From a virus, in the IMG/VR virus record IMGVR_UViG_3300047408_000169, positions 1 through 41,147 of that record: DNA of 41,147 bases; one strand, 5' to 3'. Both the position numbers and the translations under genes were made by a program. Below are positions 1 through 41,147 of this stretch, in pieces (within the stretch, counting starts at the first letter, position 1; every line of letters starts with the position of its first letter). The notes under the pieces are model-generated. The model had not been told where the DNA came from, did no database searches, and saw only the letters and a list, made by a program, of their open reading frames with translations.

Positions 1-127
1 ATGGACAGCGCGATGCAGCAGTGCTGGCAGGCCGGCGGCAAGCCGAGCCTCGGCATCATGAGCGGCAACGTGAAGGCGTATTTCGCCACCTTGAGCCAGG
101 GCGGCACGGGTAACGCGGTCGTGGCCC
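1..127. repeat. Left copy of the 127-base end repeat (circular contig overlap)
   Basis: Bases 1-127 are identical to 41021-41147 and lie inside the major capsid gene. A 127-base exact overlap equals a common maximal assembler k-mer, so this is best read as the closure of a circular assembly, not a biological terminal repeat. A circular assembly fits a circularly permuted, headful-packaged genome or a circular replicating form. Confidence 0.93.
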
Positions 128-420
128 AGAACATCCAGAATGTTACATCTCGCGAAGAGGTAACGATCATGGGCGCGGTCGATGTCTACCGCACCAACTT
201 CGGGACGATCCAACTGGCGCCCGACCGTTTCTGCCCGGCGCATCAGATCCTGCTGGTGTCGACCGACTATTGCGAGCTGGCGCCATTACCCGGGCGCGAC
301 ATGATCGAGCTGGAGTTCGCCAAGACCGGCGACAACTCACAAGGCGCTGTGCTTTTCGAGGGTTGCATCCGGCCGACCGCGCCGAAAGCGCACGCCTGGA
401 TAGCCGATTTGAACCAGTGA
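1..420 (+). CDS. Major capsid protein, C-terminal part (SU10/DUF5309-like)
   Basis: This is the last 139 residues of the major capsid protein, whose first 188 residues lie at 40457-41020. The apparent ATG at base 1 is an internal Met, because the same bases recur in frame at 41021. Joined, the protein is 327 residues, the usual size for the DUF5309 (SU10-type) HK97-fold capsid family. The C-terminal part contains alternating beta-type segments and a stretch about phenylalanine and proline (APDRFCPAHQ) that fits the capsid core. It is followed after 15 bases by another head-region gene and preceded on the circle by the scaffold gene. The family call is from pattern recognition and gene order, not from a search. 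Confidence 0.85.
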   Translation: MDSAMQQCWQAGGKPSLGIMSGNVKAYFATLSQGGTGNAVVAQNIQNVTSREEVTIMGAVDVYRTNFGTIQLAPDRFCPAHQILLVSTDYCELAPLPGRDMIELEFAKTGDNSQGAVLFEGCIRPTAPKAHAWIADLNQ

Positions 421-435
421 TGATGCCGTAATGAC

Positions 436-747
436 ATGGGAACCCTGATCTACGAGAGCTACAACCCGGTCACGCGGCGCGGCACCGAGGTCGAAACCGA
501 CGGCGATCATGGGCTGTTGCTGACGCACACCCAGGACACCAAACCGATCACCGAAAGCGCCAAGCGGATCGCGTCGGATTTCGATCCGCTGGTGCGACGA
601 GATACCGTCCACGTCGCACGCATTCCGTTGGTGATCTGGCGCCGGCTGCAGCGGCTTGGGGTCACCGATGACGAAAACGCCCTCAACGCGTGGCTGAACG
701 ATCCCGACAACGCGGTCTTCAGGACCGACAACCGGAGCACCCTTTAA
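436..747 (+). CDS. Conserved head-region protein of unknown function
   Basis: This encodes 103 residues starting at ATG 436, 15 bases after the capsid stop. The sequence opens with an ESYNPVTRRG segment and contains DTVHVARIPLVIWRRLQRLG, then LNDPDNAVFRT. Similar small proteins with a 'HVARIPLVV...' core followed by a short 'LNDPxxxxxRT' tail are, as I recall, common immediately downstream of capsid genes in phages. No catalytic motif, signal peptide or membrane segment is visible. Position suggests a virion or assembly role, which is inference. The ATG at 431 is out of frame. Confidence 0.75.
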   Translation: MGTLIYESYNPVTRRGTEVETDGDHGLLLTHTQDTKPITESAKRIASDFDPLVRRDTVHVARIPLVIWRRLQRLGVTDDENALNAWLNDPDNAVFRTDNRSTL

Positions 748-748
748 G

Positions 749-1282
749 ATGGCCTCTCCAACCAATCACCAGACTGAGATGCCACGGCGCCAGCCACCGA
801 CCCCCGGCGTCATGCGAACCGGCGTCGGCGTGCCGATGCCGCCCGGCAGCACCGCCGGCGTTGGTACGGTGCCGCTGGCCGGCATCGGGATGCTGCCCGG
901 CACCGAGGGCGGCATGACGGCGATCACGCCGCTGGGGCCGCTCGAGCCGGTGTTGATCGATGACATGGACCCGATCCTGCTGGCGCGGCTGTATCCCGAG
1001 GCGCACCCCGGCGAGGGCGCGCGCGCAGCCGCCATCGCCGCCGGCGAGGAGCGCGCGGCCGCCAGCGAGACGATGGTCGCCTCGCAGAACGAGCCGGTGG
1101 TCTTCGAGGGCGAGGGCGTGACCTATGATCAGGAGGCCCGGGGCCGGGGCGCCCATCCTGGCCGCCCGGGCCGCAATGAGCCGCCCGTGGTGGGCGCGTC
1201 GCCCGGGGTTCATCCGCCACCGCAGCAGCCGACGTCTCCCACGCGGCAGCCTGACGACGACAAGAAGCATGACAAGAAGTGA
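749..1282 (+). CDS. Pro/Gly/Ala-rich hypothetical protein
   Basis: This encodes 177 residues beginning one base after the previous stop, with GGAG at 734-737. The N-terminal half is rich in Pro, Gly and Met (PGVMRTGVGVPMPPGS and similar), the middle has an acidic and alanine-rich helix (about residues 78-105), and the C-terminus is a disordered tail ending in Asp-Lys-Lys repeats. I do not recognise a family. The composition suggests a largely disordered protein, possibly a minor head or connector component given its place between capsid and adaptor genes. A long antisense frame over it is a high-GC shadow. Confidence 0.65.
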   Translation: MASPTNHQTEMPRRQPPTPGVMRTGVGVPMPPGSTAGVGTVPLAGIGMLPGTEGGMTAITPLGPLEPVLIDDMDPILLARLYPEAHPGEGARAAAIAAGEERAAASETMVASQNEPVVFEGEGVTYDQEARGRGAHPGRPGRNEPPVVGASPGVHPPPQQPTSPTRQPDDDKKHDKK

Positions 1283-1285
1283 GCC

Positions 1286-1957
1286 GTGGCGACCTATCAG
1301 CAGCTCACCGACGATGTGGCGGGATGGTTGAACCGGCGTGATGTCATCCCGCGCATCCCCGCGTTCGTCTTGATGGTCGAGACGGAGATCAAGCAGACGC
1401 TCCGCGCGCGCGAGATCGTCACATCGGGCGTGCAGGCAATCGACAGTGCCTACATCACGCTACCGGCCGATTTCGCCCAGATGGAAAGCATCCGCGACGC
1501 CACGACCGGTGAGCTGCTGGATCTGCGCGACGAATGGACCGGGCACTGGACGAACCCGCAGACCAGCGGCTGGCACGATGGTGCGATCGTGAACGCCTCG
1601 CCGCTGGCGACGGCATACAGATTGGTACACGATTGCATCGAGTTCCTGCCGCACCCGGTGCTACCCGACCCGCCAGACCCCAACTGGCGGCCGCAACAGG
1701 TGCTGATGGGCTGGTATGCCGCGCCGAGGCCGCTGTTGCTGCCGTCCGACACCAACCCTGTGCTGGAGAAGCTCTACGGGATATACCTGTTCGGTACTTG
1801 CAAATATGCCGCGATGTGGGCGCTTGACGACGCCCGCGCGGCGCAGATGGATGCCGCGTTCACCCAGGCGGTGACCAGGGCGGATTTGCATAAGCAGCAA
1901 TCAGACTACGGCGGCGCGCCGCTGCGGACTGATTACGCGGCGGTGACGTTCGGATGA
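1286..1957 (+). CDS. Head-tail adaptor protein
   Basis: This encodes 223 residues from a GTG start at 1286. The N-terminus has the layout typical of podoviral adaptors: a short helix with 'LTDDVAGWLNR', then 'RIPAFVLMVETEIKQTLRARE', where an all-helical connector domain begins, followed by beta segments ('YITLPADFAQMESI') and a C-terminal helical part (about 165-205). Such proteins form the ring between portal and tail (P22 gp4-like in role). It lies after the capsid gene and directly before the tail block, overlapping the next gene by four bases (ATGA), as expected for a connector. Family assignment is by pattern only. Confidence 0.72.
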   Translation: MATYQQLTDDVAGWLNRRDVIPRIPAFVLMVETEIKQTLRAREIVTSGVQAIDSAYITLPADFAQMESIRDATTGELLDLRDEWTGHWTNPQTSGWHDGAIVNASPLATAYRLVHDCIEFLPHPVLPDPPDPNWRPQQVLMGWYAAPRPLLLPSDTNPVLEKLYGIYLFGTCKYAAMWALDDARAAQMDAAFTQAVTRADLHKQQSDYGGAPLRTDYAAVTFG

Positions 1958-3102
1958 GCATCATCGTGCATCGCGTCTCACCTCAGGCGGCGCGCTACAC
2001 GCCGGCCGGTGGCCGTGAGCGGTGTGGCGCGTGCCGGTTCTACGTCTCGCCGCGTTTCTGCGGCAAGGTGATTGGCCCGGTGTCGCCGATGGGTTGGTGT
2101 AAGTATTTCAGCCAGCAGATGGTCGGTCAGTTTGGCGGCGGTCAGGTCGTCAGCGCCGGCGGCCCGTCGTTGGATCTCAGTTTCATGGGCGCGCCGCTCG
2201 ACCCGCGCATCACGTTCACGCGCGCCTCGACCGCGACATACACCGATGCGAGCGGTGTGACCCAAACAGCGGCGATCAATCAACCGCGCTGGGATTACGA
2301 CCCGGTCACGCATGCGATGCGCGGGCTGCTGATCGAGGAAGCGCGAACGAACCTGCTGTTGAACAGCGCGACGCTCGGCACGCAGGGCGTCGTCGTCACG
2401 GCGCAGGCCTATACGCTGTCGTTCTACGGCACGGGGACCATGACAAAGAGCGGCGCCGCTACCGGCGCGCTGGTCGGGACGGGTGCCACGCAACGCGTGT
2501 CGCAGACATTCACGCCGACCGCCGGGACGGTGACCTGCACGGTGACGGGATCGGTGACGAACGCTCAGATCGAAGCTGGCGCGTTCCCGACGAGCTACAT
2601 CCCAACGACATCGGCGGCGGTGTTGCGTGCCCAGGATAATTGCGCGATATCGTCGGCTAACATGGCGCCATGGTACGCGTCTCCCGGCGGTAGTTGGTTC
2701 GCCGAGTTCATTGATCTTCTTCCCTCCCCGATGGGTACGAACCCGCGTATTCTCGCCCAATACGCGGCGGGCGGTGTGACGCCGTTATGGGAAACGTCTG
2801 GAGGGCGTTCATTGGCGACATACGATGGCGTCGTATCAGCCACTGCGAACGGGATCGCCCAAAATGTAGTATCCAGGGCGGCATCGAATTGGACGTCGGG
2901 AACAGGCAAGGTATGCCTTAACGGTGCGACTATCGGCAGTGGAACCATGAACACTGGCTTCGCGGCCCTGGCTATTTCAGGCGTGGGAATTTTACAAGGA
3001 AGCCCAGGCGTGTCGGCTGAAATAATGACCGGCTACATCCGCCGCGTTCAATACTGGCCACGCGTCTTGTCCGACGCCGAAATGCAGGCGGTGACGACAT
3101 GA
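1954..3102 (+). CDS. Tail protein with N-terminal HiPIP-like Cys motif and LamG-like C-terminal region
   Basis: This encodes 382 residues overlapping the adaptor gene by four bases. Residues 1-52 carry four cysteines at 24, 27, 36 and 49 (C-x2-C-x8-C-x12-C) ending in a 'GWCKYF' segment, the pattern of high-potential iron-sulfur protein-like mini-proteins that phages often encode as separate genes. From about residue 68 the protein changes to Thr/Ser/Gly-rich beta sequence, with 'ITFTRASTATYTDASG' and 'GLLIEEARTNLLLNS', motifs seen in phage tail and fibre proteins with concanavalin/LamG-like domains. The C-terminal 'GYIRRVQYWPRVLSDAEMQ' also matches the end of such domains. Metal binding is inferred from spacing. 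Confidence 0.7.
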   Translation: MSIIVHRVSPQAARYTPAGGRERCGACRFYVSPRFCGKVIGPVSPMGWCKYFSQQMVGQFGGGQVVSAGGPSLDLSFMGAPLDPRITFTRASTATYTDASGVTQTAAINQPRWDYDPVTHAMRGLLIEEARTNLLLNSATLGTQGVVVTAQAYTLSFYGTGTMTKSGAATGALVGTGATQRVSQTFTPTAGTVTCTVTGSVTNAQIEAGAFPTSYIPTTSAAVLRAQDNCAISSANMAPWYASPGGSWFAEFIDLLPSPMGTNPRILAQYAAGGVTPLWETSGGRSLATYDGVVSATANGIAQNVVSRAASNWTSGTGKVCLNGATIGSGTMNTGFAALAISGVGILQGSPGVSAEIMTGYIRRVQYWPRVLSDAEMQAVTT

Positions 3103-4925
3103 GCGGACATCCACATTATCCGTGGAGCGAAGGCGACGCGCTCTTCGCGGACGAACTGAACGCGGCTATCGCCAATGCTGGCGGGGGAGGCGGGCCGTTT
3201 CTGCCGCTCACGGGCGGGACCGTTGGTCCGTTAACGGTCCAGAACAGTTTGAGCGTTGGTGGTTCCGCGGCGCCGTATGCGTCTTTGCTCATGCAATCCA
3301 CGCCGGGGACAGACCGCGTGACGAGTTACTACAGCGGCGGCGGTATAAGATGGCAAGTTGGTGCGCGCGGTGAAGCTGAGACCGGATCAAACCTTGGTTC
3401 GCCTTATCAACTCGGGGCGTTTTCCGACAGCGGCGCTTTCAAGGGTTTCCTGTTGCTTGGGCAGCGCGGCAGCGGCCCAACTGGTGAGGGGAACCCTTAC
3501 TTCAGCTATATGTCGGCGTTTCAGATGAGCGCACCAAAGGCTCCGGGTCCGGGTGGCACCTCTTTTATTGATATCGACGGCACGCAGGCTGATGTCCAAC
3601 CGACAACGACGCTGGGGAACAATCCGATCTCCGTTGTATCGGGATCGCCGGTCGTTACTGTTACGTGGCCGGGATCGGGAGCGTCTGGCGGCGCGATCTT
3701 CGGGGGGTTCCAGGTTTGGGTTTTGCTCGCCGGGGCCACCGCTGTCGGTGGCATAACACTCACAGGCTGGTTTAAGGCGACATGCATCGACAACGATCAC
3801 TTCACGGTGACGTGGACCGCCAACGCCACGAGCACGGCTGTTGGCGGCGGCGCGGGTGTGACCGTCCGGCCGTCATTCGCGACATCGGGAAGCAAGTATT
3901 TACACATAGCCAGATCGGGAGCCGGAGACTTTCCGGTGCAATACAATCGCCTGTATGTGGCGGTACCTGAGTTCCTTAGATCGCCCGCGCAAGGTTTCGG
4001 CCCACAGTTTCAGCAAGAATGGCGGATGGCCTTCGGACCAAAAGACGCCGCGCCAGCCGGGACGCACGGCTGGGGGATGACGGGAACGGAACTGGATCTG
4101 GTCAACCGTGGTACTGATCCCGGCTACTCGCCAAATCTGTTTGGGGCGCCAAACCCGACGATTGGTTTCTGGGTCGGTGCGTATAACGATGTTCCTTCTT
4201 TTGTTCCCGATGGCGGCGTGGCGACCAACTGGAACACGATCTTCGCGGTGTTCAGCCAAGGTGGCGCGGTTGGAAACTATGTCAGTTTCTCATCGCAACA
4301 GAACGCCTTGGTGGGAGCGGCGCGCGACCCCACGGGGCACGGTGGTGTCGGCGTTGTGCTGTATGGCGCTTATAGCGGCTACCCCGCCAACGGGGTGGCG
4401 ACCGTGAGCGGTAGTAGTGTGGTTACCGTGGCGCCTTATCAGACAACGGCGCAGGTAAATGGCAATCCAGTATACTTTCCCCAGGTTGTTACCGTTAACG
4501 GTGTAACTTTCGGTGGTGCCGCGTATGTCATGTCCAATGTTACCGCGACCACGTTTCAGATAACCGGAACGGGTAGCGCATCGGCGACCGGAGCGGGAGG
4601 CGCGGCACAGGTTTTTTACTATCAGAACCTCGTGCCTTACGCGCCGATGGAGTTTCGCGGCTCGTTCAAGCACGGGATATCCACGACGGAGTTCCGCTCC
4701 GAGGACGGTTCGATCATCCGCACTCAGCCGGGCAACGGCATCGCCTGGGACGATGGCACGGCGGCGGCGTCGATCACGGGGACTGAGATCAGTGCCGGGA
4801 ATGTCTCCATCGTGCTGACCAGGGCGGGCACCGGTACGGTCCGGTTGGTTGGTTTGCCGACGAGCGCGGCCGGGCTGACCACGGGCGATGTGTGGCGTAA
4901 CGGCGCCGTGTTGAACATCGTATGA
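3099..4925 (+). CDS. Tail fibre/spike protein A
   Basis: This encodes 608 residues, starting in an ATGA overlap with the preceding gene. The N-terminus has a short anchor ('YPWSEGDALFADELNAAI'), a Gly linker and the 'FLPLTGGTVGPLTV' repeat start common in fibres. The long centre is Gly/Thr/Ser/Val-rich with beta-structure periodicity and no catalytic motif I can name. The last 25 residues (GLPTS, then GLTTGDVWRNG, then VLNIV) are almost the same as the C-terminus of the fibre at 5893-6894. It is expected to be a trimeric receptor-binding fibre. Enzymatic depolymerase activity cannot be excluded. Confidence 0.75.
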   Translation: MSGHPHYPWSEGDALFADELNAAIANAGGGGGPFLPLTGGTVGPLTVQNSLSVGGSAAPYASLLMQSTPGTDRVTSYYSGGGIRWQVGARGEAETGSNLGSPYQLGAFSDSGAFKGFLLLGQRGSGPTGEGNPYFSYMSAFQMSAPKAPGPGGTSFIDIDGTQADVQPTTTLGNNPISVVSGSPVVTVTWPGSGASGGAIFGGFQVWVLLAGATAVGGITLTGWFKATCIDNDHFTVTWTANATSTAVGGGAGVTVRPSFATSGSKYLHIARSGAGDFPVQYNRLYVAVPEFLRSPAQGFGPQFQQEWRMAFGPKDAAPAGTHGWGMTGTELDLVNRGTDPGYSPNLFGAPNPTIGFWVGAYNDVPSFVPDGGVATNWNTIFAVFSQGGAVGNYVSFSSQQNALVGAARDPTGHGGVGVVLYGAYSGYPANGVATVSGSSVVTVAPYQTTAQVNGNPVYFPQVVTVNGVTFGGAAYVMSNVTATTFQITGTGSASATGAGGAAQVFYYQNLVPYAPMEFRGSFKHGISTTEFRSEDGSIIRTQPGNGIAWDDGTAAASITGTEISAGNVSIVLTRAGTGTVRLVGLPTSAAGLTTGDVWRNGAVLNIV

Positions 4926-4926
4926 G
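4855..4926 (+). repeat. 3'-end repeat of fibre genes, copy 1
   Basis: About 72 bases at the 3' end of fibre A are closely similar to 6824-6895 at the 3' end of fibre B. They encode the shared C-terminal tag (GLTTGDVWRNG and VLNIV). The two copies flank the 4922-5900 module and could serve as sites for fibre exchange by homologous recombination. Confidence 0.75.
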
Positions 4927-5134
4927 CCCGACCGACAAGTTCCCGGTGACGTTGGAGGCGCAGGGCTGGGAGGCCGTGATGCGGGTGCTAAGCGAGGCGC
5001 CCTATCGCATCGCGGCGCCGCTGATCGCCGAGATCCAGAGCCAGTGCATGCGCCAGCAGGCCGAGGTCAAACGGTCAACTTCGCCCGCGCCGTTTGACCG
5101 TGCCGCCTGGGCCGGCGCCGAGGTGGAGGAATGA
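4922..5134 (+). CDS. Small helical tail-region protein, paralogue 1
   Basis: This encodes 70 residues with a start overlapping the fibre stop (ATGA). The core 'VTLEAQGWEAVMRVLSEAPYRIAAPLI' is a helical pattern (hydrophobic every 3-4 residues, 'APYR..APLI..IQ') that I recognise from many short phage proteins encoded next to tail fibres, with no assigned function. A second copy lies at 5730-5900. The C-terminal 20 residues differ and are probably disordered. The position directly after a fibre suggests a fibre chaperone or accessory role, which is inference only. Confidence 0.75.
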   Translation: MSPTDKFPVTLEAQGWEAVMRVLSEAPYRIAAPLIAEIQSQCMRQQAEVKRSTSPAPFDRAAWAGAEVEE

Positions 5135-5733
5135 GCGGCCTCGCATTCCCGCTGCTCTGCTTCACAGGCCTCGCCATCGGCGGCGTCGAGGTCACCATCG
5201 CCGGTTACGCGAGGCGGCCGACGACGCTTGCTTACACCGTCGATGGTGTCACCGTCGCCAACACGGCAAGCCTGCAATGGCCCTACGCGACCGCGTCGTG
5301 GGGCACGCTCGACACGGTGGCGCTGTATGACGCGGCGACGGGCGGCAAGCGGCTCGCGGTCCTGGCGACGATCACGCCGATCGAGATCCGCCAGTATGAC
5401 GCGGCGCGCATCCCGGCGGCGGGCATCGTGCTGAGCTATCTCGCCGCCGCCCGGCCTTATGGCGCCGCGAAATACGGCCGGGACGCGTTCGGCTTTTCGC
5501 GGCAACTCTGGCCGGCGACGGCGGCGGTGTTCGGCGCGAATGGCCTGGGTGGCGGCGCGTTCAGCGTCCGTGGCTACGACATACCGACGGCGGCCGGAAC
5601 GCCGCTGCCGGGGAGTTTCGGCCCTTTGGGCTACGGCAACGCCGGCGCCGTGCCGCTCGAGCGGGTGTTTGATCAGATCCACGTCTGCGCGCCCGGCACC
5701 TGGGCGCCCGGGCCTTGCGCGATGGCGGCATGA
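5131..5733 (+). CDS. Phage tail protein (beta-rich), unknown role
   Basis: This encodes 200 residues with an ATGA-type overlap at both ends. The sequence 'GYARRPTTLAYTVDGVTVANTASLQWPYATASWGTLDTVALYDAATGG' followed by 'IRQYDAARIPAAGIVL' is a pattern I associate with phage tail-fibre-region proteins that form a small beta domain. The C-terminal 80 residues are Gly/Ala/Pro-rich ('GYDIPTAAGTPLPGSFGP') without recognised motifs. It sits between the two copies of the small helical gene, so it belongs to the duplicated receptor-binding module. A first-20-residue hydrophobic stretch is present but does not look like a canonical signal peptide. Confidence 0.68.
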   Translation: MSGLAFPLLCFTGLAIGGVEVTIAGYARRPTTLAYTVDGVTVANTASLQWPYATASWGTLDTVALYDAATGGKRLAVLATITPIEIRQYDAARIPAAGIVLSYLAAARPYGAAKYGRDAFGFSRQLWPATAAVFGANGLGGGAFSVRGYDIPTAAGTPLPGSFGPLGYGNAGAVPLERVFDQIHVCAPGTWAPGPCAMAA

Positions 5734-5900
5734 TGCAACCGACCGACAAACTTCCCGTGACGCTCGAGGCGCAGGCCTGGGAGACGGTGATGCGGGTTCT
5801 GAGCGAGGCACCCTACCGGGTCGTGGCGCCGCTTATACAGGACATTCAACGTCAGTGTCTGCATGCCCCGACAGCGGCGGTGGAGGTCGAGCATGAGTGA
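5730..5900 (+). CDS. Small helical tail-region protein, paralogue 2
   Basis: This encodes 56 residues starting at ATG 5730 (ATGA overlap with the previous stop); ATG 5733 is equally possible and aligns better with paralogue 1. From 'PTDKLPVTLEAQAWETVMRV' on, it matches the 4922-5134 product at most positions through 'APLI..IQ..C', including many silent nucleotide differences, so the duplication is not recent. Its end overlaps the next gene by eight bases. The function is unknown. The pairing of each copy with a fibre gene suggests both are fibre-associated. Confidence 0.72.
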   Translation: MMQPTDKLPVTLEAQAWETVMRVLSEAPYRVVAPLIQDIQRQCLHAPTAAVEVEHE

Positions 5901-6894
5901 ATACACGCGCACCCCGAATCTCGGCCTCTATAAACCGCTCGAGGGCGGCGACATCGATTTGTGGGGCGGCCACCTGAACGCTTCTTTCGACATCATCGAC
6001 GCGACCGTGGGAGGGACTTTTCTGCCACTCTCGGGTGGCGTGATAACGCCGGGACCGCTGGCGGTGCATGGTAAACTACTGGTTGGCGCCACCGGCTGGC
6101 TTGAAGCCATCATTGGCGCCACCGAGATCATCGGCCAGACCGTTTCGCTCTCTCAAATAGCTGGTTCGGGCGGCGTGTTCGGCACCCGTACCAGCGATGG
6201 CGGGGCGCCCGGAAGCTCGGGGGCATTCGCGGTCGGTGCTTTCGCGATCAATGACAATACAACAGCCGTTCAGACCGCATACGGCCATTACACAGAAGCC
6301 AGACGCTACGCGGGCGCGGGTACGACGCAGGGCATGGAAATATGCCCGGTTAACCAGGGCGACCTGAAGCAGAACCAGCCCTACTACATGGGGCAGACCG
6401 GCTCGACGTTGGGTTTGTGGCTCAATTCAGGACGGGATGACGCGACCACGAACAATGATAACTCGTTGGCCCTCGGTATCATCGCCGGAAACGCGTTGTG
6501 GGATCGTGGGATCATGTTCGGCCACGACTCCGTGCGCTCCGGGGTCGCGATCGGGATGCCGCCGCAATACCAGTTCGTCTGGTATCTCAACGATGCCGGT
6601 GCCAGCCATGGCGTTGGTGTGCCAGGGGCGGTGATCAGCGCGAACGTAAGCAGCGTTGCCGGTCTGGCGCACCCGCCGACGTTGTTCTTTGGTAATGGGG
6701 AGTTGCTGTTTGATCCTGGCAATAACGTCATCGCGGCGCAGTTCGCTGTCGGATTGAATACTTTTCAGGCAACACAAATAAATGGCGCGCTGACGGCAAC
6801 CGGACGGCTCAACGTAGCTGGCCTTCCGACGAGTCCCTCGGGTCTGACGACGGGCGACGTGTGGCGCAACGGCACTGTGTTGAACATCGTATGA
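5893..6894 (+). CDS. Tail fibre protein B
   Basis: This encodes 333 residues. ATG 5893 is chosen because GGAGG lies just upstream and because 'YTRTPNLGLYKPLEGGD' is the usual N-terminus of fibre anchor modules. Residues about 6-41 form an anchor ('LGLYKPLEGGDIDLWGGHLN') shared with the collar protein at 7267. Then comes 'FLPLSGGVITPGPLAV' as in fibre A, a Gly-rich beta region, and the shared C-terminal tag ending in VLNIV. It is expected to be a receptor-binding fibre. The protein is about half the length of fibre A. Confidence 0.75.
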   Translation: MSEYTRTPNLGLYKPLEGGDIDLWGGHLNASFDIIDATVGGTFLPLSGGVITPGPLAVHGKLLVGATGWLEAIIGATEIIGQTVSLSQIAGSGGVFGTRTSDGGAPGSSGAFAVGAFAINDNTTAVQTAYGHYTEARRYAGAGTTQGMEICPVNQGDLKQNQPYYMGQTGSTLGLWLNSGRDDATTNNDNSLALGIIAGNALWDRGIMFGHDSVRSGVAIGMPPQYQFVWYLNDAGASHGVGVPGAVISANVSSVAGLAHPPTLFFGNGELLFDPGNNVIAAQFAVGLNTFQATQINGALTATGRLNVAGLPTSPSGLTTGDVWRNGTVLNIV

Positions 6895-6895
6895 C
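6824..6895 (+). repeat. 3'-end repeat of fibre genes, copy 2
   Basis: This is the counterpart of 4855-4926, coding for the same C-terminal tag with mostly silent differences. The sequence similarity stops at the stop codon: copy 1 runs into the small helical gene, while this copy runs into a short non-coding gap (6895-6946). Confidence 0.75.
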
Positions 6896-6946
6896 GAAAC
6901 CACAACCTGGAGCGGTGCCATGATCCGCGTGGCATAGGAGGAAACG

Positions 6947-7270
6947 ATGCCGACCCTTGCTGGCCAAATGAGCCAAACCCCACCCGGCGACCCGCAATGG
7001 CGGGCCTGCAACGGCGCTTACATCTACGGCTACGCCACGATCAGGGCGCCGTTCACCGCGCGGCCACACACAGGCGTGTCCACCGGTACGTATGCTGATT
7101 ATGAGCGCAACAATGGCGGTTGGGGCGGCACCCGGGGGATCGGTGGCTGGATGAGCCGCCTGCCCTATGACCCGTCCGCCACATGGTTCATTTCGACCGC
7201 CGACGACAGTTCGGAAACCACGATCCCCGCCGCGCCGACGCCGATGAAACCGCCCGCCGGAGTGAAATGA
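6947..7270 (+). CDS. Hypothetical tail-region protein
   Basis: This encodes 107 residues with a strong Shine-Dalgarno sequence AGGAGG at 6936-6941, five bases before the ATG. The sequence is rich in Gly, Thr, Tyr and Trp ('YATIRAPFTARPHTGVSTGTYADYERNNGG') and ends with a Pro-rich tail. I do not recognise a family. It is one of the few tail-block genes with its own clear ribosome site and a 52-base gap in front, so it may be translated at a different level from the fibres. It overlaps the collar gene by four bases. Confidence 0.65.
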   Translation: MPTLAGQMSQTPPGDPQWRACNGAYIYGYATIRAPFTARPHTGVSTGTYADYERNNGGWGGTRGIGGWMSRLPYDPSATWFISTADDSSETTIPAAPTPMKPPAGVK

Positions 7271-8331
7271 TGCCCGACGCGTTCACGCCCATTTTAGGCC
7301 TCATTCAGCCGGAGATCGGCTCCAGCCGGGACACGTGGGGCGCGAAATGGAACACGAATGCAAGCACGCTCGATCAGTATGTCTCGATGGCCATGCCAAT
7401 TGGCGGCGTGCTGGATTTCGCGGGATCAAACGCGCCACCCGGCTGGCTGATCTGTGACGGGCGTACTGTCTCGCGCGTTACCTACGGCGCGCTATTCGCG
7501 GTGATCGGCACATATTGGGGCGCCGGCGATGGTTCGACCACGTTCCGCCTTCCGAACACGCCCGGCCGCGCTCTGGTCGGACCCGGTTCGTTTGTCGATG
7601 ACAGCGGCGGCAGCTATGTCTTCCCTCTCGGTTTCGCGACCGGATATGTGACCAACACCATCCTGCGCGATCATCTGCCGAATTATGTCATGGTCTCGGA
7701 CAGCCAGGGCTATCACGCGCACGGCGGCCAAACTGTTGATGCCGGATACCATCATCACACCACCGATACCGAGGGCGGCCACCGGCACTCCGGCTCGACG
7801 GATGGCAACGGCAGCCATTCGCATACCGGGATCACCGACTCCGGGGGTAGCCATCAGCACAATATCAGCCTGAACATCGCGGGCGCCGTGTCGCCCGGCG
7901 GCGGCGGCACGCCCGGCGCCAGCACCGGTGTCTACATCACCGACCCGGCCGGCATCCACGCTCACACGTTCACCACGAGTGTGATCCCAAACCATAGTCA
8001 CGTCATCTTCTCGGACGGCGACCACTGGCACACCACGACGGATGACGGCGTGCATAACCACGGCATTTACGGCGACGGCGCGCACCAGCATGGCATCAGC
8101 CTGGGCGGCTATGGCAACCCGATCGCGGTTTTGTCACCGGTTCTGGTGATGACAAAGATCATCTACGCGGGCCATCAGGCGGTCGTGCATCTGTCGATCA
8201 CCACCAACCCCCCGGCGGTCACCGCCGCCGATGAGCTGGCGATGTTGCGCGAAGAGGTGGCGGCGTTGCGCGCGTTGTTCGAGACGCCCCGTCAGCGGCT
8301 GCTGCGCGCTCCGTCCAGGGGTCCGCACTGA
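7267..8331 (+). CDS. Tail collar-domain fibre protein with HxH repeats
   Basis: This encodes 354 residues from ATG 7267 (ATGA overlap). Residues 6-40 are an anchor module like that of fibre B ('LGLIQPEIGSSRDTWGAKWN'). Residues about 44-105 form a phage tail collar domain (PF07484 type), with 'GWLICDGRTVSR', 'YGALFAVIGTYWG' and 'TTFRLPNTPGR'. Residues about 150-280 contain roughly ten HxH motifs (HAH, HHH, HRH, HSH, HQH, HWH, HNH), as in T4 gp12/gp37 tips where histidines bind iron along the trimer axis. The C-terminus has a short leucine-rich coiled coil (about 320-340). It is likely a receptor-binding tip. Metal binding is inferred. Confidence 0.85.
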   Translation: MMPDAFTPILGLIQPEIGSSRDTWGAKWNTNASTLDQYVSMAMPIGGVLDFAGSNAPPGWLICDGRTVSRVTYGALFAVIGTYWGAGDGSTTFRLPNTPGRALVGPGSFVDDSGGSYVFPLGFATGYVTNTILRDHLPNYVMVSDSQGYHAHGGQTVDAGYHHHTTDTEGGHRHSGSTDGNGSHSHTGITDSGGSHQHNISLNIAGAVSPGGGGTPGASTGVYITDPAGIHAHTFTTSVIPNHSHVIFSDGDHWHTTTDDGVHNHGIYGDGAHQHGISLGGYGNPIAVLSPVLVMTKIIYAGHQAVVHLSITTNPPAVTAADELAMLREEVAALRALFETPRQRLLRAPSRGPH

Positions 8332-9878
8332 TGGCGCGCGTTCCACAGGCGCCACCCCCCGGCGTTGTGCGCGCGGCCACGCCCGAGGCTACTCCGGGGA
8401 GATGGTATGATTGCAATCTGGTGCGTTTCAGAGGCGGCCAGACGCAGCCGATCGGCGGCAACGCGGCGATCCCCGAGAGCCTGATGCCCGACAGCCCGCG
8501 CGACCTGCTGACGTGGCACGACAACAGTCATGTGCGCTGGGCCGCGATCGGCACCGACACGAAACTGTTCGCTTACCGGTTCGACCTCGAGACGCTCTAC
8601 GACATCACGCCGGCCGGCGTCGGCGGCCTCGATCCGCCCGGCGCGCTGACCGGCTATGGCCTTGGGGATTACGGCGAGAACCTCTACGGCACCGCGCGCG
8701 AAAGCTCCGACATCGGCCCGCAGGACATCGCCGCGACGATGGGCGACAAGTGGTCGCTCGATACCTTCGGCGAGGATCTGCTGGTGGTGCCGACGCAGGA
8801 CGGGCATTTGTTCCGCTGGTCGCCTCAGACACCGGCCACGCCGGCCGCGCTGGTCGCCGCCGCGCCGGATCAAAATCGCGGCGTGATCGTCACTGACCAG
8901 CGCCACGTAGTGCTGTATGGCAGCGGCGGCAACCCGCGCATGATCGCGTGGTCGGATCAGGAGAACCCCGATCTGTGGATACCCGACGTGACCAACCTCG
9001 CCGGCGACAAGGAGCTGGCGACACAGTCCTACGCCATGACGGCGATCAAGGTGTCCGACGGGATTTTAATTCTGACCGGCAACGATTGCCACAAGATGGT
9101 TTATGTCGGCGCGCCCTATGCTTACGGTATCGTAAGGATCGCCACCGGCTGCGGGCCGATCTCGCCGCGTGCGGTGATCGGCGTCGGCAATGTCGTCGCG
9201 TGGCCCGGTGTGCAGAATTTCTGGACCTATCAGGGCACCGTGCAGCCGTTGGTGTGTGACGTGCAGGACTGGTTCTATTCGCTGGTCAATCGTTCCATGG
9301 TCGGGCGGATATTCGGCGCGCCAAACCCGGCGTTCACCGAGCTGTGGTGGGACTGGCCCGACGAGGGCTCGATCGAATGCAACCGGTATCTTATCTGGAA
9401 TTACGCCGACACGGGCCACCCATGGGCGATTGGCGTGCGCTCGCGCACGGCGGCCGATCCAGTGGGGACGATGGACTATCCTGTCCTGGGTGGTCTCGAC
9501 CTCGCCGGCGACGGCTACCTGTTCTTGCACGAGTATGGCTGGAGTGATGACGGGATGCCGCGCGCTTCGGCTGGTCTGGTTTACGCCGAGACTGGCAACA
9601 TCGTGCTCGGCGAGGGCGATCGGCGCTATAACGTCACGCAACTGGTCCTCGATATCGACCCGAGCGAGGCGGCGGTGGGGTTCCGTTTCTTTCCGCGCGA
9701 GCAGCCGGCCGACGCGGCCTCGGAATACGATACCGGGCTTTATACCGAAATCCACGATGGGCTGATGGATTTACGTTTCAGTGGGAGATCAATCCGAATG
9801 CGTATGGAAGCCCTGGCCGATGCCGGTTTCGCGGTCGGCAAAACGCGGCTCGAGATCAAGCTGGCGGGAAGCCGCTGA
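8331..9878 (+). CDS. P22 gp10-like packaged-DNA stabilisation/tail hub protein
   Basis: This encodes 515 residues starting within the previous stop (TGATG). The pattern 'GRWYDCNLVRFRGGQTQPIGG' near the N-terminus, followed by repeated blade-like segments ('HVRWAAIGTDTKLFAYRFD', 'DLLVVPTQDGHLFRW', 'RHVVLYGSGGNPRMIAWSDQENPDLW'), is typical of the beta-propeller tail proteins of the gp10 family that plug the portal-tail channel after packaging. The length is close to the family's usual ~470-520 residues. Gene order before the GNAT-like and ejection genes supports the call. Confidence 0.82.
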   Translation: MARVPQAPPPGVVRAATPEATPGRWYDCNLVRFRGGQTQPIGGNAAIPESLMPDSPRDLLTWHDNSHVRWAAIGTDTKLFAYRFDLETLYDITPAGVGGLDPPGALTGYGLGDYGENLYGTARESSDIGPQDIAATMGDKWSLDTFGEDLLVVPTQDGHLFRWSPQTPATPAALVAAAPDQNRGVIVTDQRHVVLYGSGGNPRMIAWSDQENPDLWIPDVTNLAGDKELATQSYAMTAIKVSDGILILTGNDCHKMVYVGAPYAYGIVRIATGCGPISPRAVIGVGNVVAWPGVQNFWTYQGTVQPLVCDVQDWFYSLVNRSMVGRIFGAPNPAFTELWWDWPDEGSIECNRYLIWNYADTGHPWAIGVRSRTAADPVGTMDYPVLGGLDLAGDGYLFLHEYGWSDDGMPRASAGLVYAETGNIVLGEGDRRYNVTQLVLDIDPSEAAVGFRFFPREQPADAASEYDTGLYTEIHDGLMDLRFSGRSIRMRMEALADAGFAVGKTRLEIKLAGSR

Positions 9879-10102
9879 TGGCGACCGTTCGCCGCGCGTT
9901 TCCGCCGCAGCCGTTCATGCCGCCGGGCGGCGACGACATCGATGTCAAATTCAGTCAGGTCGCCGAGGCGATCAACAAGAAGGCCGACCAGTCCAACACG
10001 CCGATGTTCAGCGCGGTGCTGTTGCGCGCGTCGGATGGTTCGACGTGGCAGTTGCGGATCTCACCCATGGGTGTGCTGATCATCGATCAGGTGGACGTGT
10101 GA
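9878..10102 (+). CDS. Small conserved tail-region protein
   Basis: This encodes 74 residues beginning in the TGATG of the gp10-like gene. It has a Pro-rich start ('RRAFPPQPFMPPGGDD'), a central helix and a C-terminal beta hairpin ('TWQLRISPMGVLIIDQVDV'). No function is known to me. The compact overlap on both sides (GTGA to the next gene) indicates translational coupling with the gp10-like and GNAT-like proteins. It could be a minor tail component. Confidence 0.7.
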   Translation: MATVRRAFPPQPFMPPGGDDIDVKFSQVAEAINKKADQSNTPMFSAVLLRASDGSTWQLRISPMGVLIIDQVDV

Positions 10103-10488
10103 CCCCAGCCGAGCGCACCGCCAGGATGGAGACGGCGCTGCGGCTCGGCGGCGATTTGCACGCGGTGCCTGACGTCGTCGCCGCCGTGAAAGAGGGTCGG
10201 GCGCAGTTCTGGGGTCGTGATGACGGCATGGTCGTGACCGAGCTGCAGGTATTCCCCTCCCGCCGCGTGCTGAACTACTGGCTCGTCGCCGGCCGGCTGC
10301 GCGATTGCCTCGCGCTCGAGCCGGAGATCGAAGCCTGGGCGGTCGATCATGGCGCGTCCGTCGCGACCGCGAACGGATTGCCAAAATGGGGCTACGTCGG
10401 CGGTCGGATCGGCTGGCGCGAGTGGCACCTGCGAAACTACTGGAAGCCGTTGACCGAGGAAGGACAGGCTTATGGCCAAGGGCCCTAG
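10099..10488 (+). CDS. GNAT-fold acetyltransferase-like phage protein
   Basis: This encodes 129 residues from GTG 10099, overlapping the preceding stop as GTGA; a longer upstream frame is antisense noise. The pattern 'VKEGRAQFWGRDDGMVVTELQVFPSRRVLNYWLVAGRL' then 'LEPEIEAWAVDHGAS' and 'GRIGWREWHLRNYWKPL' matches a small GNAT-like family found near tail and ejection genes in podoviruses. The canonical acetyl-CoA P-loop (Q/RxxGxG/A) is not evident, so it may be a structural or non-catalytic member. It overlaps the ejection gene downstream by 17 bases. Confidence 0.7.
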   Translation: MTPAERTARMETALRLGGDLHAVPDVVAAVKEGRAQFWGRDDGMVVTELQVFPSRRVLNYWLVAGRLRDCLALEPEIEAWAVDHGASVATANGLPKWGYVGGRIGWREWHLRNYWKPLTEEGQAYGQGP

Positions 10489-11605
10489 CCAGACCGCCAC
10501 CACCACCCAGTCAGGCAGCAGCACGACGGCATTACCGGACTGGCTGAGCAACGCGGCGCAGAGCGCGGTGCAGCGGGCGACGGATCTGAGCAACACCACC
10601 CCACCGGCCTACGGCGGGCAGCTCGTGGCCAATCAGAGCCCCGACACCACGGCGGCCTACCAGGGCGTGCGGGATCTGCGGGGTTCGGCCGATCCGGCGT
10701 TCAACACGGCGGCCAATGCCTGGAACGGGGTGATCGGCCAACTGGCGCCGCAGACGGCCGCCGGCATCAACTCCCTGTCGAGCCAGCTTTACGACAACTA
10801 TTCCCGATCCGTGGTGGACCCCGGCGTGGGGCTGCTGGGCGGCTATCTCAGCGGCGGCCCGGCGACGGCCGATCAGGTGGCCGGTAATGCCCGAACCCTG
10901 ATGACACCCTACGGCCAGCAGGTGATCGACCCCACGATCGCCGCCGGCCAGAGGCAGCTCGCGCTGGCCAAACAGGGCATCGCGGCGCAGGCCAACAATG
11001 TCGGCGCGTTCGGCGGCTCGCGGCAGGGCGTCGAGGAGGGCGTCGCCGACGCCCAGGCGGCGCTGGGCACCGAGCAGACCGTCGGCAACCTGCTTAATTC
11101 CGGCTGGGGGCAGGCGTTGACGCCGGCCTATGGCACCGCGATCCAGGCCGGCCAGGAGGGCTACGGCGCGGCCGGCGGCCTATCGGGTCTGATCCAAAGC
11201 GGTTACGGAGCGGCCGCCACGCAGGGCCAGAGCCTCGCCAACCAGAACCTGAACACCGGTATCCTGGCGGCGCAGCAACTGCCGGGGCAGGCGGTGACCC
11301 AGGCCGGCCTCGACCTGAACCAGTTACAGGCGCTCGGCAACGTCGGCACGGCCGAGCAGGGGTTCCAGCAGCAGGGCCTCAATACCGCGTATGGGCAGTA
11401 TCTGCAGGGCATAAACCAGCCGTATCAGAACCTCGACGTGCTGCTCGCCGCGCTCGGCGGCGTGCCCTACGGCACCACGACCACGAGCAGCGGTACCGAC
11501 ACCACGCGGCAGCAGAGCGATCCCGGCCTGCTCAACACGATCGGGGCTTATGTCGGGTTCGGCACGAAGATCGCCAGCGCGGCCGGCAAGGCATTTGGGG
11601 GGTAG
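10472..11605 (+). CDS. Internal virion/ejection-type protein (Gln/Ala/Gly-rich)
   Basis: This encodes 377 residues with GGAAGGA a few bases before ATG 10472. It is a long helical, Gln/Ala/Gly-rich sequence with repeated 'AAQ..G..Q' segments, and towards its C-terminus 'INQPYQNLDVLLAALGGVPYG' followed by a Thr/Ser tail. That ending is typical of a phage family annotated as DNA transfer or internal virion protein. It is the first of four consecutive genes (10.5-16.7 kb) with such composition upstream of a putative holin, the position of ejection proteins in podoviruses. The exact role is inferred. Confidence 0.68.
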   Translation: MAKGPSQTATTTQSGSSTTALPDWLSNAAQSAVQRATDLSNTTPPAYGGQLVANQSPDTTAAYQGVRDLRGSADPAFNTAANAWNGVIGQLAPQTAAGINSLSSQLYDNYSRSVVDPGVGLLGGYLSGGPATADQVAGNARTLMTPYGQQVIDPTIAAGQRQLALAKQGIAAQANNVGAFGGSRQGVEEGVADAQAALGTEQTVGNLLNSGWGQALTPAYGTAIQAGQEGYGAAGGLSGLIQSGYGAAATQGQSLANQNLNTGILAAQQLPGQAVTQAGLDLNQLQALGNVGTAEQGFQQQGLNTAYGQYLQGINQPYQNLDVLLAALGGVPYGTTTTSSGTDTTRQQSDPGLLNTIGAYVGFGTKIASAAGKAFGG

Positions 11606-11608
11606 ACC

Positions 11609-11971
11609 ATGGCGGGACCGTTCGGGAGTATTTCATCGGACGCATCGAGCCCGTCGACCTACGGCGATACGACCGGCTTCAACAGCGCGAACACCGGCTC
11701 GGGCATCGACTGGAACGGCGTGCTGAAGACGCTTGGCCAGGGCAGCCCCGCCACCAGCGACCAGCCGATCGCCATCCCGCCGCTGCAGGCGCAGCAGCCG
11801 TCGATCCCGCAATCGACGGCGGTCGGATCGCATCTCGGGTTCAACCTGCGTGACGTCATCGAGCTGCTCTACAAGCGGCAACAGGCCTATCAGGCGGCCG
11901 GCATGAGCCCAAAGGGTGGCGTGGTGCCGCCCGACTTCAGCGCGCCGATGGGCCTCCTGGGGATACGCTGA
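11609..11971 (+). CDS. Small hypothetical protein of the ejection block
   Basis: This encodes 120 residues with a G-rich ribosome site just before ATG 11609. The first 70 residues are Ser/Thr/Gly-rich and probably disordered. A short helix ('FNLRDVIELLYKRQQAYQAAG') follows, then 'PPDFSAPMGLLGIR'. No family is recognised. It overlaps the next gene by one base, indicating coupling with the transglycosylase protein. It could be a small internal virion protein. Confidence 0.65.
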   Translation: MAGPFGSISSDASSPSTYGDTTGFNSANTGSGIDWNGVLKTLGQGSPATSDQPIAIPPLQAQQPSIPQSTAVGSHLGFNLRDVIELLYKRQQAYQAAGMSPKGGVVPPDFSAPMGLLGIR

Positions 11972-14259
11972 TGTCCGAAAGCACATCCACACCCGCCACC
12001 GGGCTGCTCGATCCCGCGCTGCTGGACCGCTACCTTAAAGCCCTCGACCGGCCGCTGCCCGACGTGCAACCCGACACCACTCCGTCGTCCAGCGGCCTGT
12101 TCACGCGGATCATCTCCAAACTGGGCGAGTTCGCCGGCAGCCCGGGGCCGGAGACGCTCAAGGCGCTGTCGCCTCGCGAGCGCGAGGATGCCGGGCTGCA
12201 GGCGTTGTCCCGCTTTGGCACCGGCCTGTTGCAAGCCTCCGGCTCGGGCCAGTGGATCGGATCGAACCTCGGCCGCGCGTTCGCCGGCGCCGAGCGCGGC
12301 TATGACGAAACCGGCCGACAGGCCGTCGGCAATTTGGCGGCGCGCCAGGGCTACGCGATCCAGCAGCAGCAGGACCAGCTCGCGCGCATCAAGGAGGCGC
12401 TGCCGCTGCTGACGCTGGCGCAGCAGCAGGCGCTCGTCAGCCGCGTGCCTTACTCGGTGGGCGGCGGCGGCGGCGGCGGCGCGCCGTCGGGCGACACCGG
12501 CGACGGCACCTACGTGGGTGCGATCGGCGGCCACGAGGGCACCGGCCAGAACCCGTTCTCCTCGGCGGTCGGTGTCGGCCAGTTCATCGACAGCACCTGG
12601 GGTGATTTCATCAAGGACAATCCTCAGTATTTTGCCGGCATGACGCCCGAGCAGGCGATGGCGTCGCGCAAAGATCCAGCGTTCGGCAAGCAGATCGGCC
12701 CGATCGCGATCGAGTGGCTGGCGAAGCAGAACGCGCCGATCCTGGCGACCGGCGGCGTGGCGCCGTCAGGCCAGTCGCTCGGCATCGCGCACTACCTCGG
12801 CGCCGTGCCGGCCGCCCAGGTGATGGTCGCGCCGGATAACGTCCCGGTCAGCCAGTTCCTGGGCAAAAAGGCGCTCGACGCCAACCCCGAGCTGCGGACC
12901 ATGACGGTCGGGCAGATCAAAGCCCGCTACGCGAACACACCCAACCCGTCGTTCATGCGGCAGGCGGCCGCCACGCCATCAGCGACACCACCTCCCGCTG
13001 GCGGTGCGCCGGCACCGCCCGCGCCGGTTGGCACCCAACCGCCCGGCACCCAGGTCGCGACACCGCCGCCGGTTCAGGTCGCCGGCCCTGGCGCCGCCAG
13101 CGTGCCCACCGCTGCCGCGCCGGAGCCGACCGCGCCCGCCACGCCCCCACCGGCGCCCAGCGCGGGGCCGCCGGTGTTCACCTACACCCCGTCCCAGATC
13201 CCGCCCGGCCTGATCCCACCCGGCACGTTCACCCCGGCGCAACAGGCCGCCATGAAGACCATCGAGGACGCCTATGTGCACGAGCGGCAGGTGGCAGCGA
13301 CGCCGGCCGACGTGCAGAAAGCCGAAAGCAATTTTGGCACCAACATGACCAAGGTGCTCGGCAGCCAGACCGACGCGGCGAAGGTGGCGACCGACGCGCT
13401 GCTCAAATTCCATGAGGCGGATTTCAAGCAGCAGCAGGACACGCACGGTAAGATGCTGATGGACTACATTGACCAGCAGAAATTCGCGCGCGAGAACGCG
13501 GCGAAAGCGGTCGACGCGGCCCAGGCGCAAAAATACGCGCTTGAACTGAAACGCGCCGAAACCGCTGGCACGATTGAACAACAAGGCCAGTTGGTTTCCC
13601 TCAAAGGCGACGAAAAGCGGCTGGAGAGCATCGGCACGGCGGCCAGCGCCGCGCAGCAGGTGTCCACCAGCATCCGGCAGCTTATCCCGGTTATCCAATC
13701 GCTGCCGCCCAGCAGCCCGGTCATGGCCGCGCTGGGAGCCTATCCACAACTGACCGGCTACCTGAAAAGCGCCGGCATCATCAGCTCTGATACCGCCGAC
13801 AATGTATCCTTGTTCCAAGGGCTGACCGATCACCTGTCAACACAACTGCGGACCAGCGGCACCGGTTCGATGTCGGACAATGATCTGGCGACGTTCAAGC
13901 GTGCGCTGCCGCAACTCATGGCCTCGCCGGATGGCCGTCTGAAAGCAGCGGCGTTCCTGCAGAACCTCGCCGACCGGGTCGTGCAGGAGCAGGAGTTCAC
14001 ATCGGATTATTTCCGCCGCGTCGAAAACGGCAAGCAGGCCAATAATCTCAGCCATCTTAATGACGCCCTGAAGGCGCCACGCCGGCTCGATGAGAACGGC
14101 ATCAACAGGGGCGGGCTCGGGCCGGTGGTGCCGCAGGCACCCCGGGGCATGGACTACCAGACCGCGCAAGAGTGGCTGCGGACCAACGTCGAGTCAGGGC
14201 ACCCCTACACGGCCTATTTGCCGGGCAACGACAAACCCCAGCTACTGGTGCGCGAATAA
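11971..14259 (+). CDS. Ejection protein with lytic transglycosylase-like domain
   Basis: This encodes 762 residues. The first nine residues (MSESTSTPA) equal those of the scaffold protein. After a helical region and a run of about eight glycines comes an SLT-like domain: 'IGGHEGTGQNPFSSAVGVGQFIDSTW', with Glu189 in the position of the catalytic acid, then 'TPEQAMASRKDPAFGKQIGP'. A Pro/Ala linker (about 330-410) leads to a long helical C-terminal half with Gln-rich coiled coils. Such proteins open the peptidoglycan during DNA entry and are carried in the virion. Since no other cell-wall enzyme is visible, it might also contribute to lysis, which is speculative. Confidence 0.8.
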   Translation: MSESTSTPATGLLDPALLDRYLKALDRPLPDVQPDTTPSSSGLFTRIISKLGEFAGSPGPETLKALSPREREDAGLQALSRFGTGLLQASGSGQWIGSNLGRAFAGAERGYDETGRQAVGNLAARQGYAIQQQQDQLARIKEALPLLTLAQQQALVSRVPYSVGGGGGGGAPSGDTGDGTYVGAIGGHEGTGQNPFSSAVGVGQFIDSTWGDFIKDNPQYFAGMTPEQAMASRKDPAFGKQIGPIAIEWLAKQNAPILATGGVAPSGQSLGIAHYLGAVPAAQVMVAPDNVPVSQFLGKKALDANPELRTMTVGQIKARYANTPNPSFMRQAAATPSATPPPAGGAPAPPAPVGTQPPGTQVATPPPVQVAGPGAASVPTAAAPEPTAPATPPPAPSAGPPVFTYTPSQIPPGLIPPGTFTPAQQAAMKTIEDAYVHERQVAATPADVQKAESNFGTNMTKVLGSQTDAAKVATDALLKFHEADFKQQQDTHGKMLMDYIDQQKFARENAAKAVDAAQAQKYALELKRAETAGTIEQQGQLVSLKGDEKRLESIGTAASAAQQVSTSIRQLIPVIQSLPPSSPVMAALGAYPQLTGYLKSAGIISSDTADNVSLFQGLTDHLSTQLRTSGTGSMSDNDLATFKRALPQLMASPDGRLKAAAFLQNLADRVVQEQEFTSDYFRRVENGKQANNLSHLNDALKAPRRLDENGINRGGLGPVVPQAPRGMDYQTAQEWLRTNVESGHPYTAYLPGNDKPQLLVRE

Positions 14260-16676
14260 TGAGCGGAACACTGGCGGCGCCGCTTACGGCGGCTGACGCG
14301 TTCAGGGAGGCCAGTCCTTCGGGTGGTATCGACTTTCCGCTGTCCAATGACGCCCAGGCGCGGGCATTGGCGCAACACGCGGCAGACGCTCAACCGCCTC
14401 CGCCGCCCGGCCCCCGAGGGCCGCCAAGCCCGTTGACGACATCCTACGACAGGGTTCCGACGCATGAGTTCGCGGGATCGTTCGAGGCCCCCGGCGTCAC
14501 GCCCGGTGGCATGGGCACCCTGGCGCGCGGTGCGGCCGATCTGGTCACCGGCAACAGCGCCGCACGGCCCGAGCTGCCGGCACTGCACATGCCGGGCCTG
14601 GGCCTCGGGCCGCTCGACGCGAAAGCCTGGGGCATCATCGGCAACATGGCGCTGTCGCGCGATCCGGCGGCGCTCGAGCGCGCCATCGCGTCACGCCTGC
14701 CCGAGGCCAAATTCGCCGGCGAGGGACCAGAGCGCACCGTGCAGGTGCCGGGCGGTCCCGAGATGTATCTCGACCGGCCCGGGTTCACGCCGCAGAAAGC
14801 CTTGTTCTACGGGCCGCAGACCGCCGCCGCGCTGGCCTCGAGCGGCCGCTCGATCGCGGCCCAGATGGCACTCGCCGGCGGGCAGCACGCGCTTTCGACC
14901 GCCGGCAGCTACGGCCTGGGTGGTGCCGCGAGCCCGGTCGACCCGTTCGGCACCGCGCTGGCGGTGGCCGCTCCCGGGGTGCTCGGCGCCGCCGGCGCTG
15001 GTCTGATCAAGGCCTACGACTGGCTCAACAGCGAGGTGACGCCGCCGGCCGCCGAGGCGGTCAGGCGGCTTGGGCTGCAGGGCATGAGCGCCGCCGATCA
15101 GGCGGCCTCGGCGATCGCCGAGCGGGCCCGCACGCTCTACCGCTGGGGCTTCGCCGGCAAACCCGGCGACATCCTCAACGACCCGGTGCTGATCGCCAAG
15201 GAAGACCTCGCGGCCAACGCCGGCCCACCCGGCGCGCGGCGGCTGATGAGCGAGTTCCACCGCACCAACGCCGGCATGGTCGACACCAACAAGCGCGAGA
15301 TCATCGCGCGGGCGGCCGGCGACGTGCCGCCGGGGCGCCCGGTTCCGCCTGAATACGCGCCGAATGAGAGCGAGTTTGGCGACCGGATCAACACCGCCGT
15401 GGCCGGCCGCGCCGCCGCGCTGCGCGGTGTCGAGCGGCAGCACTGGGACGCGATCGGCGATCTGTCGCCGACCACCGAAGCGGGCCGCTCGGTCGCCTTC
15501 TCGCCTGACGTCTCGGCTGAGATCCTGGGCAATCACGCGACCACCATGAACAGGTTCTTCGGTGAGCCGCAGGGCCCTGGCGGGGCCCATACGCCGCTGC
15601 AGCTCGGCGACACCGGTCAGCTCGCGGCCGACGCGTTCACCCGCATCCGGCAGATCCTGCTGCCGCCGGCGGCGACCGAGGGCGGCGTCCGGCCGATCAT
15701 GCCGTTCAACCTCGGCCACCTGCAGGACATGCGGCAGATGCTCGGCAACATCGTCGCCGACAAGCCGGGCACGACGGCGGCGGCGGCCGCCCAGCAGATG
15801 CGGCGCCAGATCGACGCCGCCGTGGCGAACGCCGAGGCCACGCCGGGGCAGCTCGTGGGCAACCCCGCCGCGCTGGAGCGGTTCCGCGCCGCCAACACCG
15901 CGACCCGGGCGCGCCATCAGTTCATGGAGCCGGAGGACAATCCGGCGGCTGAGCGGCTGGTCGCCGGCATCACCAACCCGGCCGCCCCGGCGACCGGGCA
16001 GGAGACGATCACGAATATCCTGGGGAGTGGCAATCCGGTCACACCTGGGGGCGGCACCAACCCGGTCGTCGTCCACCTCGGCCAGCATCTCGGCTCCGGG
16101 TTCAATGAACCGGCCTCCGGCGCGCTGACCCTGCGGACGCTCTACGGCAACCGAGGCACCTCGGCGACCGCCGAGACGACGCCGGCACGCTACGACTACG
16201 ACAGCACCTCGAACCGCATCGCTGCCCAGCTCGGCGGCCGGGGCAGCGACGTCACCGACGCGCTGCTACACCCGGATGTCCGGGAGCAGCTCGGCTCGTT
16301 CCAGCGCGCGCTCGACATCCTCGGCGCCGCCGGCCGGCGGGGCGGGCCGCGCCAGAACGCCTCCGGCACGGGCTACGTGGGCATGATGACCAGGGAGCTG
16401 CCGTTCGGCCTGGGGCCGATGGTGGACCGGCTACAGGCCACCCTGGCGGCCCAGCGCGCCGTCCAGGGCGGCGCCGAGCTGGTCGATCGCGCGGCCCGTG
16501 GCGCCAACACCGAGGCCGGCCTGCAGATCCGCCTGCCGCGTCAGAGCACGATCCAAGGGCCCGATCCACGCAATCCGTTTTACGACTGGCAGCCGGGGGC
16601 GTGGCGGGCCGGCACCCCGATCTATCGCGGCGGCGGCCTGCTCGGCGCCGAGGCGCTCGAGCCAACCGGGAGGTAA
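14259..16676 (+). CDS. Large internal virion/ejection protein
   Basis: This encodes 805 residues; ATG 14259 overlaps the preceding TAA (TAATG). It has a Pro-rich segment (about 42-55), Gly/Ala-rich hydrophobic stretches around 195-255 ('AALASSGRSIAAQMALAGG', 'FGTALAVAAPGVLGAAGAG') and then long amphipathic helices with many Arg and Ala ('AADQAASAIAERARTLYRW'). No enzymatic motif is visible. Size, composition and position as the last virion gene before a holin-like gene suggest a P22 gp16- or gp20-type DNA-transfer role, which is inference. A 465-codon antisense frame beneath it is a GC shadow. Confidence 0.65.
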   Translation: MSGTLAAPLTAADAFREASPSGGIDFPLSNDAQARALAQHAADAQPPPPPGPRGPPSPLTTSYDRVPTHEFAGSFEAPGVTPGGMGTLARGAADLVTGNSAARPELPALHMPGLGLGPLDAKAWGIIGNMALSRDPAALERAIASRLPEAKFAGEGPERTVQVPGGPEMYLDRPGFTPQKALFYGPQTAAALASSGRSIAAQMALAGGQHALSTAGSYGLGGAASPVDPFGTALAVAAPGVLGAAGAGLIKAYDWLNSEVTPPAAEAVRRLGLQGMSAADQAASAIAERARTLYRWGFAGKPGDILNDPVLIAKEDLAANAGPPGARRLMSEFHRTNAGMVDTNKREIIARAAGDVPPGRPVPPEYAPNESEFGDRINTAVAGRAAALRGVERQHWDAIGDLSPTTEAGRSVAFSPDVSAEILGNHATTMNRFFGEPQGPGGAHTPLQLGDTGQLAADAFTRIRQILLPPAATEGGVRPIMPFNLGHLQDMRQMLGNIVADKPGTTAAAAAQQMRRQIDAAVANAEATPGQLVGNPAALERFRAANTATRARHQFMEPEDNPAAERLVAGITNPAAPATGQETITNILGSGNPVTPGGGTNPVVVHLGQHLGSGFNEPASGALTLRTLYGNRGTSATAETTPARYDYDSTSNRIAAQLGGRGSDVTDALLHPDVREQLGSFQRALDILGAAGRRGGPRQNASGTGYVGMMTRELPFGLGPMVDRLQATLAAQRAVQGGAELVDRAARGANTEAGLQIRLPRQSTIQGPDPRNPFYDWQPGAWRAGTPIYRGGGLLGAEALEPTGR

Positions 16677-16681
16677 CGACG

Positions 16682-16852
16682 ATGTCGATCGGGCTGTTGT
16701 TCTGGGTGCTGTTCGTGGTCGCACTCGTGTTTGGCGCCTGGGGGCGCACGGCGACCGGTCAGGTTTACTGGGCCAACTACAATGGCTGGATCTACGCGGT
16801 CCTGATCTTCTTGCTGGGTTGGCGCGTCTTCGGCTTCGTCATCCAGGGCTAG
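16682..16852 (+). CDS. Small membrane protein, holin candidate
   Basis: This encodes 56 residues with GGAGG at 16668-16672 before ATG 16682. It has two hydrophobic segments: 'IGLLFWVLFVVALVFGAWG' (residues 3-21) and 'GWIYAVLIFLLGWRVFGFVI' (35-54), joined by a polar loop. Two transmembrane segments, small size and the terminal position of the late operon fit a class II holin. No endolysin lies beside it, so the holin call is tentative. The gene ends four bases inside a convergent small membrane-peptide gene. Confidence 0.68.
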   Translation: MSIGLLFWVLFVVALVFGAWGRTATGQVYWANYNGWIYAVLIFLLGWRVFGFVIQG

Positions 16853-16926
16853 CGGCTACAGATCGCGTAAACGATCGTGTAAAATACAAGCCAGCCGACC
16901 ACGAGCCAGCCCAAAACTTCCAGCAT
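16849..16926 (-). CDS. 25-residue single-span membrane peptide
   Basis: A short frame that can be missed by length cut-offs encodes 25 residues, mostly one hydrophobic span (LGWLVVGWLVFYTIVYAI) ending in Cys-Ser-Arg. On the - strand an AGGAG lies eight to nine bases before the ATG at 16926, inside the end of the ribbon-helix-helix gene, so translation is well supported. Its last four bases overlap the end of the convergent holin-like gene. A peptide of this type could act on the membrane or regulate the holin. That is inference from size and place. Confidence 0.5.
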   Translation of the reverse strand: MLEVLGWLVVGWLVFYTIVYAICSR

Positions 16927-16928
16927 GA

Positions 16929-17084
16929 TCAACTCTCCTGTTTCAAAATTGCCGCTCGCCGGTAGTCATCGATAATTCGTCTGACGAGATCCGCCAGCGA
17001 CACACCAAGCCGCTCAGCCTCGGCCAGCAGCCAGACATACTGTGGCGCGGTGAACTTGATCGTTTGTCGGTGCGGCAGGCTCAT
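16929..17084 (-). CDS. Ribbon-helix-helix-like small DNA-binding protein
   Basis: This encodes 51 residues. 'RQTIKFTAPQYVWLLAEAERLGVSLADLVRRIIDDYR' has the Arc/MetJ arrangement: an N-terminal beta strand with alternating polar residues, helix A, a short turn and helix B. It is close to the smallest size for the fold, which works as a dimer binding DNA with the strand. A perfect dyad (GTGCCA AA TGGCAC, 17087-17100) lies immediately upstream of its start and could be its own operator. The gene is followed at two bases' distance by the membrane peptide and preceded by an HTH gene on the same strand. Confidence 0.7.
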   Translation of the reverse strand: MSLPHRQTIKFTAPQYVWLLAEAERLGVSLADLVRRIIDDYRRAAILKQES

Positions 17085-17086
17085 GC

Positions 17087-17100
17087 GTGCCAAATGGCAC
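17087..17100. promoter_or_regulatory. 14-base operator-like dyad before the RHH gene
   Basis: GTGCCA-AA-TGGCAC is a perfect inverted repeat placed two bases upstream of the ribbon-helix-helix start and eight bases after the stop of the upstream HTH gene. RHH proteins commonly bind such short dyads at their own promoters. As RNA it could also form a six-base hairpin near the ribosome site. Function is inferred. Confidence 0.45.
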
Positions 17101-17108
17101 CGTCTGGG

Positions 17109-17606
17109 CTACGTGGCAACCTGTTTTCCGCGCAACGATGCCTCCACTGCCGCCCGACGCGCGGCGAGGAGGTCAACAGCGACCCGATCTGGTTCGTCCA
17201 GCCATCCCCTGAGCAGTCTTTTTTGCTTACTTCCCTGGTTTGGGCGGCCAGTCTGTCCGCCCCGGATTTGTCGAGGTTTCGGCAGGAGCGGGGCGTCGGG
17301 AAGGGTGAGGTTATATTCGTTCGACCGCTGCTGGGCGCGGCCATCCACGATTTCAAACCGGGCCCTGACGGCCAGCAGCCCGCGCGCCTCCAGGGTCGCC
17401 CTGGCACGGCGCACGGTGCGCTCGGAACAGCCCGCCTCGATGCCAATCTTGCGCGTGGTCGGGGTCCAGTCGCCCGCCGCGTTCAGATGGGCGATGGCGA
17501 GGCCAACGTCGCGGTGTTTCGCCGGCAGCCAACCGGCGTGATATTCGGCCTGTATCCTGCGGTAAACCTCGGACCAAAGTGGTGTCGGCAGCGTAAATCC
17601 GTCCAT
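17109..17606 (-). CDS. Winged/HTH_36-type DNA-binding protein
   Basis: This encodes 165 residues. ATG 17606 is preferred because a GGAG lies six bases upstream. The upstream in-frame extension lacks a ribosome site. Residues about 37-83 ('VGLAIAHLNAAGDWTPTTRKIGIEAGCSERTVRRARATLEARGLL') form a classic HTH with recognition helix 'SERTVRRARATLEARG', as in replication-initiator-like and phage regulatory proteins. The C-terminal third is basic with a Gln/Lys/Arg-rich linker. It leads a three-gene - strand cluster (HTH, RHH, membrane peptide). It could be a replication initiator or a transcriptional regulator. Confidence 0.68.
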   Translation of the reverse strand: MDGFTLPTPLWSEVYRRIQAEYHAGWLPAKHRDVGLAIAHLNAAGDWTPTTRKIGIEAGCSERTVRRARATLEARGLLAVRARFEIVDGRAQQRSNEYNLTLPDAPLLPKPRQIRGGQTGRPNQGSKQKRLLRGWLDEPDRVAVDLLAARRAAVEASLRGKQVAT

Positions 17607-17788
17607 CTCGCTCTCCACGAGCGAACGGCGGACACAAAGGGCGTGGGCCTCCCTCGCAAGGGGGCTTGCTTTCCAAAACAAAATGTAGGAGGGTCAACAA
17701 CGTTTTTCGGCTGTTGTTTTACGCAGCGGCAAACTGCGTTGACCCCCCGGCTATGTGTTTTGGCGGTCCTTCGTGGCCGCCATTCGCA

Positions 17789-17947
17789 TTACTGGGGCAT
17801 CACATTCTCCATCGGCCCAATTCCGGCCAACACCTCACCGTTGAACCAGACAAACCGAGTCGACAAGCCCGGAGCCCAGGCTTTCGTCGGCCACGCGTTT
17901 GGAAAATCCAGCGGTTCTGGCCGGTAACCTGCGACGTCTCTCGACAA
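17789..17947 (-). CDS. Possible small protein, TTG start, unsupported family
   Basis: A 52-codon - strand frame runs from TTG 17947 to TAA 17789. Its predicted sequence has a natural look, with 'LSTRFVWFNGEVLAGIGPME' and 'PLDFPNAWPTKAWAPG' segments and balanced composition, unlike the Arg-rich shadows elsewhere. AGG lies nine bases before the TTG. Against it: no ATG or GTG in a good place, and the start overlaps the operator-like dyad at 17943-17953. The frame stays open upstream into the antisense of the repressor. I do not recognise a family. Confidence 0.3.
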   Translation of the reverse strand: MSRDVAGYRPEPLDFPNAWPTKAWAPGLSTRFVWFNGEVLAGIGPMENVMPQ

Positions 17948-17999
17948 ATTGTCAATCCTGTAACGTAATCGCTGGCGTATCTCGACACAGGCGCTGTCG
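17943..17999. promoter_or_regulatory. Pair of operator-like dyads upstream of repressor
   Basis: GACAA-A-TTGTC (17943-17953, perfect) and CGACA-N7-TGTCG (17983-17999, perfect arms) are 40 bases apart centre-to-centre start and share the half-site CTCGACA. They lie within 90 bases of the repressor start, the arrangement of phage repressor operators controlling divergent transcription. Binding by the 18031-18579 product is inferred. Confidence 0.5.
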
Positions 18000-18030
18000 C
18001 GGATCGCCAGACCGAACCCTACACTGCCGT

Positions 18031-18579
18031 ATGAGTCGACGCCGGCCGCCCGATCTCCCTCCTCGGTCGCGGCTTGAGGAAATCCGCCGACATCGCTCCA
18101 TCGCCTCGACGGCGGAACTCGCGCGACGCGCGGATATGGACCCCGGAACCGTCTGGCGTATTGAGTCTGGCGGGCGCGGCCTCACGGCGAAATGGCGTGA
18201 CGATCTGGCGCGTGTCCTTGAAGTGCCGGTCGCGCAGTTATACGCCCCGATAGGTTCACCGATACCATCTCCGGCCAGTGATCTCGTCGTGATGGACCCC
18301 ATGCCCTACGAGCCCGCCCACGCCATGCCGGCCGTTGCCCGTCGCCTGCTGGCCGTCCAACGGTTCTCTGGTCTGACGGCACTGGAAATCGCCATGCGGG
18401 TCGAGGCAACGGAAGCGGAAGTCGTGGATTGGCTGGAAGGCCGGTCCCTGCCGCCGATGATGCTGATGAACCGGCTGGCCAGACTGGCCGGGTTCACACT
18501 CCACTGGCTCTATCATGGAGACGACAAAGGTATGCCAGTGGGACTGGCCGCCCGATTGCGAACGCTTATGACGGAATAG
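18031..18579 (+). CDS. Tandem-HTH phage repressor (CI-like)
   Basis: This encodes 182 residues from ATG 18031; the longer frame upstream enters the operator region. There are two HTH-like domains. HTH1 covers about residues 27-75 ('TAELARRADMDPGTVWRIESGGRGLTAKWRDDLARVLEVPVAQLY'). HTH2 covers about 115-165 ('TALEIAMRVEATEAEVVDWLEGRSLPPMMLMNRLARLAG'). No Ser-Lys peptidase domain for RecA-triggered cleavage is present, so induction must work differently if this is the lysogeny repressor. It is the only rightward gene between two leftward clusters, with operator-like dyads in front. Its 3' end overlaps the convergent RHH-like gene by 14 bases. Confidence 0.72.
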   Translation: MSRRRPPDLPPRSRLEEIRRHRSIASTAELARRADMDPGTVWRIESGGRGLTAKWRDDLARVLEVPVAQLYAPIGSPIPSPASDLVVMDPMPYEPAHAMPAVARRLLAVQRFSGLTALEIAMRVEATEAEVVDWLEGRSLPPMMLMNRLARLAGFTLHWLYHGDDKGMPVGLAARLRTLMTE

Positions 18580-19027
18580 GTTCGCGCTCTGAAAGTGCCG
18601 GATTTCCGCCAGGATTGCCTTTCGCGCTAAGAAGATTAGCGACCGCTTCGCCGTTTTGCCGAACAGCCCGCTTTACTATTGGCGGCAGGCCGCGCTCCCG
18701 CCTGATCCGCTCGGTCAACAGTGTGGTCAACCCCGGCACGACCTTGAGGGAGCCGCCGGTGGCCGCCGCCAGCGCGGCCGCCGCCTGCATCAGGGTTGGT
18801 AGATCGTCGGCACTTCGATCAGTCGTGATACCCATGAGATTTGCTGATGCTCTGGATGCCATTTTGGGCTCCAGCAAATCCGTCTTTCCCAACTGGTAAA
18901 GCGCGCGAGAGACCACGGACCCCAGGGACTCATCATTCCTCGCGGCGTGTTTGCGCGCTATTTCCCAGGCGTCGACCTCCACGTTTTTCACGTTGACGGT
19001 CGTCTTCTGGGTTTCTGGATTATCCAC
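18566..19027 (-). CDS. RHH-like N-terminus, unknown C-terminal domain
   Basis: This encodes 153 residues from GTG 19027 with GGAG about ten bases upstream. Residues about 9-48 ('TTVNVKNVEVDAWEIARKHAARNDESLGSVVSRALYQLGK') look like a ribbon-helix-helix: a strand, then two helices ending in 'SVVSRALYQL'. The remaining 100 residues contain an Ala-rich helix and a basic segment ('TERIRRERGLPPIVKRAVRQNG') without recognised motifs. It is the last gene of the long leftward early operon and convergent with the repressor. A regulatory DNA-binding role, possibly antagonising the repressor, is inference. Confidence 0.62.
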   Translation of the reverse strand: MDNPETQKTTVNVKNVEVDAWEIARKHAARNDESLGSVVSRALYQLGKTDLLEPKMASRASANLMGITTDRSADDLPTLMQAAAALAAATGGSLKVVPGLTTLLTERIRRERGLPPIVKRAVRQNGEAVANLLSAKGNPGGNPALSEREPIPS

Positions 19028-19110
19028 GATTTGCCGCTCCGCTCAGCCGCCAGGATTAGCGGCGATTTGCGGCAGGCTATTCTCGCGGCATCACGACGGC
19101 AATCCGCGAC

Positions 19111-19467
19111 TCAATGTTCCGGCGGCAGGAAACACACCCGCCCCGAGTCCCTTCGCATTTCGGCCCTGATCGCGCGGCATAGCGCCAGCGTGATCGGGTC
19201 CGGTTTCCACCAGGGCAGAAAAGAGGGCACAGGGCGCAGCGGCGGCTCCGAGGCGAGTCGCGGCACACCGGGACCGACTCGGGCCCGTCTCGTCAGTGGG
19301 ACATCACCCCAGAAATGCGGACACCCTTTCGCCATTTGCTGCCATGCGAGCTGTTCGCTCACCCCGAGTCGCGCCCCGATCGTTTTGAACAGCAGGCCCC
19401 TCCGGCGCATGTCGGCGATCTGGAGGGCGCGGCTGCGGTTGGCGGCGTGATCCGCCGGCGACGGCAT
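19111..19467 (-). CDS. HTH-containing small protein
   Basis: This encodes 118 residues from ATG 19467 (TGATG with the preceding gene). Residues about 10-50 ('ANRSRALQIADMRRRGLLFKTIGARLGVSEQLAWQQMAKG') have an HTH-like pattern with 'KTIGARLGVSEQLAWQQM' as turn and second helix. The C-terminal part is Arg/Pro-rich ('LTRRARVGPGVPRLASEPPLRP') and ends 'RDSGRVCFLPPEH'. The longer upstream frame is an Arg-rich shadow. A DNA-binding accessory protein of the early operon is likely. A gap of 83 bases to the next gene (19028-19110) shows only short GC-rich repeats. Confidence 0.6.
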   Translation of the reverse strand: MPSPADHAANRSRALQIADMRRRGLLFKTIGARLGVSEQLAWQQMAKGCPHFWGDVPLTRRARVGPGVPRLASEPPLRPVPSFLPWWKPDPITLALCRAIRAEMRRDSGRVCFLPPEH

Positions 19468-19589
19468 CAGAACACCACCACGTCCAACGCCAGCACCAGG
19501 GTGGCGGCCACCAGGGCCCAGGCGGCCAGCACGAGGGCCAGCAGCTCGACCGCCGCCACCCAGCTCCAGCGCGCCCGGCGGCCGCTCAT
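19467..19589 (-). CDS. 40-residue single-span membrane protein
   Basis: A short - strand gene of 40 residues begins at ATG 19589 in an ATGA overlap and ends in a TGATG overlap with the next gene. A basic N-terminus (SGRRARWSW) precedes one long hydrophobic span ('VAAVELLALVLAAWALVAAT' and on to 'LVLALDVVVF'). The positive-inside rule places the N-terminus in the cytoplasm. The role is unknown. Small early membrane proteins in phages sometimes act in superinfection exclusion or as inhibitors, which is inference here. Confidence 0.62.
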   Translation of the reverse strand: MSGRRARWSWVAAVELLALVLAAWALVAATLVLALDVVVF

Positions 19590-19885
19590 GCCTCCACCAT
19601 CGGCATCGGCTTCTCCTCCGGCTCCGGCGGCGGCTCGACCCGAGGCATGGGCGGCGCGAACGCCGCCGTCTGATCACCCACCCACTCGATCCGCAGCCTG
19701 TGGATCTGGCGGCAGACATTCCATAGGTGAAACAAGGGCCCAATGCCGTAGCGCGCCACGCCCGCCTCCATGCTGGCGTCGAACGGCAGGTGATCCGCCG
19801 CGAGCGACGAGCGCAGCCCGGGCGCGGCCACGAGGACATTGTCGATGGCAACGCCCAGTCGGTAGAACGAGGCCTGCGCGCTCAT
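19586..19885 (-). CDS. Hypothetical early protein
   Basis: This encodes 99 residues in ATGA overlaps on both sides. It has an N-terminal amphipathic region ('FYRLGVAIDNVLVAAPGLRSSLAADHL'), a mid helix with Trp and His ('PLFHLWNVCRQIHRLRIEW'), and a Pro/Glu-rich tail ending 'EPPPEPEEKPMPMVEA'. No family is recognised. Membership in a tightly coupled block of five small genes (19467-20433) suggests accessory host-takeover functions, without direct evidence. Confidence 0.6.
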   Translation of the reverse strand: MSAQASFYRLGVAIDNVLVAAPGLRSSLAADHLPFDASMEAGVARYGIGPLFHLWNVCRQIHRLRIEWVGDQTAAFAPPMPRVEPPPEPEEKPMPMVEA

Positions 19886-20043
19886 TTCGCATGCTCGACG
19901 CGGTCGGCGGCTTTCAGCGCGCAGGCCATTGCTTCACGCAAGACCCACACTGGCACGGCCCCCAATGGCGTGTTCATGTTGACGCGCACGGCCAGTGCGT
20001 CACCGAACGCACGCCGCGCGATCTCAATTCGCTCGTCGCTCAT
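19882..20043 (-). CDS. 53-residue hypothetical early protein
   Basis: This short gene has ATG 20043 and TGA 19882-19884, both in four-base overlaps with neighbours (ATGA), which supports it despite its size. The 53 residues include two amphipathic helices ('RIEIARRAFGDALAVRVN' and 'VWVLREAMACALKAADRVEHA') joined by a Pro/Gly turn, suggesting a helical hairpin. No family is recognised. Confidence 0.58.
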   Translation of the reverse strand: MSDERIEIARRAFGDALAVRVNMNTPLGAVPVWVLREAMACALKAADRVEHAK

Positions 20044-20243
20044 CCGTAGAGCGTCCTTTCAATACGATTGATGATTTCCATTTGCTTTTCCGACACATGC
20101 GTGACGTCACCGTAACGGCGCACCCGCTCGCGCATGTCCTCGGCGAACTCCTGTTCCCAGTCGGTCAGGCGGGCGGCGTGCAGATCCGCGTCGCGCAGGA
20201 TCTCACGCACGCGTTCGTAATCGTCGCCGAGCGGTTCACTCAT
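20040..20243 (-). CDS. Small helical early protein
   Basis: This encodes 67 residues in overlaps with both neighbours. The sequence is acidic and helical, with 'LTDWEQEFAEDMRERVRRYG' and the ending 'VSEKQMEIINRIERTLYG'. The arrangement 'L..WE..F...........SEKQ.E...RI' is one I recall from various small phage and prophage proteins and from tails of some replication proteins, with no function assigned. It could be a protein-interaction domain. Confidence 0.6.
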   Translation of the reverse strand: MSEPLGDDYERVREILRDADLHAARLTDWEQEFAEDMRERVRRYGDVTHVSEKQMEIINRIERTLYG

Positions 20244-20433
20244 CGGCGCCTCGATGATTGGTTTCGCGGTTCAACGCCGAAACGATCGCCACGGCGTCAG
20301 GATACAGGCCGCGCGCCATGACGCGATCGGCGAAGCCCGGCTCATGCCGCACGATGTCATAAAGGCCGTTTGGCCCGCTTGTGCCGCTGATCCGCACCAC
20401 ACCGAAATAAACCGCCGATTGATCGTCGGACAT
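20236..20433 (-). CDS. Hypothetical early protein
   Basis: This encodes 65 residues overlapping the next gene by eight bases. A beta-like N-terminal half ('AVYFGVVRISGTSGPNGLYDIV') is followed by a helix ('YPDAVAIVSALNRETNH'). I do not recognise a family. It lies 18 bases after the methyltransferase stop in the same operon. Confidence 0.58.
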   Translation of the reverse strand: MSDDQSAVYFGVVRISGTSGPNGLYDIVRHEPGFADRVMARGLYPDAVAIVSALNRETNHRGADE

Positions 20434-20451
20434 GACAGCTCCCCCCTGAGT

Positions 20452-21663
20452 TCACCACGCGTTTTCTTCAATGCGGAGCACGCGGCGGTTAATGTCCGCG
20501 ATATACTTCGCATCTTGTTCGATCAGCACGACGTCAAAGCCTTCAGTGGCACAGGCGTCGGCGAGCGTGCCAGAGCCGGCGAACGGGTCCAGCACGGTGC
20601 CGCCGGGCGGGATGACCATGCGTGTCAGCCAGCGCAGCAGGGCAACCGGCTTCACGGTTGGATGCAGGCTGTCGGCGCGATCGTATTTGGTTGCCTTGGC
20701 GGAATAGAAGAAACGGGAGGGCGTTCCGCTGTCACCGAACCGTGCGCCATTGGGACCGAGGCCGATGTTACCCCAGCCTTCGCTACGATCCTGATCGGCC
20801 CAGCGATCTTGCTTCGGTTGCGCGGCGCCCGCGCTGTGCGTCTCAAACACCGCGAACGCAGCCTCGACCTCGGGCGATCCGTCGTGCACGACGTTGGCGG
20901 GCCAACGGCCGAGGTTTGGATCATGACCCCCTTCAGTTCCATTCTGGGCGTAGCCGCCAAGCCCCGCCCCGTAGACTTTATTCGGCGTCTTACTCAGCGA
21001 CCCTGGCACTCGCTTGGTAGTTCCGATGCGGCACACATCAATGTTCAGCCCGCCCGTGCCATGCGCCAGCACGTTGGCGGCAACGGTGCCGACCAGCGGC
21101 TTGCGGGCGAGGATGATGGGCTCATAGGCAGGCTTCAGCGCGGTGCCCCAGCCCTGCCACTGGCGCGCGGCGTCGGTGGCGGGTGCGGTTAATGCGTGGT
21201 AACGCGCGACAGCTTCAGGATCAGAAGCCCACGGGCGATCCCAACCACCGTTTAGCGGATGATTGTCGCGACCGATGAAGTTCTCATGTCCAGGCTTGAC
21301 GCCCACGACCTCCCGCGTCGCGCCCGCCGCCTTGTCCATGGCCTTGGACACGTCCCGCGATTTCGGAAAGCCCGAGCCATAGAGCCAGCAAAGCGTGTCG
21401 CGGATCTCGAATCCGGCATCCTCGATGGCGCACGCGAGGCGATGAAATGTCCGGGTTCCGCCGAAGCACAGCATGTGCGCCCCCGGCTTCAGAACGCGCA
21501 GGACAGTGCGCCATGTGTCGGGTTGGAACGCCACATCGCCGCCGTCCCAGGCTTTGCCCATGAACTTCAGATGATACGGCGGGTCGGTTATCACCGCGTC
21601 GAAACTGTTGGATACGAACAACTCCAACACATCGCGACAGTCACCATGAAAAACCTCCGTCAT
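20452..21663 (-). CDS. DNA methyltransferase (beta-class, DPPY type)
   Basis: This encodes 403 residues, starting in an ATGA overlap with the polymerase stop. Motif IV 'TDPPYHL' is at residues 26-32 and the SAM-binding motif I 'DPFAGSGT' is near the end (FAGSGT at 361-366). This order (catalytic before SAM motif) with a long target-recognition insert defines the beta class of N6-adenine/N4-cytosine methyltransferases. DPPY favours adenine. 'HPTVKPVALLRWL' before motif I is also typical. No partner endonuclease gene is visible, so it is a solitary phage enzyme, likely protecting phage DNA from restriction or altering host expression. The target sequence cannot be read. Confidence 0.9.
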   Translation of the reverse strand: MTEVFHGDCRDVLELFVSNSFDAVITDPPYHLKFMGKAWDGGDVAFQPDTWRTVLRVLKPGAHMLCFGGTRTFHRLACAIEDAGFEIRDTLCWLYGSGFPKSRDVSKAMDKAAGATREVVGVKPGHENFIGRDNHPLNGGWDRPWASDPEAVARYHALTAPATDAARQWQGWGTALKPAYEPIILARKPLVGTVAANVLAHGTGGLNIDVCRIGTTKRVPGSLSKTPNKVYGAGLGGYAQNGTEGGHDPNLGRWPANVVHDGSPEVEAAFAVFETHSAGAAQPKQDRWADQDRSEGWGNIGLGPNGARFGDSGTPSRFFYSAKATKYDRADSLHPTVKPVALLRWLTRMVIPPGGTVLDPFAGSGTLADACATEGFDVVLIEQDAKYIADINRRVLRIEENAW

Positions 21664-23765
21664 GTTTTGATGTAACGCGGCCCGCGCGCGCCGGAGGCCG
21701 ACAGCGGAAAGCCGAGTGCCCAGTCGGGCAACTCACACATGATCTCGCACATCTCGCCGACCGAGCCGTGACCGATCGGCGGCTCGGCCACGACCTCGTC
21801 GTGGATCAGGGTGATGGGCTGGTATCCCGCCTGCTCGAGGCCCATCGCGGCGCGCACCAGCAGATCGCGGCAGAGCGCCTGCACGGCGTTCTCACACAGC
21901 CTGCCTCCGTAGGTCGACGTGCGCTCCCAGCGTCGCGTCTTGTTGTCGACGCTCATGTAGGTGACCGTGTCGGTATCAAAACGGCCTTTCTCGATGAGCG
22001 GCCGCGCATACCAGAGGTAGCGACCAGACGGCAGCCGCATCCGCAGCCACAACGGATCGCGCCTGAAACGGACGCGGCCGCCGCCGGCGTCGACCACGAG
22101 GCCGGGGTTCTTCACCGCGCGAATGGCGGCGCGGTTGAGCTGGCGCCACAACTTCGGGATCTCGGGGAATGTCTCGCGGTAGGTATCGATCGCCCGGGCC
22201 GCCTCTTCCGGCGACAACAGGACGCCCGCTTGCACGAGGCACGTCTCGCGGAACTTCCACCAGCCGAGGCCGTATCCGGCGCCCAGAACCAGCGCCTTCC
22301 CGATCTGGCGATGGGTGCTGTCTTTCGCGATGTCGGCCACGCGCAGGCCGTAAACCCTGGCGGCCATCTCCTCATACATTTTGCGTTTGGCGCGGAACGC
22401 GTCGACCAGATCCGACTGCCCCGCCAGCCACGCCACGCCGATCGCCTCGACCGAGGAGAAATCGCAGGTGGCGATCTCGTGGCCGTCGCGCGGAACGATC
22501 GCGCCGCGCAGCATCCGCGAGATCACATCGAGCGGCGGCCCGCTGATCGCGTCGACCATCGCGGCGCCATGATCCAGCAGCGCGCGGTGACCGTCCCAGT
22601 CGTAGACGACATCACGGGGGAAATTCTGAACCTGCAGGCCCTGGCTGATATATCGCCCGGTCGATGCGCCGTGGTAACTAAGCAGGCCGCGCACGACGCC
22701 TTGCTCGTCGGCCCGGTTGACGATCGCGTCCAGTTTCCTGACGCTGATTTTGCCGCCCTCATAACGACACCGCAACGCCCGCTTCTCGACCGCGCCGACG
22801 CGCGGGTCGGCGAGCAGGCGGATGATGTCGCGCCGGCGCAGCTCGGGCAGCGCATCCTCGGCCTCGACCTCGTCTTCAATACCGATCGCGCGCTCCAGCG
22901 CGGCCACCTCCGAGGCCTCTGCCGAGGCCTCGGTGAGGGTGTCGAGCACCACGCTGACCGGCTCGCGCACCAGCTCGGGCGGCGGCGACAGGTCGACCCC
23001 GCGTCGGTGCAGCCACGTCTTCAGCGCGACGATCTCCGACACCTTCATGACAACGCCGTCGGTGATCTCGGCGATCTGGTGGTCGAGCATGCCGGAGGTG
23101 GTCAAAGCGACGGCGCGGGCGGCGCGCACGAAATCAAGATCGAAACGGACACCACGATCGTTCATCGTCTCGGTCAGATCCCAGACGTCCAGCTCCTCGA
23201 GCGGCAGCGGCACCGTCGCCAGCATCAGCGCGCGTTCCACTTTCACATCGGTCGCGCAATAATCCGACAACCGCGCCATGCGGTCTTCGTCCTCCCACCA
23301 GACCGGCGAGCCGTCGGGGTTGAAGCCGCGCGGCCGGCACATCCGCAGCATGAGCTGCCGCCCGGCATTGTCCTTTTTGATGTCCAACCCGGCGGCGATG
23401 GCGGCGTTGTCGAGCGCCCCAGGCAACGCCATGGCGCGGCAGCGCGCCATGGTGCAGATCCAGCGATCGATCGACACCTTCGGCCAGCCGTGGCGCGGGT
23501 GCAGGATGTGCTCGAGCATCAGCCGCTCGAAAGCGGCGTTGTGCGCGACGACCTCCACCCTCGGATCGGCCAGCGCGAAATAAAATCGCGGCGGCAGATC
23601 CTGCCCCTGCCGCCATTCCACCGGCGCCTCGCGATCAAGCGCCAGACGCGCCACGGTCACCGATGTGGAGGGGTGCGCGGCGTAAATGTAGGCGCCGGTC
23701 GCGCGCAGATCGACAGTGGATCGCGTCTCGCAATCCCAGTGCAGGTATCGGCCCGGCGAGGGCAT
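21660..23765 (-). CDS. Family A DNA polymerase with 3'-5' exonuclease domain
   Basis: This encodes 701 residues from ATG 23765, chosen because it overlaps the upstream stop (TGATG); an in-frame start at 23795 would run into that gene. The DnaQ-like exonuclease begins at once, with 'DCE' (Asp11, Glu13). Polymerase motif A is 'CDFSSVEAIGVAWLAG' (Asp435), motif B is in 'RQIGKALVLGAGYGLG', and motif C is 'IHDEVV' (His655, Asp656, Glu657). This is the phage replicative polymerase. It sits downstream of DUF2815 and DUF2800 genes, a grouping known from other phage replication modules, and is coupled to the methyltransferase. Confidence 0.95.
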   Translation of the reverse strand: MPSPGRYLHWDCETRSTVDLRATGAYIYAAHPSTSVTVARLALDREAPVEWRQGQDLPPRFYFALADPRVEVVAHNAAFERLMLEHILHPRHGWPKVSIDRWICTMARCRAMALPGALDNAAIAAGLDIKKDNAGRQLMLRMCRPRGFNPDGSPVWWEDEDRMARLSDYCATDVKVERALMLATVPLPLEELDVWDLTETMNDRGVRFDLDFVRAARAVALTTSGMLDHQIAEITDGVVMKVSEIVALKTWLHRRGVDLSPPPELVREPVSVVLDTLTEASAEASEVAALERAIGIEDEVEAEDALPELRRRDIIRLLADPRVGAVEKRALRCRYEGGKISVRKLDAIVNRADEQGVVRGLLSYHGASTGRYISQGLQVQNFPRDVVYDWDGHRALLDHGAAMVDAISGPPLDVISRMLRGAIVPRDGHEIATCDFSSVEAIGVAWLAGQSDLVDAFRAKRKMYEEMAARVYGLRVADIAKDSTHRQIGKALVLGAGYGLGWWKFRETCLVQAGVLLSPEEAARAIDTYRETFPEIPKLWRQLNRAAIRAVKNPGLVVDAGGGRVRFRRDPLWLRMRLPSGRYLWYARPLIEKGRFDTDTVTYMSVDNKTRRWERTSTYGGRLCENAVQALCRDLLVRAAMGLEQAGYQPITLIHDEVVAEPPIGHGSVGEMCEIMCELPDWALGFPLSASGARGPRYIKT

Positions 23766-23768
23766 CAG
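23749..23768. repeat. Polymerase-start repeat, copy at the true start
   Basis: The 20-base sequence CGGCCCGGCGAGGGCATCAG occurs here and identically at 24004-24023. Here it spans the stop of the Acb2/Tad1-like gene and the first six codons of the polymerase (MPSPGR). Confidence 0.9.
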
Positions 23769-23968
23769 GTGTAAAGTCTGGCGCGCACCGCGCAATCTTT
23801 CGCTTCAAGCAATTTCCGTAGCGCCGCTGATCGTTCTGGGTTGCGCGGCAGCTCCGCGACGATCCAATGCGCCTGGACGAAAAAACGCGAGCTGATCTCG
23901 GAGAGATGCGACGGCAGATGCGCGTAAGCGAAAAATTGCAGCATGGGCTCGATGGGTTCGTCAGGCAC
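23765..23968 (-). CDS. Acb2/Tad1-like helical hairpin protein, candidate anti-CBASS/anti-Thoeris sponge
   Basis: This encodes 67 residues from GTG 23968 with GGAGG five bases upstream. The core 'LSEISSRFFVQAHWIVAELP' then 'NPERSAALRKLLEAKDCAVR' matches, as I recall it, the Acb2/Tad1 hairpin family signature (helix, 'LPxNPERxxALRKLLEAKDAAVRA' helix). Family members Acb2 and Tad1 bind cyclic oligonucleotides or gcADPR-type signals and so block CBASS or Thoeris. Ligand binding here is inferred; many relatives in phage genomes are untested. It is translationally coupled to the polymerase, so it should be expressed early. Composite repeats flank it. Confidence 0.62.
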   Translation of the reverse strand: MPDEPIEPMLQFFAYAHLPSHLSEISSRFFVQAHWIVAELPRNPERSAALRKLLEAKDCAVRARLYT

Positions 23969-23983
23969 GATAGCCTCCCGTGA

Positions 23984-24023
23984 TCAGAAATCGGTGGCGA
24001 CGGCGGCCCGGCGAGGGCATCAG
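23984..24023. repeat. Composite scar: copy of SSB 3' end fused to copy of polymerase 5' start
   Basis: Bases 23984-24008 match 24223-24247 (the 3' end of the DUF2815 gene) at 23 of 25 positions. Bases 24004-24023 match 23749-23768 (the start of the polymerase gene) at 20 of 20. The two copies overlap by five bases (CGGCC). The arrangement on the - strand is SSB end, small gene, polymerase start copy, SSB end copy, Acb2-like gene, polymerase start. This is the expected trace of a tandem duplication or of joining two versions of the same gene slot. Confidence 0.85.
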
Positions 24024-24220
24024 TCACGCCGGGATGACGCGGTGAACATCGACGCCAGCAACCGGAGCGCCGTCACCGCGTCCATTGGCAGCGCGCCGTC
24101 CTCAACCTGTCGGGCCATGCTTTCCGCCATGTCGGCGCATAGCTGAAACGTATCCCGGGACGCTCGCTTCATGAAAGACAGCGCCACCGCCCGCCTGTCA
24201 TCAGTCGCCAGAACCGACAT
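24020..24220 (-). CDS. Small helical protein in the SSB-polymerase slot
   Basis: This encodes 66 residues from ATG 24220; a TTG at 24226 would overlap the SSB stop by four bases. It is one or two long helices ('DTFQLCADMAESMARQVEDGALPMDAVTALRLLASMFTA') and ends in a TGATG that leads into a copy of the polymerase's first codons, showing that it once stood directly in front of a polymerase gene. No family is recognised. Its place in a cargo slot beside an anti-defence candidate makes an anti-host function possible but unproven. Confidence 0.6.
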   Translation of the reverse strand: MSVLATDDRRAVALSFMKRASRDTFQLCADMAESMARQVEDGALPMDAVTALRLLASMFTASSRRD

Positions 24221-24222
24221 CG

Positions 24223-24786
24223 TCAAAAATCGTTGGCGACGGCGGCCTCGACCACATCGAAATCCTGGTCGGCGGATGTCCGCGCGAACTTATTGGCATG
24301 CTGCAACAACTGCACGTTGTTCAACCCGAGCGAGACGCCGATCGTTCTGTTATTGTAGCAATATGGCCGCGCCGTAAGGTTGGCCCAACGACCGCCGTAG
24401 ACCTCGCGCTCCGATATGACCGGCGACTTGTCCCAGCCGACGATGGACGGCGCCTCGCCCGAGCGGCAGGTAATGAAGTGCCAGTCGCGTTCGTAGCCGG
24501 CGAGGTGCTGCTTCTCATTACAGCTCCGCACCACCTGCTCGGGTTTGCGCGCGGTCGATGGCCAGCGCGCGCGATCCGGCCCCCAGGCGACGATGCAAAC
24601 ATCGGTCAATGCCTTGAGAATGAAAGCGACGTCATAGTCCGCCGGCAGCAGCAGCGTGGTTTCATATTTCTCATCGCCGCCGTCGTTGCTGGCTTTCGGC
24701 TCGAAGAGGTTCGGGAACGCCAACCGGCCAGGGCCGATCCGCAGCACCGGGGTTTCGATCCTGGGTTGTCCAACGCGCAAGGCCAT
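24223..24786 (-). CDS. ssDNA-binding protein, DUF2815 family
   Basis: This encodes 187 residues with a GAGG ribosome site in the end of the preceding gene, three bases after its stop. 'VLRIGPGRLAFPNLFEPK', 'KYETTLLLP', 'PSIVGWDKSPVISEREVYGGRWANLTARPYCY' and 'IGVSLGLNNVQLLQHANKF' follow the DUF2815 layout, an OB-fold ssDNA-binding protein of phage replication modules. The very end (AAVANDF) is duplicated as a remnant at 23984-24008. It would coat unwound DNA for the polymerase and primase encoded nearby. Confidence 0.85.
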   Translation of the reverse strand: MALRVGQPRIETPVLRIGPGRLAFPNLFEPKASNDGGDEKYETTLLLPADYDVAFILKALTDVCIVAWGPDRARWPSTARKPEQVVRSCNEKQHLAGYERDWHFITCRSGEAPSIVGWDKSPVISEREVYGGRWANLTARPYCYNNRTIGVSLGLNNVQLLQHANKFARTSADQDFDVVEAAVANDF

Positions 24787-24789
24787 GGC

Positions 24790-25962
24790 CTAAGTTTCCT
24801 CTGGTTCAACTGTTTGCGTGGTGATGCGCGGGGCCACGGCCGGGCGCGGATCGAAGACCGGCACGAGATCCGTGCCGGGGTCGCTTTTCGTGACGAAAGA
24901 ATTCCAGTTCGCCGGCTTGCTCAGCTTCAATCGCTTCAGGACTTTCTCGGCGACGGCGGGGCTCACGAACTTCGTTATGAACACGGAAGGACCGGCGAGC
25001 CCGCCGAGGGTGCGCTCGGCCGCCACTTCATCAGCCCAGATCCGCCGGCCGCGCTTGTCGACCAGCTTCCAGCCGGGAATCTCCACGCCCTGGTCGGCCA
25101 GTTGTTTGGCGCGAGCGTTCACGCCCTCGAGCCAGATCCCGATCACGGCGGCGGCGGTCTTGACCTGACCGAGCTGCGGCGGCGTGAGGCTCTCGGGCGG
25201 CGGCGGCCCCGACGTGGCCACGACGCCGCCGTCGACCACGTCAAATTCAGCCTCGGCGATAGCGAGCGCGCGGTCGCGCAGCGCCGGGCAGTCGGCCCGG
25301 GCGCGGCAGAACGCGCAGTGCTCGCCCGGCAGCAGCGGCGCGTCGGGTTGGTGCGCGGCCGCCACGACGTCCAGCATGTCGGCGGCGAGGTCGTGCAGCT
25401 CGCCGACCGAGGCCACGGTCGAGCGCGGCGGGCCCGTGCGGGGCTGGATCACGCACAGCTCCACCTCGGTGATCCGGGATGCGTCGGTCGCCGGCAGGCT
25501 CTCGAGAGCGCCGAGGGCGTAGCCGCCGAGCTGCCAGTTGAGCCTGCCGTTGTCGCGTCGGATCGCGACATGGTGCCCGATGCCGGTTTTCAGATCGCCT
25601 ACCCACAATTTCGGGGGAGAAACGATAATCGCATCGGCCGTGCCCCAGAACAATTCGTGCAGGCTCAGACGGAACGCCTGCTCGACCAGCAGCCGGCCGC
25701 CCAGCTCAACATGTTTGGCGCGCACCACGTCGAGGTAATCGCGCACCAGATCGGCGCCATCCGGATCATCGGGGATGGTGTCCTCGGCCTCGAGGCTCTC
25801 GGTCAGGCAGGCGGCGGCGACGGCATGCAGCTCGGTGCCGCGTCTGGCGTAGCTGCTGCCTGGGTCGACCCGGCCAGCCTCCATCCGCATGCTGCCGGGG
25901 CAGTTCGCCCTGCGCTCGAAGACGGACATGCCGATCGGGGAGTGGCCGACGGGCTGGTCCAT
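24790..25962 (-). CDS. DUF2800 family Cas4/RecB-like nuclease
   Basis: This encodes 390 residues from ATG 25962, which overlaps the preceding stop (TGATG); an earlier in-frame Met would run into that gene. 'SSYARRGTELHAVAAACL' is the N-terminal helix with the His of PD-(D/E)xK nucleases. 'LFWGTADAIIV' and 'LWVGDLKTGIGHHV' carry the Asp and D-x-K, and 'LNWQLGGYALGAL' is the following Q-x-x-x-Y motif. The cysteines in 'HCAFCRARADCPALR' fit the Cas4-like Fe-S cluster or zinc site. It occurs with DUF2815 and PolA in phage replication modules and likely processes DNA ends or recombination intermediates. Confidence 0.85.
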   Translation of the reverse strand: MDQPVGHSPIGMSVFERRANCPGSMRMEAGRVDPGSSYARRGTELHAVAAACLTESLEAEDTIPDDPDGADLVRDYLDVVRAKHVELGGRLLVEQAFRLSLHELFWGTADAIIVSPPKLWVGDLKTGIGHHVAIRRDNGRLNWQLGGYALGALESLPATDASRITEVELCVIQPRTGPPRSTVASVGELHDLAADMLDVVAAAHQPDAPLLPGEHCAFCRARADCPALRDRALAIAEAEFDVVDGGVVATSGPPPPESLTPPQLGQVKTAAAVIGIWLEGVNARAKQLADQGVEIPGWKLVDKRGRRIWADEVAAERTLGGLAGPSVFITKFVSPAVAEKVLKRLKLSKPANWNSFVTKSDPGTDLVPVFDPRPAVAPRITTQTVEPEET

Positions 25963-26423
25963 CAGCCACCGGCCGCCGCGATGGCATCGTCGCAGGCCTG
26001 TTTGATCGCCGGCCATGTGTCGAGCGGGCACTCGACCAGCCGGCTGAAGCCACCGACCGCTTTCAGCATGTTGGTGACCCCTTTCACCTTGTCGTGATGC
26101 ACGGCCGCCATCCTGCTCAGCAGCGGCCGCAGCTCCTCCTCAGACGGGATCTGGAGCGCCGAGGCGGCGGCCGGCGCTGGCGACGGTGTGGGCGCGGCAT
26201 CGGCGGCGGCCGACTCCTGGGCCGGGCTGGCCTGCCCGTTGGCCTGTTGCGCGGCGCGGGTGGCGCGGTGCGAGCGGGTGCTGGGTGGGTTCGCCGCCGG
26301 CGCCATCTCGGCGACGGCGACCAGCGGTGGCGCCTCGGTTCCCCGGTTCATCGAGCGCGCCAACAGCGCGGCCAGATCGTCCATTGATAGCGTGACTGAA
26401 AACGTCGTGGTGACGTCGCTCAT
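25962..26423 (-). CDS. Hypothetical early protein with disordered middle
   Basis: This encodes 153 residues from ATG 26423 (ATGA overlap with the helicase). The first 25 residues ('VTTTFSVTLSMDDLAALLARS') are followed by an Ala/Pro/Ser-rich linker, then a folded C-terminal region ('LRPLLSRMAAVHHDKVKGVTNMLKAVGGFSRLVECPLDTWPAIKQACDDAI'). No family is recognised. Its place between helicase and DUF2800 suggests a replication accessory, as a linker-plus-helical-domain protein that could bind another replication factor. A 450-codon frame in this region on the same strand is an artefact crossing the helicase gene. Confidence 0.62.
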   Translation of the reverse strand: MSDVTTTFSVTLSMDDLAALLARSMNRGTEAPPLVAVAEMAPAANPPSTRSHRATRAAQQANGQASPAQESAAADAAPTPSPAPAAASALQIPSEEELRPLLSRMAAVHHDKVKGVTNMLKAVGGFSRLVECPLDTWPAIKQACDDAIAAAGG

Positions 26424-27757
26424 GCGGCCGCTCCTAAAAGTTGATCGATGGTGGTTCGTTTGCGCCGGATGACCTCGGCGACGCGGCCGTCGATGCTGTT
26501 GGCCACGGCCAGCATGGAGACGTGGACGGGGCGCTGCTGGCCGGCGCGATACAGCCGCGCGATGGCCTGATCGACGGCGGCGGGTGTCCAGTCCGTCTCG
26601 AGGAAGAGGGCGCGGCGGCCCGCCTGCAGGTTCAACCCAAACCCGGCCACGCGGGTGGAGGCGACGAGCACGCGGGCATGGCCGGAGGTGAAGGCACGCA
26701 AGTGGCGCTCGCGATCGGTCGGGCTGGTGCTCCCGTTGAGCAGGCGCGCCTCGTGGCGCGCGCAGGCCTCGGCGATGAAGCGCAGCGCCTCGACGTGCAC
26801 GCCAAACACCACGATCCGATCGGCGCCGCCGTCCAGCTCGGCTTTGACCAGATCGACGCAGGCCTGCGCTTTGGCCATGGCGGTCACCCGGCGGGTGGAT
26901 GCCAACGGCAACAGCATCGCTTGCAGGCGCTGCCATTTGCTCTCGTCGCCGCCTTCTATTTGCGTGACGACGACGTGCAGCTCGTGCCGCTGCTCGTCGG
27001 TCATCGAGGCCTCGATCGCCGCCCGGTCGCGGGCGCTGATCTCCACCGGGATCCCATCCACGAGCAACGCCGGCAGCTCGGTCACATCGGCCAGGGTGAG
27101 GCGCGAGGCGCAAACGGCGAGGACACGCCGCAGCTCGGGCAGATTGCGGGTGCCGACGACCACCGGGCCGAATGATTTGTTGATGGTCACGCAATAGTGG
27201 TCGGTGAAATCCTGTTTGCGGAGCAGCCCGGGGATCAGACGCGGCATCAGTCGGGACAGATGGCCGTGCAGCTCGTCGGGGTGCGACAGCACCGGCGTGC
27301 CGGTGGCGATCCACACCCGCTCGCAGTGGCGGAACAAGGCGCCCGGGCTGTCGGCCCTCACGCCATAGAAGGCGCGGGTGCGGACGGTGCTGGAATGGCC
27401 GAAGGCGTGGCCCTCGTCGGCCACGGCCGACGCCCAGGTGATACTGATGAGTTGGCGCCAGATCTCGACGCGCCGCATCAGATCATAAGAGAGGATCACC
27501 ACGTCGGCCGACCGGTCCAGCCGATCGCGGCCGGTGCGGATGTGCTGAACGGTGGCGCCGGGACGCCAGCGCCGGATCTCCTCGATGCTCTGCGGAATGA
27601 TCACCGCCGGCGAGAGCCACAACTGGCGGCCGCCGACGATGCCACCGGCGACGACGAGCGCGGCGGTCTTGCCGACGCCCGGCTCCCAGAGGAGGAGGAA
27701 GTGGCCGATCGCGAGATCCGTCAGCACGGCACGCTGGTGCGCCCACAGGCTCACCAC
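26420..27757 (-). CDS. SNF2-type DNA helicase/ATPase
   Basis: This encodes 445 residues. Walker A 'EPGVGKT' is at 25-31 after the Q-motif-like 'LWAHQRAVL'. The motif II box is DEGH (114-117), motif III is 'WIATGTPV', and the C-terminal RecA domain shows 'LVASTRVAGFGLNLQAGRRALFLETDWTPAAVDQAIARLYRAGQQRPVHV' with the Q-x-x-x-R-x-x-R-x-GQ motif VI of SNF2 proteins. The size equals the compact phage members of the family. It may remodel or unwind DNA for replication or recombination. It begins seven bases within the end of the small HTH gene. Confidence 0.92.
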   Translation of the reverse strand: MVSLWAHQRAVLTDLAIGHFLLLWEPGVGKTAALVVAGGIVGGRQLWLSPAVIIPQSIEEIRRWRPGATVQHIRTGRDRLDRSADVVILSYDLMRRVEIWRQLISITWASAVADEGHAFGHSSTVRTRAFYGVRADSPGALFRHCERVWIATGTPVLSHPDELHGHLSRLMPRLIPGLLRKQDFTDHYCVTINKSFGPVVVGTRNLPELRRVLAVCASRLTLADVTELPALLVDGIPVEISARDRAAIEASMTDEQRHELHVVVTQIEGGDESKWQRLQAMLLPLASTRRVTAMAKAQACVDLVKAELDGGADRIVVFGVHVEALRFIAEACARHEARLLNGSTSPTDRERHLRAFTSGHARVLVASTRVAGFGLNLQAGRRALFLETDWTPAAVDQAIARLYRAGQQRPVHVSMLAVANSIDGRVAEVIRRKRTTIDQLLGAAA

Positions 27758-27966
27758 GCGGCGTCGTCCAACGCCAGCTCCGGCTGCCGGGCGCGACCGG
27801 CGGCGACCATGGCGTCCACGGTTTCGCGCAGGATCAGGATGCGCCGGCTGATGCGGATATGCGGCAGCGCGCCCGTCTCACAGTATTGATAGGTGGTCCG
27901 AAGCGGCAGACCCAGAGCGCGGGCGGCCTCGCGAACGGTCATCGTCTCGGCGGCATCGTGTGGCAC
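27751..27966 (-). CDS. Excisionase-like (MerR-type HTH) small DNA-binding protein
   Basis: This encodes 71 residues from GTG 27966 (or ATG 27942). 'MTVREAARALGLPLRTTYQYCETGALPHIRISRRILILRETVDAMVA' is a helix_turn_helix_17/excisionase fold: HTH, a wing with 'HIRISRR' and a final helix. It is the first gene of the leftward early operon, next to the divergent control region with the repeated TGCAA motif, so it is a candidate for binding those sites. No integrase is nearby, so a role in excision is not supported. Confidence 0.78.
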   Translation of the reverse strand: MPHDAAETMTVREAARALGLPLRTTYQYCETGALPHIRISRRILILRETVDAMVAAGRARQPELALDDAAW

Positions 27967-28154
27967 GGCGCGGCGCTCCCGACCTGGGCCGAAGAGAATG
28001 CAACCAGTGCAACCAAGGGGATATACTAAAACCGCCTAATATGCGGAACCGTGCAATGCGTGCGGGGATACAGCCTATAGTGTGTTGTTCTTGTGTATTG
28101 TGCGATCCATGCAACCAGTGCAGGCTGAAGAGGTAGTCTGGGGAGCAGCGGCTG
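27967..28154. promoter_or_regulatory. Divergent early control region with three TGCAA-N3-GTGC sites
   Basis: This 188-base AT-richer gap separates the two early operons. The 12-base motif occurs at 27999-28010 (TGCAACCAGTGC), 28052-28063 (TGCAATGCGTGC) and 28110-28121 (TGCAACCAGTGC), all on the + strand. Half-sites beginning with TGC continue at nine- or ten-base steps around each, for example TGCAACCAG-TGCAACCAA from 27999. A TATAGT at 28076-28081 is a possible -10 for the rightward operon with site two over its -35. Leftward, TATATC (28020s) may be a -10 element. The sites look like operators or iterons. Confidence 0.6.
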
Positions 28155-28502
28155 ATGTGGCTACCAAACCACCTGCTGACTGACGCCAAAGAAGGCGGCG
28201 TGCGTGTGTTCTATGTGAGCTACGCCGCCACGCGGGCTTGGGCGACCCTACGGCCGAAGGGCGAGCCGTTGGTGTTTTCCGGCTGGTATTGGGCACGCGG
28301 CCGCGAGGAGTGCGGCCCGTTCAAGAGCCAATCGGCGGCGTGGCGGGACGCGTGGTATCGCGCCATCAGGAAGCAGGCACCGCCTGACGTCGGCCGCCGC
28401 AACACCGAATACGAGAGCGAGCAGCAGATCGTGGCGAACAAGGCCGCCGCCGCCCGCAAGAAACGCCGGCGTGGCGCCGGCGCCAGCGCGGCGCTGCACT
28501 GA
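28155..28502 (+). CDS. Hypothetical early protein, basic C-terminus
   Basis: This encodes 115 residues, the first gene of the rightward early operon, with GGGGAG roughly ten bases before ATG 28155. It has an aromatic-rich N-terminal half ('VFYVSYAATRAWATLRP', 'FSGWYWARGREECGPFKSQSAAWRDAWYR') and a Lys/Arg/Ala-rich tail ('AAAARKKRRRGAG') that could touch DNA. No family is recognised. It is coupled to the HTH gene downstream (TGATG). Confidence 0.62.
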   Translation: MWLPNHLLTDAKEGGVRVFYVSYAATRAWATLRPKGEPLVFSGWYWARGREECGPFKSQSAAWRDAWYRAIRKQAPPDVGRRNTEYESEQQIVANKAAAARKKRRRGAGASAALH

Positions 28503-29011
28503 TGGCCACCATGCAAGTGCGGCCCGAGCTGCTGCCGACGGCCGCCGTGCTGGACGCGGCGATCGACGCCAGCGGGCTGAACACCGAAACGGTCGGCCGA
28601 CAGATCGGCATGGCCGGCAATTCGATCCCCAACTACCGCGACGGCCGCATGAGCGTCTCGCCGGCGGTGGCGGCGAAGCTCGGCCGCCTGCTGCATGTCG
28701 ACCCGGCGACCCTGGTCAGCGGCATGAGCCGTGGCCGCGCCTTCAAAAAGACCGGCAAGAAGCGCGCCCGGCCGCCGGACGGCACGAACGGCGCCGGGCC
28801 GGCCGCGCGCGCGGCGGCTCTTCTGGTGCCGATGGTGGGGCTGGTGGCGAAGGCCGAGCGGGAGGCGCGGCCCGAGGTGGTGCTGCGAATGGAGCTGCGG
28901 GCCGATGGGGTGATGGCGATCGGCATGCAGACCCTCCTCGGCACGCGGCGCGGCGCCGAGCTGGTGCGTCATCTGTTGGATTTCGGCCTGCTGCCCGACG
29001 GTGAGACATGA
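28502..29011 (+). CDS. Cro/CI-type HTH protein with C-terminal domain
   Basis: This encodes 169 residues. An XRE-type HTH occupies about residues 14-66 ('AVLDAAIDASGLNTETVGRQIGMAGNSIPNYRDGRMSVSPAVAAKLGRLLHVDPATLV'). A basic linker ('RAFKKTGKKRARPP') leads to a C-terminal domain (about 110-165) with 'VVLRMELRADGVMAIGMQTLLGTRRGAELVRHLLDFGLLP', possibly for dimerisation. As the second gene of the rightward early operon near the TGCAA sites, it is a candidate regulator of that region, comparable in position to a Cro protein. Which of the phage's HTH proteins binds which site is not visible. Confidence 0.72.
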   Translation: MATMQVRPELLPTAAVLDAAIDASGLNTETVGRQIGMAGNSIPNYRDGRMSVSPAVAAKLGRLLHVDPATLVSGMSRGRAFKKTGKKRARPPDGTNGAGPAARAAALLVPMVGLVAKAEREARPEVVLRMELRADGVMAIGMQTLLGTRRGAELVRHLLDFGLLPDGET

Positions 29012-29012
29012 G

Positions 29013-29375
29013 ATGGCGCCGCATCGCCGCACGCTGTCCGACGCCGAGAAGACGCTCCTGCTGGCGGCCGCGCACGGGCACTGGGCCGGCGGGGCGATCC
29101 GCTGGCTGCTGACGACCGGCGACGACCGCGAAACGGTCTGCGCGCTGCTCTGGGCCGATCTGGACAGGATCGGGGACGCGCACCCGATGGCGGCTGAAAT
29201 GAGGGTGCGCCGCGAGCAGGCCGTAGTGGTCGCCGCTGGGCTGGGTTGTGACATCGCTACGATGCCGGTGTTCCCCAATTTCCAAGGAAGGGTGATGAAC
29301 CCGAAGACGTTCGCCGATCTGGTGCGCGATCTGATCCGCAAGCAGAATGGAAAGGCAGGAGGCGCCGACGCATGA
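29013..29375 (+). CDS. Hypothetical protein with faint tyrosine-recombinase resemblance
   Basis: This encodes 120 residues from ATG 29013, with GGTGAG about seven bases upstream. 'LSDAEKTLLLAAAHGHWAGGAIRWLLTTGDDRETVCALLWADLDRIG' resembles the start of a phage-integrase catalytic domain ('TGLRxxELxxLxWxDID'), and 'VFPNFQGRVMNPKTFADLVRDLIRK' resembles the segment before the H-x-x-R motif. The arginine is shifted, and no H-x-x-R or catalytic Tyr is present in 120 residues. It is therefore either a decayed fragment or an unrelated fold. It ends in an ATGA overlap with the next gene. Confidence 0.6.
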   Translation: MAPHRRTLSDAEKTLLLAAAHGHWAGGAIRWLLTTGDDRETVCALLWADLDRIGDAHPMAAEMRVRREQAVVVAAGLGCDIATMPVFPNFQGRVMNPKTFADLVRDLIRKQNGKAGGADA

Positions 29376-29668
29376 ACCGACGCGCTGACGGTCATCCGGT
29401 CATCACCGTCGGGCAAGCACATCTCTGGCGGCTGCACGCGCGCCTCCAGAAGCGGTTGCCGGTCTGGACCATCCACAGGCCTGTCGCCCGTGAATATCCC
29501 GGCAAGTGGGTGGCGCGCATGCACATCGTGCTGCCCGTGCCGAAACCGACCCGGTTCGTCATGACGCATGACACGCTGGAGGAACTGCGCGGCATCTTGC
29601 CGCCCGGGCTGACGCGGATGACACGCGATCCCGGCGACTCGCCGGAGATCGTGGAGACGTGGTTATGA
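29372..29668 (+). CDS. Hypothetical early protein
   Basis: This encodes 98 residues coupled to neighbours by ATGA overlaps at both ends. Mixed alpha/beta character is suggested by 'HLWRLHARLQKRLPVWTIHRP' and 'WVARMHIVLPVPKPTRFVMTHDTLEELRGILPPGLTRM'. The last part looks like a strand followed by a helix, as in small substrate- or partner-binding domains. No family is recognised. Confidence 0.6.
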   Translation: MNRRADGHPVITVGQAHLWRLHARLQKRLPVWTIHRPVAREYPGKWVARMHIVLPVPKPTRFVMTHDTLEELRGILPPGLTRMTRDPGDSPEIVETWL

Positions 29669-29961
29669 TCACCCCCGCCCTCGAGATCCTCGAGGCGGCC
29701 ATGGACCTGCTGGTGCCGCTGGGTCTCGCGGCCAATCTCGCCTGCGTGTGGATCTGGTGGCGGCGCCACCAGCGCATGCTGACGCTGCCGCATCTGTTGG
29801 AGCGGCTTTGTGTCGATGCCGCCATGCGCCGCCGGCTGCCGGTGTTCTGGGCTTATGAGCAGGCGTTCGGCAAACGCATCCGCGTCGACGTGGTGCTCGA
29901 GGACGAGGGTGAGGTGGAGGCGACCGCCGACAACCCACCTTGGTATCTCAACCCTGACTGA
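29665..29961 (+). CDS. Single-span membrane protein, early operon
   Basis: This encodes 98 residues from ATG 29665 (ATGA overlap). One hydrophobic span 'MDLLVPLGLAANLACVWIWW' (about residues 12-31) is followed by a basic stop-transfer (RRHQR) and a soluble C-terminal region with 'MLTLPHLLERLCVDAAMRRRLPVFW' and an acidic strand-rich end. The soluble part should face the cytoplasm by the positive-inside rule. The role is unknown. The gene lies just before the primase-helicase. Confidence 0.6.
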   Translation: MITPALEILEAAMDLLVPLGLAANLACVWIWWRRHQRMLTLPHLLERLCVDAAMRRRLPVFWAYEQAFGKRIRVDVVLEDEGEVEATADNPPWYLNPD

Positions 29962-29997
29962 CGCATGCTCGCCGGCCCATCAGCCGGGAGCGAAACA

Positions 29998-32433
29998 GTG
30001 TCACAACCCATGCAGCCCGATCCCCCGCGCCCTCCCACCGACCGGAGGGCCAGGGGTATCGGGCTGCATGGCGTGCCGGCGTTCGCGGCGATGCTGGCGC
30101 GGGTTCGCTGGTGCGTGTGGTCGTGGCGCCTCGTCAGCCGGAAAGACGGCACGACGTCATGGAGCAAGCACCCGCATGTTCCCGGTTCGCCGGCCTCGAT
30201 CCGCTCCAACAGCCTGCGCGGCGCCACGACCTACGACCGAGCCGAGCGGGCGGTGCTGGAGGGGGAGGCCGACGGCGTGGGTTGGCTGCTGCTGGGCGAT
30301 CTGGAGCGGGTCTGGCTCGACGGCGACAAATGCCGCGACCCCGCCACCGGCGATCTGGCGCCGTGGGCGTGGGATATCATCGACCGCTGCCCCGGCGCGT
30401 ATGTCGAGGTGACCCCCTCGGGGACCGGTGTTCGCATCATGGGGAAGGCAAACCTCGACGTGCCGATGCAGGCGCGGGTGTCGATGGCCGGCGAGCCGGG
30501 CGCGCATGAGCGCGCCGCGCTCGAGGTGTTTTTCGCGGGTTCGCGGTTCGTGACCGTCACCGGGTGGACCGGTGGCGCGGCCGGTGATGGCGACGGCGAC
30601 GGCGACATCGGCATGGAGGCGCTGCGGCTGTGGGAGCTGGGCGAGGCGCGGCGCCTCGCGCGGGCCCGGGTGAGGGATGACGGCATCGCGCTTCGGAGCG
30701 CGCGCGTGGGCCCCGGACGGACCCGCACGGCGCCGCTCGGCGACATCGTGGCCGTGCTCGGCGTGATCGCGAACGATTGCGAGCACTGGGACGAATGGAC
30801 GCGCATCGGCATGGCCGCGCACGCGGCCTCGGGCGGCGATGAGGCCGCCTATGAGGCGTGGGTGGGCTGGTCGGCGAAGTGCGAGGCCAAGCACGACGAG
30901 GAGGCCTGCCGGGAGCGGTGGGACCACTGGGCGCGTTCACCGGCCGACCGACTGGGGTTCGGCGCACTGGCGTGGCTGGCGCGGGAAGTGGAACCGGACT
31001 GGCGGCCGCCGTCGCGGGCGAACGTGGATGGGGATTTCGACGTGGTCGAGGAGGCGTCGGGCGGGGCGGGAAGCGCGCCCTCGGGAAAACCCGAGGCCGC
31101 CGGGGGTGATGACGCGTTCAACGCCCTGGCGGGATCGCTCATCTATGTAAGGGAGGTGCATCGCTGGCGCGACACGGTGACCGGGCTGCTGATGGATGAG
31201 CCACGACTCAAAGCGCACGCCGCGCGCCTTGGGGTTGGAGGCGCCTGGGCGCAGGCCGGCAAGAGCCTCGCGGCACGTCTGGCGCGGCCAGGAAGCGCCA
31301 TGCGGTGGGCGGTCGGGTTGACGATGCGGCCGGGCGGTCCCGAGCTGCTCGAGGAAGACGGACGGATGGCGGCCAATATCTGGCGGCCCTCGACGGTGGC
31401 GCCATTGGTGGGGGCCACCGACGACGACGTGGCGCCGTGGCTCGAGCACGCTCGCCTGCTGATCCCCGACGAAACCGACCGGAACCGGGTGCTGGATCGC
31501 ATGGCGTGGATACTTCAGAACCCGGGCCGCAAAATCAATTCAGCCATGGTGCTGGTCGGCCCACAAGGTGCCGGCAAGGACACCTTCCTGCTGCCGTTCC
31601 TGCTGGCGATCGGCGCGCACAATGTCGGCCATGTGAGCGGCAGCGCGGTCGGTGGCGCGTTCAACGGCTACCTGCGGCACCAGATCCTGATGATCAACGA
31701 AATGCCGCCGGTGCACAAACGTGACAGCTACGAGACGATCAAGGGGTGGATCACGACGCCGCCCGATCAGATCCCGATCAATCAGAAAAAGATCGAGGTC
31801 TTCATGATCCCGAACGTGATCAATGTGTGGATCACGAGCAACCATCTGGGTGCCATCGCGCTGGCCGAGGACGATCGGCGTGGTGACGTGGTGACAACGG
31901 CGGCCGCCGCGCCGGGCGGTAGCCTCGAGGGCGTGCTCTACTGGACCCGGCTGCACCAATGGATCGGGAAAGAAGGCGCCGCCGCCGTCGCCGGGTGGCT
32001 GCTGAAGCGGGACGCGTCGGCATTCCATCCAGGGGCCGCGCCGCCGGTGACCGTGGCGAAACAAACGATGATCCGTGAAGGCGCGCATCCGGCCGTGGGG
32101 TGGGTGATGTCGCTGTGGGACGAAGAGCGGCCACTGGTGGATCGGAACTACGTGACCGTGGGTGAGATCCTGGCTCAAGGGCAAGACGGCCGCTGGGGCG
32201 CCGGAAACGCCATCGCCAGAGGGCTGACCTGGGGGCATGTCGCCCAGGCGCTGCGAATGCTGGGGTGGGCTCGCCTGCCGCAACAGATCACCGATGGAGA
32301 GACGCGCCCGCGTGTCTGGACGCGGCCGGGGATGGTCGATCTGGCATCTCAGTTGTCCGTGCCGAAGCTACAGGAGTGGCTGCTGCGGGATCGGTCGAAA
32401 TCGTCGCGGGACGCGCACAGTGGCGATTTCTGA
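29998..32433 (+). CDS. Primase-polymerase/D5-like helicase fusion
   Basis: This encodes 811 residues from GTG 29998, preferred because GGGAG lies seven bases upstream; ATG 29965 has no ribosome site. The N-terminal part carries the primpol-like pattern 'VGWLLLGDLERVWLDGDKCRD' (Asp108, Asp110), 'GDLAPWAWDIIDRCPGAYVE', 'TPSGTGVRI' and 'RFVTVTG'. The middle has an alpha-helical linker ('DEWTRIGMAAHAA'), and the C-terminal ATPase shows Walker A 'GPQGAGKDT' (521-529), Walker B 'ILMINEM' (563-569) and a sensor-like 'VWITSNH'. It matches primase-helicases with DUF5906/NrS-1-like helicase domains and would start and drive replication with the phage polymerase. Confidence 0.9.
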   Translation: MSQPMQPDPPRPPTDRRARGIGLHGVPAFAAMLARVRWCVWSWRLVSRKDGTTSWSKHPHVPGSPASIRSNSLRGATTYDRAERAVLEGEADGVGWLLLGDLERVWLDGDKCRDPATGDLAPWAWDIIDRCPGAYVEVTPSGTGVRIMGKANLDVPMQARVSMAGEPGAHERAALEVFFAGSRFVTVTGWTGGAAGDGDGDGDIGMEALRLWELGEARRLARARVRDDGIALRSARVGPGRTRTAPLGDIVAVLGVIANDCEHWDEWTRIGMAAHAASGGDEAAYEAWVGWSAKCEAKHDEEACRERWDHWARSPADRLGFGALAWLAREVEPDWRPPSRANVDGDFDVVEEASGGAGSAPSGKPEAAGGDDAFNALAGSLIYVREVHRWRDTVTGLLMDEPRLKAHAARLGVGGAWAQAGKSLAARLARPGSAMRWAVGLTMRPGGPELLEEDGRMAANIWRPSTVAPLVGATDDDVAPWLEHARLLIPDETDRNRVLDRMAWILQNPGRKINSAMVLVGPQGAGKDTFLLPFLLAIGAHNVGHVSGSAVGGAFNGYLRHQILMINEMPPVHKRDSYETIKGWITTPPDQIPINQKKIEVFMIPNVINVWITSNHLGAIALAEDDRRGDVVTTAAAAPGGSLEGVLYWTRLHQWIGKEGAAAVAGWLLKRDASAFHPGAAPPVTVAKQTMIREGAHPAVGWVMSLWDEERPLVDRNYVTVGEILAQGQDGRWGAGNAIARGLTWGHVAQALRMLGWARLPQQITDGETRPRVWTRPGMVDLASQLSVPKLQEWLLRDRSKSSRDAHSGDF
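30008..30071 (+). promoter_or_regulatory. 64-base near-palindrome just inside the primase gene
   Basis: Bases 30008-30021 (CCATGCAGCCCGAT) and 30058-30071 are perfectly complementary. The inner arms 30022-30035 and 30044-30057 pair at 11 of 14 positions around an eight-base loop (30036-30043). The arms begin ten bases after the proposed GTG start. As RNA it would be a very stable hairpin that could limit translation. As DNA it could extrude or act in initiation of replication. Confidence 0.75.
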
Positions 32434-32703
32434 TGACTGTGTAAATTGTGCAAGGCGTGCGAGTGCGAGCAGCGCAATGCACGCTTTGCACTGTTCGCAA
32501 AAAGCGCACAGTGGTTGAACACTTGCAAAACGGACGAGTGTTCATGCTTTGCAATGATGACATCATCATCTTTTCCCTATTTGAACACTGAACAGTGATT
32601 TTACTAATTAGTAGAGAATATAGAATATAGGAAGAGAGGGAGGTATAATTCGCATTCAGGAGAAAAAGCGCGGATGAGTGTTCAGTGTTCGGAGGCAGCG
32701 GCG
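32434..32703. promoter_or_regulatory. AT-rich repeat-dense region before the resolvase gene
   Basis: This 270-base gap is the AT-richest part of the window. It has two inverted TGCAA-N3-GTGC sites (32449-32460 on +, 32479-32490 on -); TGAACACT/AGTGTTCA (32516-32523, 32537-32544); GAACACTGAACA at 32583-32594 with its exact complement at 32679-32690; GCGCACAGTGG twice (32413 and 32504); ATGATG-A-CATCAT (32554-32566); and ACTAATTAGT. TATAAT at 32644-32649 is a possible -10. The layout suggests a control region or replication origin. Confidence 0.6.
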
Positions 32704-33138
32704 ATGGTAACGGTTCTGGGCATTGATCCAGGCTTGAGTGGGGCGGTGGCGCTGCTGCGTGTGGATGCCGGAACAGGCACGGCCCGGCTGTCGTGGCTGT
32801 GGGATGTCACGGCCGAGGTGGCGCAGGCGGCGAGAGACGCGGATCTCGTCGTGATGGAGACGCAGCGCGCCAGTCCGCAGATGGGAGTGGCCTCGGCCTT
32901 CAGCCTGGGTAGGAGCGTCGGGGTAGTGATCGGCGCGCTGGAGGCGACCGGGCAATCGGCGCATCGCGTCGAGCCGGCGGTCTGGCGCGGTGCGTTCGGG
33001 CTGACGAGCAAGGAGGACGGTGTCGACATGGCGCGCCGGGTGATCGGTGAGCCGACGCGGGCGTTGCGGCATGACGAGGCCGACGCCATCCTGCTGGCGT
33101 GGTGGGGCTGGCGAGCGGTGTTGAGCAAGGCCGGATGA
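32704..33138 (+). CDS. RuvC-like Holliday junction resolvase
   Basis: This encodes 144 residues from ATG 32704, where GGAGG (32691-32695) lies eight bases upstream; ATG 32674 with AGGAG is an alternative adding ten residues. 'VLGIDPGLSGAVALL' gives the first catalytic Asp8. 'LVVMETQRASPQMGVASAFSLGRSVGVVIGAL' gives Glu52 and the alpha-helix typical of RuvC. 'RHDEADAILLAWW' gives the final acidic residues (Asp124, Asp127). Such enzymes cut branched replication products so that the terminase can package. Here it lies directly before the small terminase. Confidence 0.88.
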   Translation: MVTVLGIDPGLSGAVALLRVDAGTGTARLSWLWDVTAEVAQAARDADLVVMETQRASPQMGVASAFSLGRSVGVVIGALEATGQSAHRVEPAVWRGAFGLTSKEDGVDMARRVIGEPTRALRHDEADAILLAWWGWRAVLSKAG

Positions 33139-33141
33139 TGT

Positions 33142-33155
33142 GGTAACCGGTTACC
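33142..33155. promoter_or_regulatory. Perfect 14-base palindrome before small terminase
   Basis: GGTAACCGGTTACC is a perfect palindrome four bases after the resolvase stop and ten bases before the AAGGA ribosome site (33165-33169) of the small terminase gene. It could be an operator or a protein-binding site used in packaging. A further GGTAAC follows at 33182. Chance occurrence of a given 14-base palindrome is low, but its function is unknown. Confidence 0.6.
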
Positions 33156-33176
33156 GTAGTGTCTAAGGAATGAGAC

Positions 33177-33569
33177 GTGTCTGGTAACACGATTTCTTCA
33201 CGGAGAGCACGGGTTTTGCCCTCGACGGCATGGAAACCGGGGCAGTCGGGCAACCCAACAGGGCGGCCGAAGTTGGAGGTCGACATCACCGCGTTGGCGC
33301 GCAAGCACGGGCCGCGTTGTATCGGGGTCGTGGCGCGATTGCTGATGGATAAAGACCGGAAATTGCGGCTGGCGGCGGCGGTGGCACTGCTCGATCGTGG
33401 GTTCGGTCGGCCGAAGCAGGAGATCGAGGCGCACGGCAGCACGTTGGTGGAGCTGCACCTGATCGCGGCGCGCATGGTCAGTGGTCAACTCCTCGAGGGC
33501 TCGATCGCGTCCGAGGTCGAGGCTGAGGTGTTGCCCGCGCCAGATGGTGAGGTCGTGCCGACCGAGTGA
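33177..33569 (+). CDS. Small terminase candidate with DUF5681 domain
   Basis: This encodes 130 residues from GTG 33177, supported by AAGGA seven bases upstream. 'WKPGQSGNPTGRPK' (about residues 21-34) is the hallmark of DUF5681 proteins, frequently encoded where a small terminase is expected. The following helices ('ITALARKHGPRCIGVVARLLMDKDRKLRLAAAVALLDRGFGRPKQ') resemble the HEAT-like or HTH segment that binds packaging sites. It lies about 700 bases upstream of the large terminase, with the repeat-rich region between. The small-terminase role is inferred. Confidence 0.72.
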   Translation: MSGNTISSRRARVLPSTAWKPGQSGNPTGRPKLEVDITALARKHGPRCIGVVARLLMDKDRKLRLAAAVALLDRGFGRPKQEIEAHGSTLVELHLIAARMVSGQLLEGSIASEVEAEVLPAPDGEVVPTE

Positions 33570-33973
33570 TTGCCTACTCTCGCAGTGCTTTGGCGCCTAT
33601 GTTGTTACGCCACGTGATCGGCATACAAACCTCGGATGCATCCGCTAACGACCGTTTGAACAGGTGGCCGACTCGTGTTTACTTACTCTCACAGTGGTTA
33701 GTGGCATCGTGATACATGATATCGTAACGACCGACGGGCTCGTGACGGGGACGCAACGACCAGGGGCCGAGGCGCCGGCCCCCACCCCCCACCTCGACCA
33801 TCACCTGATGGCACCGGCCCCCATCCCAAATCCGTCACCCCACCTCCGAACATCATTCCATCTCCGTAATGATGACGATCAGTCACCCCACCTCCGAACA
33901 CCCTTCCACTCTCGTAACTACCCGTCTGGCGATTCGTCACGCCAATCCGCAACTTCATTGCTTTATCGGAATG
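33570..33973. other. Repeat-rich non-coding stretch between terminase genes
   Basis: I see no convincing gene in these 400 bases. They hold a repeat TACTCTC-R-CAGTG at 33575-33587 and 33684-33696, the palindrome CGGATGCATCCG (33633-33644), a shared TAACGACCG (33646 area and 33726 area), and a direct repeat of GTCACCCCACCTCCGAACA at 33834-33852 and 33882-33900 (48-base step, with further similarity in the next 17 bases). A packaging site, an origin or regulatory sites would all be possible in this position. Confidence 0.6.
33834..33900. repeat. 19-base direct repeat, 48-base period
   Basis: GTCACCCCACCTCCGAACA is found exactly at 33834-33852 and 33882-33900. Each copy is followed by a related stretch (TTCCA then CTCGTAA or similar), so the repeating unit is about 36 of 48 bases. 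A 48-base step is a multiple of three, but the translated frame is low complexity. Confidence 0.85.
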
Positions 33974-34204
33974 ATGAGTTCGTCCACGCGAATGACAATG
34001 GCCCCCGCGTCACCTGACCCCACGGCCACGATCATTTCGGTGTCGGATCGGCTGATCCGCGCGCTGCCGCCGGCGTTCGTGCTGCTCATCATCATGAACA
34101 TTCTTTTCATGGGCGCGCTGGCGTATTCGGTTCAGCACAACGCCGAGGCGCGCAACGAGATGCTGGCGCGCATCATCGATCGGTGCTTGATCGCACCGAA
34201 ATAG
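33974..34204 (+). CDS. Small single-span membrane protein before large terminase
   Basis: This encodes 76 residues from ATG 33974; ATG 33971 or 33992 are alternatives, and no strong ribosome site decides. A polar N-terminus leads to a hydrophobic span 'LPPAFVLLIIMNILFMGALAY' and then 'HNAEARNEMLARIIDRCL'. A 'RLIRALPPAF' start, a span and a short helix ending in Cys occur in small phage proteins I have seen, without known role. One span could fit a holin or spanin-like protein, but the place in front of the terminase is unusual for lysis genes. Confidence 0.6.
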   Translation: MSSSTRMTMAPASPDPTATIISVSDRLIRALPPAFVLLIIMNILFMGALAYSVQHNAEARNEMLARIIDRCLIAPK

Positions 34205-34208
34205 CTTC

Positions 34209-34220
34209 GCACGCATTGCA
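34209..34220 (-). promoter_or_regulatory. TGCAATGCGTGC motif upstream of large terminase
   Basis: The - strand reads TGCAATGCGTGC, identical to the site at 28052-28063 in the early control region. It lies in the 57-base gap between the small membrane-protein gene and the large terminase start. It may bring late packaging genes under the same regulator as the early operons. Confidence 0.55.
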
Positions 34221-34261
34221 CACTCCCGCCTATCACCCGCCAAGGCTGCCGGTTTCGTGCG

Positions 34262-35722
34262 ATGGCCCAATTCATGGGCGAAACCACCGCGACCCCCGAC
34301 TGGGCTCAATCCATCGCGTCGGCCGAGAACCCGTTCGCGGTCGCGATCACCCGATATGCCCGCGCTCCCGTCGCGTTCGTGCGCGAGGTGCTCCACGCCG
34401 AGCCCGATCCGTGGCAACTGAGCGCGCTGCGCGCCATCGCCAAAGGCCACACCCGCGTGGCCATTCGCTCGGGACACGGTGTCGGTAAGACCGCTTTCGC
34501 CGCGTGGTTGGTCACATGGTTCGCCAACACCCGCGCGCCATTCAAGATCGCCATCACCGCCCCCACGGCGCCGCAGTTGTTCGACGCGTTATGGCCGGAG
34601 ATCGGCAAGTGGTTCGCCCGGCTTCCCAGCGGCTGGCGGGATCTCTGGGACATGACGTCCGATCACATCACCCTCAAAGCCGATAAGGAATGTTTCATAA
34701 CGGCAAGGACATCAAGATCCGATCGGCCCGAGGCGATGGCCGGCCTGCACTCGGATCATCTCCTGCTCGTGGCCGACGAGGCCTCCGGTGTTGATGAAGC
34801 GGTCTTCGAGGCCGCCGGCGGCTCGATGTCGTCATTCGGCGCCATCACGCTCCTCATTGGAAATCCCACGCGGAGCACTGGCTTCTTTTGGGCAGCCCAC
34901 ATGCTGGAACGGGATCGTTGGTTCACCATGCGGGTCTCCAGCCTCGACTCCCGTCGTGTCACGCCCACTTTCGTTGCTGAGATAGAACAGCGATACGGCC
35001 TCGACAGCAACGCCTACCGCGTGCGGGTGCTGGGCGAGTTCCCCTCGGCCGACGACAACACCCTGATACCAGCATCCCTCATCGACGCCGCCATGATCCG
35101 CGATGTGCCGCTCGATCCCAGCCAGCCGATCTACTGGGGCGTCGACGTGGCCCGCTTCGGGGCGGATGCCTCGGTGCTGATCAAGCGCCAGGGCAACGTC
35201 GTCCCCGAGATGCCGCGCCGCTGGCGCCAGTTCGACACGATGCAACTCTCCGGCGCGCTCAAATCCGAGTATGATCTCGCCACCCCCAAACCGCATCTGA
35301 TCGTGGTCGACGTGATCGGCATCGGCGCCGGCGTGGTCGATCGCCTCGCGGAACAGAACCTCCCTGTCCTCGGCCTCAACGTCGCCGAGGCCGCCTCGAC
35401 CACCGGCCGCTTCGGGCGGATGCGCGACGAGCTGTGGGTCCGCTGTAAGGAGTGGCTCGAGACGCGCGCGGTCAGGCTCCCGCGCGATGACGCTCTGCGC
35501 GATGACCTCGCGTCCCCGCGCTACCAGTTCCTTTCCGACGGCCGCATGCAGGTCGAAAGTAAGAACCTGATGCGCGCGCGCGGCCGCCCGTCTCCGGACT
35601 CGGCTGACGCGCTCATCCACACGTTCGCCCAGGCCGGCCTGGGGATCGGCACCGGGATGACCGCCGGCCTGTTCGATCGCGAGCCGGCCCACATGGCGTT
35701 TGGCCCGGGAGAGTTTGTATGA
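34262..35722 (+). CDS. terL: Terminase large subunit
   Basis: This encodes 486 residues. The ATPase domain has Walker A 'GHGVGKT' (71-77) and Walker B 'LLLVADEAS' with Asp172-Glu173, and 'IGNPTRSTGFFW' as coupling motif. The nuclease domain starts at 'YWGVDVARFGADASVL' (Asp295), with 'HLIVVDVIGIGAGVVDRL' as second acidic site and 'SPDSADALIHTF' near the end for the third. It cuts concatemers and drives DNA into the prohead through the portal. It overlaps the following gene (ATGA). ATG 34262 has only a weak ribosome site. Confidence 0.95.
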   Translation: MAQFMGETTATPDWAQSIASAENPFAVAITRYARAPVAFVREVLHAEPDPWQLSALRAIAKGHTRVAIRSGHGVGKTAFAAWLVTWFANTRAPFKIAITAPTAPQLFDALWPEIGKWFARLPSGWRDLWDMTSDHITLKADKECFITARTSRSDRPEAMAGLHSDHLLLVADEASGVDEAVFEAAGGSMSSFGAITLLIGNPTRSTGFFWAAHMLERDRWFTMRVSSLDSRRVTPTFVAEIEQRYGLDSNAYRVRVLGEFPSADDNTLIPASLIDAAMIRDVPLDPSQPIYWGVDVARFGADASVLIKRQGNVVPEMPRRWRQFDTMQLSGALKSEYDLATPKPHLIVVDVIGIGAGVVDRLAEQNLPVLGLNVAEAASTTGRFGRMRDELWVRCKEWLETRAVRLPRDDALRDDLASPRYQFLSDGRMQVESKNLMRARGRPSPDSADALIHTFAQAGLGIGTGMTAGLFDREPAHMAFGPGEFV

Positions 35723-35961
35723 GCGGTCATCTTTTGGATGTGGTGCTGGCCGCCGAGCAGCGGCAGCGGGCGGCCATGGACGCGCATCTGGCCCTGGCCG
35801 CCGACGCGCGCGATATCTGGCACGCGAGTAGTCCGTTCTGGCCGCTGATGCTGACGGTGCGGGGGTATGTCGCCTGGGAAGATCTTGAGCGGCGAGAGGG
35901 GGTCGCGCGGCGACGCGAGGCGCGCGCGGCGCGGCGCGCGGCGCGGAGTGGCCGGTCGTGA
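35719..35961 (+). CDS. Small hypothetical protein between terminase and portal
   Basis: This encodes 80 residues starting in ATGA and ending in GTGA overlaps. 'LLDVVLAAEQRQRAAMDAHLALAADARDIW' and 'WPLMLTVRGYVAWEDLERREGVARRREARAARRAARSG' give two helical segments with a strongly basic C-terminus. No family is recognised. The basic tail and location suggest contact with DNA or with the portal-terminase complex, which is inference. Confidence 0.65.
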   Translation: MSGHLLDVVLAAEQRQRAAMDAHLALAADARDIWHASSPFWPLMLTVRGYVAWEDLERREGVARRREARAARRAARSGRS

Positions 35962-38699
35962 GCCAGACCCTCGCCCCTCCCCAGCCCCAGGCGGCCCAAC
36001 CCATGCCCGGCGGCCTGCTCACCCCCCGGCCCAACCCGCCCGTTGATCCCAACAGCCCGCCACCCTTGCCGCCGATCCAGGGTCTGATCCCGCACGGCAT
36101 GCGCCCGACCGGGCTGAGCCTCGGCGCCGAGCAGATGCTGGCGTTTCTGTTGCCGCCGACCCGGGCTGACGGCGACATCCCGCCCGATACGGACCAGCAG
36201 TTACCCGCCTCGCTGCGGCCCTACGCGGCCGGCCTGCGGCCCGCCACCCGCCCCGAGGGCGTCCCTTGGCAGCAGGAGATCGTGTTCGAGCGGCTCGGCA
36301 AAACCGACGCCCAGATCACCGCCGTCGCGCGGCATTACTTTCAGCATGCCCAGAACTACGACGCCGCGTTGTCGCGCGAGCGCATCACCGCCAGCCAGTA
36401 TTACGCCGGCAGATCCGACGAGCCGCTGCCCGACGGCCGTTCCAAGTTGGTCATGACGGTGGTGCGCGACACCATCCGCCAGACGCTCCCCTCGCTCCTC
36501 CGTATCTTCACCGCCGTCGAAGACCCGGTGGAGTTCAGCCCCGTCGCCTCCGAGATCGCCGGCGACGATCAACTCGCGACCGCCCTCTCCCGGCAGGCGA
36601 CGGACTACTGCCGATGGGCCCTGTTCTCGGCCAACAAGGGCTGGGGCGTGCTGCACGACGCCCTGCTCGACGCCCTGACCCGCAAGGCCGGCTGGGTGCG
36701 CTGGCACTGGGGCGCTCGCCGCCACGTCCGCACCGAGGTGTGCGAGGGGCTGATCCTGCCGCAGCTTCAGATGCTGCTGGCGGAACCCGGCATCGAGGCC
36801 TCCCGCATCGTGCGCCGGTCGATGTTGCCCGACGAGATCCAGGCGCTCCAGAAGACGCCCGAGGGGGCGATGTTCCTCTCCCAGGCGCCGCCGGAGCTAT
36901 GGAGCGCCACCATCACCCGCTCGGCCGGCCAGCCCTGGCCGATCGTCAATCATGTTCCGGCCGAGTGCGTCTGGATCACCCCCGAGGCGGCCTCTATCGA
37001 GGGCGCGAAAGGCGTCTTTCATATTCGTGACTGCACGGTATCGGAACTGATCGAGAGCGGCCTGCCGGAGGACAAGGTGCTTGCCAATCTCACGTCGGGT
37101 TTCGCCAGCCGCCAGCGACAGGAGATCATCAGCCGATCACGCGCGCAGGGCCAGAACATCAGCAACGCCAACCCGCCCGGCGATCGGTCGATGGCGATGG
37201 TGCGCTACTGCGAGGGCTGGGTGCGCTGCGACACCGACGGCGATCACCGGGCCGAGCTGATTCATGTGCACATGCTGGGCAACGCCCAGCGCCTGATCCA
37301 GTGGGAGCGCACCGACGAGACACCTTTGGCCTGCTTCACCCCCTACCGTGAGCCGGGGCGGGTGATCGGCTCCAGTCAGGCCGACATGGTGATGGACCTG
37401 CAGCGCATAGAGTCCAGGGTGATGCGCTCGGTGCTGGATAGCCTGTCCCAGTCGATGTTCCCGCGCACCGTTGTCGTTCAGGGGCAGGCCAACATGGCCG
37501 ACGCGCGGCAGACCAATATCGGCAGTATCATTCGCGTGGCGCAACAAGGCGCCGTTACGGAACTGGCGAAGCCGTTCATGGGTAAAGAGGCCCTGCCGGT
37601 GATGGATGTGCTTGAGGCGATCCGCGAGAGCCGCACTGGCATAACGCGTGCCTCCTCCGGCCTGACCGTTGACGAATTGCAATCAACCGCGCCGATCGCG
37701 GTCAGCCAACAGTCGAGCGCGGCGCAGGATCGTCTCGACATGGTCGCGCGCACCCTGGCCGAAACCGGCCTCGCCCCGCTCTATTCCGGCCTGCTCAAAA
37801 TGTTGGCGCGGCAACAGGACCGGCCCAACGTCATCCGCGTCCGCAACCAGTGGATCGCCATCGATCCGAGGGCCCTGGCGACGATGTGGGAAACCTCGGT
37901 GAACGTCGGCGGCAAGGGCATGCCGCAGGAGCGTCTCGCGATGCTCGCCCAGATCGCCGGTAAGCAGGAGCAGATCATGCAGCTCGGCGGGCTGGACAAC
38001 CCGCTTGCCGGTATCCCCGAGTATCGCAACACGCTCGCCAGGATGTTGGAAACCGTCAATATCTCGGATGTGTCCCGCTACTTCCGCGCCCTGCCGCCAG
38101 GGTTCCAGCCGCCGCCGCCGGCGCCGCCGTCGTCCGACCCGTCGCTCATCCTGGCCCAGGTGCAGGAACGCAAGACCGCCGCCGATGTCGAGAACGATCG
38201 CGCCTCGGAACAGACCAAACGCGCGCAGCTCCTGCTCGAGGACGATCGCGAGCGCGACAAGGCGGCGCTCGATGCCTGGGCGAAGACCTGGGTGGCCGCC
38301 GCGCAGTTCGGCACGCCGGCCCCCAGCCTGGACGCGTTCAAGACGGCCATGCAGTCTCGCGCGCCGGCTGTCGGGCTGCTGACCGATCTCCCGTCTCCCA
38401 GCTCGCCACAGCCGCCGGCGGTTGGCGCGGCACCACCCAACCAACCGTCACCCCCAAGGCCGCCCGGTCCTCCCGGCCCGGGCGGCCCGCCGCCGCGTCC
38501 GATGGCGCCGCCACCACCACCTTCACCCATGGCGGGCCCCGCGCGGCCGTCGGCCGATCCAGCCACCGCCATGGCGGTCAGGAGCGCGCTCGCCGGCGGC
38601 ACCATGCCGACCGCCTATGGGCAGCTCGCGCAGCGCGCCGCGCTGTCACCTCTGCTTGGCCCCGGCGGGCCCGCTCTGCCGCGCCCCGGGCCGGGCTAG
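35958..38699 (+). CDS. Portal protein (P22-type, large)
   Basis: This encodes 913 residues from GTG 35958 (GTGA overlap). After a Pro-rich start, the portal core begins near residue 100 ('LGKTDAQITAVARHYFQHAQNYDAALSRERITASQYYAGR') and continues through 'RSKLVMTVVRDTIRQTLPSLLRIF', 'FHIRDCTVSELIESGLPED' and 'GSSQADMVMDLQRIESRVMRSVLDSL', the latter matching the stem-wing pattern of P22-like portals. From about residue 720 a helical barrel-like Glu/Arg-rich region leads to a long Pro-rich tail. The size exceeds P22 portal (~725) because of both Pro-rich ends. It forms the DNA channel and binds the terminase and adaptor. Confidence 0.88.
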   Translation: MSQTLAPPQPQAAQPMPGGLLTPRPNPPVDPNSPPPLPPIQGLIPHGMRPTGLSLGAEQMLAFLLPPTRADGDIPPDTDQQLPASLRPYAAGLRPATRPEGVPWQQEIVFERLGKTDAQITAVARHYFQHAQNYDAALSRERITASQYYAGRSDEPLPDGRSKLVMTVVRDTIRQTLPSLLRIFTAVEDPVEFSPVASEIAGDDQLATALSRQATDYCRWALFSANKGWGVLHDALLDALTRKAGWVRWHWGARRHVRTEVCEGLILPQLQMLLAEPGIEASRIVRRSMLPDEIQALQKTPEGAMFLSQAPPELWSATITRSAGQPWPIVNHVPAECVWITPEAASIEGAKGVFHIRDCTVSELIESGLPEDKVLANLTSGFASRQRQEIISRSRAQGQNISNANPPGDRSMAMVRYCEGWVRCDTDGDHRAELIHVHMLGNAQRLIQWERTDETPLACFTPYREPGRVIGSSQADMVMDLQRIESRVMRSVLDSLSQSMFPRTVVVQGQANMADARQTNIGSIIRVAQQGAVTELAKPFMGKEALPVMDVLEAIRESRTGITRASSGLTVDELQSTAPIAVSQQSSAAQDRLDMVARTLAETGLAPLYSGLLKMLARQQDRPNVIRVRNQWIAIDPRALATMWETSVNVGGKGMPQERLAMLAQIAGKQEQIMQLGGLDNPLAGIPEYRNTLARMLETVNISDVSRYFRALPPGFQPPPPAPPSSDPSLILAQVQERKTAADVENDRASEQTKRAQLLLEDDRERDKAALDAWAKTWVAAAQFGTPAPSLDAFKTAMQSRAPAVGLLTDLPSPSSPQPPAVGAAPPNQPSPPRPPGPPGPGGPPPRPMAPPPPPSPMAGPARPSADPATAMAVRSALAGGTMPTAYGQLAQRAALSPLLGPGGPALPRPGPG

Positions 38700-38957
38700 G
38701 TGCCGATCACCCCGCAGCAGGCGATCGAGGCCGAGGCCGCCCGGCGGATGCTGTCCGACGAGCATTTCAACGGCCTGCTCGACCGCATGATCCGCACCGC
38801 GACCGAGCAGGCGATCCTGCTCACCGATCGCGACGAGCGCGAGGCGGCTCGGCAGCTCGTGTTGGCCGTCATCCGCCTGCGCGCCGAGATGGAGGCCGAT
38901 GCCTCGCTGCCCGAAGAGGTCGCCCGCGCCGACGAGCTGGCGCGTGAGATGGAGTAG
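38700..38957 (+). CDS. Small helical protein after portal
   Basis: This encodes 85 residues from GTG 38700, directly after the portal stop. It is almost entirely helical and acidic ('TPQQAIEAEAARRMLSDEHFNGLLDRMIRTATEQAILLTDRDEREAARQLVLAVIRLRAEMEAD'). Such short helical proteins occur between portal and scaffold in many phages without assigned role. An assembly factor is possible. Confidence 0.68.
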   Translation: MPITPQQAIEAEAARRMLSDEHFNGLLDRMIRTATEQAILLTDRDEREAARQLVLAVIRLRAEMEADASLPEEVARADELAREME

Positions 38958-38960
38958 CCC

Positions 38961-39068
38961 ATGGCGTTCTCCCTGCTCGACCTCGAGGACCTATGGCCTC
39001 GCCGGCCTGATGGCGGGCGGCGGCGCGGCGGCCTTGTCGAGCCAGCAACCGGAGCAGTAAGCAGGTAA
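38961..39068 (+). CDS. 35-residue ORF between portal and scaffold, possibly frameshifted
   Basis: ATG 38961 to TAA 39068 encodes 35 residues, with GGAG six bases before the start. The first ten residues (MAFSLLDLED) look natural, but the rest is Arg/Gly-rich. One frame over, the same DNA reads 'YGLAGLMAGGGAAALSSQQ' and then stops, which looks more like the tail of a phage virion protein. A one-base indel near 38990 would join the two. It may be a decayed small structural gene or a programmed shift. Confidence 0.4.
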   Translation: MAFSLLDLEDLWPRRPDGGRRRGGLVEPATGAVSR

Positions 39069-39070
39069 TC

Positions 39071-40225
39071 ATGTCCGAGAGCACATCCACACCCGCACCC
39101 ACACCGGCCGCTCCCGCGCAGGCACCCGCGCCGGCCCCCGCGATCGACGCCGGCGGCAGTCCTCCCGCCACTTCCCAGCCCCCGCTTTCCCTCACCGAGG
39201 CCGGTCGGCTGCTGCGGCAGCAGCGGCGCGGGCCGGCCGCCGCTCCCGCCGCGCCGGCCAACAACGCCCGCCCGGCTGCCGCCGCGCCACCCGCTCCGGC
39301 GCAAGAGCGCCGGCCGAGCGCCAACGAGATGCGCGCCGCCTCACCTCAGCCCGGGGCGGCCGCGCCAGGGGCCGCCGCCGGCTCCGCACCGACGGCGGCG
39401 GCCCCGACCCCGGCTACCACCGGCCTGACCGCGCTCGAGCAGGCGCTCGGCGTGCCGGCGCCTGACGGAGCGGCACCGGCACTGGCCAACGACACCGCCG
39501 CAGGCATTGAGATCGAGGGCCGGCGCTACACCGCCGCTGAGCTGCGCGAGGCCGTGTCCAAGGCGTCGGACTACACGCAGAAAACCCAGCAGCTCGCGCG
39601 CGATCGGCAGCAGATCCAGGCGCAGACCGAGGCGCTGGCCACGGTTATCCCGCTGATCCAGCCCGAGTTGGCTCGCTTGGCGCAAATGGTGCAGAACCCG
39701 CCGCAGCGGCCCGACCCGGCGCTGCTGGAAACCAACCCGCAGCAGTATCTGAAGGACCGCGCCGCCTGGGAGTCCGCCGTCGAGGAGCAGAACCGCCTCG
39801 GCAGCATTAATCAGGTGCAGGCGGCCGCCAACGCCCGGGCGCTCGAGCAGGCCGTTGCGGCCGCCAATGAGACGTTGGCCAAGGAATTCCCTTTCTGGGG
39901 TGATCCGCAGCAGCGCCTCGCCGCGCAACAGCAGATTGTCGAGTGGGCGACCACCGACGGCGGCTTCACCCGCGCCGAATTGGCCGGTTTAAGCTCGCCA
40001 CACCACCTCAAGGCCATGATGAAGGCCATGGCGTGGGATAAATTCGCCAAAACGGCCAAAACCGCCGCGCCGCCGCAAATCGGCCAGCCTGCGCGTGGTC
40101 AGGCACCGCCGCCGGCGCCCACCGAGCGTGTCGCGGCCGCCAGTGACGCGTTCGCCGCCCGGCCCAGCATCAAAAGCGCCGCCGCGCTGCTCGCGGCCCG
40201 CCGCGCCAACGGGGCGGCGGCCTGA
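39071..40225 (+). CDS. Scaffolding protein
   Basis: This encodes 384 residues. The N-terminus is a Pro/Ala-rich disordered region of about 130 residues, starting with the same nine residues (MSESTSTPA) as the transglycosylase protein. From about residue 145 the sequence turns acidic and helical: 'IEIEGRRYTAAELREAVSKASDYTQKTQQLARDRQQIQAQTEALATV'. This pattern, a short 'EIEGRxYTxxEL' segment then a long coiled coil, is typical of scaffolds of podovirus-type phages. 'LLETNPQQYLKDRAAWE' and 'KEFPFWGDPQQRLAAQQQIVEWA' follow. Its position directly before the capsid gene supports the call. Confidence 0.85.
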   Translation: MSESTSTPAPTPAAPAQAPAPAPAIDAGGSPPATSQPPLSLTEAGRLLRQQRRGPAAAPAAPANNARPAAAAPPAPAQERRPSANEMRAASPQPGAAAPGAAAGSAPTAAAPTPATTGLTALEQALGVPAPDGAAPALANDTAAGIEIEGRRYTAAELREAVSKASDYTQKTQQLARDRQQIQAQTEALATVIPLIQPELARLAQMVQNPPQRPDPALLETNPQQYLKDRAAWESAVEEQNRLGSINQVQAAANARALEQAVAAANETLAKEFPFWGDPQQRLAAQQQIVEWATTDGGFTRAELAGLSSPHHLKAMMKAMAWDKFAKTAKTAAPPQIGQPARGQAPPPAPTERVAAASDAFAARPSIKSAAALLAARRANGAAA

Positions 40226-40456
40226 TTTCTTGACATAACGGTCGTTTCGGGTCGTTTAATGCGATCTGACGCCAAAAGGAGTGCCCGAGGGCACCAACCG
40301 GCCGGCGTGACGTGCCGTCGCCGCCGATAACCGCCGGCCTTACGGGAGTGCTCGTCACCAACCCGTCCAGGCAGCCGTTACCAACGCGAAACCAGCAAAA
40401 TTCGGGTTTCACTCGCGCTTGAGCCGCACGGGCTCGCGCTTGCGTTGGAGAATGAC
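40226..40456. promoter_or_regulatory. Intergenic region before the capsid gene
   Basis: This 231-base region carries a possible sigma-70 promoter (40230-40260) and several short GC-rich dyads: GTGCCC-GA-GGGCAC (40281-40294), GGCCGGCG (40300-40307) with CGCCGGCC (40332-40339), and GAGCC/GGCTC near 40422-40437. A long untranslated leader would help high expression of the capsid protein. I see no gene here. Confidence 0.5.
40230..40260 (+). promoter_or_regulatory. Possible sigma-70 promoter for the capsid gene
   Basis: TTGACA (40230-40235) is a perfect -35 box and TTTAAT (40255-40260) a five-of-six -10 box, with 19 bases between (two longer than optimal). It lies about 200 bases before the capsid start. 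It could give separate strong transcription of capsid and downstream tail genes. Confidence 0.42.
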
Positions 40457-41147
40457 ATGGCACTTGGCGCGATGGGGGCAGCCCCCGCCAATACTTACCT
40501 CGAGCCGGCCGCGATCGGTGTGAAGGAAGATTTGCGGGATCTTATTTTTCAGATAGATCCCGACGAGACTCCACTTGCTTCCGCCATTCCTTCAGTTGGG
40601 GCCAAGCAGATCCTGACCGAATTTGTCGTGCAGGAGCTGGGCGTCGCCGCTGATAACGCGCAGCCCGAGGGCTTCACCGCGTCGATGCAGGCGGTCACCA
40701 AGCCGATCCGCCTCAATAACATTTGCCAGATCATGACGAGGACCGTCGGCGTGTCGAACACCCTGCGCGCGGTCGACATGGTCGGCGGTGAGGACGAATA
40801 TGACCGGCAGCTCATCCTGCGCGGCATGGAAGTGAAGCGCGACCTCGAGCTGGCGATTACATCGCCGCTGGTCCGCACCATCACCGACCCTCGGCATATG
40901 TCGGGACTTCCGTGCTACCTCATCAACGGCAGCCGAGGTGCCGGCGCCGGCGTGATGCCGGTCGGCGACGGGTCCAATGCTGGCACCGCCGGCACCTTGC
41001 GGGATCTCACGTTGGCGATGATGGACAGCGCGATGCAGCAGTGCTGGCAGGCCGGCGGCAAGCCGAGCCTCGGCATCATGAGCGGCAACGTGAAGGCGTA
41101 TTTCGCCACCTTGAGCCAGGGCGGCACGGGTAACGCGGTCGTGGCCC
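40457..41147 (+). CDS. Major capsid protein, N-terminal part (SU10/DUF5309-like)
   Basis: This open frame from ATG 40457 (GGAG six bases upstream) to the window end contains the first 188 unique residues plus the part repeated from base 1 on. The start 'AANTYLEPAAIGVKEDLRDLIFQIDPDETPLASAIP' is the DUF5309-type N-arm. 'QILTEFVVQELGVAADNAQPEG' and 'CQIMTRTVGVSNTLRAVDMVGGEDEYDRQLILRGMEVKRDLELAITS' match the E-loop and spine helix of HK97-fold capsids, and 'RHMSGLPCYLINGS' continues the family pattern. The gene is whole only when the two window ends are joined, giving 327 residues. It is preceded by the scaffold gene. Confidence 0.88.
   Translation, partial: MALGAMGAAPANTYLEPAAIGVKEDLRDLIFQIDPDETPLASAIPSVGAKQILTEFVVQELGVAADNAQPEGFTASMQAVTKPIRLNNICQIMTRTVGVSNTLRAVDMVGGEDEYDRQLILRGMEVKRDLELAITSPLVRTITDPRHMSGLPCYLINGSRGAGAGVMPVGDGSNAGTAGTLRDLTLAMMDSAMQQCWQAGGKPSLGIMSGNVKAYFATLSQGGTGNAVVA
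41021..41147. repeat. Right copy of the 127-base end repeat
   Basis: These bases equal 1-127 exactly. Counting only one copy, the circle is 41,020 bp. Confidence 0.93.

Follow-up and report, generated by a model that had tools for sequence, protein, structure and literature searches.

A hairpin of exceptional strength lies at the start of the primase-helicase gene of an uncultured tailed phage, and the analyses favour its being a lineage-specific quasi-palindrome within coding DNA, its interpretation as a replication origin or an attenuator being unlikely. The window analysed here is the whole 41,147 nt (positions 1 to 41,147) of a single metagenomic virus record, IMGVR_UViG_3300047408_000169, and belongs to a tailed phage with large terminase, SU10-type portal and RuvC-like resolvase genes.

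29998-32433, + strand: primase-helicase gene, GTG start, 811 aa, with a PrimPol domain, PriCT-2 and a DUF5906 ATPase (Pfam/PHROG matches)
32674-33138: RuvC-like resolvase gene
34262-35722: large terminase gene
35958-38699: SU10-type portal gene

The N-terminal half of the primase is a sequence relative of the NrS-1 enzyme, its profile matching NrS-1 primase chains (e.g. PDB 6a9w, E 4e-12). With this PrimPol match and a PriCT-2 domain (E 3e-12), the gene belongs to the NrS-1-like primase-polymerases. The AlphaFold model of this half was poor (mean pLDDT 51.5; residues 1-38 below 50) and therefore says little on disorder of the N-terminal extension.

The hairpin, which starts 11 nt inside the gene, has the following parts.

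30008-30021, + strand: outer 5' arm, 14 perfect pairs with 30058-30071
30022-30035, + strand: inner 5' arm, 11 of 14 positions paired; codons of the PDPPRPP segment
30036-30043, + strand: loop of eight bases, CACCGACC
30044-30071, + strand: 3' arm, encoding RRARGIGLHG, in which RG..L is invariant in 11 homologues

The two arms (30008-30035 and 30044-30071, 28 nt each) are paired at 25 of 28 positions and thus 89% complementary, confirming the near-palindrome of 14 perfect outer and 11 of 14 inner pairs around an eight-base loop that the first-pass annotation had described. Folded as RNA, the 64-nt hairpin is very stable (-53.1 kcal/mol, z -9.5, with no shuffle equally good), and the hairpin also folds strongly as DNA on both strands (z about -6). 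An Rfam search of the window returned no match. The hairpin is the longest and best-scoring inverted repeat of the window (20.5, against 18.5 for the next and 6.5 for the median tile), and the best scores in 60 first-order Markov simulations of the 41-kb window did not exceed 17.0. When the protein was held fixed and codons were redrawn from the phage's own usage, the score was reached in 2 of 3000 draws. The description of the pairing as far beyond chance for coding DNA needs context, since other strong coding hairpins occur in the window and its relatives: one at 826-895 has 29-nt arms and a score of 18.5 (z -4.7), with no counterpart of similar score in the relatives scanned, and two more with scores above 19 were found in about 820 kb of relatives.

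The nearest relative, contig L003, whose primase protein is 93% identical over the first 350 residues (the PrimPol half), retains the inner 18 pairs of the hairpin (17 unchanged and one altered from C-G to U-G), while three of the outer seven are broken. Its 64-nt segment beats shuffles (z -4.2), and its fold in a longer context is unremarkable (z -1.3). Synonymous conservation is not significantly in excess, change in the 18 hairpin codons not differing from that in the following 326 (2/18 vs 57/279, p = 0.27). The PrimPol domain occurs in many further IMG/VR contigs, and in the more distant PrimPol relatives the hairpin is absent, the best repeat score in the first 110 nt being 4-9.5 vs 20.5. 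Terminase-sharing relatives start a few residues before the RG..L segment (e.g. MTKNEDRTRGLNLRDIPG, homologous to the window's TDRRARGIGLHGVPA), so that the residues encoded by the 3' arm are a conserved segment and the 5' arm falls within a short, proline-rich extension of the N-terminus, missing from these relatives; the outgroups have no alignable N-terminal extension. The earlier suggestion that the encoded residues are free to vary thus applies to the codons of the 5' arm but not to the 3' arm, which encodes the R19-G20-x-x-L23 invariant in the 11 homologues. Degenerate DNA patterns for the 3' arm recovered the L003 contig only, a DNA-level search of phage records gave no match, and the bacterial genomes searched held three distant relatives and no close one. 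Judged from these sequences, the full hairpin is limited to the window phage, with a weaker form in its closest known relative, L003. Relatives sharing the protein without the pairing, named in the first-pass annotation as evidence against a functional structure, accordingly exist among the distant homologues, but the nearest one keeps the inner stem, a segment that is too similar to that of the window to reveal selection.

In the N-terminal extension, the window and L003 differ by one replacement cluster.

30004-30015, + strand: CAACCCATGCAG, which takes the place of 21 different bases in L003 and ends in 8 bases that are the reverse complement of 30064-30071

Between near-identical flanks, these 12 nt are unrelated to the 21 nt of L003 (CCCGCCGCATCCGTCCCGTTG, 3866-3886), and 8 of the 12 pair with the 3' arm, exactly in register with the inner stem that both phages have. 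Template switching can generate stems, make imperfect ones perfect and alter coding DNA (PMC8794818; PMC8604942), and the trace that it leaves is a replacement cluster lengthening a stem already present. The hairpin resembles the quasi-palindromes of those studies in being an imperfect inverted repeat with an in-register clustered replacement on one arm, located in coding DNA, and its arms are too similar for chance; in the published cases the direction of change was fixed by dense phylogenies, whereas here the comparison is with one sister sequence. The C-rich codons of the PDPPRPP extension face the G-rich codons of RRARGIGLHG downstream, yielding a quasi-palindrome. On the evidence of the replacement cluster, the perfect outer arm most likely arose in this lineage through one template-switch mutation: replication would have used 8 bases of the 3' arm as template and placed their reverse complement in the N-terminal stretch, which varies freely, the direction not being proven.

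With somewhat more confidence than doubt, we therefore regard the hairpin as a lineage-specific coding quasi-palindrome and not a conserved control element, with an outer arm probably made by template switching, a possible incidental effect on translation, and replication probably starting 3' of the gene. The in-register cluster of 12 vs 21 nt, the 18 inner pairs retained next to the broken outer ones in L003, the low scores of distant relatives and the missing extension of the terminase-sharing ones, the ordinary rate of synonymous change, the second strong coding hairpin (826-895) in the same genome and the published precedent all support this reading. Against it, with one close relative only, the common ancestor may already have had the perfect arm, which then decayed in L003; an inverted match of at least 8 bases somewhere within 200 nt is found for about 8.5% of random 12-mers, and by our estimate it is the exact register alone (roughly 0.27 to the 7th-8th power) that makes the 8-base match striking. 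Moreover, the sole change in the inner stem retains a wobble pair, and because gene starts normally have little structure, so extreme a hairpin there could be a sign of selection.

The main rival to the mutational origin is a selected translational element. The GTG at 29998 is the better start codon, because this GTG and its GGGAG ribosome site are conserved in L003, where the ATG at 29965 is out of frame; the earlier placement of the hairpin behind a GTG start with a ribosome site is thereby borne out. The ribosome site itself lies in a smaller structure.

29967-29991, + strand: small hairpin GCUCgCCGGC/GCCGGGAGC, pairing GGGAG (29986-29990); found by folding and present in L003 too

The GGGAG is mostly paired in both phages (mean unpaired 0.11 for the window, 0.16 for L003). 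Over its first 100 nt the primase gene folds at -64.8 kcal/mol vs -13 to -47 for 34 other candidate gene starts, making this by far the most structured of the 35 checked, and the stop codon of the upstream gene (29959-29961) is only 36 nt ahead of the GTG. Structure in mRNA at a gene start can limit translation, and the hairpin is of this kind in placing a stable stem within the first 75 nt of coding sequence; it differs in that regulation, a ligand and conservation were none of them seen. If the hairpin has any consequence, it would be a lower initiation of primase translation, since the stem of -53 kcal/mol starts only 11 nt into the coding sequence and the ribosome site ahead of it is already paired within the small hairpin, which ribosomes finishing the upstream gene 36 nt earlier could open. 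A lowering of primase translation is thus plausible, with at most a brake-like effect. Selected control, by which the hairpin (+11 to +74) and the small hairpin would limit the synthesis of primase and couple it to upstream-gene translation, is a possibility to be taken seriously but held only tentatively: the extreme folding energy, the paired ribosome site, the retention of both the small hairpin and the inner stem in L003 and the nearby upstream stop argue for it, but the pairing shows no sign of selection, the hairpin is absent in more distant relatives, the ribosome site and start codon are not themselves covered by it, and the primase start of relative L089 is equally strongly structured (-66.9) without a palindrome. 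The compensatory pairing changes expected of a translational operator were likewise not found, the comparison with L003 giving one wobble-keeping change and none that is compensatory. Of the translational switch proposed at first, the effect on translation is physically plausible, but neither conservation nor covariation speaks for a regulated switch. It is very unlikely that the primase represses its own synthesis by binding the hairpin, whether in the primase mRNA or in the displaced strand of the DNA, an arrangement that would amount to a lineage-specific autoregulatory operator arising in one mutational step. A role in terminating or attenuating transcription at the gene start is also very unlikely: the G+C-rich stem is close to the gene start and, in several relatives, a perfect terminator-like stem and T tail precede the primase start by about 50 nt, but here the stem has no T-run behind it (the sequence is CGTGCCGGCG), is far longer than those of usual terminators, and was not listed by a terminator scan of the window, so that the attenuator suggested earlier is unsupported. 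Pure chance or an assembly artefact is also improbable. The source is a single metagenomic record and proline-rich codons facing RG-rich ones favour pairing, as the few successful synonymous draws indicate, but simulated genomes never reached the score, the inner stem occurs independently in another contig (L003), and the reading frame runs unbroken through the hairpin.

In the relatives L090, L097, L100, L102 and L106, the perfect terminator-like stem GGGCGACGG-GAGA-CCGTCGCCC followed by TTTT lies about 35-75 nt upstream of the primase start, L106 carrying the variant GGCGCCGG; this stem was not found in the window or in L003.

That the hairpin might be a single-strand initiation site or an origin structure recognised by the primase, as the first-pass annotation also proposed, is contradicted by where such structures lie in this enzyme class. 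The related PrimPol-helicase replicon pRN1 requires as its origin a stem-loop, about 100 nt long and located 3' of the replication gene, that is poorly conserved in sequence with its structure kept; a similar stem-loop is reported for phage BIP-1 (PMC4234260). The window hairpin resembles them as a large stem-loop beside an archaeo-eukaryotic-type primase fused to a helicase; unlike the pRN1 origin, which follows the stop codon and retains its fold as the sequence changes, it is at the 5' end, 11 nt inside the coding sequence, and its structure is not kept in relatives. The NrS-1 primase uses a specific 8-nt template site in mid-genome (PMC7102993), unlike a hairpin at the primase gene start. 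The region 3' of the gene in the window fits a pRN1-type origin better.

32434-32673, no strand assigned: AT-rich intergenic stretch, the better origin candidate, positioned as in pRN1 and BIP-1
32436-32512, no strand assigned: stem-loop of 28 pairs with a branched fold (DNA fold z -4.6 over 32434-32520)

Four of the window's five copies of TGAACACT are clustered here within 170 bp (32516-32684, two per strand), the last of them (32677-32684) just inside the resolvase gene. GC content is 47% over the 320 bases after the primase stop vs about 66% for the window, and cumulative GC skew peaks at 33-34 kb. The same 8-mer recurs 3' of the primase gene in L040 and L101; the hairpin at 30008-30071 does not contain it and has no k-mer of 7 or more in common with the downstream region. 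A parallel between these repeats and phage P4 alpha/crr was rejected, a paper search giving no support. In relatives whose primase carries another helicase half (about 20% identity to that of the window), the primase stop is followed immediately by a palindrome of 41-52 pairs in 11 of 11 cases.

L036, 4995-5140: palindrome just after the primase stop
L039, 5394-5520: palindrome just after the primase stop
L034, 5077-5200: palindrome just after the primase stop
L044, L047, L051, L061, L038, L090, L092 and L094: palindromes just after the primase stop

The outer stem sequences of these palindromes can differ wholly between conserved flanks (e.g. L090, L036 and L047). Relatives with the window-type helicase (L003, L089, L088, L040 and L101) mostly have smaller stems and repeats there, L088 departing from this in pair count (52 pairs, loosely folded). 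By analogy with pRN1 and BIP-1, replication probably starts in this structured, repeat-bearing region 3' of the gene. An origin role for the hairpin is accordingly very improbable: its strong fold on both DNA strands and the 8-nt template site and origin stem-loops used by relatives of the enzyme (PMC7102993; PMC4234260) would suit one, but relatives with the same PrimPol domain lack it, the known origin stem-loop of the class and the palindromes of all 11 relatives with the other helicase half are 3' of the gene, and the window has there a stem and clustered 8-mers of its own, a region with which the hairpin shares no 7-mer.

Several features of the primase genes and of the sequence just 3' of them were observed in addition. 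The giant palindromes are near-perfect, and their stems look built of repeats of roughly 10 bp. They accompany one type of helicase half (11/11) and are mostly missing where the other is present. Around residue 350, a shared PrimPol half (40-50% identity) is joined to two unrelated helicase halves (about 20% identity), suggesting from sequence comparison a module exchange between primase halves among related phages; D5_N was detected in the L036 protein and not in those of the window or L040. In L003, the C-terminal 120 residues of the primase are only 50% identical to those of the window, vs 93% for the N-terminal half, and unrelated repeats (GCTGTCCA, 6302-6500) occupy the same place 3' of the gene, so the primase C-terminus and the downstream repeats seem to diverge together.

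In summary, the hairpin shows cleanly that one lineage can acquire a strong structure at a gene start that is no conserved control element, and it warns against taking a palindrome beside a primase start for an origin. For these uncultured phages, the comparison puts the likely origin 3' of the primase gene and shows that the kind of origin structure goes with the helicase half of the enzyme, making origin recognition testable.
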